Below, in pieces: positions 1-40,209 of a stretch of DNA of 40,209 nucleotides. The notes below the pieces were generated by a model. The model did no database searches. It was not told where the DNA came from and saw nothing but the letters and a program-made list of their open reading frames with translations. The stretch covers positions 1-40,209 of IMG/VR virus record IMGVR_UViG_3300033146_004961. One strand, written 5' to 3'. Origin of the DNA: a virus. Numbering within the stretch: the first letter of the stretch is position 1; every line of letters starts with the position of its first letter. A program made the position numbers and the translations under genes.

Positions 1-1
1 G

Positions 2-199
2 GGTAAACGATTTGAACTCACTGCACAGAAGATGAATAAGAAACTAAGGGATATGGATCTGCAGTACAGAAAAGGGAATGTATGGGTTGCAACAGATGAA
101 GGTGAGAAGGTTTCGTCTAAGCATTCCTGGAGTAAGGGTACCAAGTCAGGATACAATTTAAAATGGAATCTGAATGAGATTGAAAAATTAATAGGCTAA
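2..199 (+). CDS. C-terminal fragment of an unidentified phage protein (5' end outside window)
   Basis: An open frame enters from the left edge and stops with TAA at 197-199, leaving 65 residues. The fragment has the look of the small winged-helix-like tail seen at the C-terminus of some phage antirepressor-type proteins: a segment reading MNKKLRDMDLQYRKGN followed by VWVATDEG, then a basic, Trp-containing end (LKWNLNEIEKL). That resemblance is from memory of the family pattern and is weak. The next gene starts 15 bp later in the same direction, so the two are probably co-transcribed. The parent function cannot be judged without the missing N-terminal part. Confidence 0.6.
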   Translation, partial: GKRFELTAQKMNKKLRDMDLQYRKGNVWVATDEGEKVSSKHSWSKGTKSGYNLKWNLNEIEKLIG

Positions 200-214
200 C
201 ATCAGGAGAGTGAA

Positions 215-1003
215 TTGATAAAAAACATTGAAGTATATTATGGAGTTGTAGAAGATGACATGGATCCAGATGAACTTGATAGGTATCGGGTCAGGATACA
301 TGGTCTGCATACACCTGATAAATCTCTGATACCGACCACTTCACTTCATTGGAGTAGGGTTTTATTGTCTGGGGTACATGGATCAGCTAAGGGACGTGGT
401 TTTACAGCCACTGGTCTTGTAATTGGTGACACCGTGATGGGATTCTTCCTTGACGGAACTTCTAAGCAAGACTTCATCATCATAGGGACATACATAGGGA
501 TTACAACTGGAGAAAATGATTCCAATATCATAGGAAGAGCAAAGGGAAATGAACATGAAACTGTCATCACGAAAAAAGCTCAATTAAAAGGTACTCATAT
601 TGACACAAGTTATGATCAATGCATATATCCAGATCTCCAGGTATATGAATCCAGGACAGGCCATATAATCATTGTTGATGATACCAAAGATGAAGAACGT
701 ATTGAGGTGATTCACCGCAGTGGTTCAGGCTTTGAGTTAATTGAAGATGGATCATTCCAGATTATTACCCAAGTGCAGAACAACTCTATCAATAATGGTG
801 AGCTTAACCGAATCACAGTCAAGAATGAAAATATCCAGGTAGGAGGCGACGTCAATGTTGAAATAGATGGTAATTGGAATGTAACAGTTGGTGGTGAAAT
901 TCATTTCTGGGCAAAGGGGAATATATATTTCAATGGTAAAAATATATATGAGAATTGCAAGGTCAGTAAACCAAATCCAATAATCAATACAGTGAGGAGA
1001 TAA
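215..1003 (+). CDS. gp5-like baseplate central spike protein (OB-fold plus beta-helix, no lysozyme domain)
   Basis: This is a 262-residue candidate for the membrane-puncturing spike below the baseplate hub. The N-terminal part (about 1-110) matches the gp5/VgrG OB-fold style: a start like IEVYYGVVEDDMDPDELD, then RYRVRIHGLHT, and a GLVIGDTVMGFFLDG strand pair. The C-terminal part (about 200-250) has short alternating strands such as VNVEIDGNWNVTVGGEI and KGNIYFNGKNIY, typical of a trimeric spike beta-helix. T4 gp5 is about 575 residues with an internal lysozyme domain; that domain is absent here. The start is TTG at 215, with AGGAG at 204-208; the nearer GTG at 210 runs straight into a stop. 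The PAAR tip gene follows directly, the usual spike-tip order. Confidence 0.82.
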   Translation: MIKNIEVYYGVVEDDMDPDELDRYRVRIHGLHTPDKSLIPTTSLHWSRVLLSGVHGSAKGRGFTATGLVIGDTVMGFFLDGTSKQDFIIIGTYIGITTGENDSNIIGRAKGNEHETVITKKAQLKGTHIDTSYDQCIYPDLQVYESRTGHIIIVDDTKDEERIEVIHRSGSGFELIEDGSFQIITQVQNNSINNGELNRITVKNENIQVGGDVNVEIDGNWNVTVGGEIHFWAKGNIYFNGKNIYENCKVSKPNPIINTVRR

Positions 1004-1004
1004 T

Positions 1005-1292
1005 ATGCCTGCAGCGGTAAGACATACAGATATATGTTCTGGTCATGGTTGTTACCCACCCAGACCAAATAATCAAGCATCAACTAATGTTTTCATCAAT
1101 GACCTTGGATCTCATAGGTTGACGGATAGCTGGGCACCTCACTGTTGAGGACCACCATGTCATGGCGGAGTTGCTGCCAGTGGAAGCCCCAATGTATATG
1201 TGAATGATTTGAAAAAGACAAGAATAGGGGATGCTGTAAGTTGTGGGTCAACTATGGCTCAAGGGTCACCAAATGTGTGGGTAAATGATTAG
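1005..1292 (+). CDS. PAAR-type spike tip protein with in-frame TGA at codon 48 (candidate selenoprotein)
   Basis: PAAR proteins cap the needle of contractile tails and T6SS spikes with a metal-stabilised cone. Read through the TGA at 1146-1148, this frame gives 95 residues ending with TAG at 1290-1292. The N-terminal half holds AVRHTDICSGHGC and VFINDLGSHRLTD. The C-terminal half holds CHGGVAASGSPNVYVND, RIGDAVSCGST and GSPNVWVND, which is normal PAAR sequence. The TGA falls in the cluster His-Cys-TGA-Gly-Pro-Pro-Cys-His, where I recall homologues often carrying Cys. No frameshift is present and the second half is well preserved, so a decayed gene is less likely than recoding or a single-base error. 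Standard decoding would give a 47-residue product without the second half. The start ATG lies 1 nt after the gp5-like stop, with GTGAGGAG just upstream. Confidence 0.75.
1161..1182 (+). promoter_or_regulatory. Candidate bacterial-type SECIS hairpin downstream of the PAAR TGA codon
   Basis: Pairing by eye: 1161-1162 with 1181-1182, 1163-1166 with 1176-1179, a G-U pair 1167-1175 and a G-C pair 1168-1174. G1180 is bulged and the apical loop is AGUUG (1169-1173). The loop G at 1170 is separated from the TGA by 21 nt. As I recall the bacterial SECIS pattern, a G among the first two loop bases lies roughly 16-37 nt past the UGA, so this fits. A competing hairpin, 1152-1168 with loop GUC, lies closer to the TGA. 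No folding energy was calculated. Confidence 0.4.
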
Positions 1293-1293
1293 C

Positions 1294-1489
1294 TTTAAAT
1301 ATAGACAACAGTACCCTGGGAATCTGCTCTGTGGCTTTAAGTCATGATCACACCATGTTAAAAGATAGCTTGATCAACTATCTGCCTTGCACTGACATTG
1401 GAACTGCAAATAACGTCAGGGGTCTTCCAGGTCAGTGTTCCAACTGACCGAAAAAGGGACACTGAATTAAAAACTCAGTGTCCCTTTTT
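1294..1489 (+). ncRNA. Possible short structured transcript between a late-promoter-like motif and a terminator
   Basis: The 245 bp between the PAAR stop and the next gene hold no convincing reading frame. It starts with TTTAAATA (1294-1301), the motif found before several structural genes here. Hairpins follow: GATAG...CTATC (1364-1382, extended by an inner TT/AA) and GGTCAGT...ACTGACC (1430-1449). A strong terminator ends it at 1489. A second TTTAAATA at 1494 then serves the downstream gene. The segment could be a small RNA of about 180 nt or only a structured 3' UTR of the spike operon. Confidence 0.3.
1451..1489 (+). terminator. Rho-independent terminator after the spike/PAAR genes
   Basis: A perfect 15-bp stem pairs AAAAAGGGACACTGA (1451-1465) with its complement ending in TTTTT (1475-1489). 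The A-tract on the left and U-tract on the right make it symmetric, so it could work in both directions. Confidence 0.85.
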
Positions 1490-1493
1490 CAGT

Positions 1494-1501
1494 TTTAAAT
1501 A
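1494..1501 (+). promoter_or_regulatory. Late-promoter-like TTTAAATA motif before the 114-residue gene
   Basis: TTTAAATA lies 37 bp before the ATG at 1538, directly after a terminator, so the gene needs its own promoter. The same octamer precedes other structural genes in this window. It resembles the T4 late promoter core TATAAATA. Confidence 0.5.
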
Positions 1502-1537
1502 TCGATAATAGCAATTCACACTAAAAGGAGTCATAAT

Positions 1538-1882
1538 ATGAGTAATTGGATTAAGTACACGTCTGGTGACGATGAGACATTGTTTGACTTGGACACACTA
1601 AGGTCCATTGAAGCACAGGAAACACGTAAATTGGTGGGGTTTGATGATGATGCAGACTATAGCACTCCCGACATCGGAAAGCTAAAAGTCACGCATGAGA
1701 TCATCTTGATTGCCAAGGACAAAACAGTGGTCAAATGGATCATTCAAGAGAGTCTGCAGCCTGTCCCTGCCGATGCTGCAGAAGAAGCTGCTTTGGATCT
1801 ACTTATGCTTCCGTTTGTGACCCAAATGAATACAACGAAGACTTCTATCCTGGCTCAGATGCCAGTCGTCTCTATCGCTTAA
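1538..1882 (+). CDS. Hypothetical protein, 114 residues
   Basis: No family is recognised. The protein is acidic at its N-terminus (SGDDETLFDLDTL, FDDDADYS). A central strand-rich stretch (HEIILIAKDKTVVKWII) is followed by an Ala/Glu-rich helix (PADAAEEAALDLLMLPF). A clear AAAAGGAG Shine-Dalgarno sits 7 nt before the ATG. It has its own terminators on both sides (ending at 1489, and 1907-1942) and a TTTAAATA motif upstream, so it looks like a separate late transcription unit. Its position between the spike operon and the fibre operon suggests a virion or assembly role, which is inference only. Confidence 0.75.
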   Translation: MSNWIKYTSGDDETLFDLDTLRSIEAQETRKLVGFDDDADYSTPDIGKLKVTHEIILIAKDKTVVKWIIQESLQPVPADAAEEAALDLLMLPFVTQMNTTKTSILAQMPVVSIA

Positions 1883-1906
1883 AATTCAGTAGCAAGCAGA
1901 CATAGA

Positions 1907-1942
1907 AAAAGGGTACTTCCTGTTCATAGGAAGTACCCTTTT
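1907..1942. terminator. Bidirectional terminator between convergent genes
   Basis: A 14-bp perfect stem, AAAAGGGTACTTCC (1907-1920) with its complement (1929-1942), has an 8-nt loop. It lies between a plus-strand gene ending at 1882 and a minus-strand gene ending at 1949, with A- and U-tracts suited to both directions. Confidence 0.85.
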
Positions 1943-1948
1943 GATTGT

Positions 1949-3844
1949 TTACGGAAGTGGAGTTGGGTTACTATCTATATCAAGCAGGATGGCGGTAGAT
2001 GAAACAGCCCTCCCTACCAATACATCCCCAGTGTTGGCAAATGTTTCTTCAATCAAATTACCAGATGCATAATCGATGTAATATCGTTTATTTGGAACCA
2101 AACCAGCAAAGCAATCAGCAACGGCACCCTGAAGAACAACATCCCCAGAGGAACCAGCAGAAGCAGTTGTAATGGCAACACCAATATAATCTTCAAGCCT
2201 TCTTGTGACTGTGGCCACGTTAGTTGCCCCAATAAATGCCCAGTCATTACCACCCATGTAGGTTTGAGTATTATCATACATTGAAGTAGACCAATTACCA
2301 TATATTGTTTTAAAGTTCTTACTATCATCAGTGCCACCATTGGCATATGTAAAGCAGTTCATTAGACGTACAACTGTATATGGTATTGATAGTGTAAACT
2401 TAACTTTGCCTGCTTCTATTGTGGCTTTATAACCATTTCCTGCTTGGATAAAATCACCACCAGGATTAGTCCATTTTGCATCTTCATAGACAATACCAAG
2501 AATACAATTAGCTCCATTATAATCCAATTGTGGTGATATAAAATCACAGCGTGGTTTTGCCGTGGATGAAGCCCCTGCCACTGTAGTTGGAGTATATACT
2601 TCTTTTGAGTTGGCTCTCCAATCCATAGTGAGATTATCAAGGTCTATATCAAGTATTGCTGTAGCACATTTATCAATATCATTGGCACCTGAACCCGCCA
2701 AACTATCTACAGTCGAGTATACAACTGCCATAGTATTTGCTTCAACAATAGAAGCACAACATGCACTACCTATATACTTCCCCGCTACATCTATACTTTT
2801 AATTGGCCCGTTAGTCCATGTCTTGGTTGTAGGATCAAATTCTGCGAGCATTAATCCACTAGTATAATAACCACCAGGACTTCCGAAGAAATTTACATAA
2901 GATAGATATATATTTCTCCCGGCAGCCACTTTCACAGTTTTAAAATTCAGATATGATGCAGAAATACCTGATCTCATTATCCCAGTATACTGTAAATATT
3001 TATTTGTTTTTGTCATATTATTTGTAGTTTCGTCAATCTCTAAATAATACCCCTGGGCATAGTTAGGATCAGAGCCTGTTGTCATATGATAAAACGCACA
3101 TTGCCCATCAACAGGCACTACTAAATGGGCTCTACCAATACCACCAATAGGACTAATATATAAAGTTTTCACATTACTTAATGTTTTAGTGGTTTCGTCA
3201 TAATCAAACGCATATAAATTATTAATATTTGCTATAAATATCTTTTTATATGTATGTAAATAATAACCACTCGCTATATTGGTAAGACCACTTGTACCCA
3301 TAGTGATTTGAACCCATGCACCGTCCCATGCAAAACTACCATCAGGATTCAGACTTGATACATAATAATCCATTCTACCGGCTGTAGATGAATGCGGCAT
3401 GAATATAATTACGGTATTTGGTGAAACTTGCACCACAACGGGCTCATAAGTTCTGTTAATGGTTGATAGGCTATAGTGAGCAGCAATCTGATTGTTTGTG
3501 TCATCAGCCCTTGCTAATGCATAACTATCAGCATCAACAACCCCAATGGCTTGTCCTGCATTATCCAGATAAATGAAATCACCGGCAGTCAGGTTTGACC
3601 CAAATGTTGGTGAAATGATAGAAGACCCAGAAATTGCCGATGAAGCTGCAAGTTTCCTCCAGGTATCTACTACACCATCAACACCCAAAGCAAAGGGTGT
3701 ATTGGCTGCTACAGTCTCATTAGCAATAAAGAAATTATCACTATAGATTACGATGTCATCTTTATCATAACCCTTGGCAAGATCCCATTCACCTTTAAAC
3801 ACGTTGGTTGATGCCGGGATTAATGTTTTTGTACTTAAAGACAT
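1949..3844 (-). CDS. Tail fibre/adhesin protein with one carbohydrate-binding-like module
   Basis: This is a probable receptor-binding or fibre protein of about 631 residues. Near the N-terminus (about 12-70) is one FKGEWDLAKGYDKDDIVIY...NFFIAN...W module, the same repeat type that fills the two upstream genes. A long beta-rich middle follows (repeated blocks such as KIFIANINNLYAFDYDETTK, perhaps a propeller, inferred). The C-terminus, GLVPNKRYYIDYASGNL and VLVGRAVSSTAILLDI, is a style I associate with phage fibre tips. The start chosen is ATG at 3844, preceded by AAAGGAAATGAACAA; a further in-frame ATG at 3919 lacks such a site and would add 25 unlikely residues across the intercistronic hairpin. 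It is third in the minus-strand fibre operon. Confidence 0.75.
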   Translation of the reverse strand: MSLSTKTLIPASTNVFKGEWDLAKGYDKDDIVIYSDNFFIANETVAANTPFALGVDGVVDTWRKLAASSAISGSSIISPTFGSNLTAGDFIYLDNAGQAIGVVDADSYALARADDTNNQIAAHYSLSTINRTYEPVVVQVSPNTVIIFMPHSSTAGRMDYYVSSLNPDGSFAWDGAWVQITMGTSGLTNIASGYYLHTYKKIFIANINNLYAFDYDETTKTLSNVKTLYISPIGGIGRAHLVVPVDGQCAFYHMTTGSDPNYAQGYYLEIDETTNNMTKTNKYLQYTGIMRSGISASYLNFKTVKVAAGRNIYLSYVNFFGSPGGYYTSGLMLAEFDPTTKTWTNGPIKSIDVAGKYIGSACCASIVEANTMAVVYSTVDSLAGSGANDIDKCATAILDIDLDNLTMDWRANSKEVYTPTTVAGASSTAKPRCDFISPQLDYNGANCILGIVYEDAKWTNPGGDFIQAGNGYKATIEAGKVKFTLSIPYTVVRLMNCFTYANGGTDDSKNFKTIYGNWSTSMYDNTQTYMGGNDWAFIGATNVATVTRRLEDYIGVAITTASAGSSGDVVLQGAVADCFAGLVPNKRYYIDYASGNLIEETFANTGDVLVGRAVSSTAILLDIDSNPTPLP

Positions 3845-3881
3845 TTGTTCATTTCCTTTTCTTAAAAATGTAATAGAAGTT

Positions 3882-3908
3882 TGGTGGGGAATATGAACCT
3901 CCCCACCA
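3882..3908 (-). other. Intercistronic hairpin between fibre genes
   Basis: TGGTGGGGA (3882-3890) pairs with TCCCCACCA (3900-3908). It follows the stop of the 1734-residue fibre gene on the minus strand and precedes the next start. There is no U-tract, so a partial terminator or an mRNA processing or stability element is more likely than a strong terminator. A similar hairpin sits at 9174-9196. Confidence 0.55.
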
Positions 3909-3931
3909 TGTTTACACATATGGATTAGTGA

Positions 3932-6900
3932 TTAAATTTCACCACCCACCCAATATACATTCCAAATATCAGTAGAATCCTTTTTAACCAAAAATGTATT
4001 TCTACCACCGTCAAAGTCAATATCAGACTGAACCACTGCATTGATCTGTAATGCACCTGTACCGATCAAAGTAAGTACAACTGTAGTAGATCCTGTGGTA
4101 TTTAATTTATCTTGAACTTCAAATTCTGCACCATCTGCATACCACGTTTCATCAGTAGACACTGTATATGTTGCAGGGACAGCAGACTCATTTCTAATCT
4201 GCACCTTATTGCCAACAGGGAAGAGAATTGGATTTGCAGTATCATTCTCAGTAACGAAAGGAGCCCCAGAAATGCACTCAATGGTAAACACACCATCAGT
4301 GGTTGAATAAATCCGATATACCCCACCACCAGGAAGTAGCATTGTCACTGGAGATGCACCAACTGAAGGGCTACCACCATTGACTTTAATATTCCCACCC
4401 GTAGAAACCAGGATCAATTCATTGGCTTGTGCAGTATTGGACAGATCAATAAATGCTTCTTTATCCTCATTCCCATTACTTTCGAAGGTCAATACTTTCA
4501 TTGCTGTAGGATCATTGTAGTAATAATATCCAAGATGAACCATGTCCACTGCAGCAAGCACGTCATGCCACGTTTTAGATGCAGCACTTAGAGCTACCCA
4601 TTCGTTTGCCCCAGAACCCTCCACAAAGGCTGTAGAAGCAGCGATATCACTATTCGCCTTATACAACATATTACCACTTTCAACGATCTGCCCAGTTCTG
4701 TATTTGTTTTCAAGAACCCAAGGGCCACGAAAATGGTCTCTGGTAAAATCTTTAAGAGCTTTAGGAGTACCAGCCTCATCAATTTTCCAGATATGTGTAT
4801 AATCCTCACTATCCACATCAGTTCCATTATAGAACAAGATAGTGTTTTTCATATATGGTGCCAGAGCAGCAACTTCAGCCAAAGTTGGATTAACTGTATC
4901 AGCAGCACCCAAACCAGTAGCAGAGAAAAACATATTGACATACATACCAGCTTTGAGCCTGATGACATTATGTGAATTATCAACCCACCAGATATACAAT
5001 TCAGGATCAGTCGCCAGATCAGTCGCAGTATAAAATACCATGGTATTCTTGATCTTGGCACTATGCAAACAAAACATAGTAATCTCTGAATCAAGAGGGA
5101 CATGAGGTGTCATCAAAGGTGCATAAGCAGTCAATGCAGTTGTTGTAATATGAAACTTATCCATATTAGAATTGATTGCAGTAACTGCCCCAGTACTGTC
5201 GATATGATATACGTGTGTTGCTTCATCCACAGGCAAATCAGTACCTGAATAGTAGACCACGCCACCCCTAACATCAATGAAATCATCTGAGTTGGTTGTG
5301 ATATATAGATTCACTTCTGCATCAGTGGGTGCCTCTGTAATAGCAGCATTCAGCGTTGTAGCAGGAAGGAACATTCTCTTAACTGAACCCAAACTAATAT
5401 CAATGAGTTTCCCGTCAAAAGTCACGTACCATATCTGAGTTGTGGTGTCTGTATCCGTATCGGTTCCTGTGATATAGATAAAAGAGTCACGCATCTCTTT
5501 GACGTTGTTAGTTACTAACGTGGTCATTTCAGCCGTGGTTGGGTGCGTAGCATCAGCGACACCAGCTGTAGTCAAAGCAGTGGCAGAAAGGAATACTTTA
5601 TGAGTTCCTTCTTCCTGGATCAATACTACATTACCACTTCCATTGACATAGAATAACCGAGTTACATCGTCAGTGTCAATATCAGTACCAGTAACATAAA
5701 TATAAGAATCATTGATACTATTCGCTGTGGCATGTGCCTTGATATCTACTATATCAGGGAACTCACCTACTAAGGTCTTGGTTGCATGAACCATTTTATT
5801 TGCAGCAAGCTCAGTCCATTTACCAGCACCAGTACCTTCAACCAGAGTAGGATTGGCAACAATATTGGAATTGGCTCTATAGAACTGATTAGATTCAATA
5901 ACAATCTCACCTGTATTATATGCCTCAGTTCCACTAAAATCACCCTTGAGGATACTTGACCCACCACCACCAAGTTTAAACCATTCACCAGTGTACATAT
6001 TGGTCAATGGGGTATCCTTGAGAGCAATAATCATCTCACCAACACTGAAGTCAACTGCATTTACAGTTCCAGCAACTGATACCCGATATGCACTACCTTT
6101 CAGATCAGTTGTAGGAAAGACACCAGTTGAGGCATCCCATACACCTTTATCAACAAATGCACCCCAAAGTTTTGCATAGTCACCAGAGGTAATCCATCTA
6201 TCAATGTTACCAATAAAGGATGCATTCTGAATACCAGGGGTAATGCAGTAGTAGTATTTCCCGGCTTCAATGACTTCATCACCAACGGCATATGCAGTAC
6301 CATCAATCCATTTATCTCCATAAGGAAGCATGGAAAATGACAAGGGATTGTAAGTGGCTGTTCTGTAAGGCTGAGTACCTGCAGGGTTGGTTCTCAGAGA
6401 GAAATCAGCGGCAGAAGTGAATCTAAAGATGTATGTGGTACCATCGATATATTCAGCATTAATCGGGAATTCAATTAGATCACCATCGACAAGCCCAGGT
6501 GTAGGAACCCACGTTACCTCAAAATACTTATTGCCTGCTGCCACTGATCCCTTATAACCTATAGCATGAAGAGGTGCAGTCGGAATAGTAGCTCCAACTT
6601 TCAGTTTTACACTACTGGTGTATATACTCCCAGCTGCTGTAATTTGATATTCAAATGTAGTATTTGCGGGTGTAAGAGTATCAGTGCTATCATCTCCATA
6701 AAAAACAGAATCAACTACCTGAGCACCCATAATCGGAATATCAGGTTCACCAGAACTATTATCAGGATTCAATGGAATTGAAATAAGGATTCTTTTTTCA
6801 CCACTGTCCCTTTCAGTCTTCAGATAATTACCGATAGAACTTAAATCAAGTGATTCCAATATAATGCTTTCATCTAATTGGACGGTTGTACCAAAGATGT

Positions 6901-9136
6901 GCATGATATCATCATCGTCTATATATGATTTATGTGTAAATTTATCATTAATGCTTTCAATAGGAATCCAGGCATTATTACCATTGATGTCGACAATTTC
7001 AAAGATGAGACCAGTATTGCTATAAAATTCACGTTTTCCTGGAGTTCGATCATCACCTGGAATACGATCAGCACCTGACATTTCAACAACTATTGACTTT
7101 TCATCACCATAATGATAGAATCCAACACAATCACCAACAATATGAGCAGATGCAAGAGGCATTGTAATGTTAGCATCAAAAGCAGGTTCCATTACATAAA
7201 GGAAACCTTCTTGCGCTGTAGTATTGGTTGCAGTGGTATAGACAGGCTCAAGGAATGCGGTACCGTTCAGGAGAGGTGCCCATTCAGTGATATCCCAAGG
7301 ACTACCGGCAGTCGTCTGAGTTGTATTCTTAAACAATTTACGATTTCTGGAAACTACATCCCCCAGAATATAAATCATTGCAGAATCAAATTCACCCCTG
7401 TAGATATTCCTTTCACCACCAATCAGTGTCCATCTATCCGGTAAAGTACCTTCCGTGAAGATTGTACCACCAGTGATATCATTATTTGCCTGATAAAATT
7501 TATTATCTACATAAACGATCTCATTTTCAAGATACGTATCAGAGACAACATGAGCACCCCGATATGCATGTCTACCAGAAGATAGTTCATACCAATCAGA
7601 ACCACCAGGAAAAACAGAAGTTGCCCAAGGTGTATTTGCTACAATGGGATCACCTGCAAAATACAATTTTCCATCAATGTATTTTACTACATCATCCTTT
7701 GCATATGATAAAGTAAGATCCCAGTCACCTTTGTATTTGCCAGCCATGGTTGATAGTTTGGTCCAATGACTTGCACCAGTACCTTCAACAAAAGCGGTAA
7801 GTATAGGGATATCACCATTGGCTTTATAGATATCATTTCCTACAATAACAGCATCATCCATAAAGTAATTGACTGCAGTAGTATGAATACCCTTAAATTT
7901 ACGTGTTGCCTCTGCACTGATTTTAGTCCATGTGGCACCAAGGGTACCCTCTACAAAAGCCGTATTTGCGGCAATAGGGTCATTTGCTTCCCATAGAAAA
8001 TCATCTTTGGTTACAACGTCTTCTTTGGCATACACTTCTGTGATATCCCAAGGTCCACGATAATGTGTACCAAGGATTTCAACCCACTCTTCATCATTGG
8101 TACCTTCTACAAAAGCAGTAAGAGCAGGAATATCAGAATTGGCTGAGTAAAGTTTATCATCCTCAGTTACTGAATCACCATGGACATAGATTGTATTGAT
8201 ATCCCAGGCACCTCTGTACATCGGAAGCTGCATATCAGATATTTTGGTCCAAGTAGCCCCTACAGTCCCTTCTGCAAAAGCAGTTCCAATTGCTATATTG
8301 GCGTTTGCCCGGTAAATCTGATTAGCTTTAATGACCAGATCATTCTGGAGATACTCTTCAGTGATCAGCCAGTATTCCCGAAAGAAATCTCTTTCATGCT
8401 TTGAAATTTCAGTCCACTCTGCAGCTCCTGAACCTTCCACGAAGACAATACCAGTAAGCATATTACCATTGGCTACATAGAACTTACTATCTTTCTTGAC
8501 CAGGTCTCCAAGCTTATAAACATTACCAACAGAATGTTCACCCCGATAAGACATCTTATCTTTCACAAGGGTAAATTCATCGGCAGCAATACCTTCTGCA
8601 AAAACACCATTCCGGGCAATATCGGTATTGGCTACATACAATTTATCGTTATACATTACTGTATCACCAGCAATGAATTTATCAGTGGTAGCATAGGGGC
8701 CATGGAACTTGGACACTTCACCAATAGGAGACCAGGTTGCTCCTGCATCGCCTTCCAGGAACGGGAAGGTACTGGCTGCCATCGGGCCATTGGCTCTAAA
8801 GAGTGCATCATTTTGAAAAACAACGTCATCTTCCAGGTAGGAATCACTAAATTTCCATTCACCCCTGAAAGTGTTATAATCAGTATCACCAATGATGGAT
8901 ACCCAATGAGAATATACTTCATTACCACCAATATCACTCCAATTGACTGCCTTAAGGACTGTCAGGTCCAGAGGGTCAGCAGCTTTGAGCAGATTGCTTG
9001 CAGAGATATCATCATTGAAACTGTAGATTTTATTGATATCAGTTACAAACATAACTTCTGTTTTTCTCTGCCCGATCAAAGCAGCAGAAGCAACATCTTC
9101 AACGATGAAATTCTTGATCTGTTTTTGACTTAACAT
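3932..9136 (-). CDS. Giant modular tail fibre/adhesin, 1734 residues, with carbohydrate-binding-like repeats
   Basis: This is probably a long tail-fibre or surface adhesin that contacts host glycans. Residues 1-88 form a domain (MLSQKQIKNFIVEDV, IGQRKTEVMF) shared with the neighbouring 9210-11177 product, probably for virion attachment. Next come about ten tandem modules of roughly 53 residues, each of the form YRGxWDxxxxYxxGDxVxxxxxLYxAN...W, like family 5/12 carbohydrate-binding modules. Single further modules appear near residues 950, 1070 and 1480. Between about 1115 and 1470 is a different repeat present five times, each centred on a YxTGTDxDTD...xxYVxxxG motif. The C-terminus is beta-rich. 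The ATG at 9136 has AAGGA seven nt upstream. Length and repetition suggest a trimeric rod, which is inference; no enzymatic motif was seen. Confidence 0.8.
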   Translation of the reverse strand: MLSQKQIKNFIVEDVASAALIGQRKTEVMFVTDINKIYSFNDDISASNLLKAADPLDLTVLKAVNWSDIGGNEVYSHWVSIIGDTDYNTFRGEWKFSDSYLEDDVVFQNDALFRANGPMAASTFPFLEGDAGATWSPIGEVSKFHGPYATTDKFIAGDTVMYNDKLYVANTDIARNGVFAEGIAADEFTLVKDKMSYRGEHSVGNVYKLGDLVKKDSKFYVANGNMLTGIVFVEGSGAAEWTEISKHERDFFREYWLITEEYLQNDLVIKANQIYRANANIAIGTAFAEGTVGATWTKISDMQLPMYRGAWDINTIYVHGDSVTEDDKLYSANSDIPALTAFVEGTNDEEWVEILGTHYRGPWDITEVYAKEDVVTKDDFLWEANDPIAANTAFVEGTLGATWTKISAEATRKFKGIHTTAVNYFMDDAVIVGNDIYKANGDIPILTAFVEGTGASHWTKLSTMAGKYKGDWDLTLSYAKDDVVKYIDGKLYFAGDPIVANTPWATSVFPGGSDWYELSSGRHAYRGAHVVSDTYLENEIVYVDNKFYQANNDITGGTIFTEGTLPDRWTLIGGERNIYRGEFDSAMIYILGDVVSRNRKLFKNTTQTTAGSPWDITEWAPLLNGTAFLEPVYTTATNTTAQEGFLYVMEPAFDANITMPLASAHIVGDCVGFYHYGDEKSIVVEMSGADRIPGDDRTPGKREFYSNTGLIFEIVDINGNNAWIPIESINDKFTHKSYIDDDDIMHIFGTTVQLDESIILESLDLSSIGNYLKTERDSGEKRILISIPLNPDNSSGEPDIPIMGAQVVDSVFYGDDSTDTLTPANTTFEYQITAAGSIYTSSVKLKVGATIPTAPLHAIGYKGSVAAGNKYFEVTWVPTPGLVDGDLIEFPINAEYIDGTTYIFRFTSAADFSLRTNPAGTQPYRTATYNPLSFSMLPYGDKWIDGTAYAVGDEVIEAGKYYYCITPGIQNASFIGNIDRWITSGDYAKLWGAFVDKGVWDASTGVFPTTDLKGSAYRVSVAGTVNAVDFSVGEMIIALKDTPLTNMYTGEWFKLGGGGSSILKGDFSGTEAYNTGEIVIESNQFYRANSNIVANPTLVEGTGAGKWTELAANKMVHATKTLVGEFPDIVDIKAHATANSINDSYIYVTGTDIDTDDVTRLFYVNGSGNVVLIQEEGTHKVFLSATALTTAGVADATHPTTAEMTTLVTNNVKEMRDSFIYITGTDTDTDTTTQIWYVTFDGKLIDISLGSVKRMFLPATTLNAAITEAPTDAEVNLYITTNSDDFIDVRGGVVYYSGTDLPVDEATHVYHIDSTGAVTAINSNMDKFHITTTALTAYAPLMTPHVPLDSEITMFCLHSAKIKNTMVFYTATDLATDPELYIWWVDNSHNVIRLKAGMYVNMFFSATGLGAADTVNPTLAEVAALAPYMKNTILFYNGTDVDSEDYTHIWKIDEAGTPKALKDFTRDHFRGPWVLENKYRTGQIVESGNMLYKANSDIAASTAFVEGSGANEWVALSAASKTWHDVLAAVDMVHLGYYYYNDPTAMKVLTFESNGNEDKEAFIDLSNTAQANELILVSTGGNIKVNGGSPSVGASPVTMLLPGGGVYRIYSTTDGVFTIECISGAPFVTENDTANPILFPVGNKVQIRNESAVPATYTVSTDETWYADGAEFEVQDKLNTTGSTTVVLTLIGTGALQINAVVQSDIDFDGGRNTFLVKKDSTDIWNVYWVGGEI
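4740..5800 (-). repeat. Five tandem GTD-type protein modules within the giant fibre gene
   Basis: Five consecutive segments of about 65-80 residues share a pattern seen as IYVTGTDIDTDDVTRLFYV, IYITGTDTDTDTTTQIWYV, VYYSGTDLPVDEATHVYHI, VFYTATDLATDPELYIWWV and LFYNGTDVDSEDYTHIWKI. Each is followed by a Gly-containing turn and preceded by a block like FLSATALTTA. The module differs from the carbohydrate-binding-like repeat of the same protein. Confidence 0.7.
7250..8885 (-). repeat. About ten tandem carbohydrate-binding-like modules within the giant fibre gene
   Basis: Successive modules begin FRGEWKF, FHGPYAT, YRGEHSV, FREYWLI, YRGAWDI, YRGPWDI, FKGIHTT, YKGDWDL, YRGAHVV and YRGEFDS. Most continue with a GDxV strand, an LYxAN strand, an AFVEGT turn and a conserved Trp. 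The divergence between copies shows this is an old, diversified array rather than a recent DNA duplication. Confidence 0.75.
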
Positions 9137-9173
9137 GTATTATTCCTTTTTCAAATTAAATTCGATTAAGACA

Positions 9174-9196
9174 GGTAGGGAAGATCATTCCCTACC
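9174..9196 (-). other. Intercistronic hairpin between fibre genes
   Basis: GGTAGGGAA (9174-9182) pairs perfectly with TTCCCTACC (9188-9196) around a 5-nt loop. It lies just after the stop of the 9210-11177 gene on the minus strand and before the next start at 9136. It has no U-tract. Confidence 0.55.
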
Positions 9197-9209
9197 ATAT
9201 CAATTTGAT

Positions 9210-11177
9210 TTAAACAGTCTGAACAATCTCCAAGATATCCCCAATTTCAAGAGGAATGGCTGAAGCACTATAAACAAACTGATTAAGTGTAACGTAAGTG
9301 AATTTACTTTTATTTAACAGTACACCATTGACGTAAAATTCGATATCGGATGCATTATATTCATTGATATCAATTCCTAAAGTAACTCCGCCATTAGTGA
9401 CAAGATAGTCAGCTCCAACATAAGTCAGGTCAAACAGATTCCCAAGATAACTGGTCACTTTTTCTTTGGTAATATCAAAAAAGCAGTGTTTAAGAGGGAT
9501 AGGATCATTCGCACTAATCTCAGTCCACTCATTGGCCAGAACACCTTCAGTGAAGCCAAGACCGGGTGCAATAGCAGTGTTTGCTTTATATAGCTTATTG
9601 CTTTCAATGACCACATCAAAGATTTTGTAGGTATCCAGGTTAGTCCATGGCCCACGAAAGCTGCTTACCCCTGCAATCAATTCCCATTTTGTAGGATCCA
9701 TTGCAATATGACTACCAAGTACACCATGTGCAGAAGTACATCGCCAGATTCCACCAGCAGCTTCATAGACTACATCACTAACGAGAAATACGTCATTGTC
9801 GGCATAATCCCCAAGATAGATATTCTTTTCACCTACAATATCCCAAGTAGCTGTATTGAATACTGCCCCATGGATTATTGCATTATTGGCAGCCATTACT
9901 TGACCACCCCTTAGAATCATATCCCCTATCTTGTAATCAAGATCTATATCAAAATCCAGAAGGTTATCTACAGCCAATTCAGTCCACTCGTTTCCAAGAG
10001 TACCTACATTCCAAGGTTGTAGTGCTGCGATATCTGAATTTGCCTTATATAATACATTACCATTCATAACCACGTCATTAATGAAATATGCTTCAGTAGC
10101 TGCATATACACCTCTGAATTTTGCCCTGGAAAGCTCAGTCCACATAGTAGCACCAGTACCGATCTGGAAGGGTGTATTGACTGGCATAATGGTGTTTGCC
10201 AGGTACAGATTATTATCCAGGGGATTAATGACTACATCATCTGCTTCATATTCATTTGTAAGTAACCAAATGCCTTTAAATTTACAGACTTCTGCAACCT
10301 TCATCCATTTGGAATAATCCATGGCTGAATGGACACCCTGAACACCATGGGGAATGGTACATCTCCATAGACAATCAAGGTCATAAACAACATTTCCTAC
10401 TTTATAGACGTCAAAGTTAGCAAAATCTCCAAGATACATATTCTCTTCACCAATTAATCGCCATTCGGTGATATTAAATGGAGAGCCGGCAGCCACAAGA
10501 ACTATGGCTTCATATATCTTTTCTTCATATTTTACTACTTCATCAATCTCATAGTTACCTGTAGTGGTAAACTCTGCCAAAGTACCAATATTGAGTTTGG
10601 TATAAGTTCCAATACCAATGCCAATGTTTGGTGCAGCAGGATAGCCAGCAGGCCCAGCAGCTCTGGCACCATTTGAGATATATAGTGCATTCTCATAGTA
10701 GACCATATCATACTGAGCATATTTGGAAATTACGTCATATACCCCATGATACTTGATGGCAGCTGTGATTGGACTCCACTCGTTGGCCAGAACACCTTCC
10801 TGGAATGGTAGATTGGTAATAGCTGAATTTGCTTTATAGAGTTTCAAACCAACCATGACAACATCAGCAGCTGCATATGTCTCCAGAGGATCATGATCAC
10901 CTCTAAATGGATGGTCAGCTGGTGCGATAATATTTACATCGATCCAGATTGAATACTCTTCAAAGAACAACACATCACTGAAATTCTTTGCTTTGAGGTA
11001 ACTTGTATTGGTTACATCGGCTGCTTTGGACATATTTGCAGCAGAGACGGCAGATGAATACCTATATAATTTTTTGGTTTCTTCACAATAAGCAAGCTCA
11101 GAACCCCTCTGGCCAATAGTTCCCATTCGGGTTACTGTATCAATAATTAGATTTTTAATCTGTTTTTGACTGATCAC
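9210..11177 (-). CDS. Modular tail fibre/adhesin with about nine carbohydrate-binding-like repeats
   Basis: This protein of about 655 residues opens with ISQKQIKNLIIDTV and IGQRGSELAY, matching the N-terminal domain of the 1734-residue neighbour, so the two fibres probably dock at similar sites. About nine modules follow (FRGDHDP, YHGVYDV, YLGDFAN, FKGIWLL, FRGVYAA, YLGDYAD and FRGPWTN among the clear ones). The C-terminus (FYVNGVLLNKSKF, then LEIGDILEIVQTV) resembles those of the 23812 and 24765 products. I chose GTG at 11177 because GGAG lies 8 nt before it and the resulting MISQKQ aligns with MLSQKQ of the neighbour. ATG at 11183 is the alternative but sits only 2 nt from the GGAG. It is first in the fibre operon. 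Confidence 0.78.
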   Translation of the reverse strand: MISQKQIKNLIIDTVTRMGTIGQRGSELAYCEETKKLYRYSSAVSAANMSKAADVTNTSYLKAKNFSDVLFFEEYSIWIDVNIIAPADHPFRGDHDPLETYAAADVVMVGLKLYKANSAITNLPFQEGVLANEWSPITAAIKYHGVYDVISKYAQYDMVYYENALYISNGARAAGPAGYPAAPNIGIGIGTYTKLNIGTLAEFTTTGNYEIDEVVKYEEKIYEAIVLVAAGSPFNITEWRLIGEENMYLGDFANFDVYKVGNVVYDLDCLWRCTIPHGVQGVHSAMDYSKWMKVAEVCKFKGIWLLTNEYEADDVVINPLDNNLYLANTIMPVNTPFQIGTGATMWTELSRAKFRGVYAATEAYFINDVVMNGNVLYKANSDIAALQPWNVGTLGNEWTELAVDNLLDFDIDLDYKIGDMILRGGQVMAANNAIIHGAVFNTATWDIVGEKNIYLGDYADNDVFLVSDVVYEAAGGIWRCTSAHGVLGSHIAMDPTKWELIAGVSSFRGPWTNLDTYKIFDVVIESNKLYKANTAIAPGLGFTEGVLANEWTEISANDPIPLKHCFFDITKEKVTSYLGNLFDLTYVGADYLVTNGGVTLGIDINEYNASDIEFYVNGVLLNKSKFTYVTLNQFVYSASAIPLEIGDILEIVQTV

Positions 11178-11229
11178 TTTCATTACTCCTATTTTAAGTT
11201 TCTGGGTAATTTAACTCGGTTAATGATTA

Positions 11230-11237
11230 TATTTAAA
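11230..11237 (-). promoter_or_regulatory. Late-promoter-like TTTAAATA motif driving the minus-strand fibre operon
   Basis: Reading on the minus strand, TTTAAATA lies 53 bp before the GTG start at 11177. It shares a divergent intergenic region with a plus-strand copy at 11251-11258, as expected for back-to-back late promoters. Confidence 0.5.
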
Positions 11238-11250
11238 GGGTTTAATGGGT

Positions 11251-11258
11251 TTTAAATA
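11251..11258 (+). promoter_or_regulatory. Late-promoter-like TTTAAATA motif for the plus-strand virion genes
   Basis: TTTAAATA lies about 36-43 bp before the likely GTG start at 11294, in the divergent region between two structural operons. Confidence 0.5.
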
Positions 11259-11293
11259 GTTTCATAGTGAACTTTTAAACAAAGGGGGTGTGT

Positions 11294-11731
11294 GTGGGGG
11301 GATATTCGATCATACCACCAAGATCCGTGGCAAATGATTTATCAGATATAACGGATCTTGTAGAGAATATTGATAATATCAATTTAGATGATTCAATGGG
11401 ACTGACATCTGGTGAATATATTCCTGAATGTCATGGAGTATATGTAGATTCATTTGGTAAATTCAAGATTGCACATGCTAATAATACAGATCAAGTAATA
11501 GGTTGTATTGGTATTACTTTCTCTAATTGTGCGGCAAATGCGTTACCTGATATAAGAATGGATAATATCATATCTAACCCTAATCTTCATTTTACTAACA
11601 TTGGATACCCGATATTTTTACAAGATGATGGCTCTATTGGCTCTAATTCCGGGGCACATATTAAAGAACTTGGTATTGCTTTAAATACTAATACGATGAT
11701 TGTCGTGATAAAACCACCAATTTTAACTTAA
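11294..11731 (+). CDS. Small beta-rich virion-associated protein (hypothetical)
   Basis: This product of about 145 residues has a pattern like the next gene: GEYIPECHGVYVDSFGKFKIA, then QVIGCIGITFSN and GYPIFLQDDGSIG, ending KELGIALNTNTMIVVIKPPI. Such repeated short strands, where value and annotation alternate, are common in phage capsid or fibre decoration proteins; the assignment is inference. The start is uncertain: GTG at 11294 has AGGGGG about 5 nt upstream, while GTG at 11288 in the same frame overlaps that site. It lies 18 bp before the next gene and is probably co-transcribed from the TTTAAATA motif upstream. Confidence 0.7.
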   Translation: MGGYSIIPPRSVANDLSDITDLVENIDNINLDDSMGLTSGEYIPECHGVYVDSFGKFKIAHANNTDQVIGCIGITFSNCAANALPDIRMDNIISNPNLHFTNIGYPIFLQDDGSIGSNSGAHIKELGIALNTNTMIVVIKPPILT

Positions 11732-11749
11732 ACTCTAAGGAGACTAACC

Positions 11750-12244
11750 ATGGCTGCCGAAAAATACATTTCTTGGTCTGGAACTACTAATGTACTTAAA
11801 ACTTTTGCTGATGTGAATGAGGGTGTTGCCACTGCAGGGAAACCTATTTGTGCCAATGATCTTGGAGAAATCGATCCTTCTTTTCTTCCTGGTTCTGGTA
11901 TTGAATCCATCATGGCTGCCGAAGATATTACAGCCGGTTCAGCGATTCATATCATTGATGATGCAGGAACACGTAAAATGGAACTTGCCGACGCTAAAAC
12001 TAATAAACCATGTAATGCCTTTGCCGTCGAAGACACCCTGACTAATTCAATTGGTCGGATTGATAAAGATGGTTCAGTTACTGTTATTGGTGTGGCTATT
12101 AGTGAGCAGTATTACCTTGGCGAAAATGGGGCAGTTGTTTACACCCCCACCATCGATTCCGGTGATATTATTCAGCTTGTTGGTACTGGGACTGATGTTG
12201 ATGTACTTGAAATCGAAAGGGGTATTATTACCATTGTTGAGTAA
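11750..12244 (+). CDS. Beta-rich virion decoration/fibre-accessory protein (hypothetical)
   Basis: This 164-residue protein starts MAAEKYISWSGTTNVLKTFA with a good AAGGAGA site. Residues 60-160 read as a compact beta domain: ITAGSAIHIIDDAGTRKMEL, then GRIDKDGSVTVIGVAI, and DSGDIIQLVGTG. Proteins of this type occur in phage as capsid-decoration or fibre-associated domains, and the residues AGxAIxxxD...A resemble the repeated fibre domain near the N-terminus of the 1949-3844 product (LTAGDFIYLDNAGQAIGV). No catalytic motif is present. It lies between two other probable virion proteins in one plus-strand unit. Confidence 0.72.
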   Translation: MAAEKYISWSGTTNVLKTFADVNEGVATAGKPICANDLGEIDPSFLPGSGIESIMAAEDITAGSAIHIIDDAGTRKMELADAKTNKPCNAFAVEDTLTNSIGRIDKDGSVTVIGVAISEQYYLGENGAVVYTPTIDSGDIIQLVGTGTDVDVLEIERGIITIVE

Positions 12245-13138
12245 ATGGGATTAGGTAATGGACAAGGCTGGTGTGGTGGTCGGAATCAAGGAACAGACAC
12301 AGAAGATTTAACACCCATCACACCAGCTCAAATGTCCAGAGAGGGGATAGTTATGAATACTGATTGTATTCATGGTTTCGATTCTACAACTGGAAAAAAC
12401 ACCATCATTAAGTTACCGGATGCTCCTGTATTAGGAAAAAGCTATTCACTTTCACCTCTTCCTGATGGTACATGGTGTTGGAGTGAAAATACTGCATATT
12501 TGCCATTAGATACATTTGTTGAAGGTTGGAGTGTCTATCCATGGGATATGTTTTACGATATGATCAATATTGGTACTGTACATGCAAATTTATCTATGGG
12601 TTCAGCTTGTCAGATAAATGGTATTAATTTTGAATCATATGGTATATCTGCTGACAAAACATTACCAGCTGCAGGTTTCCAGGGCACTAATATTAGGCTT
12701 GATAAAGTAACAACAACATTAAACCCCTTGGGTATCGGTAGTAATAACGCCAGAACTGAGATTACACCTTGGCCAGGGGGATCTGATCCTACTTTGGGAG
12801 CTGATAATGATATCATGGATTTGTGTCAAGGATCAATGAAAAAGAATCTTCTGACAACTATTGAAAACTTGATTATAGGGAAAAAATACTATATCATTCA
12901 ATGTTATTGGGGTTATTTCTCAACCAAGACATTTACAAAATTATCAGTTTATGATTCCAATAACATAAGCATAGGACACACTCATACCTTTGCTTTGGAT
13001 GGTCCGGCTGTTGGATTGACCAGTGGTTTGAAGCGGTATGGTTTTACAGCTACTGAATCAATTATCAAGATACTTAAATTATGCCCGAATAGACCAGGAA
13101 GTTATTGTAATGGAATTATTTGTATGGAAATGGATTAA
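12245..13138 (+). CDS. Virion/fibre-associated protein (hypothetical, Trp/Gly-rich beta protein)
   Basis: The open frame gives 297 residues, beginning immediately after the previous stop. No family is recognised. The central and C-terminal parts suggest a secreted-type beta sandwich: LLTTIENLIIGKKYYIIQCYW, then TKLSVYDSNNISIG and GLKRYGFTATESIIKIL, which looks like a carbohydrate-binding jelly-roll (inference). The start at 12245 has no close Shine-Dalgarno. An internal ATG at 12354, preceded by GAGAGGGGATAG, would give about 261 residues and may be the real start. About 280 bp without a gene follow it. Confidence 0.65.
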   Translation: MGLGNGQGWCGGRNQGTDTEDLTPITPAQMSREGIVMNTDCIHGFDSTTGKNTIIKLPDAPVLGKSYSLSPLPDGTWCWSENTAYLPLDTFVEGWSVYPWDMFYDMINIGTVHANLSMGSACQINGINFESYGISADKTLPAAGFQGTNIRLDKVTTTLNPLGIGSNNARTEITPWPGGSDPTLGADNDIMDLCQGSMKKNLLTTIENLIIGKKYYIIQCYWGYFSTKTFTKLSVYDSNNISIGHTHTFALDGPAVGLTSGLKRYGFTATESIIKILKLCPNRPGSYCNGIICMEMD

Positions 13139-13265
13139 TTTGAGCAACATCTGATTCAGTTAAATATACATAATGAAGATACAATGGAAAACAACATACC
13201 AACTGGTAAGGGAGTCCAACCTCAAACTATTTTCATCAAGCTTTGATATTGAATGAAAAAATATG

Positions 13266-13310
13266 CTATCAAGAGTCAAACACGATAACCAAGTGAATGA
13301 TTCTTGATAG
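13266..13310 (+). other. Stem-loop in the intergenic region after 13138
   Basis: CTATCAAGAGTCA (13266-13278) pairs with TGATTCTTGATAG (13298-13310), 13 bp with one G-U pair and a 19-nt loop. It is followed by A/G-rich sequence rather than a U-tract, so it is not a typical terminator. The rest of 13139-13363 shows no gene. Confidence 0.4.
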
Positions 13311-13363
13311 GATTTACAGTACGTGGATTAATTTGTTGACATTAGTAAGTTTTTGTGAAATAA

Positions 13364-13399
13364 GAGGGATATCGGGATTAAGTTCCTGATATCCCTTTT
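13364..13399 (+). terminator. Rho-independent terminator before the 13423 gene
   Basis: GGGATATCGGGA pairs with TTCCTGATATCCC (stem 13366-13377 / 13384-13395, one G-U) and is followed by TTTT. It probably ends the 11294-13138 unit. Confidence 0.8.
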
Positions 13400-13422
13400 C
13401 ATCTTTAATAGGAGGATTTTTC

Positions 13423-13722
13423 ATGAACTTCAAAGAGTTTCAAAATAGATGCAAATGGAAGATTAAAACCAGAATAGTCCCTTTACAAGTGCCGGCATTT
13501 AGTAAAATTGAAACATATGATATTGGCGATATAGTTACATGGAAAGGAAAACAATATATCAGGATCATAGATTCTGGTTTCTTTGATATGGCTTTTCAAA
13601 GGCATCAATGGGAATGTTTTGCAGATGCATGTGCAGCCACATCTATGACGTGTGCCGTTCATAATTGTGCCTCATGGGAATTACGGTTGGATGTTCTCAA
13701 GGATTTTGGGTTGTTTTTATGA
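13423..13722 (+). CDS. Small protein with a single carbohydrate-binding-like module
   Basis: This 99-residue product has a strong AGGAGG site before its ATG. The segment YDIGDIVTWKGKQYIRI followed by a Trp (HQWECF) matches one module of the large fibre proteins (GDxVxxxxxxY...W). The C-terminal half is Cys-rich (Cys in ECFADACAATSMTCAVHNC), perhaps metal-binding or disulfide-forming. It stops with TGA. Its place just after a terminator and before the early region leaves timing uncertain. It may be a free module or a fibre accessory; function unknown. Confidence 0.7.
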   Translation: MNFKEFQNRCKWKIKTRIVPLQVPAFSKIETYDIGDIVTWKGKQYIRIIDSGFFDMAFQRHQWECFADACAATSMTCAVHNCASWELRLDVLKDFGLFL

Positions 13723-13725
13723 CAT

Positions 13726-13743
13726 CACTGCGGAAAACCTCAA
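13726..13743 (+). repeat. Palindromic repeat copy 1 (CTGCGG-AAAA-CCTCAA)
   Basis: CACTGCGGAAAACCTCAA is the first of four near-identical direct copies; the core is an imperfect palindrome of the form TTGAGG-N4-CCTCAA. It lies 4 bp after the preceding gene's stop. Confidence 0.8.
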
Positions 13744-13848
13744 AAAATAAGCCAACAGAAAAAGTACAGTAATTTCAATACTTTATTGAAATTAAATTTT
13801 AAATTTTGTAGGGCCAAAGTCTGAGTTTTTTCTGTGTTTTCGTGACAC

Positions 13849-13866
13849 CACTGCGGAAAACCTCAA
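13849..13866 (+). repeat. Palindromic repeat copy 2
   Basis: An identical 18-mer to copy 1, preceded by GACAC where copy 1 has GACAT. It lies upstream of the zinc-ribbon gene. Confidence 0.8.
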
Positions 13867-13881
13867 TTTCATAGTGATTAA

Positions 13882-13897
13882 TTGCGGAAAACCTCAA
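13882..13897 (+). repeat. Palindromic repeat copy 3
   Basis: TTGCGGAAAACCTCAA, 16 bp after copy 2 and 36 bp before the start of the zinc-ribbon gene, a position suited to an operator or translational control element. Confidence 0.75.
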
Positions 13898-13932
13898 AAT
13901 ACTGATAACTATCTATTATTAAAGGAATTAAA

Positions 13933-14112
13933 ATGCCTATATATGATTTTAAATGCACTAAATGCCACAAGGTCACTGAGCATATTGTAAAACACCAAAC
14001 AACTGAAGTCCATTGTCCTCATTGTAATCATATTGCAATCAAGCTCCTAACCATCCTCAAAACTAACTTCAAGCTCAAAGGAACTGGCTGGTACGCCACG
14101 GATTATGCTTAA
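13933..14112 (+). CDS. FmdB-type zinc-ribbon small protein, 59 residues
   Basis: The short frame (ATG 13933, TAA 14110-14112) begins MPIYDFKCTKCHKV. It carries two CxxC pairs (Cys8/Cys11 and Cys28/Cys31) and ends KLKGTGWYATDY, which is the full signature of the FmdB/regulatory zinc-ribbon family. Members are small zinc-binding proteins of uncertain biochemical role, sometimes called transcriptional regulators. AAAGGA sits 7 nt before the ATG. Its stop codon's last base begins the 79-bp dispersed repeat. Palindromic repeats lie on the upstream side, so this gene may be under the control of, or encode a factor for, those sites (speculative). Confidence 0.85.
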   Translation: MPIYDFKCTKCHKVTEHIVKHQTTEVHCPHCNHIAIKLLTILKTNFKLKGTGWYATDYA

Positions 14113-14190
14113 ATTTGACCCTTCAAATAAACCAGTCATATCAACTACTTACCAAACTACGTGAGGGTTCACTCAATACAGCCATTTTGG
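14112..14190 (+). repeat. 79-bp dispersed inverted repeat, copy A
   Basis: The segment from AATTTGACCCTTCAAATAAA to CCATTTTGG reappears in opposite orientation at 33070-33148 with a single mismatch (14181 versus 33079). It begins at the last base of the zinc-ribbon stop codon and is non-coding here. Confidence 0.9.
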
Positions 14191-14196
14191 GCTTCA

Positions 14197-14215
14197 TAAC
14201 TATCCAGAATGATTA
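14197..14215 (+). repeat. 19-bp inverted repeat, left arm
   Basis: TAACTATCCAGAATGATTA is the exact reverse complement of 14763-14781. The two arms flank the 14258-14731 gene. Confidence 0.85.
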
Positions 14216-14257
14216 CCTTATTTTTTACCACTATTTTCAAAATGGAGAATTTGGCAT

Positions 14258-14731
14258 ATGGCAGTACATCAAATGGTTTTTGGCTATCAAACTTTCCCTC
14301 TCATTGGGGTTATTCATGATCTTAAAACTTACTATCTCAATGAGAAAGATGAGTTCATTAATATTCTGGATCCAACTGATGTTATCTCTTATCTCAATCA
14401 TTCCAGGGATAACACCATCTCAAGAATCAAACAGGATACTCTTACGACAGAAGTCAAGTCGTTTGCACTTATGTCTGATGTAGTCAATTGGGTGAATGGT
14501 GTGGATATCACTCTCATTACTCTTGACTATACAAGGTTTGGTGATATCCTTGCTGTAGTTAAAGCAGGTGTCTTAATAGAGATCATTAAGGTTGGAACTT
14601 ATCTTATCACATCTGACTTTTCCAAGATACTATGTACTGATGTCAAAAGGATTAAGAAGTTTGATTCCACTCATAAAGTTTTCAAGATAGAAACACTGGA
14701 TGACCTTAAGAATCCAGTCATATATCTCTAA
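14258..14731 (+). CDS. Hypothetical protein, 157 residues, flanked by inverted repeats
   Basis: No family is recognised. The protein is soluble and mixed alpha/beta: MAVHQMVFGYQTFPLIGVIH, then YYLNEKDEFINILDPTDVI, and a C-terminal half with repeated Ile/Val strands (DILAVVKAGVLIEIIKVGTYL). GGAG lies 10 nt before the ATG. A longer overlapping frame beginning at 14115 runs through the dispersed repeat and reads as low-quality sequence, so it was rejected in favour of this one. The gene sits between 19-bp inverted arms at 14197-14215 and 14763-14781, and a palindromic repeat begins 2 bp after its stop. It may be a mobile or autonomous early-gene unit; nothing in it resembles a transposase or homing endonuclease. 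Confidence 0.7.
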   Translation: MAVHQMVFGYQTFPLIGVIHDLKTYYLNEKDEFINILDPTDVISYLNHSRDNTISRIKQDTLTTEVKSFALMSDVVNWVNGVDITLITLDYTRFGDILAVVKAGVLIEIIKVGTYLITSDFSKILCTDVKRIKKFDSTHKVFKIETLDDLKNPVIYL

Positions 14732-14732
14732 A

Positions 14733-14750
14733 CACTGCGGAAAACCTCAA
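14733..14750 (+). repeat. Palindromic repeat copy 4
   Basis: A third exact copy of CACTGCGGAAAACCTCAA, placed right after the 157-residue gene, as copy 1 is placed right after the 99-residue gene. Confidence 0.8.
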
Positions 14751-14762
14751 TTTTTGAAACTA

Positions 14763-14781
14763 TAATCATTCTGGATAGTTA
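14763..14781 (+). repeat. 19-bp inverted repeat, right arm
   Basis: TAATCATTCTGGATAGTTA, exact reverse complement of 14197-14215. Confidence 0.85.
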
Positions 14782-14835
14782 CAAGGAAAATTACAGTTTT
14801 TTTGTAGGGCCATGAACTGATATTTTTCAAGCCGA

Positions 14836-14882
14836 TTGAGGTTTCCCTCAATTTAACCTATTTATTTTGAGGTTTTCCTCAA
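14836..14882 (+). repeat. Two palindromes TTGAGG-N4-CCTCAA upstream of the rIIA promoter
   Basis: TTGAGGTTTCCCTCAA (14836-14851) and TTGAGGTTTTCCTCAA (14867-14882) are perfect 6-bp-arm palindromes with 4-bp centres, spaced 31 bp apart (about three helical turns). The second ends 23 bp before the -35 box of the rIIA promoter, as expected for operator sites. Confidence 0.7.
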
Positions 14883-14905
14883 TCTAATTATTTTGAAGAA
14901 ACTTG

Positions 14906-14934
14906 TTGACAAACCCAATTTCGTGTAGTAGGAT
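14906..14934 (+). promoter_or_regulatory. Sigma-70-type promoter for rIIA
   Basis: TTGACA (14906-14911), a 17-bp spacer, then TAGGAT (14929-14934). The rIIA start follows 46 bp downstream. Confidence 0.75.
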
Positions 14935-14980
14935 CATGTCAAGTCGAACAAAACCTAACATATATCATGGGAGAACTTAA

Positions 14981-17128
14981 ATGATTCTGAACAATAAGAA
15001 ACAAGACCTTGTAAGCAACGCCAGTAATACTGATACATTTACAATCGCACTCAATGGTCATTCTTTTGGGATTCTGACCAAGAATTTGTATTCAGAGAAA
15101 TTTTCATCTACTGTAAGAGAACTTTGTACGAATGCCTGGGATAGTCACATCCAAGCTGGTACCACTGATATCCCATTTGAAGTTACTATACCATCCAGTA
15201 GCACGAAGTCTTTGATCATTGAAGATTTTGGTACTGGACTTGATGATGATGAAATCCATAGAGTGTATACAACTTTCTTTGAAAGTACGAAATCAGATAC
15301 CAATGAAGCCACAGGATGCCTGGGCTTGGGTTCAAAAACTCCATTTGCTGTGTCAGATAGTTTTTTCGTGGAATCCATTTCCAAAGGAATATATACTAAA
15401 TATTGCTTATATCTCAATGAAGATATGGTCCCTTCAATTACATCCATAACTTCTGCACCAAGCGACCGAGCAAATGGAATGAAGATCACTATCCCAATTA
15501 AAACCAGAGATATTAGATCAATAAGAGTAGGAGCTGCAGAAGTTCTTCCATTTTTCCCTAAAGATTCATTCATTGTAAAGAATTGCTCATACATAGATAC
15601 CGAACCAATTGCCGGTCAAGAAATATCTGACAATATCCTTCTTGTTCCCAAATGCTTATATTTCTTACAATCCTCAAAAGTGCATTTCATCCAGGGTAAT
15701 GTCAGATATCCAGTTTCAATGAAACATATTGAATATTCAACTGAAAAGCTCATCAATAAACTGGTAGCTTATGATTCCGCTCTTTTAATCACTGTACCTA
15801 TCGGTACTGTAAACATTCAGCCATCCAGAGAAGAACTTCATTATGATGAGTCTACTATCGCAAATATCAACCATATATTAAGTTCATTGGAATTTGACTT
15901 CTTATCCTGGTGCGAATATTCTATATGGAATGCCACTACTCTGGAAATGTACTCCTTCATGGAAGTGATTAGTTCATTGGGTTCCTCAGCCAAGACATTA
16001 GCAACTAATGGTTTACCTCAACTGGATAAGGTAGCCAAAGAAATTAATAGACCTATATATACAGATCACAATATGTCAGCTTGTAATGGTGAAGTCATAT
16101 ATGCCGACAGATCGTCAGTCTGTAAGGATAATGCCGGGAAAAAACTGGATACTATGAAAAATATCCTGGGATACATCTATAGGGATGCTTCTTCAAAGAA
16201 AGTCATCAATACTACTTATTGCTTTTCTACTAAACAGATATCATATCGCAAAAAACTGAAACAGCTCCATAAAGATGGTGTGCTCAGAACCAAATTGGAC
16301 AGAATATATGTCGTTTATGGAGCCAGTCAAAGCATACAAGAGGTTGAAGCTGATATATCCAAAGAGATTGGTCATGATTTCGAGTTTGAATATAATCTGG
16401 ATGATGTAACTTTAATCTCTGAAACCAGTAGTTCAAAAAAGAACAATATTTGTAAATTTTCATTAGGTAATTGGAAAGATCAGACAACTGACCAACTTCA
16501 GGAATTTGACCCTGAAAAGACTTTTTATGTGGAACTATACAGAACCTCCTGGAACTTATGTGGTCAAGATCAAATAAGCCATGAAACTACTGTCCTAAGA
16601 GATATATCTTCTCTTGCTGGAATTACTATTCTGGGGATTAGGAAGTCAGCCAAAAAGACAATCAAAGCCATGTTTCCTCCTTTAACTTGGAAAGCTGTTG
16701 ATACTGCAGTCATGGCCAAGATAAATATGAAAGACACTAAGCAAGTGATGTATAGGAAATATCTTGGAGCCAGTAACATCAACAAACGATATATGAAAAA
16801 CCTCCTACCTTATATGAACAAAACTCCAAAAGCAATAATCATGCAAAAGATCATTGACAGGATTCATTCAGGTAACTTCAATGATACAATAGATGTCAAG
16901 GATTACATTTACTTAATGCAAGTTCTCTTTGGTAAAGAGATAATTAAAGAACTTGATATTTCTGCATATATACGACATTATTCAAGGATGGAAGCATTGG
17001 TAAATAGGTCATTCATTGACTTGGAGATCATTAGTACAGATGTAGTAGGTAGAATTGGAAACAGAGCACCCATGGCACCATCCAAGATTGTCACTCTGAA
17101 AAAAGTTCTGAGATGTCTGGGATTTTAA
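14981..17128 (+). CDS. rIIA: rIIA-like GHKL-ATPase-fold protein
   Basis: In T4, rIIA is an early membrane-associated protein needed to grow on hosts carrying certain prophage exclusion systems; its biochemistry is unsettled. This 715-residue product (T4 rIIA is about 725) has the GHKL nucleotide-binding motifs near the N-terminus: N-box RELCTNAWD (46-54), DFGTG (82-86) and GLGSKTPF (115-122). The C-terminal two thirds is divergent, as usual. GGGAG lies upstream of the ATG. An rIIB-like gene with its own promoter follows, preserving the T4 order. Two palindromes and a TTGACA promoter upstream indicate early, probably regulated expression. Confidence 0.9.
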   Translation: MILNNKKQDLVSNASNTDTFTIALNGHSFGILTKNLYSEKFSSTVRELCTNAWDSHIQAGTTDIPFEVTIPSSSTKSLIIEDFGTGLDDDEIHRVYTTFFESTKSDTNEATGCLGLGSKTPFAVSDSFFVESISKGIYTKYCLYLNEDMVPSITSITSAPSDRANGMKITIPIKTRDIRSIRVGAAEVLPFFPKDSFIVKNCSYIDTEPIAGQEISDNILLVPKCLYFLQSSKVHFIQGNVRYPVSMKHIEYSTEKLINKLVAYDSALLITVPIGTVNIQPSREELHYDESTIANINHILSSLEFDFLSWCEYSIWNATTLEMYSFMEVISSLGSSAKTLATNGLPQLDKVAKEINRPIYTDHNMSACNGEVIYADRSSVCKDNAGKKLDTMKNILGYIYRDASSKKVINTTYCFSTKQISYRKKLKQLHKDGVLRTKLDRIYVVYGASQSIQEVEADISKEIGHDFEFEYNLDDVTLISETSSSKKNNICKFSLGNWKDQTTDQLQEFDPEKTFYVELYRTSWNLCGQDQISHETTVLRDISSLAGITILGIRKSAKKTIKAMFPPLTWKAVDTAVMAKINMKDTKQVMYRKYLGASNINKRYMKNLLPYMNKTPKAIIMQKIIDRIHSGNFNDTIDVKDYIYLMQVLFGKEIIKELDISAYIRHYSRMEALVNRSFIDLEIISTDVVGRIGNRAPMAPSKIVTLKKVLRCLGF

Positions 17129-17138
17129 AAAAAAAGTC

Positions 17139-17167
17139 TTGACAAAGCCAAAACTCTGGGTTATTAT
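17139..17167 (+). promoter_or_regulatory. Sigma-70-type promoter for rIIB
   Basis: TTGACA (17139-17144), 17-bp spacer, TATTAT (17162-17167). It lies 11 bp after the rIIA stop and 52 bp before the rIIB start. The -35 context GTCTTGACAAAGCCAAAA also occurs at the minus-strand promoter near 32044. Confidence 0.85.
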
Positions 17168-17219
17168 CAATCCAGAGTTAAAACCATTACCATTTCATCC
17201 AACCCAAAAGGAATTTATC

Positions 17220-18299
17220 ATGACTAATGAAATCATCTTGTCTAATACCGATCATATCAAAATTACTTCTCAGTTTGCATCTGGTCAGTTCACCATCAAC
17301 AATTTAGCCAAGCAGTATGAAGTTGATATACAGACTATCAAAGATGTACTTGCTCTTAAGATTAACCTTATCAATACTACAACCATTCCTACCTTTATCA
17401 TTGAAGAAACACGATTAAAAGTTTATCACCTCCTGACAGTTTCAAAGATGGGAATGGGAAAAGTAGCAAAACGATTCAATATCTCTAAAGATGCAGTCAA
17501 GAAGATCAAAAAGGAAATGGCCAACAGAGATGTAGTCATTCCTCTGGATAAGCCCATTGAAGAGGTGTTAGAAGAACAACTAACACCACCAACCTATATT
17601 ATCACTCCAAGTTCAATTACACTCTGTTCTGATGAATTAAACATAGTAATAGACAGAGATGATGCCAACTATGAAAAACTTCTTCTGCCTCTGGCCATTG
17701 AAGACTGGGATCAAGTTCAAGATTTGGTTGATATATCATCACTGATGCAGAAAAAGTTAATTGCCAAGCTCGGGGATAGGGTTACAGTTAATGGTGATGT
17801 TATGGCCATTGATGGTACTCCAATCTCAGGTGAGATAGTTGACAAAATTATGGAGCAACTTGATTCTGGAGAAGCAGTTGATAAGTACCTTAAGTTCCTG
17901 GAAAAGTCATTTGATAATCCATCAATTAAAGATATCTCCGATATCTATAGGTTCTGCAGTAAGCATTCTATCGTCATCGATGAGAATGGCATGATTGAAG
18001 CATATAAGTCAGTCAGTACTGATCCTGATGGAAAATTGATTGACTCTTATACCAAAAAGATTTCAAATGAAGTTGGTACGACGGTCAGGATGCCCAGAGA
18101 AGAAGTTGATCATGATTCACAACAAACATGTTCATATGGTCTTCATGTCTGCGCCAAGAGCTATCTATCTTCGTATAGTACCTATGATAGTATTACCGTC
18201 AAAGTCTTGGTTGATCCTAAAAATGTATGCAGTGTCCCGTCAGATTACAATGATGCTAAATGTCGGTGCTGTGAATACATTGTCACGTCAATCATTTAA
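17220..18299 (+). CDS. rIIB: rIIB-like protein with N-terminal helix-turn-helix repeats
   Basis: This is the partner of rIIA in T4 lysis-inhibition and prophage-exclusion phenotypes. The 359-residue product ends in the conserved rIIB block: GDRVTVNGDVMAIDGTPI, then FLEKSFDNPS, IYRFCSKHSIVIDENGMIEA, YKSV and a CSYGLHVCAKSYL segment. The N-terminal region holds two short helix-turn-helix-like units, one around INNLAKQYEVDIQTIKDVL and one around MGKVAKRFNISKDAVKKIK, suggesting nucleic-acid contact (inference). The start used is ATG 17220 with AAAAGGA seven nt upstream; an earlier in-frame ATG overlaps the promoter and would add an unlikely leader. A stem-loop follows the stop. Confidence 0.9.
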   Translation: MTNEIILSNTDHIKITSQFASGQFTINNLAKQYEVDIQTIKDVLALKINLINTTTIPTFIIEETRLKVYHLLTVSKMGMGKVAKRFNISKDAVKKIKKEMANRDVVIPLDKPIEEVLEEQLTPPTYIITPSSITLCSDELNIVIDRDDANYEKLLLPLAIEDWDQVQDLVDISSLMQKKLIAKLGDRVTVNGDVMAIDGTPISGEIVDKIMEQLDSGEAVDKYLKFLEKSFDNPSIKDISDIYRFCSKHSIVIDENGMIEAYKSVSTDPDGKLIDSYTKKISNEVGTTVRMPREEVDHDSQQTCSYGLHVCAKSYLSSYSTYDSITVKVLVDPKNVCSVPSDYNDAKCRCCEYIVTSII

Positions 18300-18310
18300 G
18301 TAATTTTACC

Positions 18311-18338
18311 CAAGTGAGAGTAATTTTGCTCTCACTTG
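18311..18338 (+). terminator. Stem-loop after rIIB (weak terminator candidate)
   Basis: CAAGTGAGAG (18311-18320) pairs with CTCTCACTTG (18329-18338) around an 8-nt loop. The bases after it are A-rich rather than U-rich, so termination may be partial. Confidence 0.45.
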
Positions 18339-18356
18339 AAGACAAAGGAAATGAAT

Positions 18357-18692
18357 ATGAAACAGAATATCATCAATATTATAGATGTCCCGAACAAGCC
18401 AGTCATAAGTCCTTCGATGGGTATAGTTTTTGCAAGTAAAGTTGGTTGGTGTTCTAAAAGAGTAATTCAGGGTCAGGATCATATTGAAAAATTGGTTCAC
18501 TGTATTGACCTGGATAAGACCCTTGAAACTGCTGGCTATGATATATATGGAGAACTATTGCCTATTGAAGAAACAGAGGCAGACAAGGAGGTGATTCCAG
18601 AGGCAGAACCAGTCAAGAAGAAAGCAGTTCCTAAGCCCAAAACACCAAAAAAAGTAGTCAAGAAAGTCAAGGCCAAGAAACATGGAATTTGA
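18357..18692 (+). CDS. Hypothetical protein with Lys/Pro-rich basic tail, 111 residues
   Basis: No family is recognised. Residues 1-65 look like a small folded domain (MKQNIINIIDVPNKPVIS, GWCSKRVIQGQDHIEKLV). The C-terminal 45 residues are acidic and then strongly basic with a KKAVPKPKTPKKVVKKV-type tail, which would favour binding to nucleic acid. The start is ATG 18357, 7 nt after AGGA; TTG and ATG codons upstream in the same frame fall inside the stem-loop or on top of the ribosome site. It overlaps the next short gene by 11 bp. Confidence 0.65.
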   Translation: MKQNIINIIDVPNKPVISPSMGIVFASKVGWCSKRVIQGQDHIEKLVHCIDLDKTLETAGYDIYGELLPIEETEADKEVIPEAEPVKKKAVPKPKTPKKVVKKVKAKKHGI

Positions 18693-18837
18693 AGAGTTCA
18701 GAAAAGCAAAGAAATTAGAAGAGTCTGAGGCAGTCGTGACAACCACAACCGGGATAGCAACTACCCCATCCATAGTCAAACCGATTCAGAAAAGGAAAGA
18801 CCTTGACAAACAAGATAACAAAGACCTTGAGAATTGA
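18682..18837 (+). CDS. Small charged protein, 51 residues (uncertain)
   Basis: A short frame from ATG 18682 to TGA 18835-18837 encodes a highly charged peptide starting MEFEEFRKAKKLEESEAV, with a TTTTGIATTP segment and a Lys/Asp-rich end. It overlaps its neighbours on both sides (11 bp upstream, 35 bp downstream), a tight arrangement typical of phage early operons. Only a modest AAGG lies upstream. It may be a real small gene or a chance frame covering the leader of the next gene. Confidence 0.45.
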   Translation: MEFEEFRKAKKLEESEAVVTTTTGIATTPSIVKPIQKRKDLDKQDNKDLEN

Positions 18838-19276
18838 GTTTACTGATGATGAAACCCATCTTTACAATGTAGACGGTTCATCAGTAGAAGATATAGATTT
18901 GAATATATCACTTGAAGCCAATGACTTAGATGATGATGTTTTTGATTTGTTCTTTAAGTACAAACTCGCAGACAAGATCAACATCATTTTAGATGATATG
19001 GGCTATCTCATTGGAATTTTTTGCCCTAATCATACATATATCATTGATATTACTAATGAATGCTTTTACATCAACATTACACTAACTGCATTCTTGGCTT
19101 CCAGGATTACAGAAAGGATCAAAGAAATTTGGCCAAATTTCCTCTTCAGAACTGTTTGCTTCATGACACCAAGTGGATTGAAGTTTGACTCAAAAGCTCA
19201 AGATGCCTTTGATATGCAGATGGACAATGACGAACTATTACTTGAAGATTTTCATTTCATTGAAGGACAATGCTAA
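18803..19276 (+). CDS. Hypothetical acidic protein, 157 residues
   Basis: No family is recognised. The protein is acidic (TDDETHLYNVDGSSVEDID, EANDLDDDVFDLFF) with hydrophobic strands in the middle (GYLIGIFCPNHTYIIDI, ECFYINITL). It starts with TTG at 18803, chosen because AAAAGGA lies 6-7 nt upstream; a second TTG eight codons later is an alternative. The next gene starts within 20 bp. It belongs to a run of small early genes ahead of the RNA ligase. Confidence 0.65.
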   Translation: MTNKITKTLRIEFTDDETHLYNVDGSSVEDIDLNISLEANDLDDDVFDLFFKYKLADKINIILDDMGYLIGIFCPNHTYIIDITNECFYINITLTAFLASRITERIKEIWPNFLFRTVCFMTPSGLKFDSKAQDAFDMQMDNDELLLEDFHFIEGQC

Positions 19277-19287
19277 AGGAATTTACT

Positions 19288-19707
19288 ATGCTTAGTAACT
19301 ACCATGTTTGCACAAAAGATTTCATCATGGACGACAAGATCAAGTCATTCATATTTGGAGGAATCTATATGGATATGGAACCAGATGATTTCATCCATGA
19401 GGACAGTGCACTGACTGTTTCTGATATAGCTCCTCAGACTTCAGTAAACTACAAATGCATAAGAGACAAACAAGGGTTTGCCCACTTTTTGGATGAAGAA
19501 CAATATAGCTCACACTTTGAAAATCACACTTCTATCTCACATGAGTGCATCAAGGCAGAATTTGGTTTGATCAAGGGGCATTTATATACAATAGTCAAGG
19601 CAAAACATACACCACTGAGGAATGACGATATGGTTTGTTTAATATCAGATCATGGGGTTGTCATCATGATTCCATCCTCCATCTACTATTCTGCATTACA
19701 TTTTTAA
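19288..19707 (+). CDS. Hypothetical protein, 139 residues
   Basis: No family is recognised. It has an acidic segment (GGIYMDMEPDDFIHEDSAL) and a strand-rich end (GLIKGHLYTIVKAKH, VVIMIPSSIYYSALHF). The chosen ATG 19288 follows AAAGGA by 8 nt; an ATG at 19270 in the same frame lies upstream of that site and overlaps the preceding stop. The RNA ligase gene follows 20 bp later with a similar AAAAGGA site, so these genes are probably co-transcribed. Confidence 0.65.
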   Translation: MLSNYHVCTKDFIMDDKIKSFIFGGIYMDMEPDDFIHEDSALTVSDIAPQTSVNYKCIRDKQGFAHFLDEEQYSSHFENHTSISHECIKAEFGLIKGHLYTIVKAKHTPLRNDDMVCLISDHGVVIMIPSSIYYSALHF

Positions 19708-19727
19708 TCAAAAAGGAAGATTTACTT

Positions 19728-20834
19728 ATGGCAGAACTTAATGTACCAGTTACAAAGATCATTGACATACATAAGCATACAAACGCAGACAGACTGGAAA
19801 TAGCCTATACAAACGCAACCAGCTGGCCCGTGATAATCACTAAGGAATCATTTGAAGCAGGCGACCTTGTAGTGTATTTTCCAGTTGATTCAGTGATGCC
19901 TCCTGACCTTGAGGAAATCATTCTTGGTAATACCAAAATGAAATTATCGAATGGAAGAGTCAGAGCTGCAAAGATTCGCCAGGAAGTGTCATATGGAATC
20001 ATCTATCCACTATCCAAACTTCAAAATCATTATCCCAAATTAACGAACATCAACCTGGCTTCAGATATCAAGAATATTCTGGGAGTTGAGAAATATGAGC
20101 CACCAGTCAAACCAGCAACTCGTGGATTTGAAAGGCGTAAAGGCTATAAAGATAATCCAGATTTTGATAAATATATCAATATGTCTCATATCCAGCAACA
20201 CAGAAGCCCCTTTCAAGAGAATGAATTTGTAACGATCACAGAGAAACTCCATGGAACTTCATTTCGTGCAGGATATCTCAAGAAACCTAAAGCTTGGCAT
20301 AGTTTCTTTACGAAATATCTTCCATGGGTAAAAGCATATCAATTCTGTTATGGATCCAGGAATGTCCAGCTTCAAGATACCATAAGAGATAAGACAGTTT
20401 ACAAGCGTATTGTAAAACAATTCAAACTCAAAGAGAAAATGAAAAACTTTCCTGGAATCACTATCTATGGTGAAATTGTTGGCCCTGGGATTCAAAAGGG
20501 TTACACCTATGGTTTGAAGCCAGGTGAAATTGACCTATATGTTTATGATGTAAAGCAGGGTACTTCTTATGTTTCTGATCACAGAAAGCACTATTATACA
20601 GGCATATTAAGCCTTAAAGAAGTTCCATGGTATGGTTTAAATCGATGGGGATCTCTTAAGGATGGTATTTCCGAATTCTTTGAAAATAATGAATCATTCT
20701 TTGGCAAGGATGTAGTCACTGAAGGCATTGTTCTGCATTCTATTAAGCAGATTAATGGTAATACTCACATGAAAAAGTACAAATTACTCAACCCTGAATA
20801 TCTCTTGAACAAAGAGAACACTGACTTTCATTGA
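19728..20834 (+). CDS. RNA ligase, DRB0094/Rnl5-like
   Basis: This is an ATP-dependent ligase expected to seal 3'-OH/5'-phosphate RNA ends, possibly to repair RNA cut by host defences. The 368-residue product has an N-terminal OB-like region (about 1-100: VTKIIDIHKHTNADRLEIA, AGDLVVYFP), as in Deinococcus DraRnl. The nucleotidyltransferase motifs follow: motif I EKLHG with catalytic Lys173, motif IIIa GEIVG (248-252), motif IV EGIVLH (332-337) and motif V KKYKLLN (349-355). The start is ATG 19728 after AAAAGGA; frames further upstream overlap the preceding gene. The Rnl5 assignment is from memory of the N-terminal OB layout. Confidence 0.87.
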   Translation: MAELNVPVTKIIDIHKHTNADRLEIAYTNATSWPVIITKESFEAGDLVVYFPVDSVMPPDLEEIILGNTKMKLSNGRVRAAKIRQEVSYGIIYPLSKLQNHYPKLTNINLASDIKNILGVEKYEPPVKPATRGFERRKGYKDNPDFDKYINMSHIQQHRSPFQENEFVTITEKLHGTSFRAGYLKKPKAWHSFFTKYLPWVKAYQFCYGSRNVQLQDTIRDKTVYKRIVKQFKLKEKMKNFPGITIYGEIVGPGIQKGYTYGLKPGEIDLYVYDVKQGTSYVSDHRKHYYTGILSLKEVPWYGLNRWGSLKDGISEFFENNESFFGKDVVTEGIVLHSIKQINGNTHMKKYKLLNPEYLLNKENTDFH

Positions 20835-20866
20835 TACTGAACTTCAATTACAAGGAAACTGATATT

Positions 20867-21343
20867 ATGAATATCACTTTGAAGCAGATTGGTTACAAAG
20901 AAATACCGAATGAAACCTCATTGATCTATTTTGTTTCTGGCTGTTCTCTTAAATGCAAACATTGTCATTCAAGAGAATATTGGGATGCCTCAGTTGGAAC
21001 AGAATTCAATTTTACACATTTCAGGAATGATATGGAAAATGGCCTGCTCACTACAGCCCTTTTTATGATAGGTGACTTTACACCCAATGTAATCGAAACA
21101 CTCCAATATGTAAAGGTAATCACTGAGCATTACGGTGTACACCTGGCAGTCTATTCTGGTTTTGATTTCTGTGCTATTCCTAAAGAAATTCTCAAGGTTG
21201 TTGACTTCCTAAAGACTGGGCCATATATTGAAGCACTGGGTGGATTAGATGCTCCAGAAACCAACCAGACTCTATGGGAAAAGGAAGAAGGGCCAATCTT
21301 TAGAGGCATCAAAGGTCAAGGTTTGAATCAAACCATTTTCTAA
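20867..21343 (+). CDS. nrdG: NrdG, anaerobic ribonucleotide reductase activating enzyme
   Basis: This radical-SAM enzyme makes the glycyl radical on NrdD under anoxic conditions. The 158-residue product (T4 NrdG is about 156) carries the CxxxCxxC cluster motif at Cys26, Cys30 and Cys33 within SGCSLKCKHCHSREYW. Its end, GPIFRGIKGQGLNQTI, matches the C-terminal style of NrdG. ATG 20867 follows AAGGA; an ATG at 20831 overlaps the RNA ligase stop and lacks a ribosome site. NrdD lies one gene downstream, so both components are encoded. Confidence 0.92.
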   Translation: MNITLKQIGYKEIPNETSLIYFVSGCSLKCKHCHSREYWDASVGTEFNFTHFRNDMENGLLTTALFMIGDFTPNVIETLQYVKVITEHYGVHLAVYSGFDFCAIPKEILKVVDFLKTGPYIEALGGLDAPETNQTLWEKEEGPIFRGIKGQGLNQTIF

Positions 21344-21354
21344 ACATTAAATAG

Positions 21355-21384
21355 AAGGCCAAGGACATTCCTTGGCCTTTTTCT
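21355..21384 (+). terminator. Rho-independent terminator after nrdG
   Basis: AAGGCCAAGG (21355-21364) pairs with CCTTGGCCTT (21370-21379), followed by TTTC. It separates nrdG from the next gene, so partial readthrough or a further promoter is needed for nrdD. Confidence 0.82.
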
Positions 21385-21400
21385 CATTAAGGATACAGCC

Positions 21401-21940
21401 ATGGAATTCAAAGAATTTCTTATTGAAAGGAATCTACAGAAAGAAATCTTATCTCAGAAACACAATCCAACGCCAACAGAAAATCAAATCAAATCAGGAA
21501 AATATGCAAAACCCCTAATTAACATAGGTGGCTTGTCTATTCGTATTGAGAATCCAGTAGGGACTATTAGGGCTGGAACTGATCCTGATGGAGGACACTG
21601 GGAAACCAAGTTCAAGAATTGTTCATATGGATACATCGTCAATGGACCACTTGCAAGTGACCATGACAAGATTGATGTGTTCTTAGCCAATGAAGATTTT
21701 CAAATATCAACCATTTGGGTAGTCAACCAACAGCTCAATGGGAAGTTCGATGAAGTCAAAGTCTTAATGGGCTTCATCAATTCTACTGAAGCAGTTAAAG
21801 CCTACCTGTCAAACTATGAATCTGGATGGGAGAAAAACATTATGAATGTCAAGGAACTGGATACAAAAACTTTCAAAGAATGGATGAAACATGGAGATAC
21901 GAAGAAACCCATCCCATACGGCTCATCCATTGAAATTTAA
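21401..21940 (+). CDS. Inorganic-pyrophosphatase-like (InPase) domain protein
   Basis: This 179-residue protein resembles the InPase domain found alone in phages or within large polyvalent proteins. Recognised blocks are ISIEN-type strands (LSIRIENPVGTIRAGTDPDG), YGYIVNGPLASDHDKIDVFL with the Asp-rich metal-like DHDKIDVF, then a WVVNQ...GKFDEVKVLMGF segment and an aromatic GW near the end. By family it would hydrolyse pyrophosphate or bind a related ligand; activity of the stand-alone form is not established to my knowledge. Its place between nrdG and nrdD fits nucleotide metabolism and replication. A clear AAGGA precedes the ATG. Confidence 0.75.
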   Translation: MEFKEFLIERNLQKEILSQKHNPTPTENQIKSGKYAKPLINIGGLSIRIENPVGTIRAGTDPDGGHWETKFKNCSYGYIVNGPLASDHDKIDVFLANEDFQISTIWVVNQQLNGKFDEVKVLMGFINSTEAVKAYLSNYESGWEKNIMNVKELDTKTFKEWMKHGDTKKPIPYGSSIEI

Positions 21941-21949
21941 AGGAATCTT

Positions 21950-23731
21950 ATGACTTCACAAGATAAAACTCTCAAAGACCTATTTCAAGACAAGATTGAA
22001 TATATCAATGATTACATTGGTGCTTCCAATGCAGCCACTGCATCGAAATTTGATCAAAATTCAAATATCACTTCTAAGTCCATAGCAGGAATGGCAACAG
22101 AAATTTGGAAGGATCTCAATATTGGCTTGAATAGAACTTTGATGCATAACAAGATCACTGAAATATATGGCCTGGAACTGGCTGATGAATATCTCAGGCA
22201 GATCGAAGATAAAGAAATTTATTGTCATGATGAAAGTTCACTCAATGCTTATTGTGCTTCAATATCACTCTATCCATTCCTATTGGATGGATTGAATGCC
22301 TTCAATGGAATTTCAGATTCCCCGAAGCATCTTTCTTCATTTTGTGGTTCATTTATCAATTTAATTTATGCCTGTACTGCTCAGCTTGCTGGAGCAATCG
22401 GTACACCTGAATTTCTTATGTTTTTTGATTACTTTGCCAGGAAAGATTTGGGTGATAATTACCTTGAAGATCATAACAAAGAAATTACACAATATATGCA
22501 GCAGGTCATCTATGGAATTAATCAGCCTACTGCCAGAACCAATCAGTCTGTATTTCTTAATGTTGCTATATATGATAAACCTTTCTTTGAATCAGTATTT
22601 GAGAATTTTGTGTTTCCTGATGGAGAACCACCCAGTTGGGGTTCCCTCTTTAAACTTCAGGAATACTTTCTTAAGTTTATGAGAGTAGAAAGAACAAAGA
22701 AGTTGCTTACATTTCCTGTGATTACAGCTCATGTCCTGAATGACGGGACTGTACCAATTGATGATGATACTACACACCTTTTAGCTTTAGAGCTTTCTTT
22801 GGGTAATTCTTTCTTTATATACACGAGTGATACAGCAGATGCCCTGGCTTCATGTTGTAGACTCAGGAATGAATTGACTGATAATATCTTTTCATCTACC
22901 CTGGGAGCAGGAGGGGTGTCTACTGGTTCTTTGAACGTGATTACTATGAACATGAATAGGATCATACAGAAGAACATTGAACTTAAGGAACAAGTACTAA
23001 AAATCCACAAATATCAGCTTGCCTATAAAGCAATCATACAGCAATACTATGATGCAGGCTTACTGGATATTTTCAGTGGAGGGTTTCTTAACATTAAAAA
23101 GATGTTTCTCACTGTTGGTATCAATGGATTAGTGGAAGGGGCTGAATCCCTTGGGTATACAGTGGGAACTAATAATGATTACATAGACTTCATAAGCTCT
23201 ACCTTACAAACGATTTATGAGACTAATATGGAAGGTAGGAAAAATCATGGAGTTCTGTTCAATTCAGAATGTGTCCCTGCAGAGTCATTAGGTTGTAGAT
23301 TGTATGAGAAAGACAAGAACGATGGACTTCAGGTTGATCCCAATAGAAACTGTTATAATTCATATTTCTATCTTCCGGATGATCCTATGTCTTCAATTGT
23401 TGATAAGTTTGTCCTACAAGGAGGGAAGATAGCCAAGAGTCTGGATGGAGGATCTGCACTTCATTTGAATCTAATGGAGCATCCATCATACCAACATGCA
23501 CTGGACTTGATTAATTTAGGAATCAAGACTGGAAATCAATTTTGGTGTATCAACGTCAGAAGTACACACTGCCAAGATTGTGAGTTCATCACCAATGAAA
23601 CCAAGTTTGATTGTCCAAATTGTGGTAGCAAAAACTTGCTCTATGGAACCAGAGTTATTGGTTACTGGAAACTTGAATCACATTTCAGTGAACAGAGACA
23701 GATAGAATCGAACCACCGGGCATATATCTAA
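21950..23731 (+). CDS. nrdD: NrdD, anaerobic ribonucleoside-triphosphate reductase
   Basis: This class III reductase converts NTPs to dNTPs using a glycyl radical made by NrdG. The 593-residue product (T4 NrdD is about 605) includes the ALELSLGNSFFIYTSD and CCRLRNEL segments with the active-site Cys region. The C-terminal zinc site has Cys541/Cys544 and Cys555/Cys558 (THCQDCEF, FDCPNCGSKN), and RVIGYW places the radical Gly at residue 571. RVIGYW differs slightly from the RVCGYL I expect in many homologues. There is no N-terminal ATP-cone, as in T4. The ATG is preceded by AAAGGA, and a strong terminator follows the stop. Confidence 0.92.
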   Translation: MTSQDKTLKDLFQDKIEYINDYIGASNAATASKFDQNSNITSKSIAGMATEIWKDLNIGLNRTLMHNKITEIYGLELADEYLRQIEDKEIYCHDESSLNAYCASISLYPFLLDGLNAFNGISDSPKHLSSFCGSFINLIYACTAQLAGAIGTPEFLMFFDYFARKDLGDNYLEDHNKEITQYMQQVIYGINQPTARTNQSVFLNVAIYDKPFFESVFENFVFPDGEPPSWGSLFKLQEYFLKFMRVERTKKLLTFPVITAHVLNDGTVPIDDDTTHLLALELSLGNSFFIYTSDTADALASCCRLRNELTDNIFSSTLGAGGVSTGSLNVITMNMNRIIQKNIELKEQVLKIHKYQLAYKAIIQQYYDAGLLDIFSGGFLNIKKMFLTVGINGLVEGAESLGYTVGTNNDYIDFISSTLQTIYETNMEGRKNHGVLFNSECVPAESLGCRLYEKDKNDGLQVDPNRNCYNSYFYLPDDPMSSIVDKFVLQGGKIAKSLDGGSALHLNLMEHPSYQHALDLINLGIKTGNQFWCINVRSTHCQDCEFITNETKFDCPNCGSKNLLYGTRVIGYWKLESHFSEQRQIESNHRAYI

Positions 23732-23776
23732 TCAAAAAAGGGGTACCGAATTAATTTTCGGTACCCCTTTTTTGAT
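23731..23776. terminator. Bidirectional terminator between nrdD and the fibre cassette
   Basis: A 20-bp perfect stem (23731-23750 with 23757-23776) contains GGGGTACCGAA and flanking A/T tracts. It starts in the last base of the nrdD stop codon and separates convergent genes. Confidence 0.88.
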
Positions 23777-23784
23777 TTTAAGTC

Positions 23785-23813
23785 TTGACAAAGACCAAAC
23801 TTCATACTATCTT
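23785..23813 (+). promoter_or_regulatory. Sigma-70-type promoter pointing into the antisense of the fibre cassette
   Basis: TTGACA (23785-23790), 17-bp spacer, TATCTT (23808-23813), with the same AAGTCTTGACAAAG context as the rIIB promoter. The -10 box overlaps the stop codon of the minus-strand gene, so transcription would run antisense through 23812-25580. Confidence 0.6.
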
Positions 23814-24756
23814 AGGCTTCATGATTGATCGTAATCACATCATCAAGATATAGGTCAAAAGGGAATCTCATTGAAGTACCACCAATGATATCTATACAAC
23901 CACCAGTTGCTATAGTTCGCTTATCAACCCCAACCCCATTTATCTTGATAATAATTCCAGGCGATGCTTCCAGTGTTGCATTATCTGCAATTGCGAAATC
24001 AGCACCAGTACCATTGGCTACCCTTGTTATAGTTCCAGGTGCACATGCCCCAGTACTGATATCAATAGAAGTTAGCGCAGGGATTAGGCTATCAACCTGA
24101 TAAACATACTGCCGATATCCAATCAGGATAGGAATGGCATCAGGGAAGTTTGGGTCAATCAAAACAGGATCTTCAAATCTGGCTTTACTGATAAAAGGAA
24201 GAGATACTTTTATCATCTTACTAACAGTCGCACTCAATACTGTTTTGATAGGAATCATTGACGAATCAAGATAGAAGAAAATAAGCTTAATATTTTCACT
24301 ACCAACGTCACCAATGATATCACCATTTACCACGGTTTCCCTGGATACTACTTGACAATATACTGCATTGCCATTTTCTTCAATATATGGTACTTTACTG
24401 GTGGTATAAACCATACCAACATTGGCCAGTTTATCCTTGTATGTTTCAACAGCCAAGAAATTTGATCCAAAAGCCACTGCACTGGCTGCTGCAGGAGCAT
24501 AAATGCTAAAATCTGTACTTATTGTTTTATCGGTACAGATAAGTGAATCTACATCAATGTTCATTGAAGACTTAGGCAGCATGATTGCATCAGTATTCAT
24601 GGCTACATTGATATTTGCAATTGAAATTTCAGATTGAACTATGGTGGCTTTATCAAGATATTCACCAAGATTTCTATAATTTGACCTAATGCGTCTGAGA
24701 CCAACCTGAAATTCAGAAGCACCGTGACAGTCATTTGCTGCACTTATAGTTGACAT
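23812..24756 (-). CDS. Virion/fibre protein (hypothetical), 314 residues
   Basis: No named family is recognised. The product is a beta-rich virion-type protein: SFMNIDV-like strands, a central IGDVGSENIKLIFFYLDSS, then QYVYQVDSLIPALTSIDIST. The C-terminal 60 residues (GIIIKINGVGVDKRTI, then LYLDDVITINHEA) resemble the ends of the 9210-11177 and 24765-25580 proteins. AGGA precedes the ATG. It is 8 bp downstream of the collagen-like gene on the same strand and probably co-transcribed. It is inferred to be a fibre or fibre-tip protein. Confidence 0.7.
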   Translation of the reverse strand: MSTISAANDCHGASEFQVGLRRIRSNYRNLGEYLDKATIVQSEISIANINVAMNTDAIMLPKSSMNIDVDSLICTDKTISTDFSIYAPAAASAVAFGSNFLAVETYKDKLANVGMVYTTSKVPYIEENGNAVYCQVVSRETVVNGDIIGDVGSENIKLIFFYLDSSMIPIKTVLSATVSKMIKVSLPFISKARFEDPVLIDPNFPDAIPILIGYRQYVYQVDSLIPALTSIDISTGACAPGTITRVANGTGADFAIADNATLEASPGIIIKINGVGVDKRTIATGGCIDIIGGTSMRFPFDLYLDDVITINHEA

Positions 24757-24764
24757 ATTTTTTC

Positions 24765-25580
24765 CTATCCTATTTTTTCGATTGTAATGATATCACCCGG
24801 GAAAAACATCGTACCAGTTTTATAAAACTTCACTGAGGTGGATGATACCCAAGCAACTTCAGTTGATTTATTCATTGGAATGCCATTAAGCAGAATGTTG
24901 ACTGCCTGACTTAGAAATTCAGTACTGTTAGCACCTACAGTCACTGGTTCACTTAACATAGATACAAAGGGAACAGCTGGAGCCATGAAAGTCAAAGTTA
25001 GACCTGAAGCAGAGATTGTAGTGATAACTGAAAATCCAACAACTACTTTTTTCGATGTCAATTGAATATCAGTTACACTGACAGGCACCCAAACCTTCTG
25101 CATCATACTATTTTCAGTACAAGCAAATAGACCTTCAGAAGTACCATCACCTGTAATATCATCTACATAACATTCATCCCCAAAAAGAGATAAAGGGAGG
25201 ATGGCATTGGCGGCAGCCATGGTTCCATGATGAGTGAAGGTTAATGATGTAGTGGAAACACTGGTACCATTCCCACGCCAGCCACGTGGCCCACGAACAC
25301 CAGCTGGCCCGGTTGCTCCTGTATTACCCCCAGCACCAGCAGGCCCGGTTGCTCCTGTATCACCTTTGAGATTGACTTCGGCTCCACCTGCATCCAGAAC
25401 AGATGTCCACCCACCACCATTAGGTTTCCATTGCAGATAATGGGTATTGGCTGATATGATATTAATTCTGAACCCATCAATATCATCAGGATTTGGGAGG
25501 TTATGAAGATGATAAAGAATATTATCCTTTTCATCATTGCTTAGTGGTTGTCTATCAATCATTTCTACTAAATTTTTCAT
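24765..25580 (-). CDS. Collagen-like fibre protein, 271 residues
   Basis: An N-terminal region (1-70) is followed by a Gly-X-Y collagen-like stretch near residues 73-103 (KGDTGATGPAGAGG, NTGATGPAGVRGPRGWRGNG). A beta-rich C-terminal region follows (AVPFVSMLSEPVTVGANSTE, ILLNGIPMNKSTEV, FFPGDIITIEKIG). Collagen-like segments in phage proteins form trimeric rods, usually in tail fibres or adhesins, and this fits that role. AAGGTGA lies 4-5 nt before the ATG. The last block, NG-I-x-NK followed by GDIITI, is shared with two other fibre proteins here. The gene faces away from gp55 and lies in the cassette between nrdD and gp55. Confidence 0.78.
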   Translation of the reverse strand: MKNLVEMIDRQPLSNDEKDNILYHLHNLPNPDDIDGFRINIISANTHYLQWKPNGGGWTSVLDAGGAEVNLKGDTGATGPAGAGGNTGATGPAGVRGPRGWRGNGTSVSTTSLTFTHHGTMAAANAILPLSLFGDECYVDDITGDGTSEGLFACTENSMMQKVWVPVSVTDIQLTSKKVVVGFSVITTISASGLTLTFMAPAVPFVSMLSEPVTVGANSTEFLSQAVNILLNGIPMNKSTEVAWVSSTSVKFYKTGTMFFPGDIITIEKIG

Positions 25581-25615
25581 ATTTCACCTTTTTTGAAAAT
25601 TTAAAAAAATAAAGG

Positions 25616-25644
25616 TTGACAAAATCCACATCAAGGTATATTTT
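25616..25644 (+). promoter_or_regulatory. Sigma-70-type promoter for the gp55-gp47-gp46 operon
   Basis: TTGACA (25616-25621), 17-bp spacer, TATTTT (25639-25644), 57 bp before the ATG of the sigma-factor gene. Confidence 0.8.
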
Positions 25645-25700
25645 ATTCATAGATGAAGATTTTCAATTAAACCATTTACTCATATTTAAAGGAATTTACT

Positions 25701-26267
25701 ATGGCTGCACACCATTACGTCAAAGTCAATGAAGAAGCAATCAGAAATTGGGTTAATGATTGCCAAGTCTGTATTTGTTTGGATCGAAAAAGACCAAAGA
25801 TGCCAGAGTGTACCGGAAGAGAAATATTAATGATTATCAATGGATTGTCAAAAAGGTATAACTTTGCAAAATACACCTATCGTGAAGAGATGATAGGTGA
25901 TGCAGTATTACATGTCTGTAAGTATATTAATGGGTTCAATTCTCTCAAAGGATCGGCATTCAACTTCATTACGTTTGCTGCATATCATTCATTTTCCAAT
26001 AGAATTAAGATAGAGCATCGTCAGAGCTATTATAAAAACAAGAATCTCCAGATCATGTCATCACAGAAAGGTGTTACTGACCAGAATGGTGATTACCTGG
26101 ATCCAGGTCTGCATGCAATGGTTAACAATTCTCAGACTGACTTCATAGCCAAGGTTGTAAGCTATGAGGACAAATATAAGTCAAAGAAAGCACCAAAGAA
26201 AACAGCAGCAGAGAAAGTAGATAGAACCAAGGGATTGTTTAAATTCTTTGAGAAAAAGGAAGACTAA
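25701..26267 (+). CDS. 55: gp55-like sigma factor for late transcription
   Basis: In T4, gp55 replaces the host sigma factor on RNA polymerase to recognise late promoters. The 188-residue product (T4 gp55 is 185) contains the recognisable core IINGLSKRYNFAKYTYREEM, then IGDAVLHVCKYINGFN and AFNFITFAAYHSFSNRI, which corresponds to the region-2-like helices, followed by IEHRQSYYKNK. The C-terminal tail is basic (KYKSKKAPKKTAAEKV). A good AAAGGA precedes the ATG. It leads an operon with gp47 and gp46, the same order as in T4. Its presence supports reading the TTTAAATA motifs as late promoters. Confidence 0.9.
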   Translation: MAAHHYVKVNEEAIRNWVNDCQVCICLDRKRPKMPECTGREILMIINGLSKRYNFAKYTYREEMIGDAVLHVCKYINGFNSLKGSAFNFITFAAYHSFSNRIKIEHRQSYYKNKNLQIMSSQKGVTDQNGDYLDPGLHAMVNNSQTDFIAKVVSYEDKYKSKKAPKKTAAEKVDRTKGLFKFFEKKED

Positions 26268-26271
26268 ACAA

Positions 26272-26526
26272 ATGAAGATCAGTGAAATCATTGAACAAGG
26301 GCCCCTGCCGATGTCTGAACTCAAAGAACCAGTTAAATCTCCATTTAGTCTTCGGGCACTCAAGGTTGTTTTTGAACAGGCAAATGTACTTGCTCGGTTG
26401 GGCTTACTCAAAACCATATATGATCAAAGTCCATGGAGAACTGCAGTTCTAAAGGTTGAGATTGAAGGACTGTCTAAGCTATCAAAACTCAGATGGATGA
26501 AAAATCAGGATCACAAGGAGAATTAA
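26272..26526 (+). CDS. Hypothetical protein, 84 residues, between gp55 and gp47
   Basis: No family is recognised. The protein begins MKISEIIEQGPLPMSELKEP, is predicted to be helical and moderately basic, and has no Cys or membrane segment. It starts 4 bp after the gp55-like stop, with AAAAAGGAAG upstream, and lies 4 bp before gp47. The tight spacing shows it is a genuine operon member. A partner for late transcription or for the gp46/47 nuclease would be possible roles; this is speculation. Confidence 0.75.
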   Translation: MKISEIIEQGPLPMSELKEPVKSPFSLRALKVVFEQANVLARLGLLKTIYDQSPWRTAVLKVEIEGLSKLSKLRWMKNQDHKEN

Positions 26527-26530
26527 ACAA

Positions 26531-27541
26531 ATGAAGATTGGATTAATTGGTGACTTACACCTTGGCTGTCGTGGGAACTCCAGATATATGATGGAGTTCT
26601 CTCATGATTACATACTTAGAAAAATTGATTATTTTGCATCTATTGGGATAGAGGATATCATCTTGGCTGGTGATATCACCGACAATAGAACCATTATACA
26701 TATGCTCAATATCAATTTCCTCAGAAAAACTCTCAAGGCTAAAATTGAAGAGCATGATTTGAATGTTATTGTATTGGCTGGTAACCATGATTCATTCTAT
26801 AAACATGAGTTGACTATTACCAGTGTTGAACTGCTTATGTCAGATTACTGTAAAGTAGTAACTACACCATGGAATTTCAACGATGAAATTGATATCATTC
26901 CTTGGGTCTGTGATGGAAATGAAGTTCATGTAAATGATTATCTTTCATCACCATCCAAATATTGTGTAGGTCACTTTGAACTTCAAGGCTTCCAGCTATC
27001 CAAGAATGTATATTCCAAGGATGGCATGGATGCCGCAAAGCTCAAATCATATACAAAGGTGTTATCAGGTCATTACCACGTGAAACAAGATGCAGGCAAT
27101 ATCTTCTATCTGGGAACACCTTATCCAGTTACATGGACTGAATATGGAACTCAGAAAGGTGTTTATGTTCTGGACACTGACCTGGATACATTGAAGTTCA
27201 TTGAAAACGATGATTCTGATTCTCTCTTTCATGTAGTAAATTTCAATACAGAACCAGATTTCAAATATGAAGACTGTATTGGTAAAGTAGTCAAGTGCAA
27301 CATCATAGAGAAAGCAACCCCAGTCAAAATGAAAAAATTCTTTGAGGAAATGGGTAATATTGACCTAATCAAGCTGGAGTACATTGATCATACAGAAATT
27401 GAAAAGGTTGACGGTGAAGTGATCTCTGATTTAACTGGAACTGACTTGAATGCCACGATTCAGAGTTATATCAAAGAGAATAAATTGTCAGATAAAGTCA
27501 CTGAATATTCAGCGGTAGTAATGGGAGGGTTTGATGATTGA
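26531..27541 (+). CDS. 47: gp47-like recombination endonuclease subunit (SbcD/Mre11 family)
   Basis: This is the nuclease half of the phage Mre11-Rad50-type complex that processes DNA ends for recombination-dependent replication. The 336-residue product (T4 gp47 is 339) has the calcineurin-like metallophosphoesterase motifs: GDLHLG (7-12), GDITDNR (47-53), GNHD (84-87), GHFE (148-151) and GHYH (180-183). All metal-binding positions look intact. The gene follows the small protein by 4 bp, and the stop overlaps the start of the next gene. The ATPase partner gp46 lies downstream. Confidence 0.92.
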   Translation: MKIGLIGDLHLGCRGNSRYMMEFSHDYILRKIDYFASIGIEDIILAGDITDNRTIIHMLNINFLRKTLKAKIEEHDLNVIVLAGNHDSFYKHELTITSVELLMSDYCKVVTTPWNFNDEIDIIPWVCDGNEVHVNDYLSSPSKYCVGHFELQGFQLSKNVYSKDGMDAAKLKSYTKVLSGHYHVKQDAGNIFYLGTPYPVTWTEYGTQKGVYVLDTDLDTLKFIENDDSDSLFHVVNFNTEPDFKYEDCIGKVVKCNIIEKATPVKMKKFFEEMGNIDLIKLEYIDHTEIEKVDGEVISDLTGTDLNATIQSYIKENKLSDKVTEYSAVVMGGFDD

Positions 27542-27851
27542 GATTGGTAGTGAGATTTTGATTCTACATGAAAAGGATAGAAAGAAGATAGTAGGAGCAG
27601 ATATCAATGACTTAGTAGGCTTCAATTTACCATCCATAAGATTTGCCTTGGATTTTGATTTGGTCATTTACCTATCGGAGAAGATAGTCATCATAGTCAG
27701 ATCCAAATATGATCTTGAATCAGTCGGAATGGTCAGTGACATCAACTTTGATAGGTCTTTCTATTCAAAGTTGATGAGAATCTTCTATATGATCAAAAAT
27801 CAGGGTTTGACAGTCATTGAAGCCTTAGAACAAAAGGAAAATATCATATGA
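27531..27851 (+). CDS. Hypothetical protein, 106 residues, between gp47 and gp46
   Basis: No family is recognised. It is a compact alpha/beta protein (EIGSEILILHEKDRKKIVG, ALDFDLVIYLSEKIVIIV, then a helical FYSKLMRIFYMIKNQGLTVI). It overlaps gp47 by 11 bp and gp46 by 4 bp (ATGA), with GGGAGGG before its ATG. In T4 small genes also lie between 47 and 46, so its position is conserved in kind, though I cannot say its sequence is homologous. A helper of the nuclease complex is possible. Confidence 0.78.
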   Translation: MMIEIGSEILILHEKDRKKIVGADINDLVGFNLPSIRFALDFDLVIYLSEKIVIIVRSKYDLESVGMVSDINFDRSFYSKLMRIFYMIKNQGLTVIEALEQKENII

Positions 27852-29560
27852 TTTATATTAACTCAATTACCCTACGAAATTTTAGATCGTTTGGGAATAT
27901 TCCATGTACATTTGAATTAACTAAACATCAAACAACATTCATAACAGGCGAAAATGGGGCAGGGAAGTCAACTGCAATTCCACATGCTATCATCTTTGGC
28001 TTGTTCGGGAAAAATGCAGACCCAAAGGATAAAAAGGCTGCCCTTGTAAATTCAATGAACAACAAAGATTGTGTAGTCACTGTCCACCTCACAGCCAAAG
28101 GAAAAGAGGTGAAGGTTGTAAGAGGTATCAAGCCTAATATTTTTGAAATCTGGGTTGACGGTAAATTACTCCCAACTGAAGCCAAAAAGGGTGAGCACCA
28201 GAAATATATTGAAGAACTCATTGGCTATACCTTTTCAGTATTCTGTAATAATATTTCATTGACTTTGGCCATGTTCAAACCATTCATTTCATTGACTGCA
28301 AGTGATCGCAGAGAGACAGTTGATAAATATTTGGATCTGACCTTGTTTCCTTTCTATGTTGAACGTGTAAAGTCAGATATCAAGCAAGTAAAGTTGGATA
28401 TTGGGCAGAATGAGATCAAACAGCTGAATAACACCTCAAAAATCGATGGCAGTATCAGAGTAATAGAATCTATCCAACAACAAGTCCAACGTGCTGCTAC
28501 CACGAAGGAATTAGTCTTGGATCAGACAAGAATGGAACTATCTGATTACCAATCAACAGTTCGAGCATCGGAAGATACTCTGAGGTTATCGAAAATGAGA
28601 CTGCCCCCTTTCGATGGAGTCAGGGAGAACCAAGCTAAATTGTTGGATTTAAGGGCTGCTTTTACAGCTCGTATCAATGATATCATAGCCAGAGGTAAGA
28701 AATATATGGAATATGGTGATGTCTGCCCTACCTGTAAAGGTAGTATCACCACAGAAGCCAAAGAAATTTATATCAAGGACATCAATGCAGAAAAGCTATT
28801 ATTTACTTCCAACCTGGAAAAGATCAATACCCTAATTGCTGCCGGGCAGGTAACTATCGATGAATGGCAGAAAGGAACTGATCAAATCCAAGTTCATGAA
28901 AACAAACTCTCTCTGGATAAGAACAATGTAGTCAATAAGCAAAGAGAATTGGATGCCTTGATATTAGAGATGTCCAAGCCTGACCTTGACTTTGAAAAGT
29001 CATTCAAGGATGAAGAGGATCTCCAGGCTAATCTTAAAACCATCACAGATGAGCTGGTTAGTGAATTTAACCAGCTTTCAGAGCAATTGGATATCTATAC
29101 AAAGACTCTGGAAATGTTTGGAGACAAGGGTGTAAAAACAGTCATCATTAAGCAATATATCCCACTCTTCAACAAGAAAGTCAATGAGTACCTGGAAAAT
29201 ATGAATTTGTTCATCAATTTTGAAATGTCATCAGACTTCAAAGTTGAATTCAAAGCCCCTGATAGACGTGGGCAGGTAATGGCATCTTTATCATCTGGGC
29301 AACAACGGAGGATTGATATTGCCATCATCTTGGCCTGGCGTTATATCTCTCAGATTAAGAATTCAAACAATATGAATATCTTGATCCTGGATGAAGTTCT
29401 GAATCCATTAGACCATGCAGGCCACGAAATCTTCATTGAAATGTTCAAGAAGTCTTTTCCAGATATCAATCTCTTTGTAACCAGTCAGAATGAACACTTT
29501 GCACAGTTTTTTGATAATACCTTGGAGTTTCAACTTGTAGGGGGATTTACTAAATTTTAA
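27848..29560 (+). CDS. 46: gp46-like recombination endonuclease subunit (SbcC/Rad50 ATPase)
   Basis: This is the ABC-type ATPase half of the gp46/gp47 complex. The 570-residue product (T4 gp46 is 560) shows Walker A GENGAGKST (34-42), a central coiled region with the zinc hook CPTC (293-296), the signature LSSGQQRRIDIA (near 480) and Walker B ILILDEVLNPLD (near 511-522). These complete the catalytic set. The gene overlaps the preceding stop by ATGA, so translational coupling is likely. A terminator follows within 60-90 bp. Confidence 0.94.
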   Translation: MIYINSITLRNFRSFGNIPCTFELTKHQTTFITGENGAGKSTAIPHAIIFGLFGKNADPKDKKAALVNSMNNKDCVVTVHLTAKGKEVKVVRGIKPNIFEIWVDGKLLPTEAKKGEHQKYIEELIGYTFSVFCNNISLTLAMFKPFISLTASDRRETVDKYLDLTLFPFYVERVKSDIKQVKLDIGQNEIKQLNNTSKIDGSIRVIESIQQQVQRAATTKELVLDQTRMELSDYQSTVRASEDTLRLSKMRLPPFDGVRENQAKLLDLRAAFTARINDIIARGKKYMEYGDVCPTCKGSITTEAKEIYIKDINAEKLLFTSNLEKINTLIAAGQVTIDEWQKGTDQIQVHENKLSLDKNNVVNKQRELDALILEMSKPDLDFEKSFKDEEDLQANLKTITDELVSEFNQLSEQLDIYTKTLEMFGDKGVKTVIIKQYIPLFNKKVNEYLENMNLFINFEMSSDFKVEFKAPDRRGQVMASLSSGQQRRIDIAIILAWRYISQIKNSNNMNILILDEVLNPLDHAGHEIFIEMFKKSFPDINLFVTSQNEHFAQFFDNTLEFQLVGGFTKF

Positions 29561-29563
29561 GCC

Positions 29564-29571
29564 TTTAAATA
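29564..29571 (+). promoter_or_regulatory. TTTAAATA motif after gp46
   Basis: The octamer begins 4 bp after the gp46 stop and would drive only a short transcript before the terminator at 29618-29653, unless readthrough reaches phoH. Confidence 0.35.
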
Positions 29572-29617
29572 TAGGTAGTAATGAGTGATGAATCTGTCAT
29601 GAAAATCTTCCTTGGGC

Positions 29618-29653
29618 GGGGTAACCAAATTAATGGTTACCCCACTTTTCTTT
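29618..29653 (+). terminator. Rho-independent terminator after gp46
   Basis: GGGGTAACC (29618-29626) pairs with GGTTACCCC (29635-29643), followed by ACTTTTCTTTT. Confidence 0.83.
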
Positions 29654-29713
29654 TCGCTAAATATCATTGAGTAGCGTAGAGTCCAATTTTAACTCAAAGA
29701 AAAGGAACCTTCA

Positions 29714-30481
29714 ATGTCAAAGAAAAAGGATAGGAAGAAGCAATCCAAACGTAATCAAGAAGATGCTATGTTCAAGAAATGCAGGGAAATGGATGTGAAT
29801 TTTGAACCAATGAATCTTAAGCAATCTATCTTATGGGATGCATTGGAAAACAGCCCTATGGCTATTGGAGTAGGTTCAGCGGGTAGTGGAAAGTCTCATA
29901 TTGGGATCAATGCAGCTGTTGAGTCACTGCTCAATGGTAAAGTCAAGAAGATAGTAGTTACCAGGAATCCTATTCCTACAGGGCAGTCTATGGGCTTCTT
30001 TCCGGGTGACATGGATACTAAGCTTGGAGCCTGGCTTGCACCTGTAATTGCGTCATTGGTTAAACTATTAGGCTTCCCCCTTTACCAACACCTCAAAGAC
30101 AAAGGAAAGATTGTTTTCATGCCCATGGAGGTTCTAAAGGGGATGGATTTTCATCGAAGTTTTGTCATAGTAGAAGAGGCCCAGGAATGCACCATGGAGC
30201 AATTGAAAGTCTTGGCCACACGAATAGGGAAGGGTTCTACATTGTTCATCAATGGGGACATTGAGCAAAGGAATGAGAAGATTAGTGGGAGGGCTTTTGA
30301 AGTTTTCATTCAAGCCATCGAAAATGAAAATAATTACATCCATAGTCAACTTGAGATGGGTAATGAAATGCCTGAATGGGAACAGATTGAAATTCCAGTA
30401 GTGAGGTTTGAGGATGATGATTGTGTCAGGTCTAAACTATGCCGGAAGATCCTACACATATTCAATACGTCGAATATCTAA
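29714..30481 (+). CDS. phoH: PhoH-like P-loop ATPase
   Basis: PhoH-family proteins are ATPases, often fused to or associated with RNA-processing activities, and are common in large phages. The 255-residue product has an N-terminal basic stretch (SKKKDRKKQSKRNQ), Walker A GSAGSGKS (54-61), the family block VTRNPIPTGQSMGFFPGD near 83-99, and Walker B VIVEEAQ (151-157), then ATRIGKGSTLFINGD with the sensor region. No extra domain is present. It has AAAGGA before the ATG and its own terminator downstream. Its phage role is not settled. Confidence 0.92.
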   Translation: MSKKKDRKKQSKRNQEDAMFKKCREMDVNFEPMNLKQSILWDALENSPMAIGVGSAGSGKSHIGINAAVESLLNGKVKKIVVTRNPIPTGQSMGFFPGDMDTKLGAWLAPVIASLVKLLGFPLYQHLKDKGKIVFMPMEVLKGMDFHRSFVIVEEAQECTMEQLKVLATRIGKGSTLFINGDIEQRNEKISGRAFEVFIQAIENENNYIHSQLEMGNEMPEWEQIEIPVVRFEDDDCVRSKLCRKILHIFNTSNI

Positions 30482-30486
30482 AACAC

Positions 30487-30520
30487 AAAAGGGGAACCGA
30501 TTAAATTCGGTTCCCCTTTT
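30487..30520. terminator. Bidirectional terminator between phoH and the minus-strand operon
   Basis: AAAAGGGGAACCGA (30487-30500) pairs perfectly with TCGGTTCCCCTTTT (30507-30520) between converging genes. Confidence 0.87.
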
Positions 30521-30536
30521 CATTTGACTTTGATAT

Positions 30537-30791
30537 TTACTTCACTGAACCATTCCTACATCCAGGATTATATTTGGATGTGCAAATTAATCCTGATTTC
30601 CTATTAGGAAAGAAGTTGCAATACCCTGCCGATGTTACACCATTCCAGATAAACAACGTACAATCCCTACACTGCTTGGGAAATACACCGTCGACCTTTT
30701 CAATTTTGACTTTCTTATGAGGTGTTACTGGTTCAACTTCTTTCTCTACCTTCTTCTTTTGGACTTCTGGTTCTTCAGTGATTCCTTTCAT
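30537..30791 (-). CDS. Small Cys-rich protein with charged N-terminus, 84 residues
   Basis: The N-terminal half is Lys/Glu-rich and probably disordered (EPEVQKKKVEKEVEPVTP). The C-terminal half has five Cys: CRDCTLF, GYCNFFP, LICTSKY and PGCRNG, which could form a small zinc or iron-sulfur site. I know no family for it. The start overlaps the preceding gene's stop by ATGA, and AGGGGAA lies upstream, so it is the last gene of the three-gene minus-strand operon with the zincin and exonuclease. Confidence 0.72.
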   Translation of the reverse strand: MKGITEEPEVQKKKVEKEVEPVTPHKKVKIEKVDGVFPKQCRDCTLFIWNGVTSAGYCNFFPNRKSGLICTSKYNPGCRNGSVK

Positions 30792-31255
30792 ATAATTTCC
30801 CCTCTGAAATATTGATTGTATAGTGCTTTTCCATGTTCATCTGCATCCAATTCCCATGGACAAGGTTGAATACCTGTTACAATTTCTGATAATTCTTGGT
30901 ATGTATATTTAATCCCCTTGTAGCATAACAAGTAATTGTCTTCTGGAATTATAATATATTCATTATTGATCATTTGATGGACATGGGCAAATTCATGGCA
31001 TAATACCCGTTGAAACCATTTGATATACATGTGTTCTTTGGTAATGAAACTATCCACAAATATATGAACCTCAATGGGTGTAGAATAAGATGTAATCCCT
31101 TTCTTTCCTCTCAGCTTATCAAGTGGATACATCGATATAGATACGATGATATCCTGGGAAATCCCTTGATATAAAACATCACAAGATTGATGAACTTCTT
31201 CTACCAGATTATCCCATAGAGCAATACCTTGTACTTCATTTTTAAAGATTAACAT
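30788..31255 (-). CDS. Putative zinc metallopeptidase-like protein (HEFAH motif), 155 residues
   Basis: The motif CHEFAHVHQM places a zincin-type HExxH at residues 87-91. A Glu-rich segment downstream (WELDADEHG, 134-142) could supply the third zinc ligand. The layout resembles small SprT-like or minimal zincin proteins, but no family is certain. The protein could be a peptidase acting on a host or phage target, or an inactive metal-binding fold. ATG 31255 was chosen because AAGGAAAA lies just upstream; a longer frame from 31309 would overlap the exonuclease coding end. It is second in the operon. Confidence 0.7.
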   Translation of the reverse strand: MLIFKNEVQGIALWDNLVEEVHQSCDVLYQGISQDIIVSISMYPLDKLRGKKGITSYSTPIEVHIFVDSFITKEHMYIKWFQRVLCHEFAHVHQMINNEYIIIPEDNYLLCYKGIKYTYQELSEIVTGIQPCPWELDADEHGKALYNQYFRGEII

Positions 31256-31274
31256 GATTTTCCTTTCTTGAAAT

Positions 31275-31901
31275 TCACACAGGAACGTAATTTTCAGATT
31301 CAAGTTCAATCATACCGATATCAGACATGGCTTTCTGAAGCCTTAGAAAATCAAGTACACAGTCATGTGTAGGGTGGTGATACACCATCTCTTGAAAATC
31401 ATTAGGTGATATCCCTGCGTATCTATCGGTACCAGTCAAATGCATCCCAGTCACGATGTCAAGATATTTTTTGTAGTTAAAGACTTGCTTTAGATTCAAT
31501 GTATCCTGGACGTGATTGATCTTGTTCTTTTCAAATCCAACTGACCTACTCCAAACCCATATCTTCTGTGGATCAATCCCGAGTCCAGAGATGTAATCCA
31601 GCATTACGTCAGACATTGTTTTGATAGAGACATCCCTTTGTTTGTCTGGATAATAAGAGAGGATCTTTACAGACTCTTCTTGCTCAGTCCACCATTGTAT
31701 TGTGTCTGCAGTCGCAGCTCTCCCTAATCGTTTTTGCTCCAGGGCATCAAACTTCACAAATAGTGATTTGTCGAGTAATCCTTTAAAAGTTGTTTTGGTG
31801 TTCAAGTTGGCTACAACCATGCCCAAAGACAAAATGATTGCATCGTCGTAAAGTGATAGTGTTTCAAGGTCAATAATTGCTACATTATAGCCTGCTGCCA
31901 T
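31275..31901 (-). CDS. DexA-like DEDDh 3'-5' exonuclease
   Basis: This is a candidate exonuclease or exoribonuclease related to T4 DexA and the Rv2179c-type family. The 208-residue product (T4 DexA is about 227) starts with the catalytic block IIDLETLS (Asp11, Glu13). A central VWSRSVGFEKN region follows, and the DEDDh end motif is HHPTHD, with His175 and Asp180. These fit the family's active-site residues. AAGGAG precedes the ATG, and a minus-strand TTGACA promoter lies about 120 bp upstream. It leads the three-gene operon. Confidence 0.85.
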   Translation of the reverse strand: MAAGYNVAIIDLETLSLYDDAIILSLGMVVANLNTKTTFKGLLDKSLFVKFDALEQKRLGRAATADTIQWWTEQEESVKILSYYPDKQRDVSIKTMSDVMLDYISGLGIDPQKIWVWSRSVGFEKNKINHVQDTLNLKQVFNYKKYLDIVTGMHLTGTDRYAGISPNDFQEMVYHHPTHDCVLDFLRLQKAMSDIGMIELESENYVPV

Positions 31902-31930
31902 ATGAAATTCTCCTTGTTAAATTGGTATGA

Positions 31931-31981
31931 AAAAACTAAAATCATTTCCCTACAAAACAGAAAATTAAGTGCTTGAAATGA
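31931..31981 (+). repeat. 51-bp direct repeat, copy 1
   Basis: An exact copy of 32197-32247, including TTTCCCTACAAAACAG. It lies between the DexA-like start and its promoter, so it would be in that operon's 5' leader. Confidence 0.9.
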
Positions 31982-32020
31982 CTACATTTGCTCTGTTTTC
32001 TAATTTTTCCTATTTTTCTG

Positions 32021-32049
32021 ATCATAGCTTGTATTTTTGGCTTTGTCAA
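32021..32049 (-). promoter_or_regulatory. Sigma-70-type promoter for the DexA-zincin operon
   Basis: On the minus strand, TTGACA (32044-32049), 17-bp spacer, TATGAT (32021-32026). The -35 context TCTTGACAAAGCCAAAA matches the rIIB promoter. Confidence 0.8.
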
Positions 32050-32063
32050 GACAAATCTGACTG

Positions 32064-32108
32064 ACTTGAAAATTTACTTGAAAATTTACCTCAAAATCAC
32101 TCAAAATC
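32064..32108. repeat. Short A/T-rich tandem repeats upstream of the DexA promoter
   Basis: ACTTGAAAATTT occurs twice in tandem (32064-32087), followed by related ACCTCAAAATC and ACTCAAAATC units. These lie just upstream (minus strand) of the -35 box and could act as an UP-like element or protein-binding array. The rest of 31902-32277 shows no gene. Confidence 0.45.
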
Positions 32109-32196
32109 ATCTGTTTTTCATGCAATCATTGATGTATATTGTATCAGATGTAAATCAAAGCCAAAAACCTCTTCAAATCCTGCTCTCAAACCCCAG

Positions 32197-32247
32197 AAAA
32201 ACTAAAATCATTTCCCTACAAAACAGAAAATTAAGTGCTTGAAATGA
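32197..32247 (+). repeat. 51-bp direct repeat, copy 2
   Basis: Exact copy of 31931-31981, 266 bp apart in the same orientation, just beyond the 3' end of the 32278-33018 gene. Confidence 0.9.
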
Positions 32248-32277
32248 TTAGACAACTACGATTTTCAGGTTTTGGCC

Positions 32278-33018
32278 TTATTTCCATGCTGCAGCGTTGT
32301 TTGCAGCTCCAGTTTCAGACTTCCAGGCAGCAAGCGGTAGAGATACTACAATTTCCCACGAAGGGGCTGGAATCTCAATAAATGAATTGGTAATATGGTC
32401 CATTCGATAACCATGAACTACCTTATCTGCAATTGATGATCGTGTTACTGCATTAATGACATCCCATGATAACTTCAATTTGTCATTGGGTCTATATTTC
32501 TTGGATGTCTTTATCTTCAATAGCTCCAGGAGGAACTTATATCTGATTGCAGGTGGGAGGTAATGCATATTCACACCCTGAAGAATAGTATTACCTGCTT
32601 TACTGGTATAATAATTGAATGGGAATATTAGTGGATTGATATCCCATAAAGGTAATGTCTTCCGATGTACTGCATCTGCATATCCGAATAAGTACATTTT
32701 ACCAATTTTGGGATTCATCATCTGTTTATACTTGGATCCATACATTTTCTTCAACAAGCTTGCAGATGATTTTGAATCCTTAGAAATTCGTCGTTGAAAC
32801 CACTTTGCAGATTCAGCTGTATGTCGCCTGGCCATTGATGGTACTTTCTGGCTGAGTCTATATTTTGCAATATAATTCTTGATGACATCTGGTTCATTCA
32901 ATTCTCCTTTTGATAGGAATTGAAATCCAGCCCCATGCTTAATTGACTTTAGGTATTTTGGCCCCTGAAATAGTTCTGGATGTGTTTTTGGAGTCACGTC
33001 TTTTTGAATTTTAGCCAT
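32278..33018 (-). CDS. Conserved T4-like virion protein, possibly DNA end protector or baseplate component
   Basis: This 246-residue protein has a block I associate with a conserved structural protein of T4-like phages: GKMYLFGYADAVHRKTLPLW, then DINPLIFPFNYYTS and GVNMHYLPPAIRYKFLLEL. I cannot settle which T4 gene it matches. The C-terminus is Ala/Trp-containing (PLAAWKSETGAANN). Basic residues are abundant in the N-terminal half (RRHTAESAKWFQRRISK), suiting DNA contact. AGGAT lies before the ATG. It is divergent from the gp54-like gene. Confidence 0.6.
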   Translation of the reverse strand: MAKIQKDVTPKTHPELFQGPKYLKSIKHGAGFQFLSKGELNEPDVIKNYIAKYRLSQKVPSMARRHTAESAKWFQRRISKDSKSSASLLKKMYGSKYKQMMNPKIGKMYLFGYADAVHRKTLPLWDINPLIFPFNYYTSKAGNTILQGVNMHYLPPAIRYKFLLELLKIKTSKKYRPNDKLKLSWDVINAVTRSSIADKVVHGYRMDHITNSFIEIPAPSWEIVVSLPLAAWKSETGAANNAAAWK

Positions 33019-33051
33019 TTGGAATCATCCTATATTTTTTTATGTAATCAA

Positions 33052-33064
33052 ATCAACTACTTAC
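33052..33064. repeat. 13-bp inverted repeat, left arm (divergent intergenic region)
   Basis: ATCAACTACTTAC here is the reverse complement of GTAAGTAGTTGAT at 33108-33120. The second arm lies inside copy B of the 79-bp repeat. Confidence 0.75.
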
Positions 33065-33069
33065 AAAGG

Positions 33070-33148
33070 CCAAAATGGTTGTATTGAGTGAACCCTCACG
33101 TAGTTTGGTAAGTAGTTGATATGACTGGTTTATTTGAAGGGTCAAATT
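33070..33148 (-). repeat. 79-bp dispersed inverted repeat, copy B
   Basis: The minus strand reproduces 14112-14190 with one mismatch. It lies in the intergenic region between the divergent 32278-33018 and gp54-like genes. Confidence 0.9.
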
Positions 33149-33172
33149 GGATCTCTATTTCATCAAAACTTC

Positions 33173-33180
33173 TTTAAATA
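33173..33180 (+). promoter_or_regulatory. Late-promoter-like TTTAAATA motif before the gp54-like gene
   Basis: TTTAAATA lies 39-46 bp before the ATG at 33219, next to the dispersed repeat. Confidence 0.5.
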
Positions 33181-33218
33181 GACTAAATATATTTAAACTT
33201 TTCCAAAGGAATTTCAAT

Positions 33219-34175
33219 ATGAATGATATCAAAAAATTTATTGCTCACATAGGAACCAATGGCATTACTAAGCAGAATCAATTTACAGTGACATTTAGTA
33301 TTCCTCCATTGGTATTAGATAAATTGAGTACAAGTGATGCATCTGAAGTCTTGAATCTTATGTGTACCAATTTTGATTTTCCTGGTTCAAATTTGGATTC
33401 CCAGACAATTACAACCAGTGGACATCATCATAAATCTGGGTATTTAACCAATTATACAGATATTGACTTTACTTTCTATTTGTCCAGGAATATGTCAGAG
33501 AAAGTGGTATTTGAGACTTGGCTTGCAGTTATTCAGAATAAAGAATCTAAGTCTATGAATTACACTGATGATTATAGCGTGGATATGCAAGTACAAACTT
33601 ATATACAATCAGTATCTGAATCCCCAGACACTTATGATATAACACTGATTAAAGCCTATCCAGTAGTAATTGCTCCTATAAGTATGGATAAAACTTCAAA
33701 CAACTCATTCAGCACATTAACAGTATCCATGACTTATGAATCTATCACAGATACTAAAGCCCTAAGTAATTTTACAAACAAAGAAAATCCCGTGATATTA
33801 GCATCAGAGAGCAATATCACGGGAGCTTATACAGAAGAATATACTAAACTTGAAGTACCTTTCAATATGATTGAGAATGCCGGGAATGGAGTAAATGTCG
33901 ATAATAGACAAATAAAGAAGTCAATCGCAGAAGTAGATGAAATTTTTGATGAAGTTGATAAAGCCATGACTGATATTTCAGGAGAGGCAAGAAATATATA
34001 TTTATTGATAAAGGATAACATAAAGAGACTGGCCAAAGAAGGAAAGCCCATGACTGCAGCGATCAAAGATATTGAAGTCATGATAGAAACAAATCCTAAA
34101 TTACTAACAACTGATGTCAAGTTGTTAAAATCTCTCATGAATGAAATCAAAGGTGATATTGATGGAATACTTTAA
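33219..34175 (+). CDS. 54: gp54-like baseplate tail-tube junction protein
   Basis: In T4, gp54 forms the ring that starts tail-tube polymerisation. The 318-residue product (T4 gp54 is 320) has a tail-tube-like core: TVTFSIPPLVLDK, then LMCTNFDFPGSNL and an FTFYLSRNMSEKVVFETWL segment, with IKAYPVVIAPISMD and a TVSMTYESI end. The C-terminal region (about 240-318) is helical. ATG 33219 with AAAGGA upstream was preferred to an earlier ATG at 33147 that overlaps the dispersed repeat. The gp53-like gene overlaps its 3' end by 14 bp, and the gp27-like gene follows on the opposite strand. Confidence 0.78.
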   Translation: MNDIKKFIAHIGTNGITKQNQFTVTFSIPPLVLDKLSTSDASEVLNLMCTNFDFPGSNLDSQTITTSGHHHKSGYLTNYTDIDFTFYLSRNMSEKVVFETWLAVIQNKESKSMNYTDDYSVDMQVQTYIQSVSESPDTYDITLIKAYPVVIAPISMDKTSNNSFSTLTVSMTYESITDTKALSNFTNKENPVILASESNITGAYTEEYTKLEVPFNMIENAGNGVNVDNRQIKKSIAEVDEIFDEVDKAMTDISGEARNIYLLIKDNIKRLAKEGKPMTAAIKDIEVMIETNPKLLTTDVKLLKSLMNEIKGDIDGIL

Positions 34176-34743
34176 ATTTTTTCCCAATGAATTTTTTTCT
34201 CTTCCAGGTAATAATGTAAACAATTTCAATATGACTAACATTTATAGGGCAATCACAGTTCCTGATGAAGTCAAAAATAATACTTCTGCCACATTTGATT
34301 ACTTAAACGTCAATGTATTATCCCCCGATGAGATATCCAGGAGATTATACGATGATGTCAAATATTGGTGGGTAATTATGCATCTAAATGATATTACCAA
34401 TATGAACGAAGACTGGCCCATTGACTCGACTATCCTTGAGAAATATATTGAAGCCCATTATCACTGGTGTGACCCATGGGAACAAATTGCATACTATTTA
34501 ACTGATAGTGGTATTAAAACTGATATTAGAGCAATGCAGATATTGGGTGAATATTCACAGGATGAGCCTTCTGAAAACATTATTCAGAGATATTCATTAA
34601 CACCTATAAGCCTCATGGCACACTATCAACATGAAAATGATAAGAAGAAATCAATTCTATTGATTGGTGATGATTATATCCATTATTATGATGATGTTTT
34701 GCAAACAATTTTTGAAAGTCTCTCATTGAATCGGAATATGTAA
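34162..34743 (+). CDS. 53: gp53-like baseplate wedge protein
   Basis: T4 gp53 (196 residues) joins neighbouring baseplate wedges around the hub. This 193-residue product has the family pattern: MEYFKFFPNEFFSLPGN, then MTNIYRAITVP, LSPDEISRRLYDDVKYWWVI and MHLNDITNMNEDWPI. The last two match the YGNPQLYWVLLMCND-type block of gp53. No extra domain is present. ATG 34162, preceded by AAAGGTG, overlaps the gp54-like end. Its own end overlaps the convergent gp27-like gene by 21 bp, an unusually tight convergent junction without a terminator. Confidence 0.78.
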   Translation: MEYFKFFPNEFFSLPGNNVNNFNMTNIYRAITVPDEVKNNTSATFDYLNVNVLSPDEISRRLYDDVKYWWVIMHLNDITNMNEDWPIDSTILEKYIEAHYHWCDPWEQIAYYLTDSGIKTDIRAMQILGEYSQDEPSENIIQRYSLTPISLMAHYQHENDKKKSILLIGDDYIHYYDDVLQTIFESLSLNRNM

Positions 34744-35889
34744 ACTATCCTTGAACATCTCACATGTGCAATTGTAGTCTTCTATATCCAAAGTATGCCT
34801 AATTGAACTAATGAGGAAATTCCCATATAGATAAGGTTCCAGGCCATCACCTGTCTTCTTCTGTAATCGTGGAATCCTAAATGTAAGTATATCCCCAGAC
34901 CTAAACTTTTCTGCATCTCCATTAATGGTCATTTTTGTAGTTACTTGGTCCATGATGTTCATAAGGTGATGCTTTGTGAAAGTATTAATATGTGACTGAT
35001 CGATCTGCCAGGTTCTGAATGTTCTCTTCATATTCTCATTATCAAAGGGTACCTTTACTTTATCCATTCTGGTAGAGATAGAGCTATAATCCTGGTCCAA
35101 GGTAGTAATTTCTTTCTTTGTAATATCAAATTCTGTTATGTGTTGACCATATACCCCATATTGCATATTCAATTTATTGAATAGTTCTCCATATCCATAT
35201 TCATCAACATTGTTATATTTATCAACAGAATCAATATTCTTGGGTTCATATGAAATGATTGCTTGATTCTCTTTGGTGACATATAGGGCATCAAGTGATT
35301 TGAGGATATATCCATCCAAAGTTTCAAAGAAGAGAAATGGACTCTGGGCATCACCTCCACACATTCTTGAAAGACACCACTGAATAATTTCAAATGGAGA
35401 CCAATTAGGTGAAATAAAATCACCATGATATAAACCAGCAACAATGTCAATCGATTTATCTGAAGCAAGTTCATTCTGTACTATGGATTGAATAATTGAG
35501 TGATAATTCCCAGTAAAAGCCTTTGAGATACTACTATTCAAATCAATCCAATTCTCTAATGTAACCATTCTAATATAAAATAGCTGTGTATTATCATTTC
35601 CAATTTCTCTATCCTGGATAGCATATACTTTGAAGGTCTTGGTAATGTATTTCTGGTCATCAAACACCCTAAACTTGATAGTGACTATCTCACCACCCAT
35701 AATAGGTAAAGCTGATATAATGCCTATAGTATCACTGACCATCATAGATGCAGTAATTGAAGATTCAAATATGCTTTCATATATATTGAATTCTTCTACC
35801 ATTGAAGTAATATCATAATTCCTACCGGTTTTTATATTTCTAATTTTGATGTACTTCAATTTGTATTCTGAATTTAATTTTTCAGTCAT
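34723..35889 (-). CDS. 27: gp27-like baseplate hub protein
   Basis: gp27 forms the trimeric hub that carries the gp5 spike. The 388-residue product (T4 gp27 is 391) shows KIRNIKTGRNYDITSMVEEF, an IYESIFESSITASMMVSD strand set, then FEIIQWCLSRM and DGDAEKF-like strands with SGDILTFRIPRLQ near the C-terminus, in keeping with the hub's paired barrel domains. Length agreement with T4 is close. AAGGGGAA precedes the ATG. It is on the minus strand while the spike gp5-like gene is over 33 kb away in this window, so the hub and spike genes are unlinked here. Confidence 0.82.
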   Translation of the reverse strand: MTEKLNSEYKLKYIKIRNIKTGRNYDITSMVEEFNIYESIFESSITASMMVSDTIGIISALPIMGGEIVTIKFRVFDDQKYITKTFKVYAIQDREIGNDNTQLFYIRMVTLENWIDLNSSISKAFTGNYHSIIQSIVQNELASDKSIDIVAGLYHGDFISPNWSPFEIIQWCLSRMCGGDAQSPFLFFETLDGYILKSLDALYVTKENQAIISYEPKNIDSVDKYNNVDEYGYGELFNKLNMQYGVYGQHITEFDITKKEITTLDQDYSSISTRMDKVKVPFDNENMKRTFRTWQIDQSHINTFTKHHLMNIMDQVTTKMTINGDAEKFRSGDILTFRIPRLQKKTGDGLEPYLYGNFLISSIRHTLDIEDYNCTCEMFKDSLHIPIQ

Positions 35890-35903
35890 TTCAGTGTTCC
35901 CCT

Positions 35904-35911
35904 TTTAAATA
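35904..35911 (+). promoter_or_regulatory. Late-promoter-like TTTAAATA motif before the tape-measure candidate
   Basis: TTTAAATA lies 24-31 bp before the ATG at 35935 in the 45-bp divergent gap with the gp27-like gene. Confidence 0.5.
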
Positions 35912-35934
35912 TTACTTAAAACGGGAGATATAAT

Positions 35935-38900
35935 ATGGGTTTACAAGATTTAACTGCACAGATGGTAGAGATGAGAAAAGATGCCAAGCAAGCAGATATA
36001 GCAGATTTATTAAAACAAGTTCTTGCCCAGAACTTTAAAGCTCAACAGAGAAAGGATGATGTTGAAATAGAGAATACAAACTTCATGCTTAATCAACTTG
36101 AAGTCATTGTAAATGAAACCAAAGGGCTTAGTGATGATAAGAAAGCAAAATACCAAGATATGATATCTGATTCTCTTGGTGAAAATAAGATTCATCAGAA
36201 ATTATTGACCAAGATGGCTAAGGGTTCTATGACCCTAATGAAAGATATGCTACCATCCTCAGATCATCTGATAGGGATGCTTTCAACTCACTCACCTCTC
36301 TTAGCACTCGGGCTTTCAACTATCAAAAATATCACTGATTCTGTCACTGACATGAGAATTGACCGAAAGAGTGAATTTGAAGAGAAAATGGAGGTACTGG
36401 ATAAGGACACTGAACTTCAGGATACTGAAAAAGAACTTCAAGATGGACAGTTCCCAGGATTCGATGGAGTCAATGATTCGCTGGAAAAGCAATTAGGCAC
36501 TCTGTCTGATCATACTGGACTTTTGGAATCAATTTCAGATACCACAATGAAGCAACTTCCTTTACTCGAAAGATTGAACAATTCAGATCCTCAAGGAGAG
36601 TCAGATAAGAATGCACCCACCATTACCAGACTGGATACCCTTAATGAATTGATCCAGGAACAAACATCTGATTCAACTGAATATCATGATCAACAAACAG
36701 CCATTTCAGAAAGACAATTCAAATTACAAGAAAGGGAAAGAGTTCTGAATGAAATGAAGCTGGCAGAGGCACAAAGGGAGTCAGGTTCTGATTCCAGTGT
36801 TGATTTATCTGCTTCAGCTGCTCCCATTGAAGAACAGAAAGGGGGTATTCTGAGTTCAATCTTTGATATGGTCATGGGTGACGGGCTGATGGCTTCTATT
36901 GTGGCTGGTATAACTGGTGGTAGTATCGGTACCATGATTTCAGGTGCTTTGATGTCAGGTGTAGGTGTGCTTGGTACAGCCATGTCAGCTATTGGAGGGG
37001 CATTAGCTACTGGAGCTGGAGTCATTACTTCATTTGTATCTGCATTTGCTGCTCCCATTGCTATTATAGCTGGTATTGGGGTAATGGTATATAAATTTTA
37101 TAAGGGATTCACGTCAGCAGCAGATAAGTTTGGTGAAGCATGTACTCTGACCGATAAGATTGCCTCTGGTATTGGGAGCATGATTGGATTCCTTGGCGAT
37201 ATAGTAGAAACAGTGACCAATTTCTTGTTATCTCCCTTTGATATCGAATTTGATTTTGCAGATGATATTGATATGTTTGTATCTAATATATCTAAAGGGT
37301 TATTTGATATACTCAAGAATCCTTTGGATGCATTGGAAAAAGTAGTAGATTTCAGTAAAGATATGATTGGAAATGGCATTGAGAAAATAAAGAACATCGG
37401 GGAATCTCTATTTTCCCCTATTACTGATATGTTTGATATAATACTATCTCAGTTGAATATGGTTCGTGATTTTATGATTGATAGTGCGATCAGTGTAGTA
37501 TCTAAGATTCCATTTATAGGGAAGAAGGCTGCCGAGAATCTTAAGGCTATGAAGAGTGTAAAACCCCTTGAAATTGAACCAAGCATCAATGAAAAAGAAC
37601 AAACAGTATCACGTACAAATACCAAGCTCAATGAATCTGAAACCAAGTCTGCAAAGAATAAATATAGGTTGACTGAGAATGAAGTATCTACAAATACCAA
37701 GCTCAATGAATCTGAAACCAAGTCTGCGAATGAAGTATCTACAAATACCAAGCTCAATGAATCTGAAACCAAGTCTGCACAGGCTGAATATGCCTCCATT
37801 AAGCAGGTTCAGAGTCAAGGACAAGTAAGCACTAATGAAGATTCCAAATCAACCTTAAACAGAGAAATAAATGATTCTACAGAATTGAAGCAATCTACAC
37901 AGTCTGATAATTTTGAGTCTTCTCAGAAGGAATCTACCACATCATTAACAAGTGATAACTCATCTTCATCTTCATCTATGAGTAGAGAATCAAATACTTC
38001 TCAATCTGATAGGCAGTCAAATGATACTACAACTGATTCACGTCAAGAGTCAAAGCATATAGAGAAACAAACATCAATGGTTTCAGATTCACGATTGGAA
38101 GCAATCAATACATCTATCCAGGCAAACCAACGTGATCTATCATCTAACACTACAAAAATGTTATCTGATAATAAATCTTCAGAGATAGAATCAATGAAGA
38201 AAATAAGTGATTCTATCTTACAATCCGATCAACGATCAGAAGCAATTACTAAGAGCAAGGAAAACTCAAAAGAATTTAAAGAACGTTCTTCTACTTTAAA
38301 ATCTATTGAAACTGATTCAGTTTTGGAGGTTGCTGCAGAAGGTGATACGATTGAGAATGTCATTGCAGCAGATAACATTGATATTAATGAATTGGCAGTT
38401 AATATTATATCAAATGAAGGGGGATCAGTAGGAAGTCCAGGAAGTGCTGGTACTGCTGGTTCAAGTCAAATAGTGGGAAGTAAACCACGTAAATCATCAA
38501 GTAGTGATAAAACAGGCAGTAAGGGTGCCTCAGTTGGAAATAAACCAGAGAATGAATCTGCATCTTTTGTTTCCAAGACATCTTCTCATACTGATGATGT
38601 TTCGACTGGGATTGATACAAGTGAACATACATCATCTACTGCAACTAAATTACTAAATGGAAATATTACTCAAAATAATGATACTGTTACTACTGAACAT
38701 GATTCTGAATTGATAAAGCATATTGAAAATATCAACACAAATGATAATGAATTGGCTATCATGAAAAATCAATTAATCAATGAAAAAACTACCAGGGAAA
38801 AGACATTCAACAATTTCGTTGCAGGACCAGATTCAAAGACTATGATTAATTCAAAAATTATGGAGTCTGAAAAGAATATTGCATCTGCAAAAGCAGAAAA

Positions 38901-39048
38901 GCAACTTGCTTCAAATGTAGTCGTGGATAATAGAAGTAATTCAACTCAAATAAACAATAATTCATCAAGTTCCACACCACAATTCAATTTCAATACCAAG
39001 AATCCAGATAGAAATAATATCAGAGGTAATTTCGCATTTGCAGTCTAA
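35935..39048 (+). CDS. Probable tail tape-measure/tail-core protein with Ser/Thr-rich repetitive C-terminus
   Basis: This 1037-residue protein has a helical, charged N-terminal third with coiled-coil character (NFKAQQRKDDVEIENTNFML). A long hydrophobic Gly/Ala-rich stretch follows (about 315-393: MASIVAGITGGSIGTMISGA, GVITSFVSAFAAPIAIIAG), and the middle is amphipathic. Such a layout is typical of tape-measure proteins and fits its place beside gp27-, gp53- and gp54-like genes; T4 gp29 (590 residues) would be the functional counterpart. From about residue 560 to the end it is Ser/Thr/Asn/Lys-rich and low in complexity, with a tandem 17-residue repeat at 582-615. A strong GGGAGA precedes the ATG. 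Its length beyond known gp29 suggests the tail is not a simple ruler. Confidence 0.65.
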   Translation: MGLQDLTAQMVEMRKDAKQADIADLLKQVLAQNFKAQQRKDDVEIENTNFMLNQLEVIVNETKGLSDDKKAKYQDMISDSLGENKIHQKLLTKMAKGSMTLMKDMLPSSDHLIGMLSTHSPLLALGLSTIKNITDSVTDMRIDRKSEFEEKMEVLDKDTELQDTEKELQDGQFPGFDGVNDSLEKQLGTLSDHTGLLESISDTTMKQLPLLERLNNSDPQGESDKNAPTITRLDTLNELIQEQTSDSTEYHDQQTAISERQFKLQERERVLNEMKLAEAQRESGSDSSVDLSASAAPIEEQKGGILSSIFDMVMGDGLMASIVAGITGGSIGTMISGALMSGVGVLGTAMSAIGGALATGAGVITSFVSAFAAPIAIIAGIGVMVYKFYKGFTSAADKFGEACTLTDKIASGIGSMIGFLGDIVETVTNFLLSPFDIEFDFADDIDMFVSNISKGLFDILKNPLDALEKVVDFSKDMIGNGIEKIKNIGESLFSPITDMFDIILSQLNMVRDFMIDSAISVVSKIPFIGKKAAENLKAMKSVKPLEIEPSINEKEQTVSRTNTKLNESETKSAKNKYRLTENEVSTNTKLNESETKSANEVSTNTKLNESETKSAQAEYASIKQVQSQGQVSTNEDSKSTLNREINDSTELKQSTQSDNFESSQKESTTSLTSDNSSSSSSMSRESNTSQSDRQSNDTTTDSRQESKHIEKQTSMVSDSRLEAINTSIQANQRDLSSNTTKMLSDNKSSEIESMKKISDSILQSDQRSEAITKSKENSKEFKERSSTLKSIETDSVLEVAAEGDTIENVIAADNIDINELAVNIISNEGGSVGSPGSAGTAGSSQIVGSKPRKSSSSDKTGSKGASVGNKPENESASFVSKTSSHTDDVSTGIDTSEHTSSTATKLLNGNITQNNDTVTTEHDSELIKHIENINTNDNELAIMKNQLINEKTTREKTFNNFVAGPDSKTMINSKIMESEKNIASAKAEKQLASNVVVDNRSNSTQINNNSSSSTPQFNFNTKNPDRNNIRGNFAFAV
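37678..37779 (+). repeat. Tandem 51-bp repeat (17 residues) in the tape-measure candidate
   Basis: Two adjacent 51-bp units (37678-37728 and 37729-37779) encode NEVSTNTKLNESETKSA and differ at a single base (the last). A third, partial copy starts near 37615. Near-identity at the DNA level indicates recent expansion. Confidence 0.88.
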
Positions 39049-39050
39049 AC

Positions 39051-39088
39051 AAAAAGAGGTACTGAAATTAATTTCAGTACCTCTTTTT
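39051..39088. terminator. Bidirectional terminator between tape-measure candidate and fibre gene
   Basis: An 18-bp perfect stem, 39051-39068 with 39071-39088, contains GAGGTACTGAAAT with flanking A/T tracts. It separates converging genes. Confidence 0.87.
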
Positions 39089-39105
39089 GTTTTCAGATGA
39101 CTATC

Positions 39106-40020
39106 TTAAGTCATGATTACATATTCACCATTCACTATATCATAACCTGCTTCAATATTCCTGGCAGTTGCCAATTCTTGCTTTACTGCCGTTTCATACA
39201 TATCATACATTTCATTGGTGTAACCAGTATTATAAGCAGCTTCAATTGAAAGTTTTCTTACATCTTCAACTGCCATATATACGTCATTAAAGACTTTGTT
39301 TAGATTTTTGCTTTTGGTTTTAGTTGGAAATGTAATCCATAGAGCTTTATCCAACACTTTTGCTGTATGTGGCTGATCGGGTAGTATGGAACCACTATCA
39401 TACAAAGTATAAACATAAGTACACAATTTGCATATCTCAATGATATTTCCAATAACCATTTCATTATCAGTTACATCCAAACCAGAAGCATCAGTAACTG
39501 TCCCACCAAAATTACCAAAGTTATTAATAACACGCATACCTTCATTTAGAATATCATCACATACTTCATTGATTTTATCAATTGCGTATTGATGCCTATC
39601 CTCATTTGTATTTTCAGTGTAACTATATTCAATGAACAATTCTCTGGTTAAATCATCATGTGTTATGTTGCTGATATACTGTTCATCAATATTAGTGGGA
39701 GGAAATGCTTCAAGAATGGCTGGGTCTGGATAAGTATATACAGGCACCCAAGCATCTTCAGCTTCTAACATTTCAGGGGTATAAATCCTTAAAATGGTGA
39801 TATAATCTTCAACTATTGATGCTTCTGTAAAATTCTCATCAATGTGAATGACTTTTAGTGATATATCACTAACGACAAGACCACCTTCTGTTGTATATCC
39901 ATCACCTACTGCACTTTCTTCTGGCACTTCCGTCCATACAATAGATGGCGGGTAATATCCAGTGGGATCAAATGTTATAATCTCCTGGATTACTTCGTTA
40001 ACGACTCTTGCGTATTTCAT
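39106..40020 (-). CDS. Tail-fibre-associated protein (hypothetical), 304 residues
   Basis: The N-terminus, MKYARVVNEVIQEIITFDPT followed by a Pro-rich SIVWTEVP segment and VGDGYTTEGG, is a pattern common at the start of tail-fibre or fibre-assembly proteins. The rest is helical and acidic with no catalytic motif (for example DDLTREL, then HQYAIDKINEVCDDILNEGM). The ATG at 40020 follows AGGAG; an in-frame ATG six codons upstream lacks such a site. A partial Gly-rich fibre gene lies upstream on the same strand, which supports a fibre-linked role such as chaperone or tip component. Confidence 0.7.
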   Translation of the reverse strand: MKYARVVNEVIQEIITFDPTGYYPPSIVWTEVPEESAVGDGYTTEGGLVVSDISLKVIHIDENFTEASIVEDYITILRIYTPEMLEAEDAWVPVYTYPDPAILEAFPPTNIDEQYISNITHDDLTRELFIEYSYTENTNEDRHQYAIDKINEVCDDILNEGMRVINNFGNFGGTVTDASGLDVTDNEMVIGNIIEICKLCTYVYTLYDSGSILPDQPHTAKVLDKALWITFPTKTKSKNLNKVFNDVYMAVEDVRKLSIEAAYNTGYTNEMYDMYETAVKQELATARNIEAGYDIVNGEYVIMT

Positions 40021-40092
40021 ATGTGTCTCCTGTTTCAAAGGTCATGGGGTTTTAAAGTTAGATTAATTCTCTATCAAAATCATTAATGATAG

Positions 40093-40121
40093 TCAACAAC
40101 ATTTAATTTAGAGGTTGTTGA
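40093..40121. other. Inverted repeat between fibre genes
   Basis: TCAACAAC (40093-40100) pairs with GTTGTTGA (40114-40121) around a 13-nt loop. It sits just past the stop of the partial Gly-rich gene. On the minus strand it is not followed by a U-tract, so a weak terminator or processing site is possible. The remainder of 40021-40124 shows no gene. Confidence 0.4.
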
Positions 40122-40124
40122 TTT

Positions 40125-40209
40125 TTACCATTCAACTGTTACTGAACCAGCACCACCAACAGCACCGCCACCGCCACCGCCACCGCCACCGCCAGTACCA
40201 CCAGCACCA
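40125..40209 (-). CDS. C-terminal fragment of a Gly-rich tail fibre protein (5' end outside window)
   Basis: The minus-strand frame entering from the right edge reads a Gly-rich run, with Gly codons repeated as GGTGGC, then AVGGAGSVTVEW and a TAA stop. This glycine-rich end followed by SVTVEW is a familiar terminus of T4-like tail fibre and fibre-tip proteins. Only 27 residues are visible. Confidence 0.75.
   Translation of the reverse strand, partial: GAGGTGGGGGGGGGGAVGGAGSVTVEW

Follow-up and report, generated by a model that had tools for sequence, protein, structure and literature searches.

The window, as the whole analysed stretch of 40,209 bases is called here, is an IMG/VR virus record of a T4-like myovirus that encodes rIIA, rIIB, gp46-like, gp53-like and PhoH proteins. 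Close to its start, a gp5-like baseplate hub/spike gene is followed by a PAAR spike-tip gene (Table 1). Translation of positions 1005-1292 with TGA read as selenocysteine (Sec, U) gives 95 residues and terminates at the TAG at 1290-1292, the sole in-frame TGA being codon 48 in the context HCUGPPCH. The first-pass annotation had described a single frame from ATG 1005 to TAG 1290, interrupted only at codon 48 and with intact PAAR sequence in both halves, and this description is borne out by the translation and by family comparisons. The read-through product scores 35.1 bits against the Pfam PAAR_motif PF05488 (cut-off 27, E 1.6e-8) and is matched end to end by PHROG 281 (E 2e-32), while its AlphaFold2 model, built with 40 relatives, reaches a pLDDT of 97.4 and resembles PAAR tips of known structure, namely 4ku0 (T4 gp5.4; Foldseek E 1e-8, TM 0.9), 4jiv, 4jiw and 9vyi, including the tip of phage P1. 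The profile score above the curated cut-off, the PAAR fold and the adjoining gp5-like spike gene all place the protein among the PAAR tips. Apart from TGA48 the gene is undamaged, and all of the conserved residues of the family are kept 3′ of the TGA; a 47-residue product ending at codon 48 would be without His53 and Cys80. Terminator-like inverted repeats ending in T runs are present at 1441-1487, after the PAAR gene, and at 1903-1942, after the next gene.

Table 1 Features of the PAAR locus and of the ribonucleotide reductase genes in the window.
Feature	Positions	Strand	Details and basis
gp5-like baseplate hub/spike gene, predicted to be capped by the PAAR tip	215..1003	+	Pfam Gp5_OB; PHROG 430, E 4e-49
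AGGAG ribosome-binding site of the PAAR gene	995..999	+	sequence
PAAR spike-tip gene	1005..1292	+	95 residues with codon 48 TGA read as Sec
His14 codon, predicted Zn ligand	1044..1046	+	alignment; kept in 75/76 rows
Cys16 codon; Cys16 is predicted to bond with residue 48	1050..1052	+	C16-C48 covariation
His46 codon, predicted Zn ligand	1140..1142	+	alignment; kept in 76/76 rows
Cys47 codon, predicted disulfide with Cys52	1143..1145	+	C47-C52 covariation
In-frame TGA at codon 48, predicted to encode Sec	1146..1148	+	Cys column in relatives
Candidate bSECIS hairpin	1152..1183	+	stem UGGCGG/CUGCCA 1163-1168/1174-1179, loop AGUUG 1169-1173
Cys52 codon, predicted disulfide with Cys47	1158..1160	+	C47-C52 covariation
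His53 codon, predicted Zn ligand	1161..1163	+	alignment; 76/76 rows; lost if stop at codon 48
Cys80 codon, predicted Zn ligand	1242..1244	+	alignment; 76/76 rows; lost if stop at codon 48
Probable NrdG activase (4Fe-4S single-cluster domain), adjoining nrdD	20831..21343	+	Pfam Fer4_12
Anaerobic ribonucleotide reductase NrdD	21950..23731	+	Pfam NRDD, E 1e-88

The position taken by the TGA is a cysteine column in the relatives, as had been anticipated. The alignment comprised 76 rows, namely 70 non-redundant relatives and six genes with TGA48, column 48 of the latter being set to Cys; a Cys is found there in 63 of the 70 relatives without TGA48 (69/76 rows with the TGA48 genes so set), and in the first 41 IMG/VR relatives codon 48 was TGT or TGC in every case (41/41). 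Two marks of a selenoprotein are thereby present, an in-frame UGA aligned with the Cys of homologues amid sequence conserved on both sides, and the occurrence of the UGA at one and the same site in several lineages (the window; L043/L082/L089; L267/L268). The PAAR genes of Desulfovibrio phage SRB7757, Bacillus phage G and Variovorax and Aliivibrio phages were checked and are without a stop. That of Acidovorax phage ACP17 (L159, KY979132.2) is open throughout, yet its annotation covers no more than a short 3′ fragment; it was considered as a stop-split gene and rejected, since the frame is open (Arg47, Cys48) and the case is one of mis-annotation only.

Searching 2.9 million viral contigs for the pattern His-Cys-TGA-Gly-x-[PSTA]-Cys-His gave 14 matches, three of which are PAAR genes with the TGA at the identical column 48 (L043, L082 and L089, on contigs of 10 kb, 202 kb and 48.6 kb, respectively); the DNA identity of L043 to the window PAAR gene is only 59%. 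An equally specific control with the TGA one codon upstream, HUCG, had 22 matches and not a single PAAR gene among them, on which ground Sec at the neighbouring Cys47 was rejected. PAAR genes were likewise absent from the 15 matches to a pattern with a V/I/L-type third loop residue and from the 35 matches to a genome-wide pattern with Pro49, and the pattern U-G-x-P-C-H-G-G, which omits the upstream His-Cys, had the already known L082 as its sole PAAR gene. On the tree the TGA48 label changes at least four times, as counted by starred branches, which suggests that Sec and Cys have been exchanged more than once. In the comparison of L043 with L082, dN and dS are 0.33 and 1.33 on the 3′ side of the TGA and 0.36 and 0.73 on the 5′ side, and such purifying selection after the TGA indicates that the part downstream of it is translated. 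L089 (L107 10455-10742) is a divergent PAAR gene in which a three-residue insertion between columns 12 and 13, in the context CS-TGA-VSGHGC, brings in another in-frame TGA, which may be a second Sec, decay or an error.

TGA48 occurs in prophages as well. A profile search with no bias toward TGA (E ≤ 1e-12) in 395 genomes of one phylum found window-type PAAR genes in two of them, G078 and G340, each of which has a TGA48 copy (L267 and L268, respectively); in three further phyla (some 1,200 genomes) there are two window-type PAAR genes, both without TGA. In L267 the motif at column 48 is HTUPAGRH, and the neighbouring gpD, gpV, gp25, baseplate J, terminase, portal and capsid genes in G078 are all open, so that the prophage, which is Mu-like, looks intact save for TGA48. 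The L268 prophage in G340 is decaying, with a stop in gpV, a split gpD and TGA also at columns 52 and 73 of the PAAR gene, and L268 is therefore counted only as shared ancestry with L267; the same genome also has a Cys48 copy, the decaying prophage with its TGA48 copy being on C23 (L277) and the intact Cys copy on C37. L279 (G425), of the same class as L267 and L268, has a TGA at Trp43 that presumably reflects decay. Both prophage hosts exceed the curated cut-offs for SelB (394 bits in G078 and 371 bits in G340) and for tRNA-Sec (80 and 85 bits, respectively). The search for Sec machinery, proposed together with the original finding, is thus answered for the prophage hosts, while on the phage records searched neither SelB nor tRNA-Sec was found over the cut-offs, which implies that host machinery must be used.

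The recurrence at column 48 bears directly on the alternative that had been considered foremost, namely an error of sequencing or assembly, or a nonsense mutation of recent origin, restricted to the window contig, with TGT or TGC as the true or ancestral codon and a functionless TGA. The TGA is indeed one base away from both Cys codons, the window is a single contig, and decaying relatives do carry nonsense TGAs, as do L279 at Trp43 and L268 at columns 52 and 73. However, TGA48 also occurs in three diverged phage contigs and in an intact prophage, with none one codon upstream, and the window gene is otherwise undamaged and keeps its conserved downstream residues. As a general explanation an error has become unlikely, and for the window contig taken alone it is still improbable, although it is the best placed of the alternatives.

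Next, a hairpin is found downstream of the UGA. The published bSECIS constraints are a loop of 3-9 nt with a G in the first two positions, a stem of 4-16 bp, a distance of 16-37 nt from the UGA and a free energy of at most -7.5 kcal/mol (PMC13188914), and the window hairpin satisfies them with a 6-bp stem located 20 nt after the UGA and -11.5 kcal/mol, while 17% of synonymous shuffles score as well (p 0.17). By bSECIS score against synonymous shuffles, the hairpins of L043 (p 0.01) and L268 (p 0.03) are significant and that of L082 is borderline (0.08), whereas those of L089 and L267 are not significant, L267 being borderline by free energy (0.06). The six TGA48 hairpins, among which those of L267 and L268 are not independent of each other, give a combined p of 0.006 by bSECIS score and 0.0009 by free energy. 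A hairpin passing the constraints is also present in 63% of the Cys homologues, and the comparison of the TGA48 genes gives p 0.35 against all 68 Cys homologues and p 0.011 against 40 of like GC. L043 and L082 have a common hairpin, GGA-GGU-UCC, with a UGA-to-loop distance of 18 nt that equals the spacing in E. coli fdhF, as checked in the fdhF sequence. On the whole the hairpins support the TGA48 genes as a set, and for the window gene taken singly this support is weak.

The role of residue 48 appears to differ from the one first proposed. The first-pass annotation took Sec to replace a metal-ligand Cys, which finds no support, as profile alignment to the solved PAAR chains VCA0105, c1882 and gp5.4 assigns the Zn ligands to His14, His46, His53 and Cys80, and C48 covaries separately, with C16. 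In another PAAR protein, Zn binding via two Cys and one His is needed for function (PMC10715212). Across the 76 rows, which are related to one another, C16 and C48 are both present in 66, both missing in 7, and C48 alone is present in 3 (Fisher p 5.5e-8), two of the latter having a Cys one residue further on; C48 has changed at least four times, being lost with C16 missing each time. For C47 and C52 the corresponding counts are 45/29/1/1 (p 1e-18, the rows again being related), and each has changed at least 12 times, while the cross pairs between C16/C48 and C47/C52 show no association in the same 76 rows. L267 keeps C16 and TGA48 and has lost C47 and C52. The covariation of residue 48 with Cys16 leads to the prediction that Sec48 and Cys16 are bonded at the tip, and on the same ground a second bond, Cys47-Cys52, is predicted.

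The covariation also weighs on the possibility that UGA48 is read as an ordinary amino acid, by a near-cognate Trp, Arg or Cys tRNA or by a suppressor, to give some full-length PAAR protein without selenium. UGA is the leakiest stop codon and a virion needs few tips; yet the site is limited to a single Cys column, itself covarying with C16, the machinery for Sec is present in both prophage hosts, a tRNA search of the window found none, and no UCA-anticodon tRNA is among those listed by ARAGORN for the phage of L082. Such decoding is accordingly quite improbable. The 202 kb phage G002 (L103-L105) has a tmRNA gene, tRNAs for nearly all amino acids, a c-di-GMP-I riboswitch and a predicted CTA-anticodon (amber) tRNA, called Pyl by ARAGORN.

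TGA terminates ORFs in the window and is thus a normal stop there: the ends at 13722, 18692, 20834, 27541, 27851 and 30788, cited earlier as a sign that the codon is not globally reassigned, are real ORF ends, and a few more were found. TGA is likewise an ordinary stop that ends many genes in G000, G002 and G003, and long ORFs in the window, G002 and G003 are not extended when TGA is read as sense. An alternative code in which TGA stands for Trp or Gly in these phages is therefore next to excluded, even though one relative, L152/L194, does use TGA as Trp, since many genes of L152 have TGA where a Trp is expected from the alignment column, while its codon 48 is TGT; TGA=Trp (table 4) was rejected for the window, G002 and G003 by their many TGA-terminated genes, in contrast to L194. 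L152/L194 is nested on the tree with L043, L082 and L089, and its TGT48 is as expected if Sec cannot be encoded there. In L194 (contig IMGVR_UViG_3300033144_005154) the tail genes each have several in-frame TGAs at Trp positions, and its PAAR protein is without Cys16.

The tip very probably carries Sec, because the UGA stands at a Cys column and the same swap is found in unrelated phages and in the prophage of a Sec-using bacterium. The earlier proposal that codon 48 encodes a Sec replacing a conserved Cys is thus well supported, by the recurrence at one column, the Cys homologues, the Sec machinery of the prophage hosts and the selection downstream, and a probability of roughly 0.85 is assigned, by comparison of sequences, to a window PAAR tip in which host machinery reads UGA48 as Sec and Sec48 forms a brace with Cys16. 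In such a model, the PAAR tip would cap the gp5-like spike in a contractile tail of the T4 type, and the host SelB and tRNA-Sec, as judged from the prophages whose hosts have both, would insert Sec at UGA48 with the help of the coding-sequence hairpin just 3′ of it. The Sec48-Cys16 selenenylsulfide would adjoin a second bond, the Cys47-Cys52 disulfide, as well as the canonical Zn site H14/H46/H53/C80, and Sec48 might brace the needle point in a structural or a redox role. Sec is probably favoured as phages of anaerobic, selenium-using hosts would exchange Sec and Cys freely, as in other Sec/Cys families. The wider view, with odds only slightly better than even, is that there is a class of contractile-phage needles with a Sec tip and the Sec48-Cys16 selenenylsulfide beside the Zn apex, and that phages of selenium-using hosts have acquired such tips several times.

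The window protein follows the known PAAR tips (PF05488; T4 gp5.4, VCA0105, c1882 and P1 UpfC) in fold, size, the H14/H46/H53/C80 columns and its placement after a gp5-like gene, whereas, unlike the solved tips, its type has the extra pairs C16-C48 and C47-C52 with one Cys as UGA; the two covarying pairs point to a bonded subclass among PAAR tips. With bacterial Sec/Cys selenoproteins such as E. coli FdhF it shares the UGA at a conserved Cys column, downstream purifying selection, hairpins at the usual distance, and SelB and tRNA-Sec in both prophage hosts. In contrast to them, it belongs to no known selenoprotein family, would be a structural part of the virion and not a redox enzyme, and its hairpin evidence is uneven. 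Known prokaryotic selenoproteins are mostly cellular redox enzymes (PMC9312934, PMC13188914), the words 'PAAR', 'phage' and 'virus' are absent from a 2026 review of them (PMC13188914), and no report of a phage structural or PAAR selenoprotein was found in the searchable open-access literature. Earlier hints of phages engaging Sec decoding come from phage-encoded tRNA-Sec, predicted in Basilisk-like Bacillus phages and in huge wastewater phages (PMC6145125, PMC10747093); no selenoprotein was named along with those predicted tRNAs, whereas here there is a protein and no tRNA. A Sec tip, if true, would be a selenoprotein that as a virion part passes through the envelope of the next host cell, its Se-S bond perhaps being a low-potential one that stays formed or switches under anaerobic conditions, and would tie the infectivity of such phages to host selenium status. 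It would also explain PAAR genes that are split or missed by annotation pipelines, and the G078 prophage provides a ready system for testing it.

As regards the host of the window phage, the presence of NrdD, which is 51% identical to the NrdD of a Vibrio phage and 46% to that of a Desulfovibrio phage, and of a probable NrdG hints at an anaerobic or facultative bacterium. On the minus strand, the window encodes proteins of 1734 and 657 aa (3932-9136 and 9210-11183) with matches to the carbohydrate-binding CBM_5_12, which are possibly tail fibres or adhesins.
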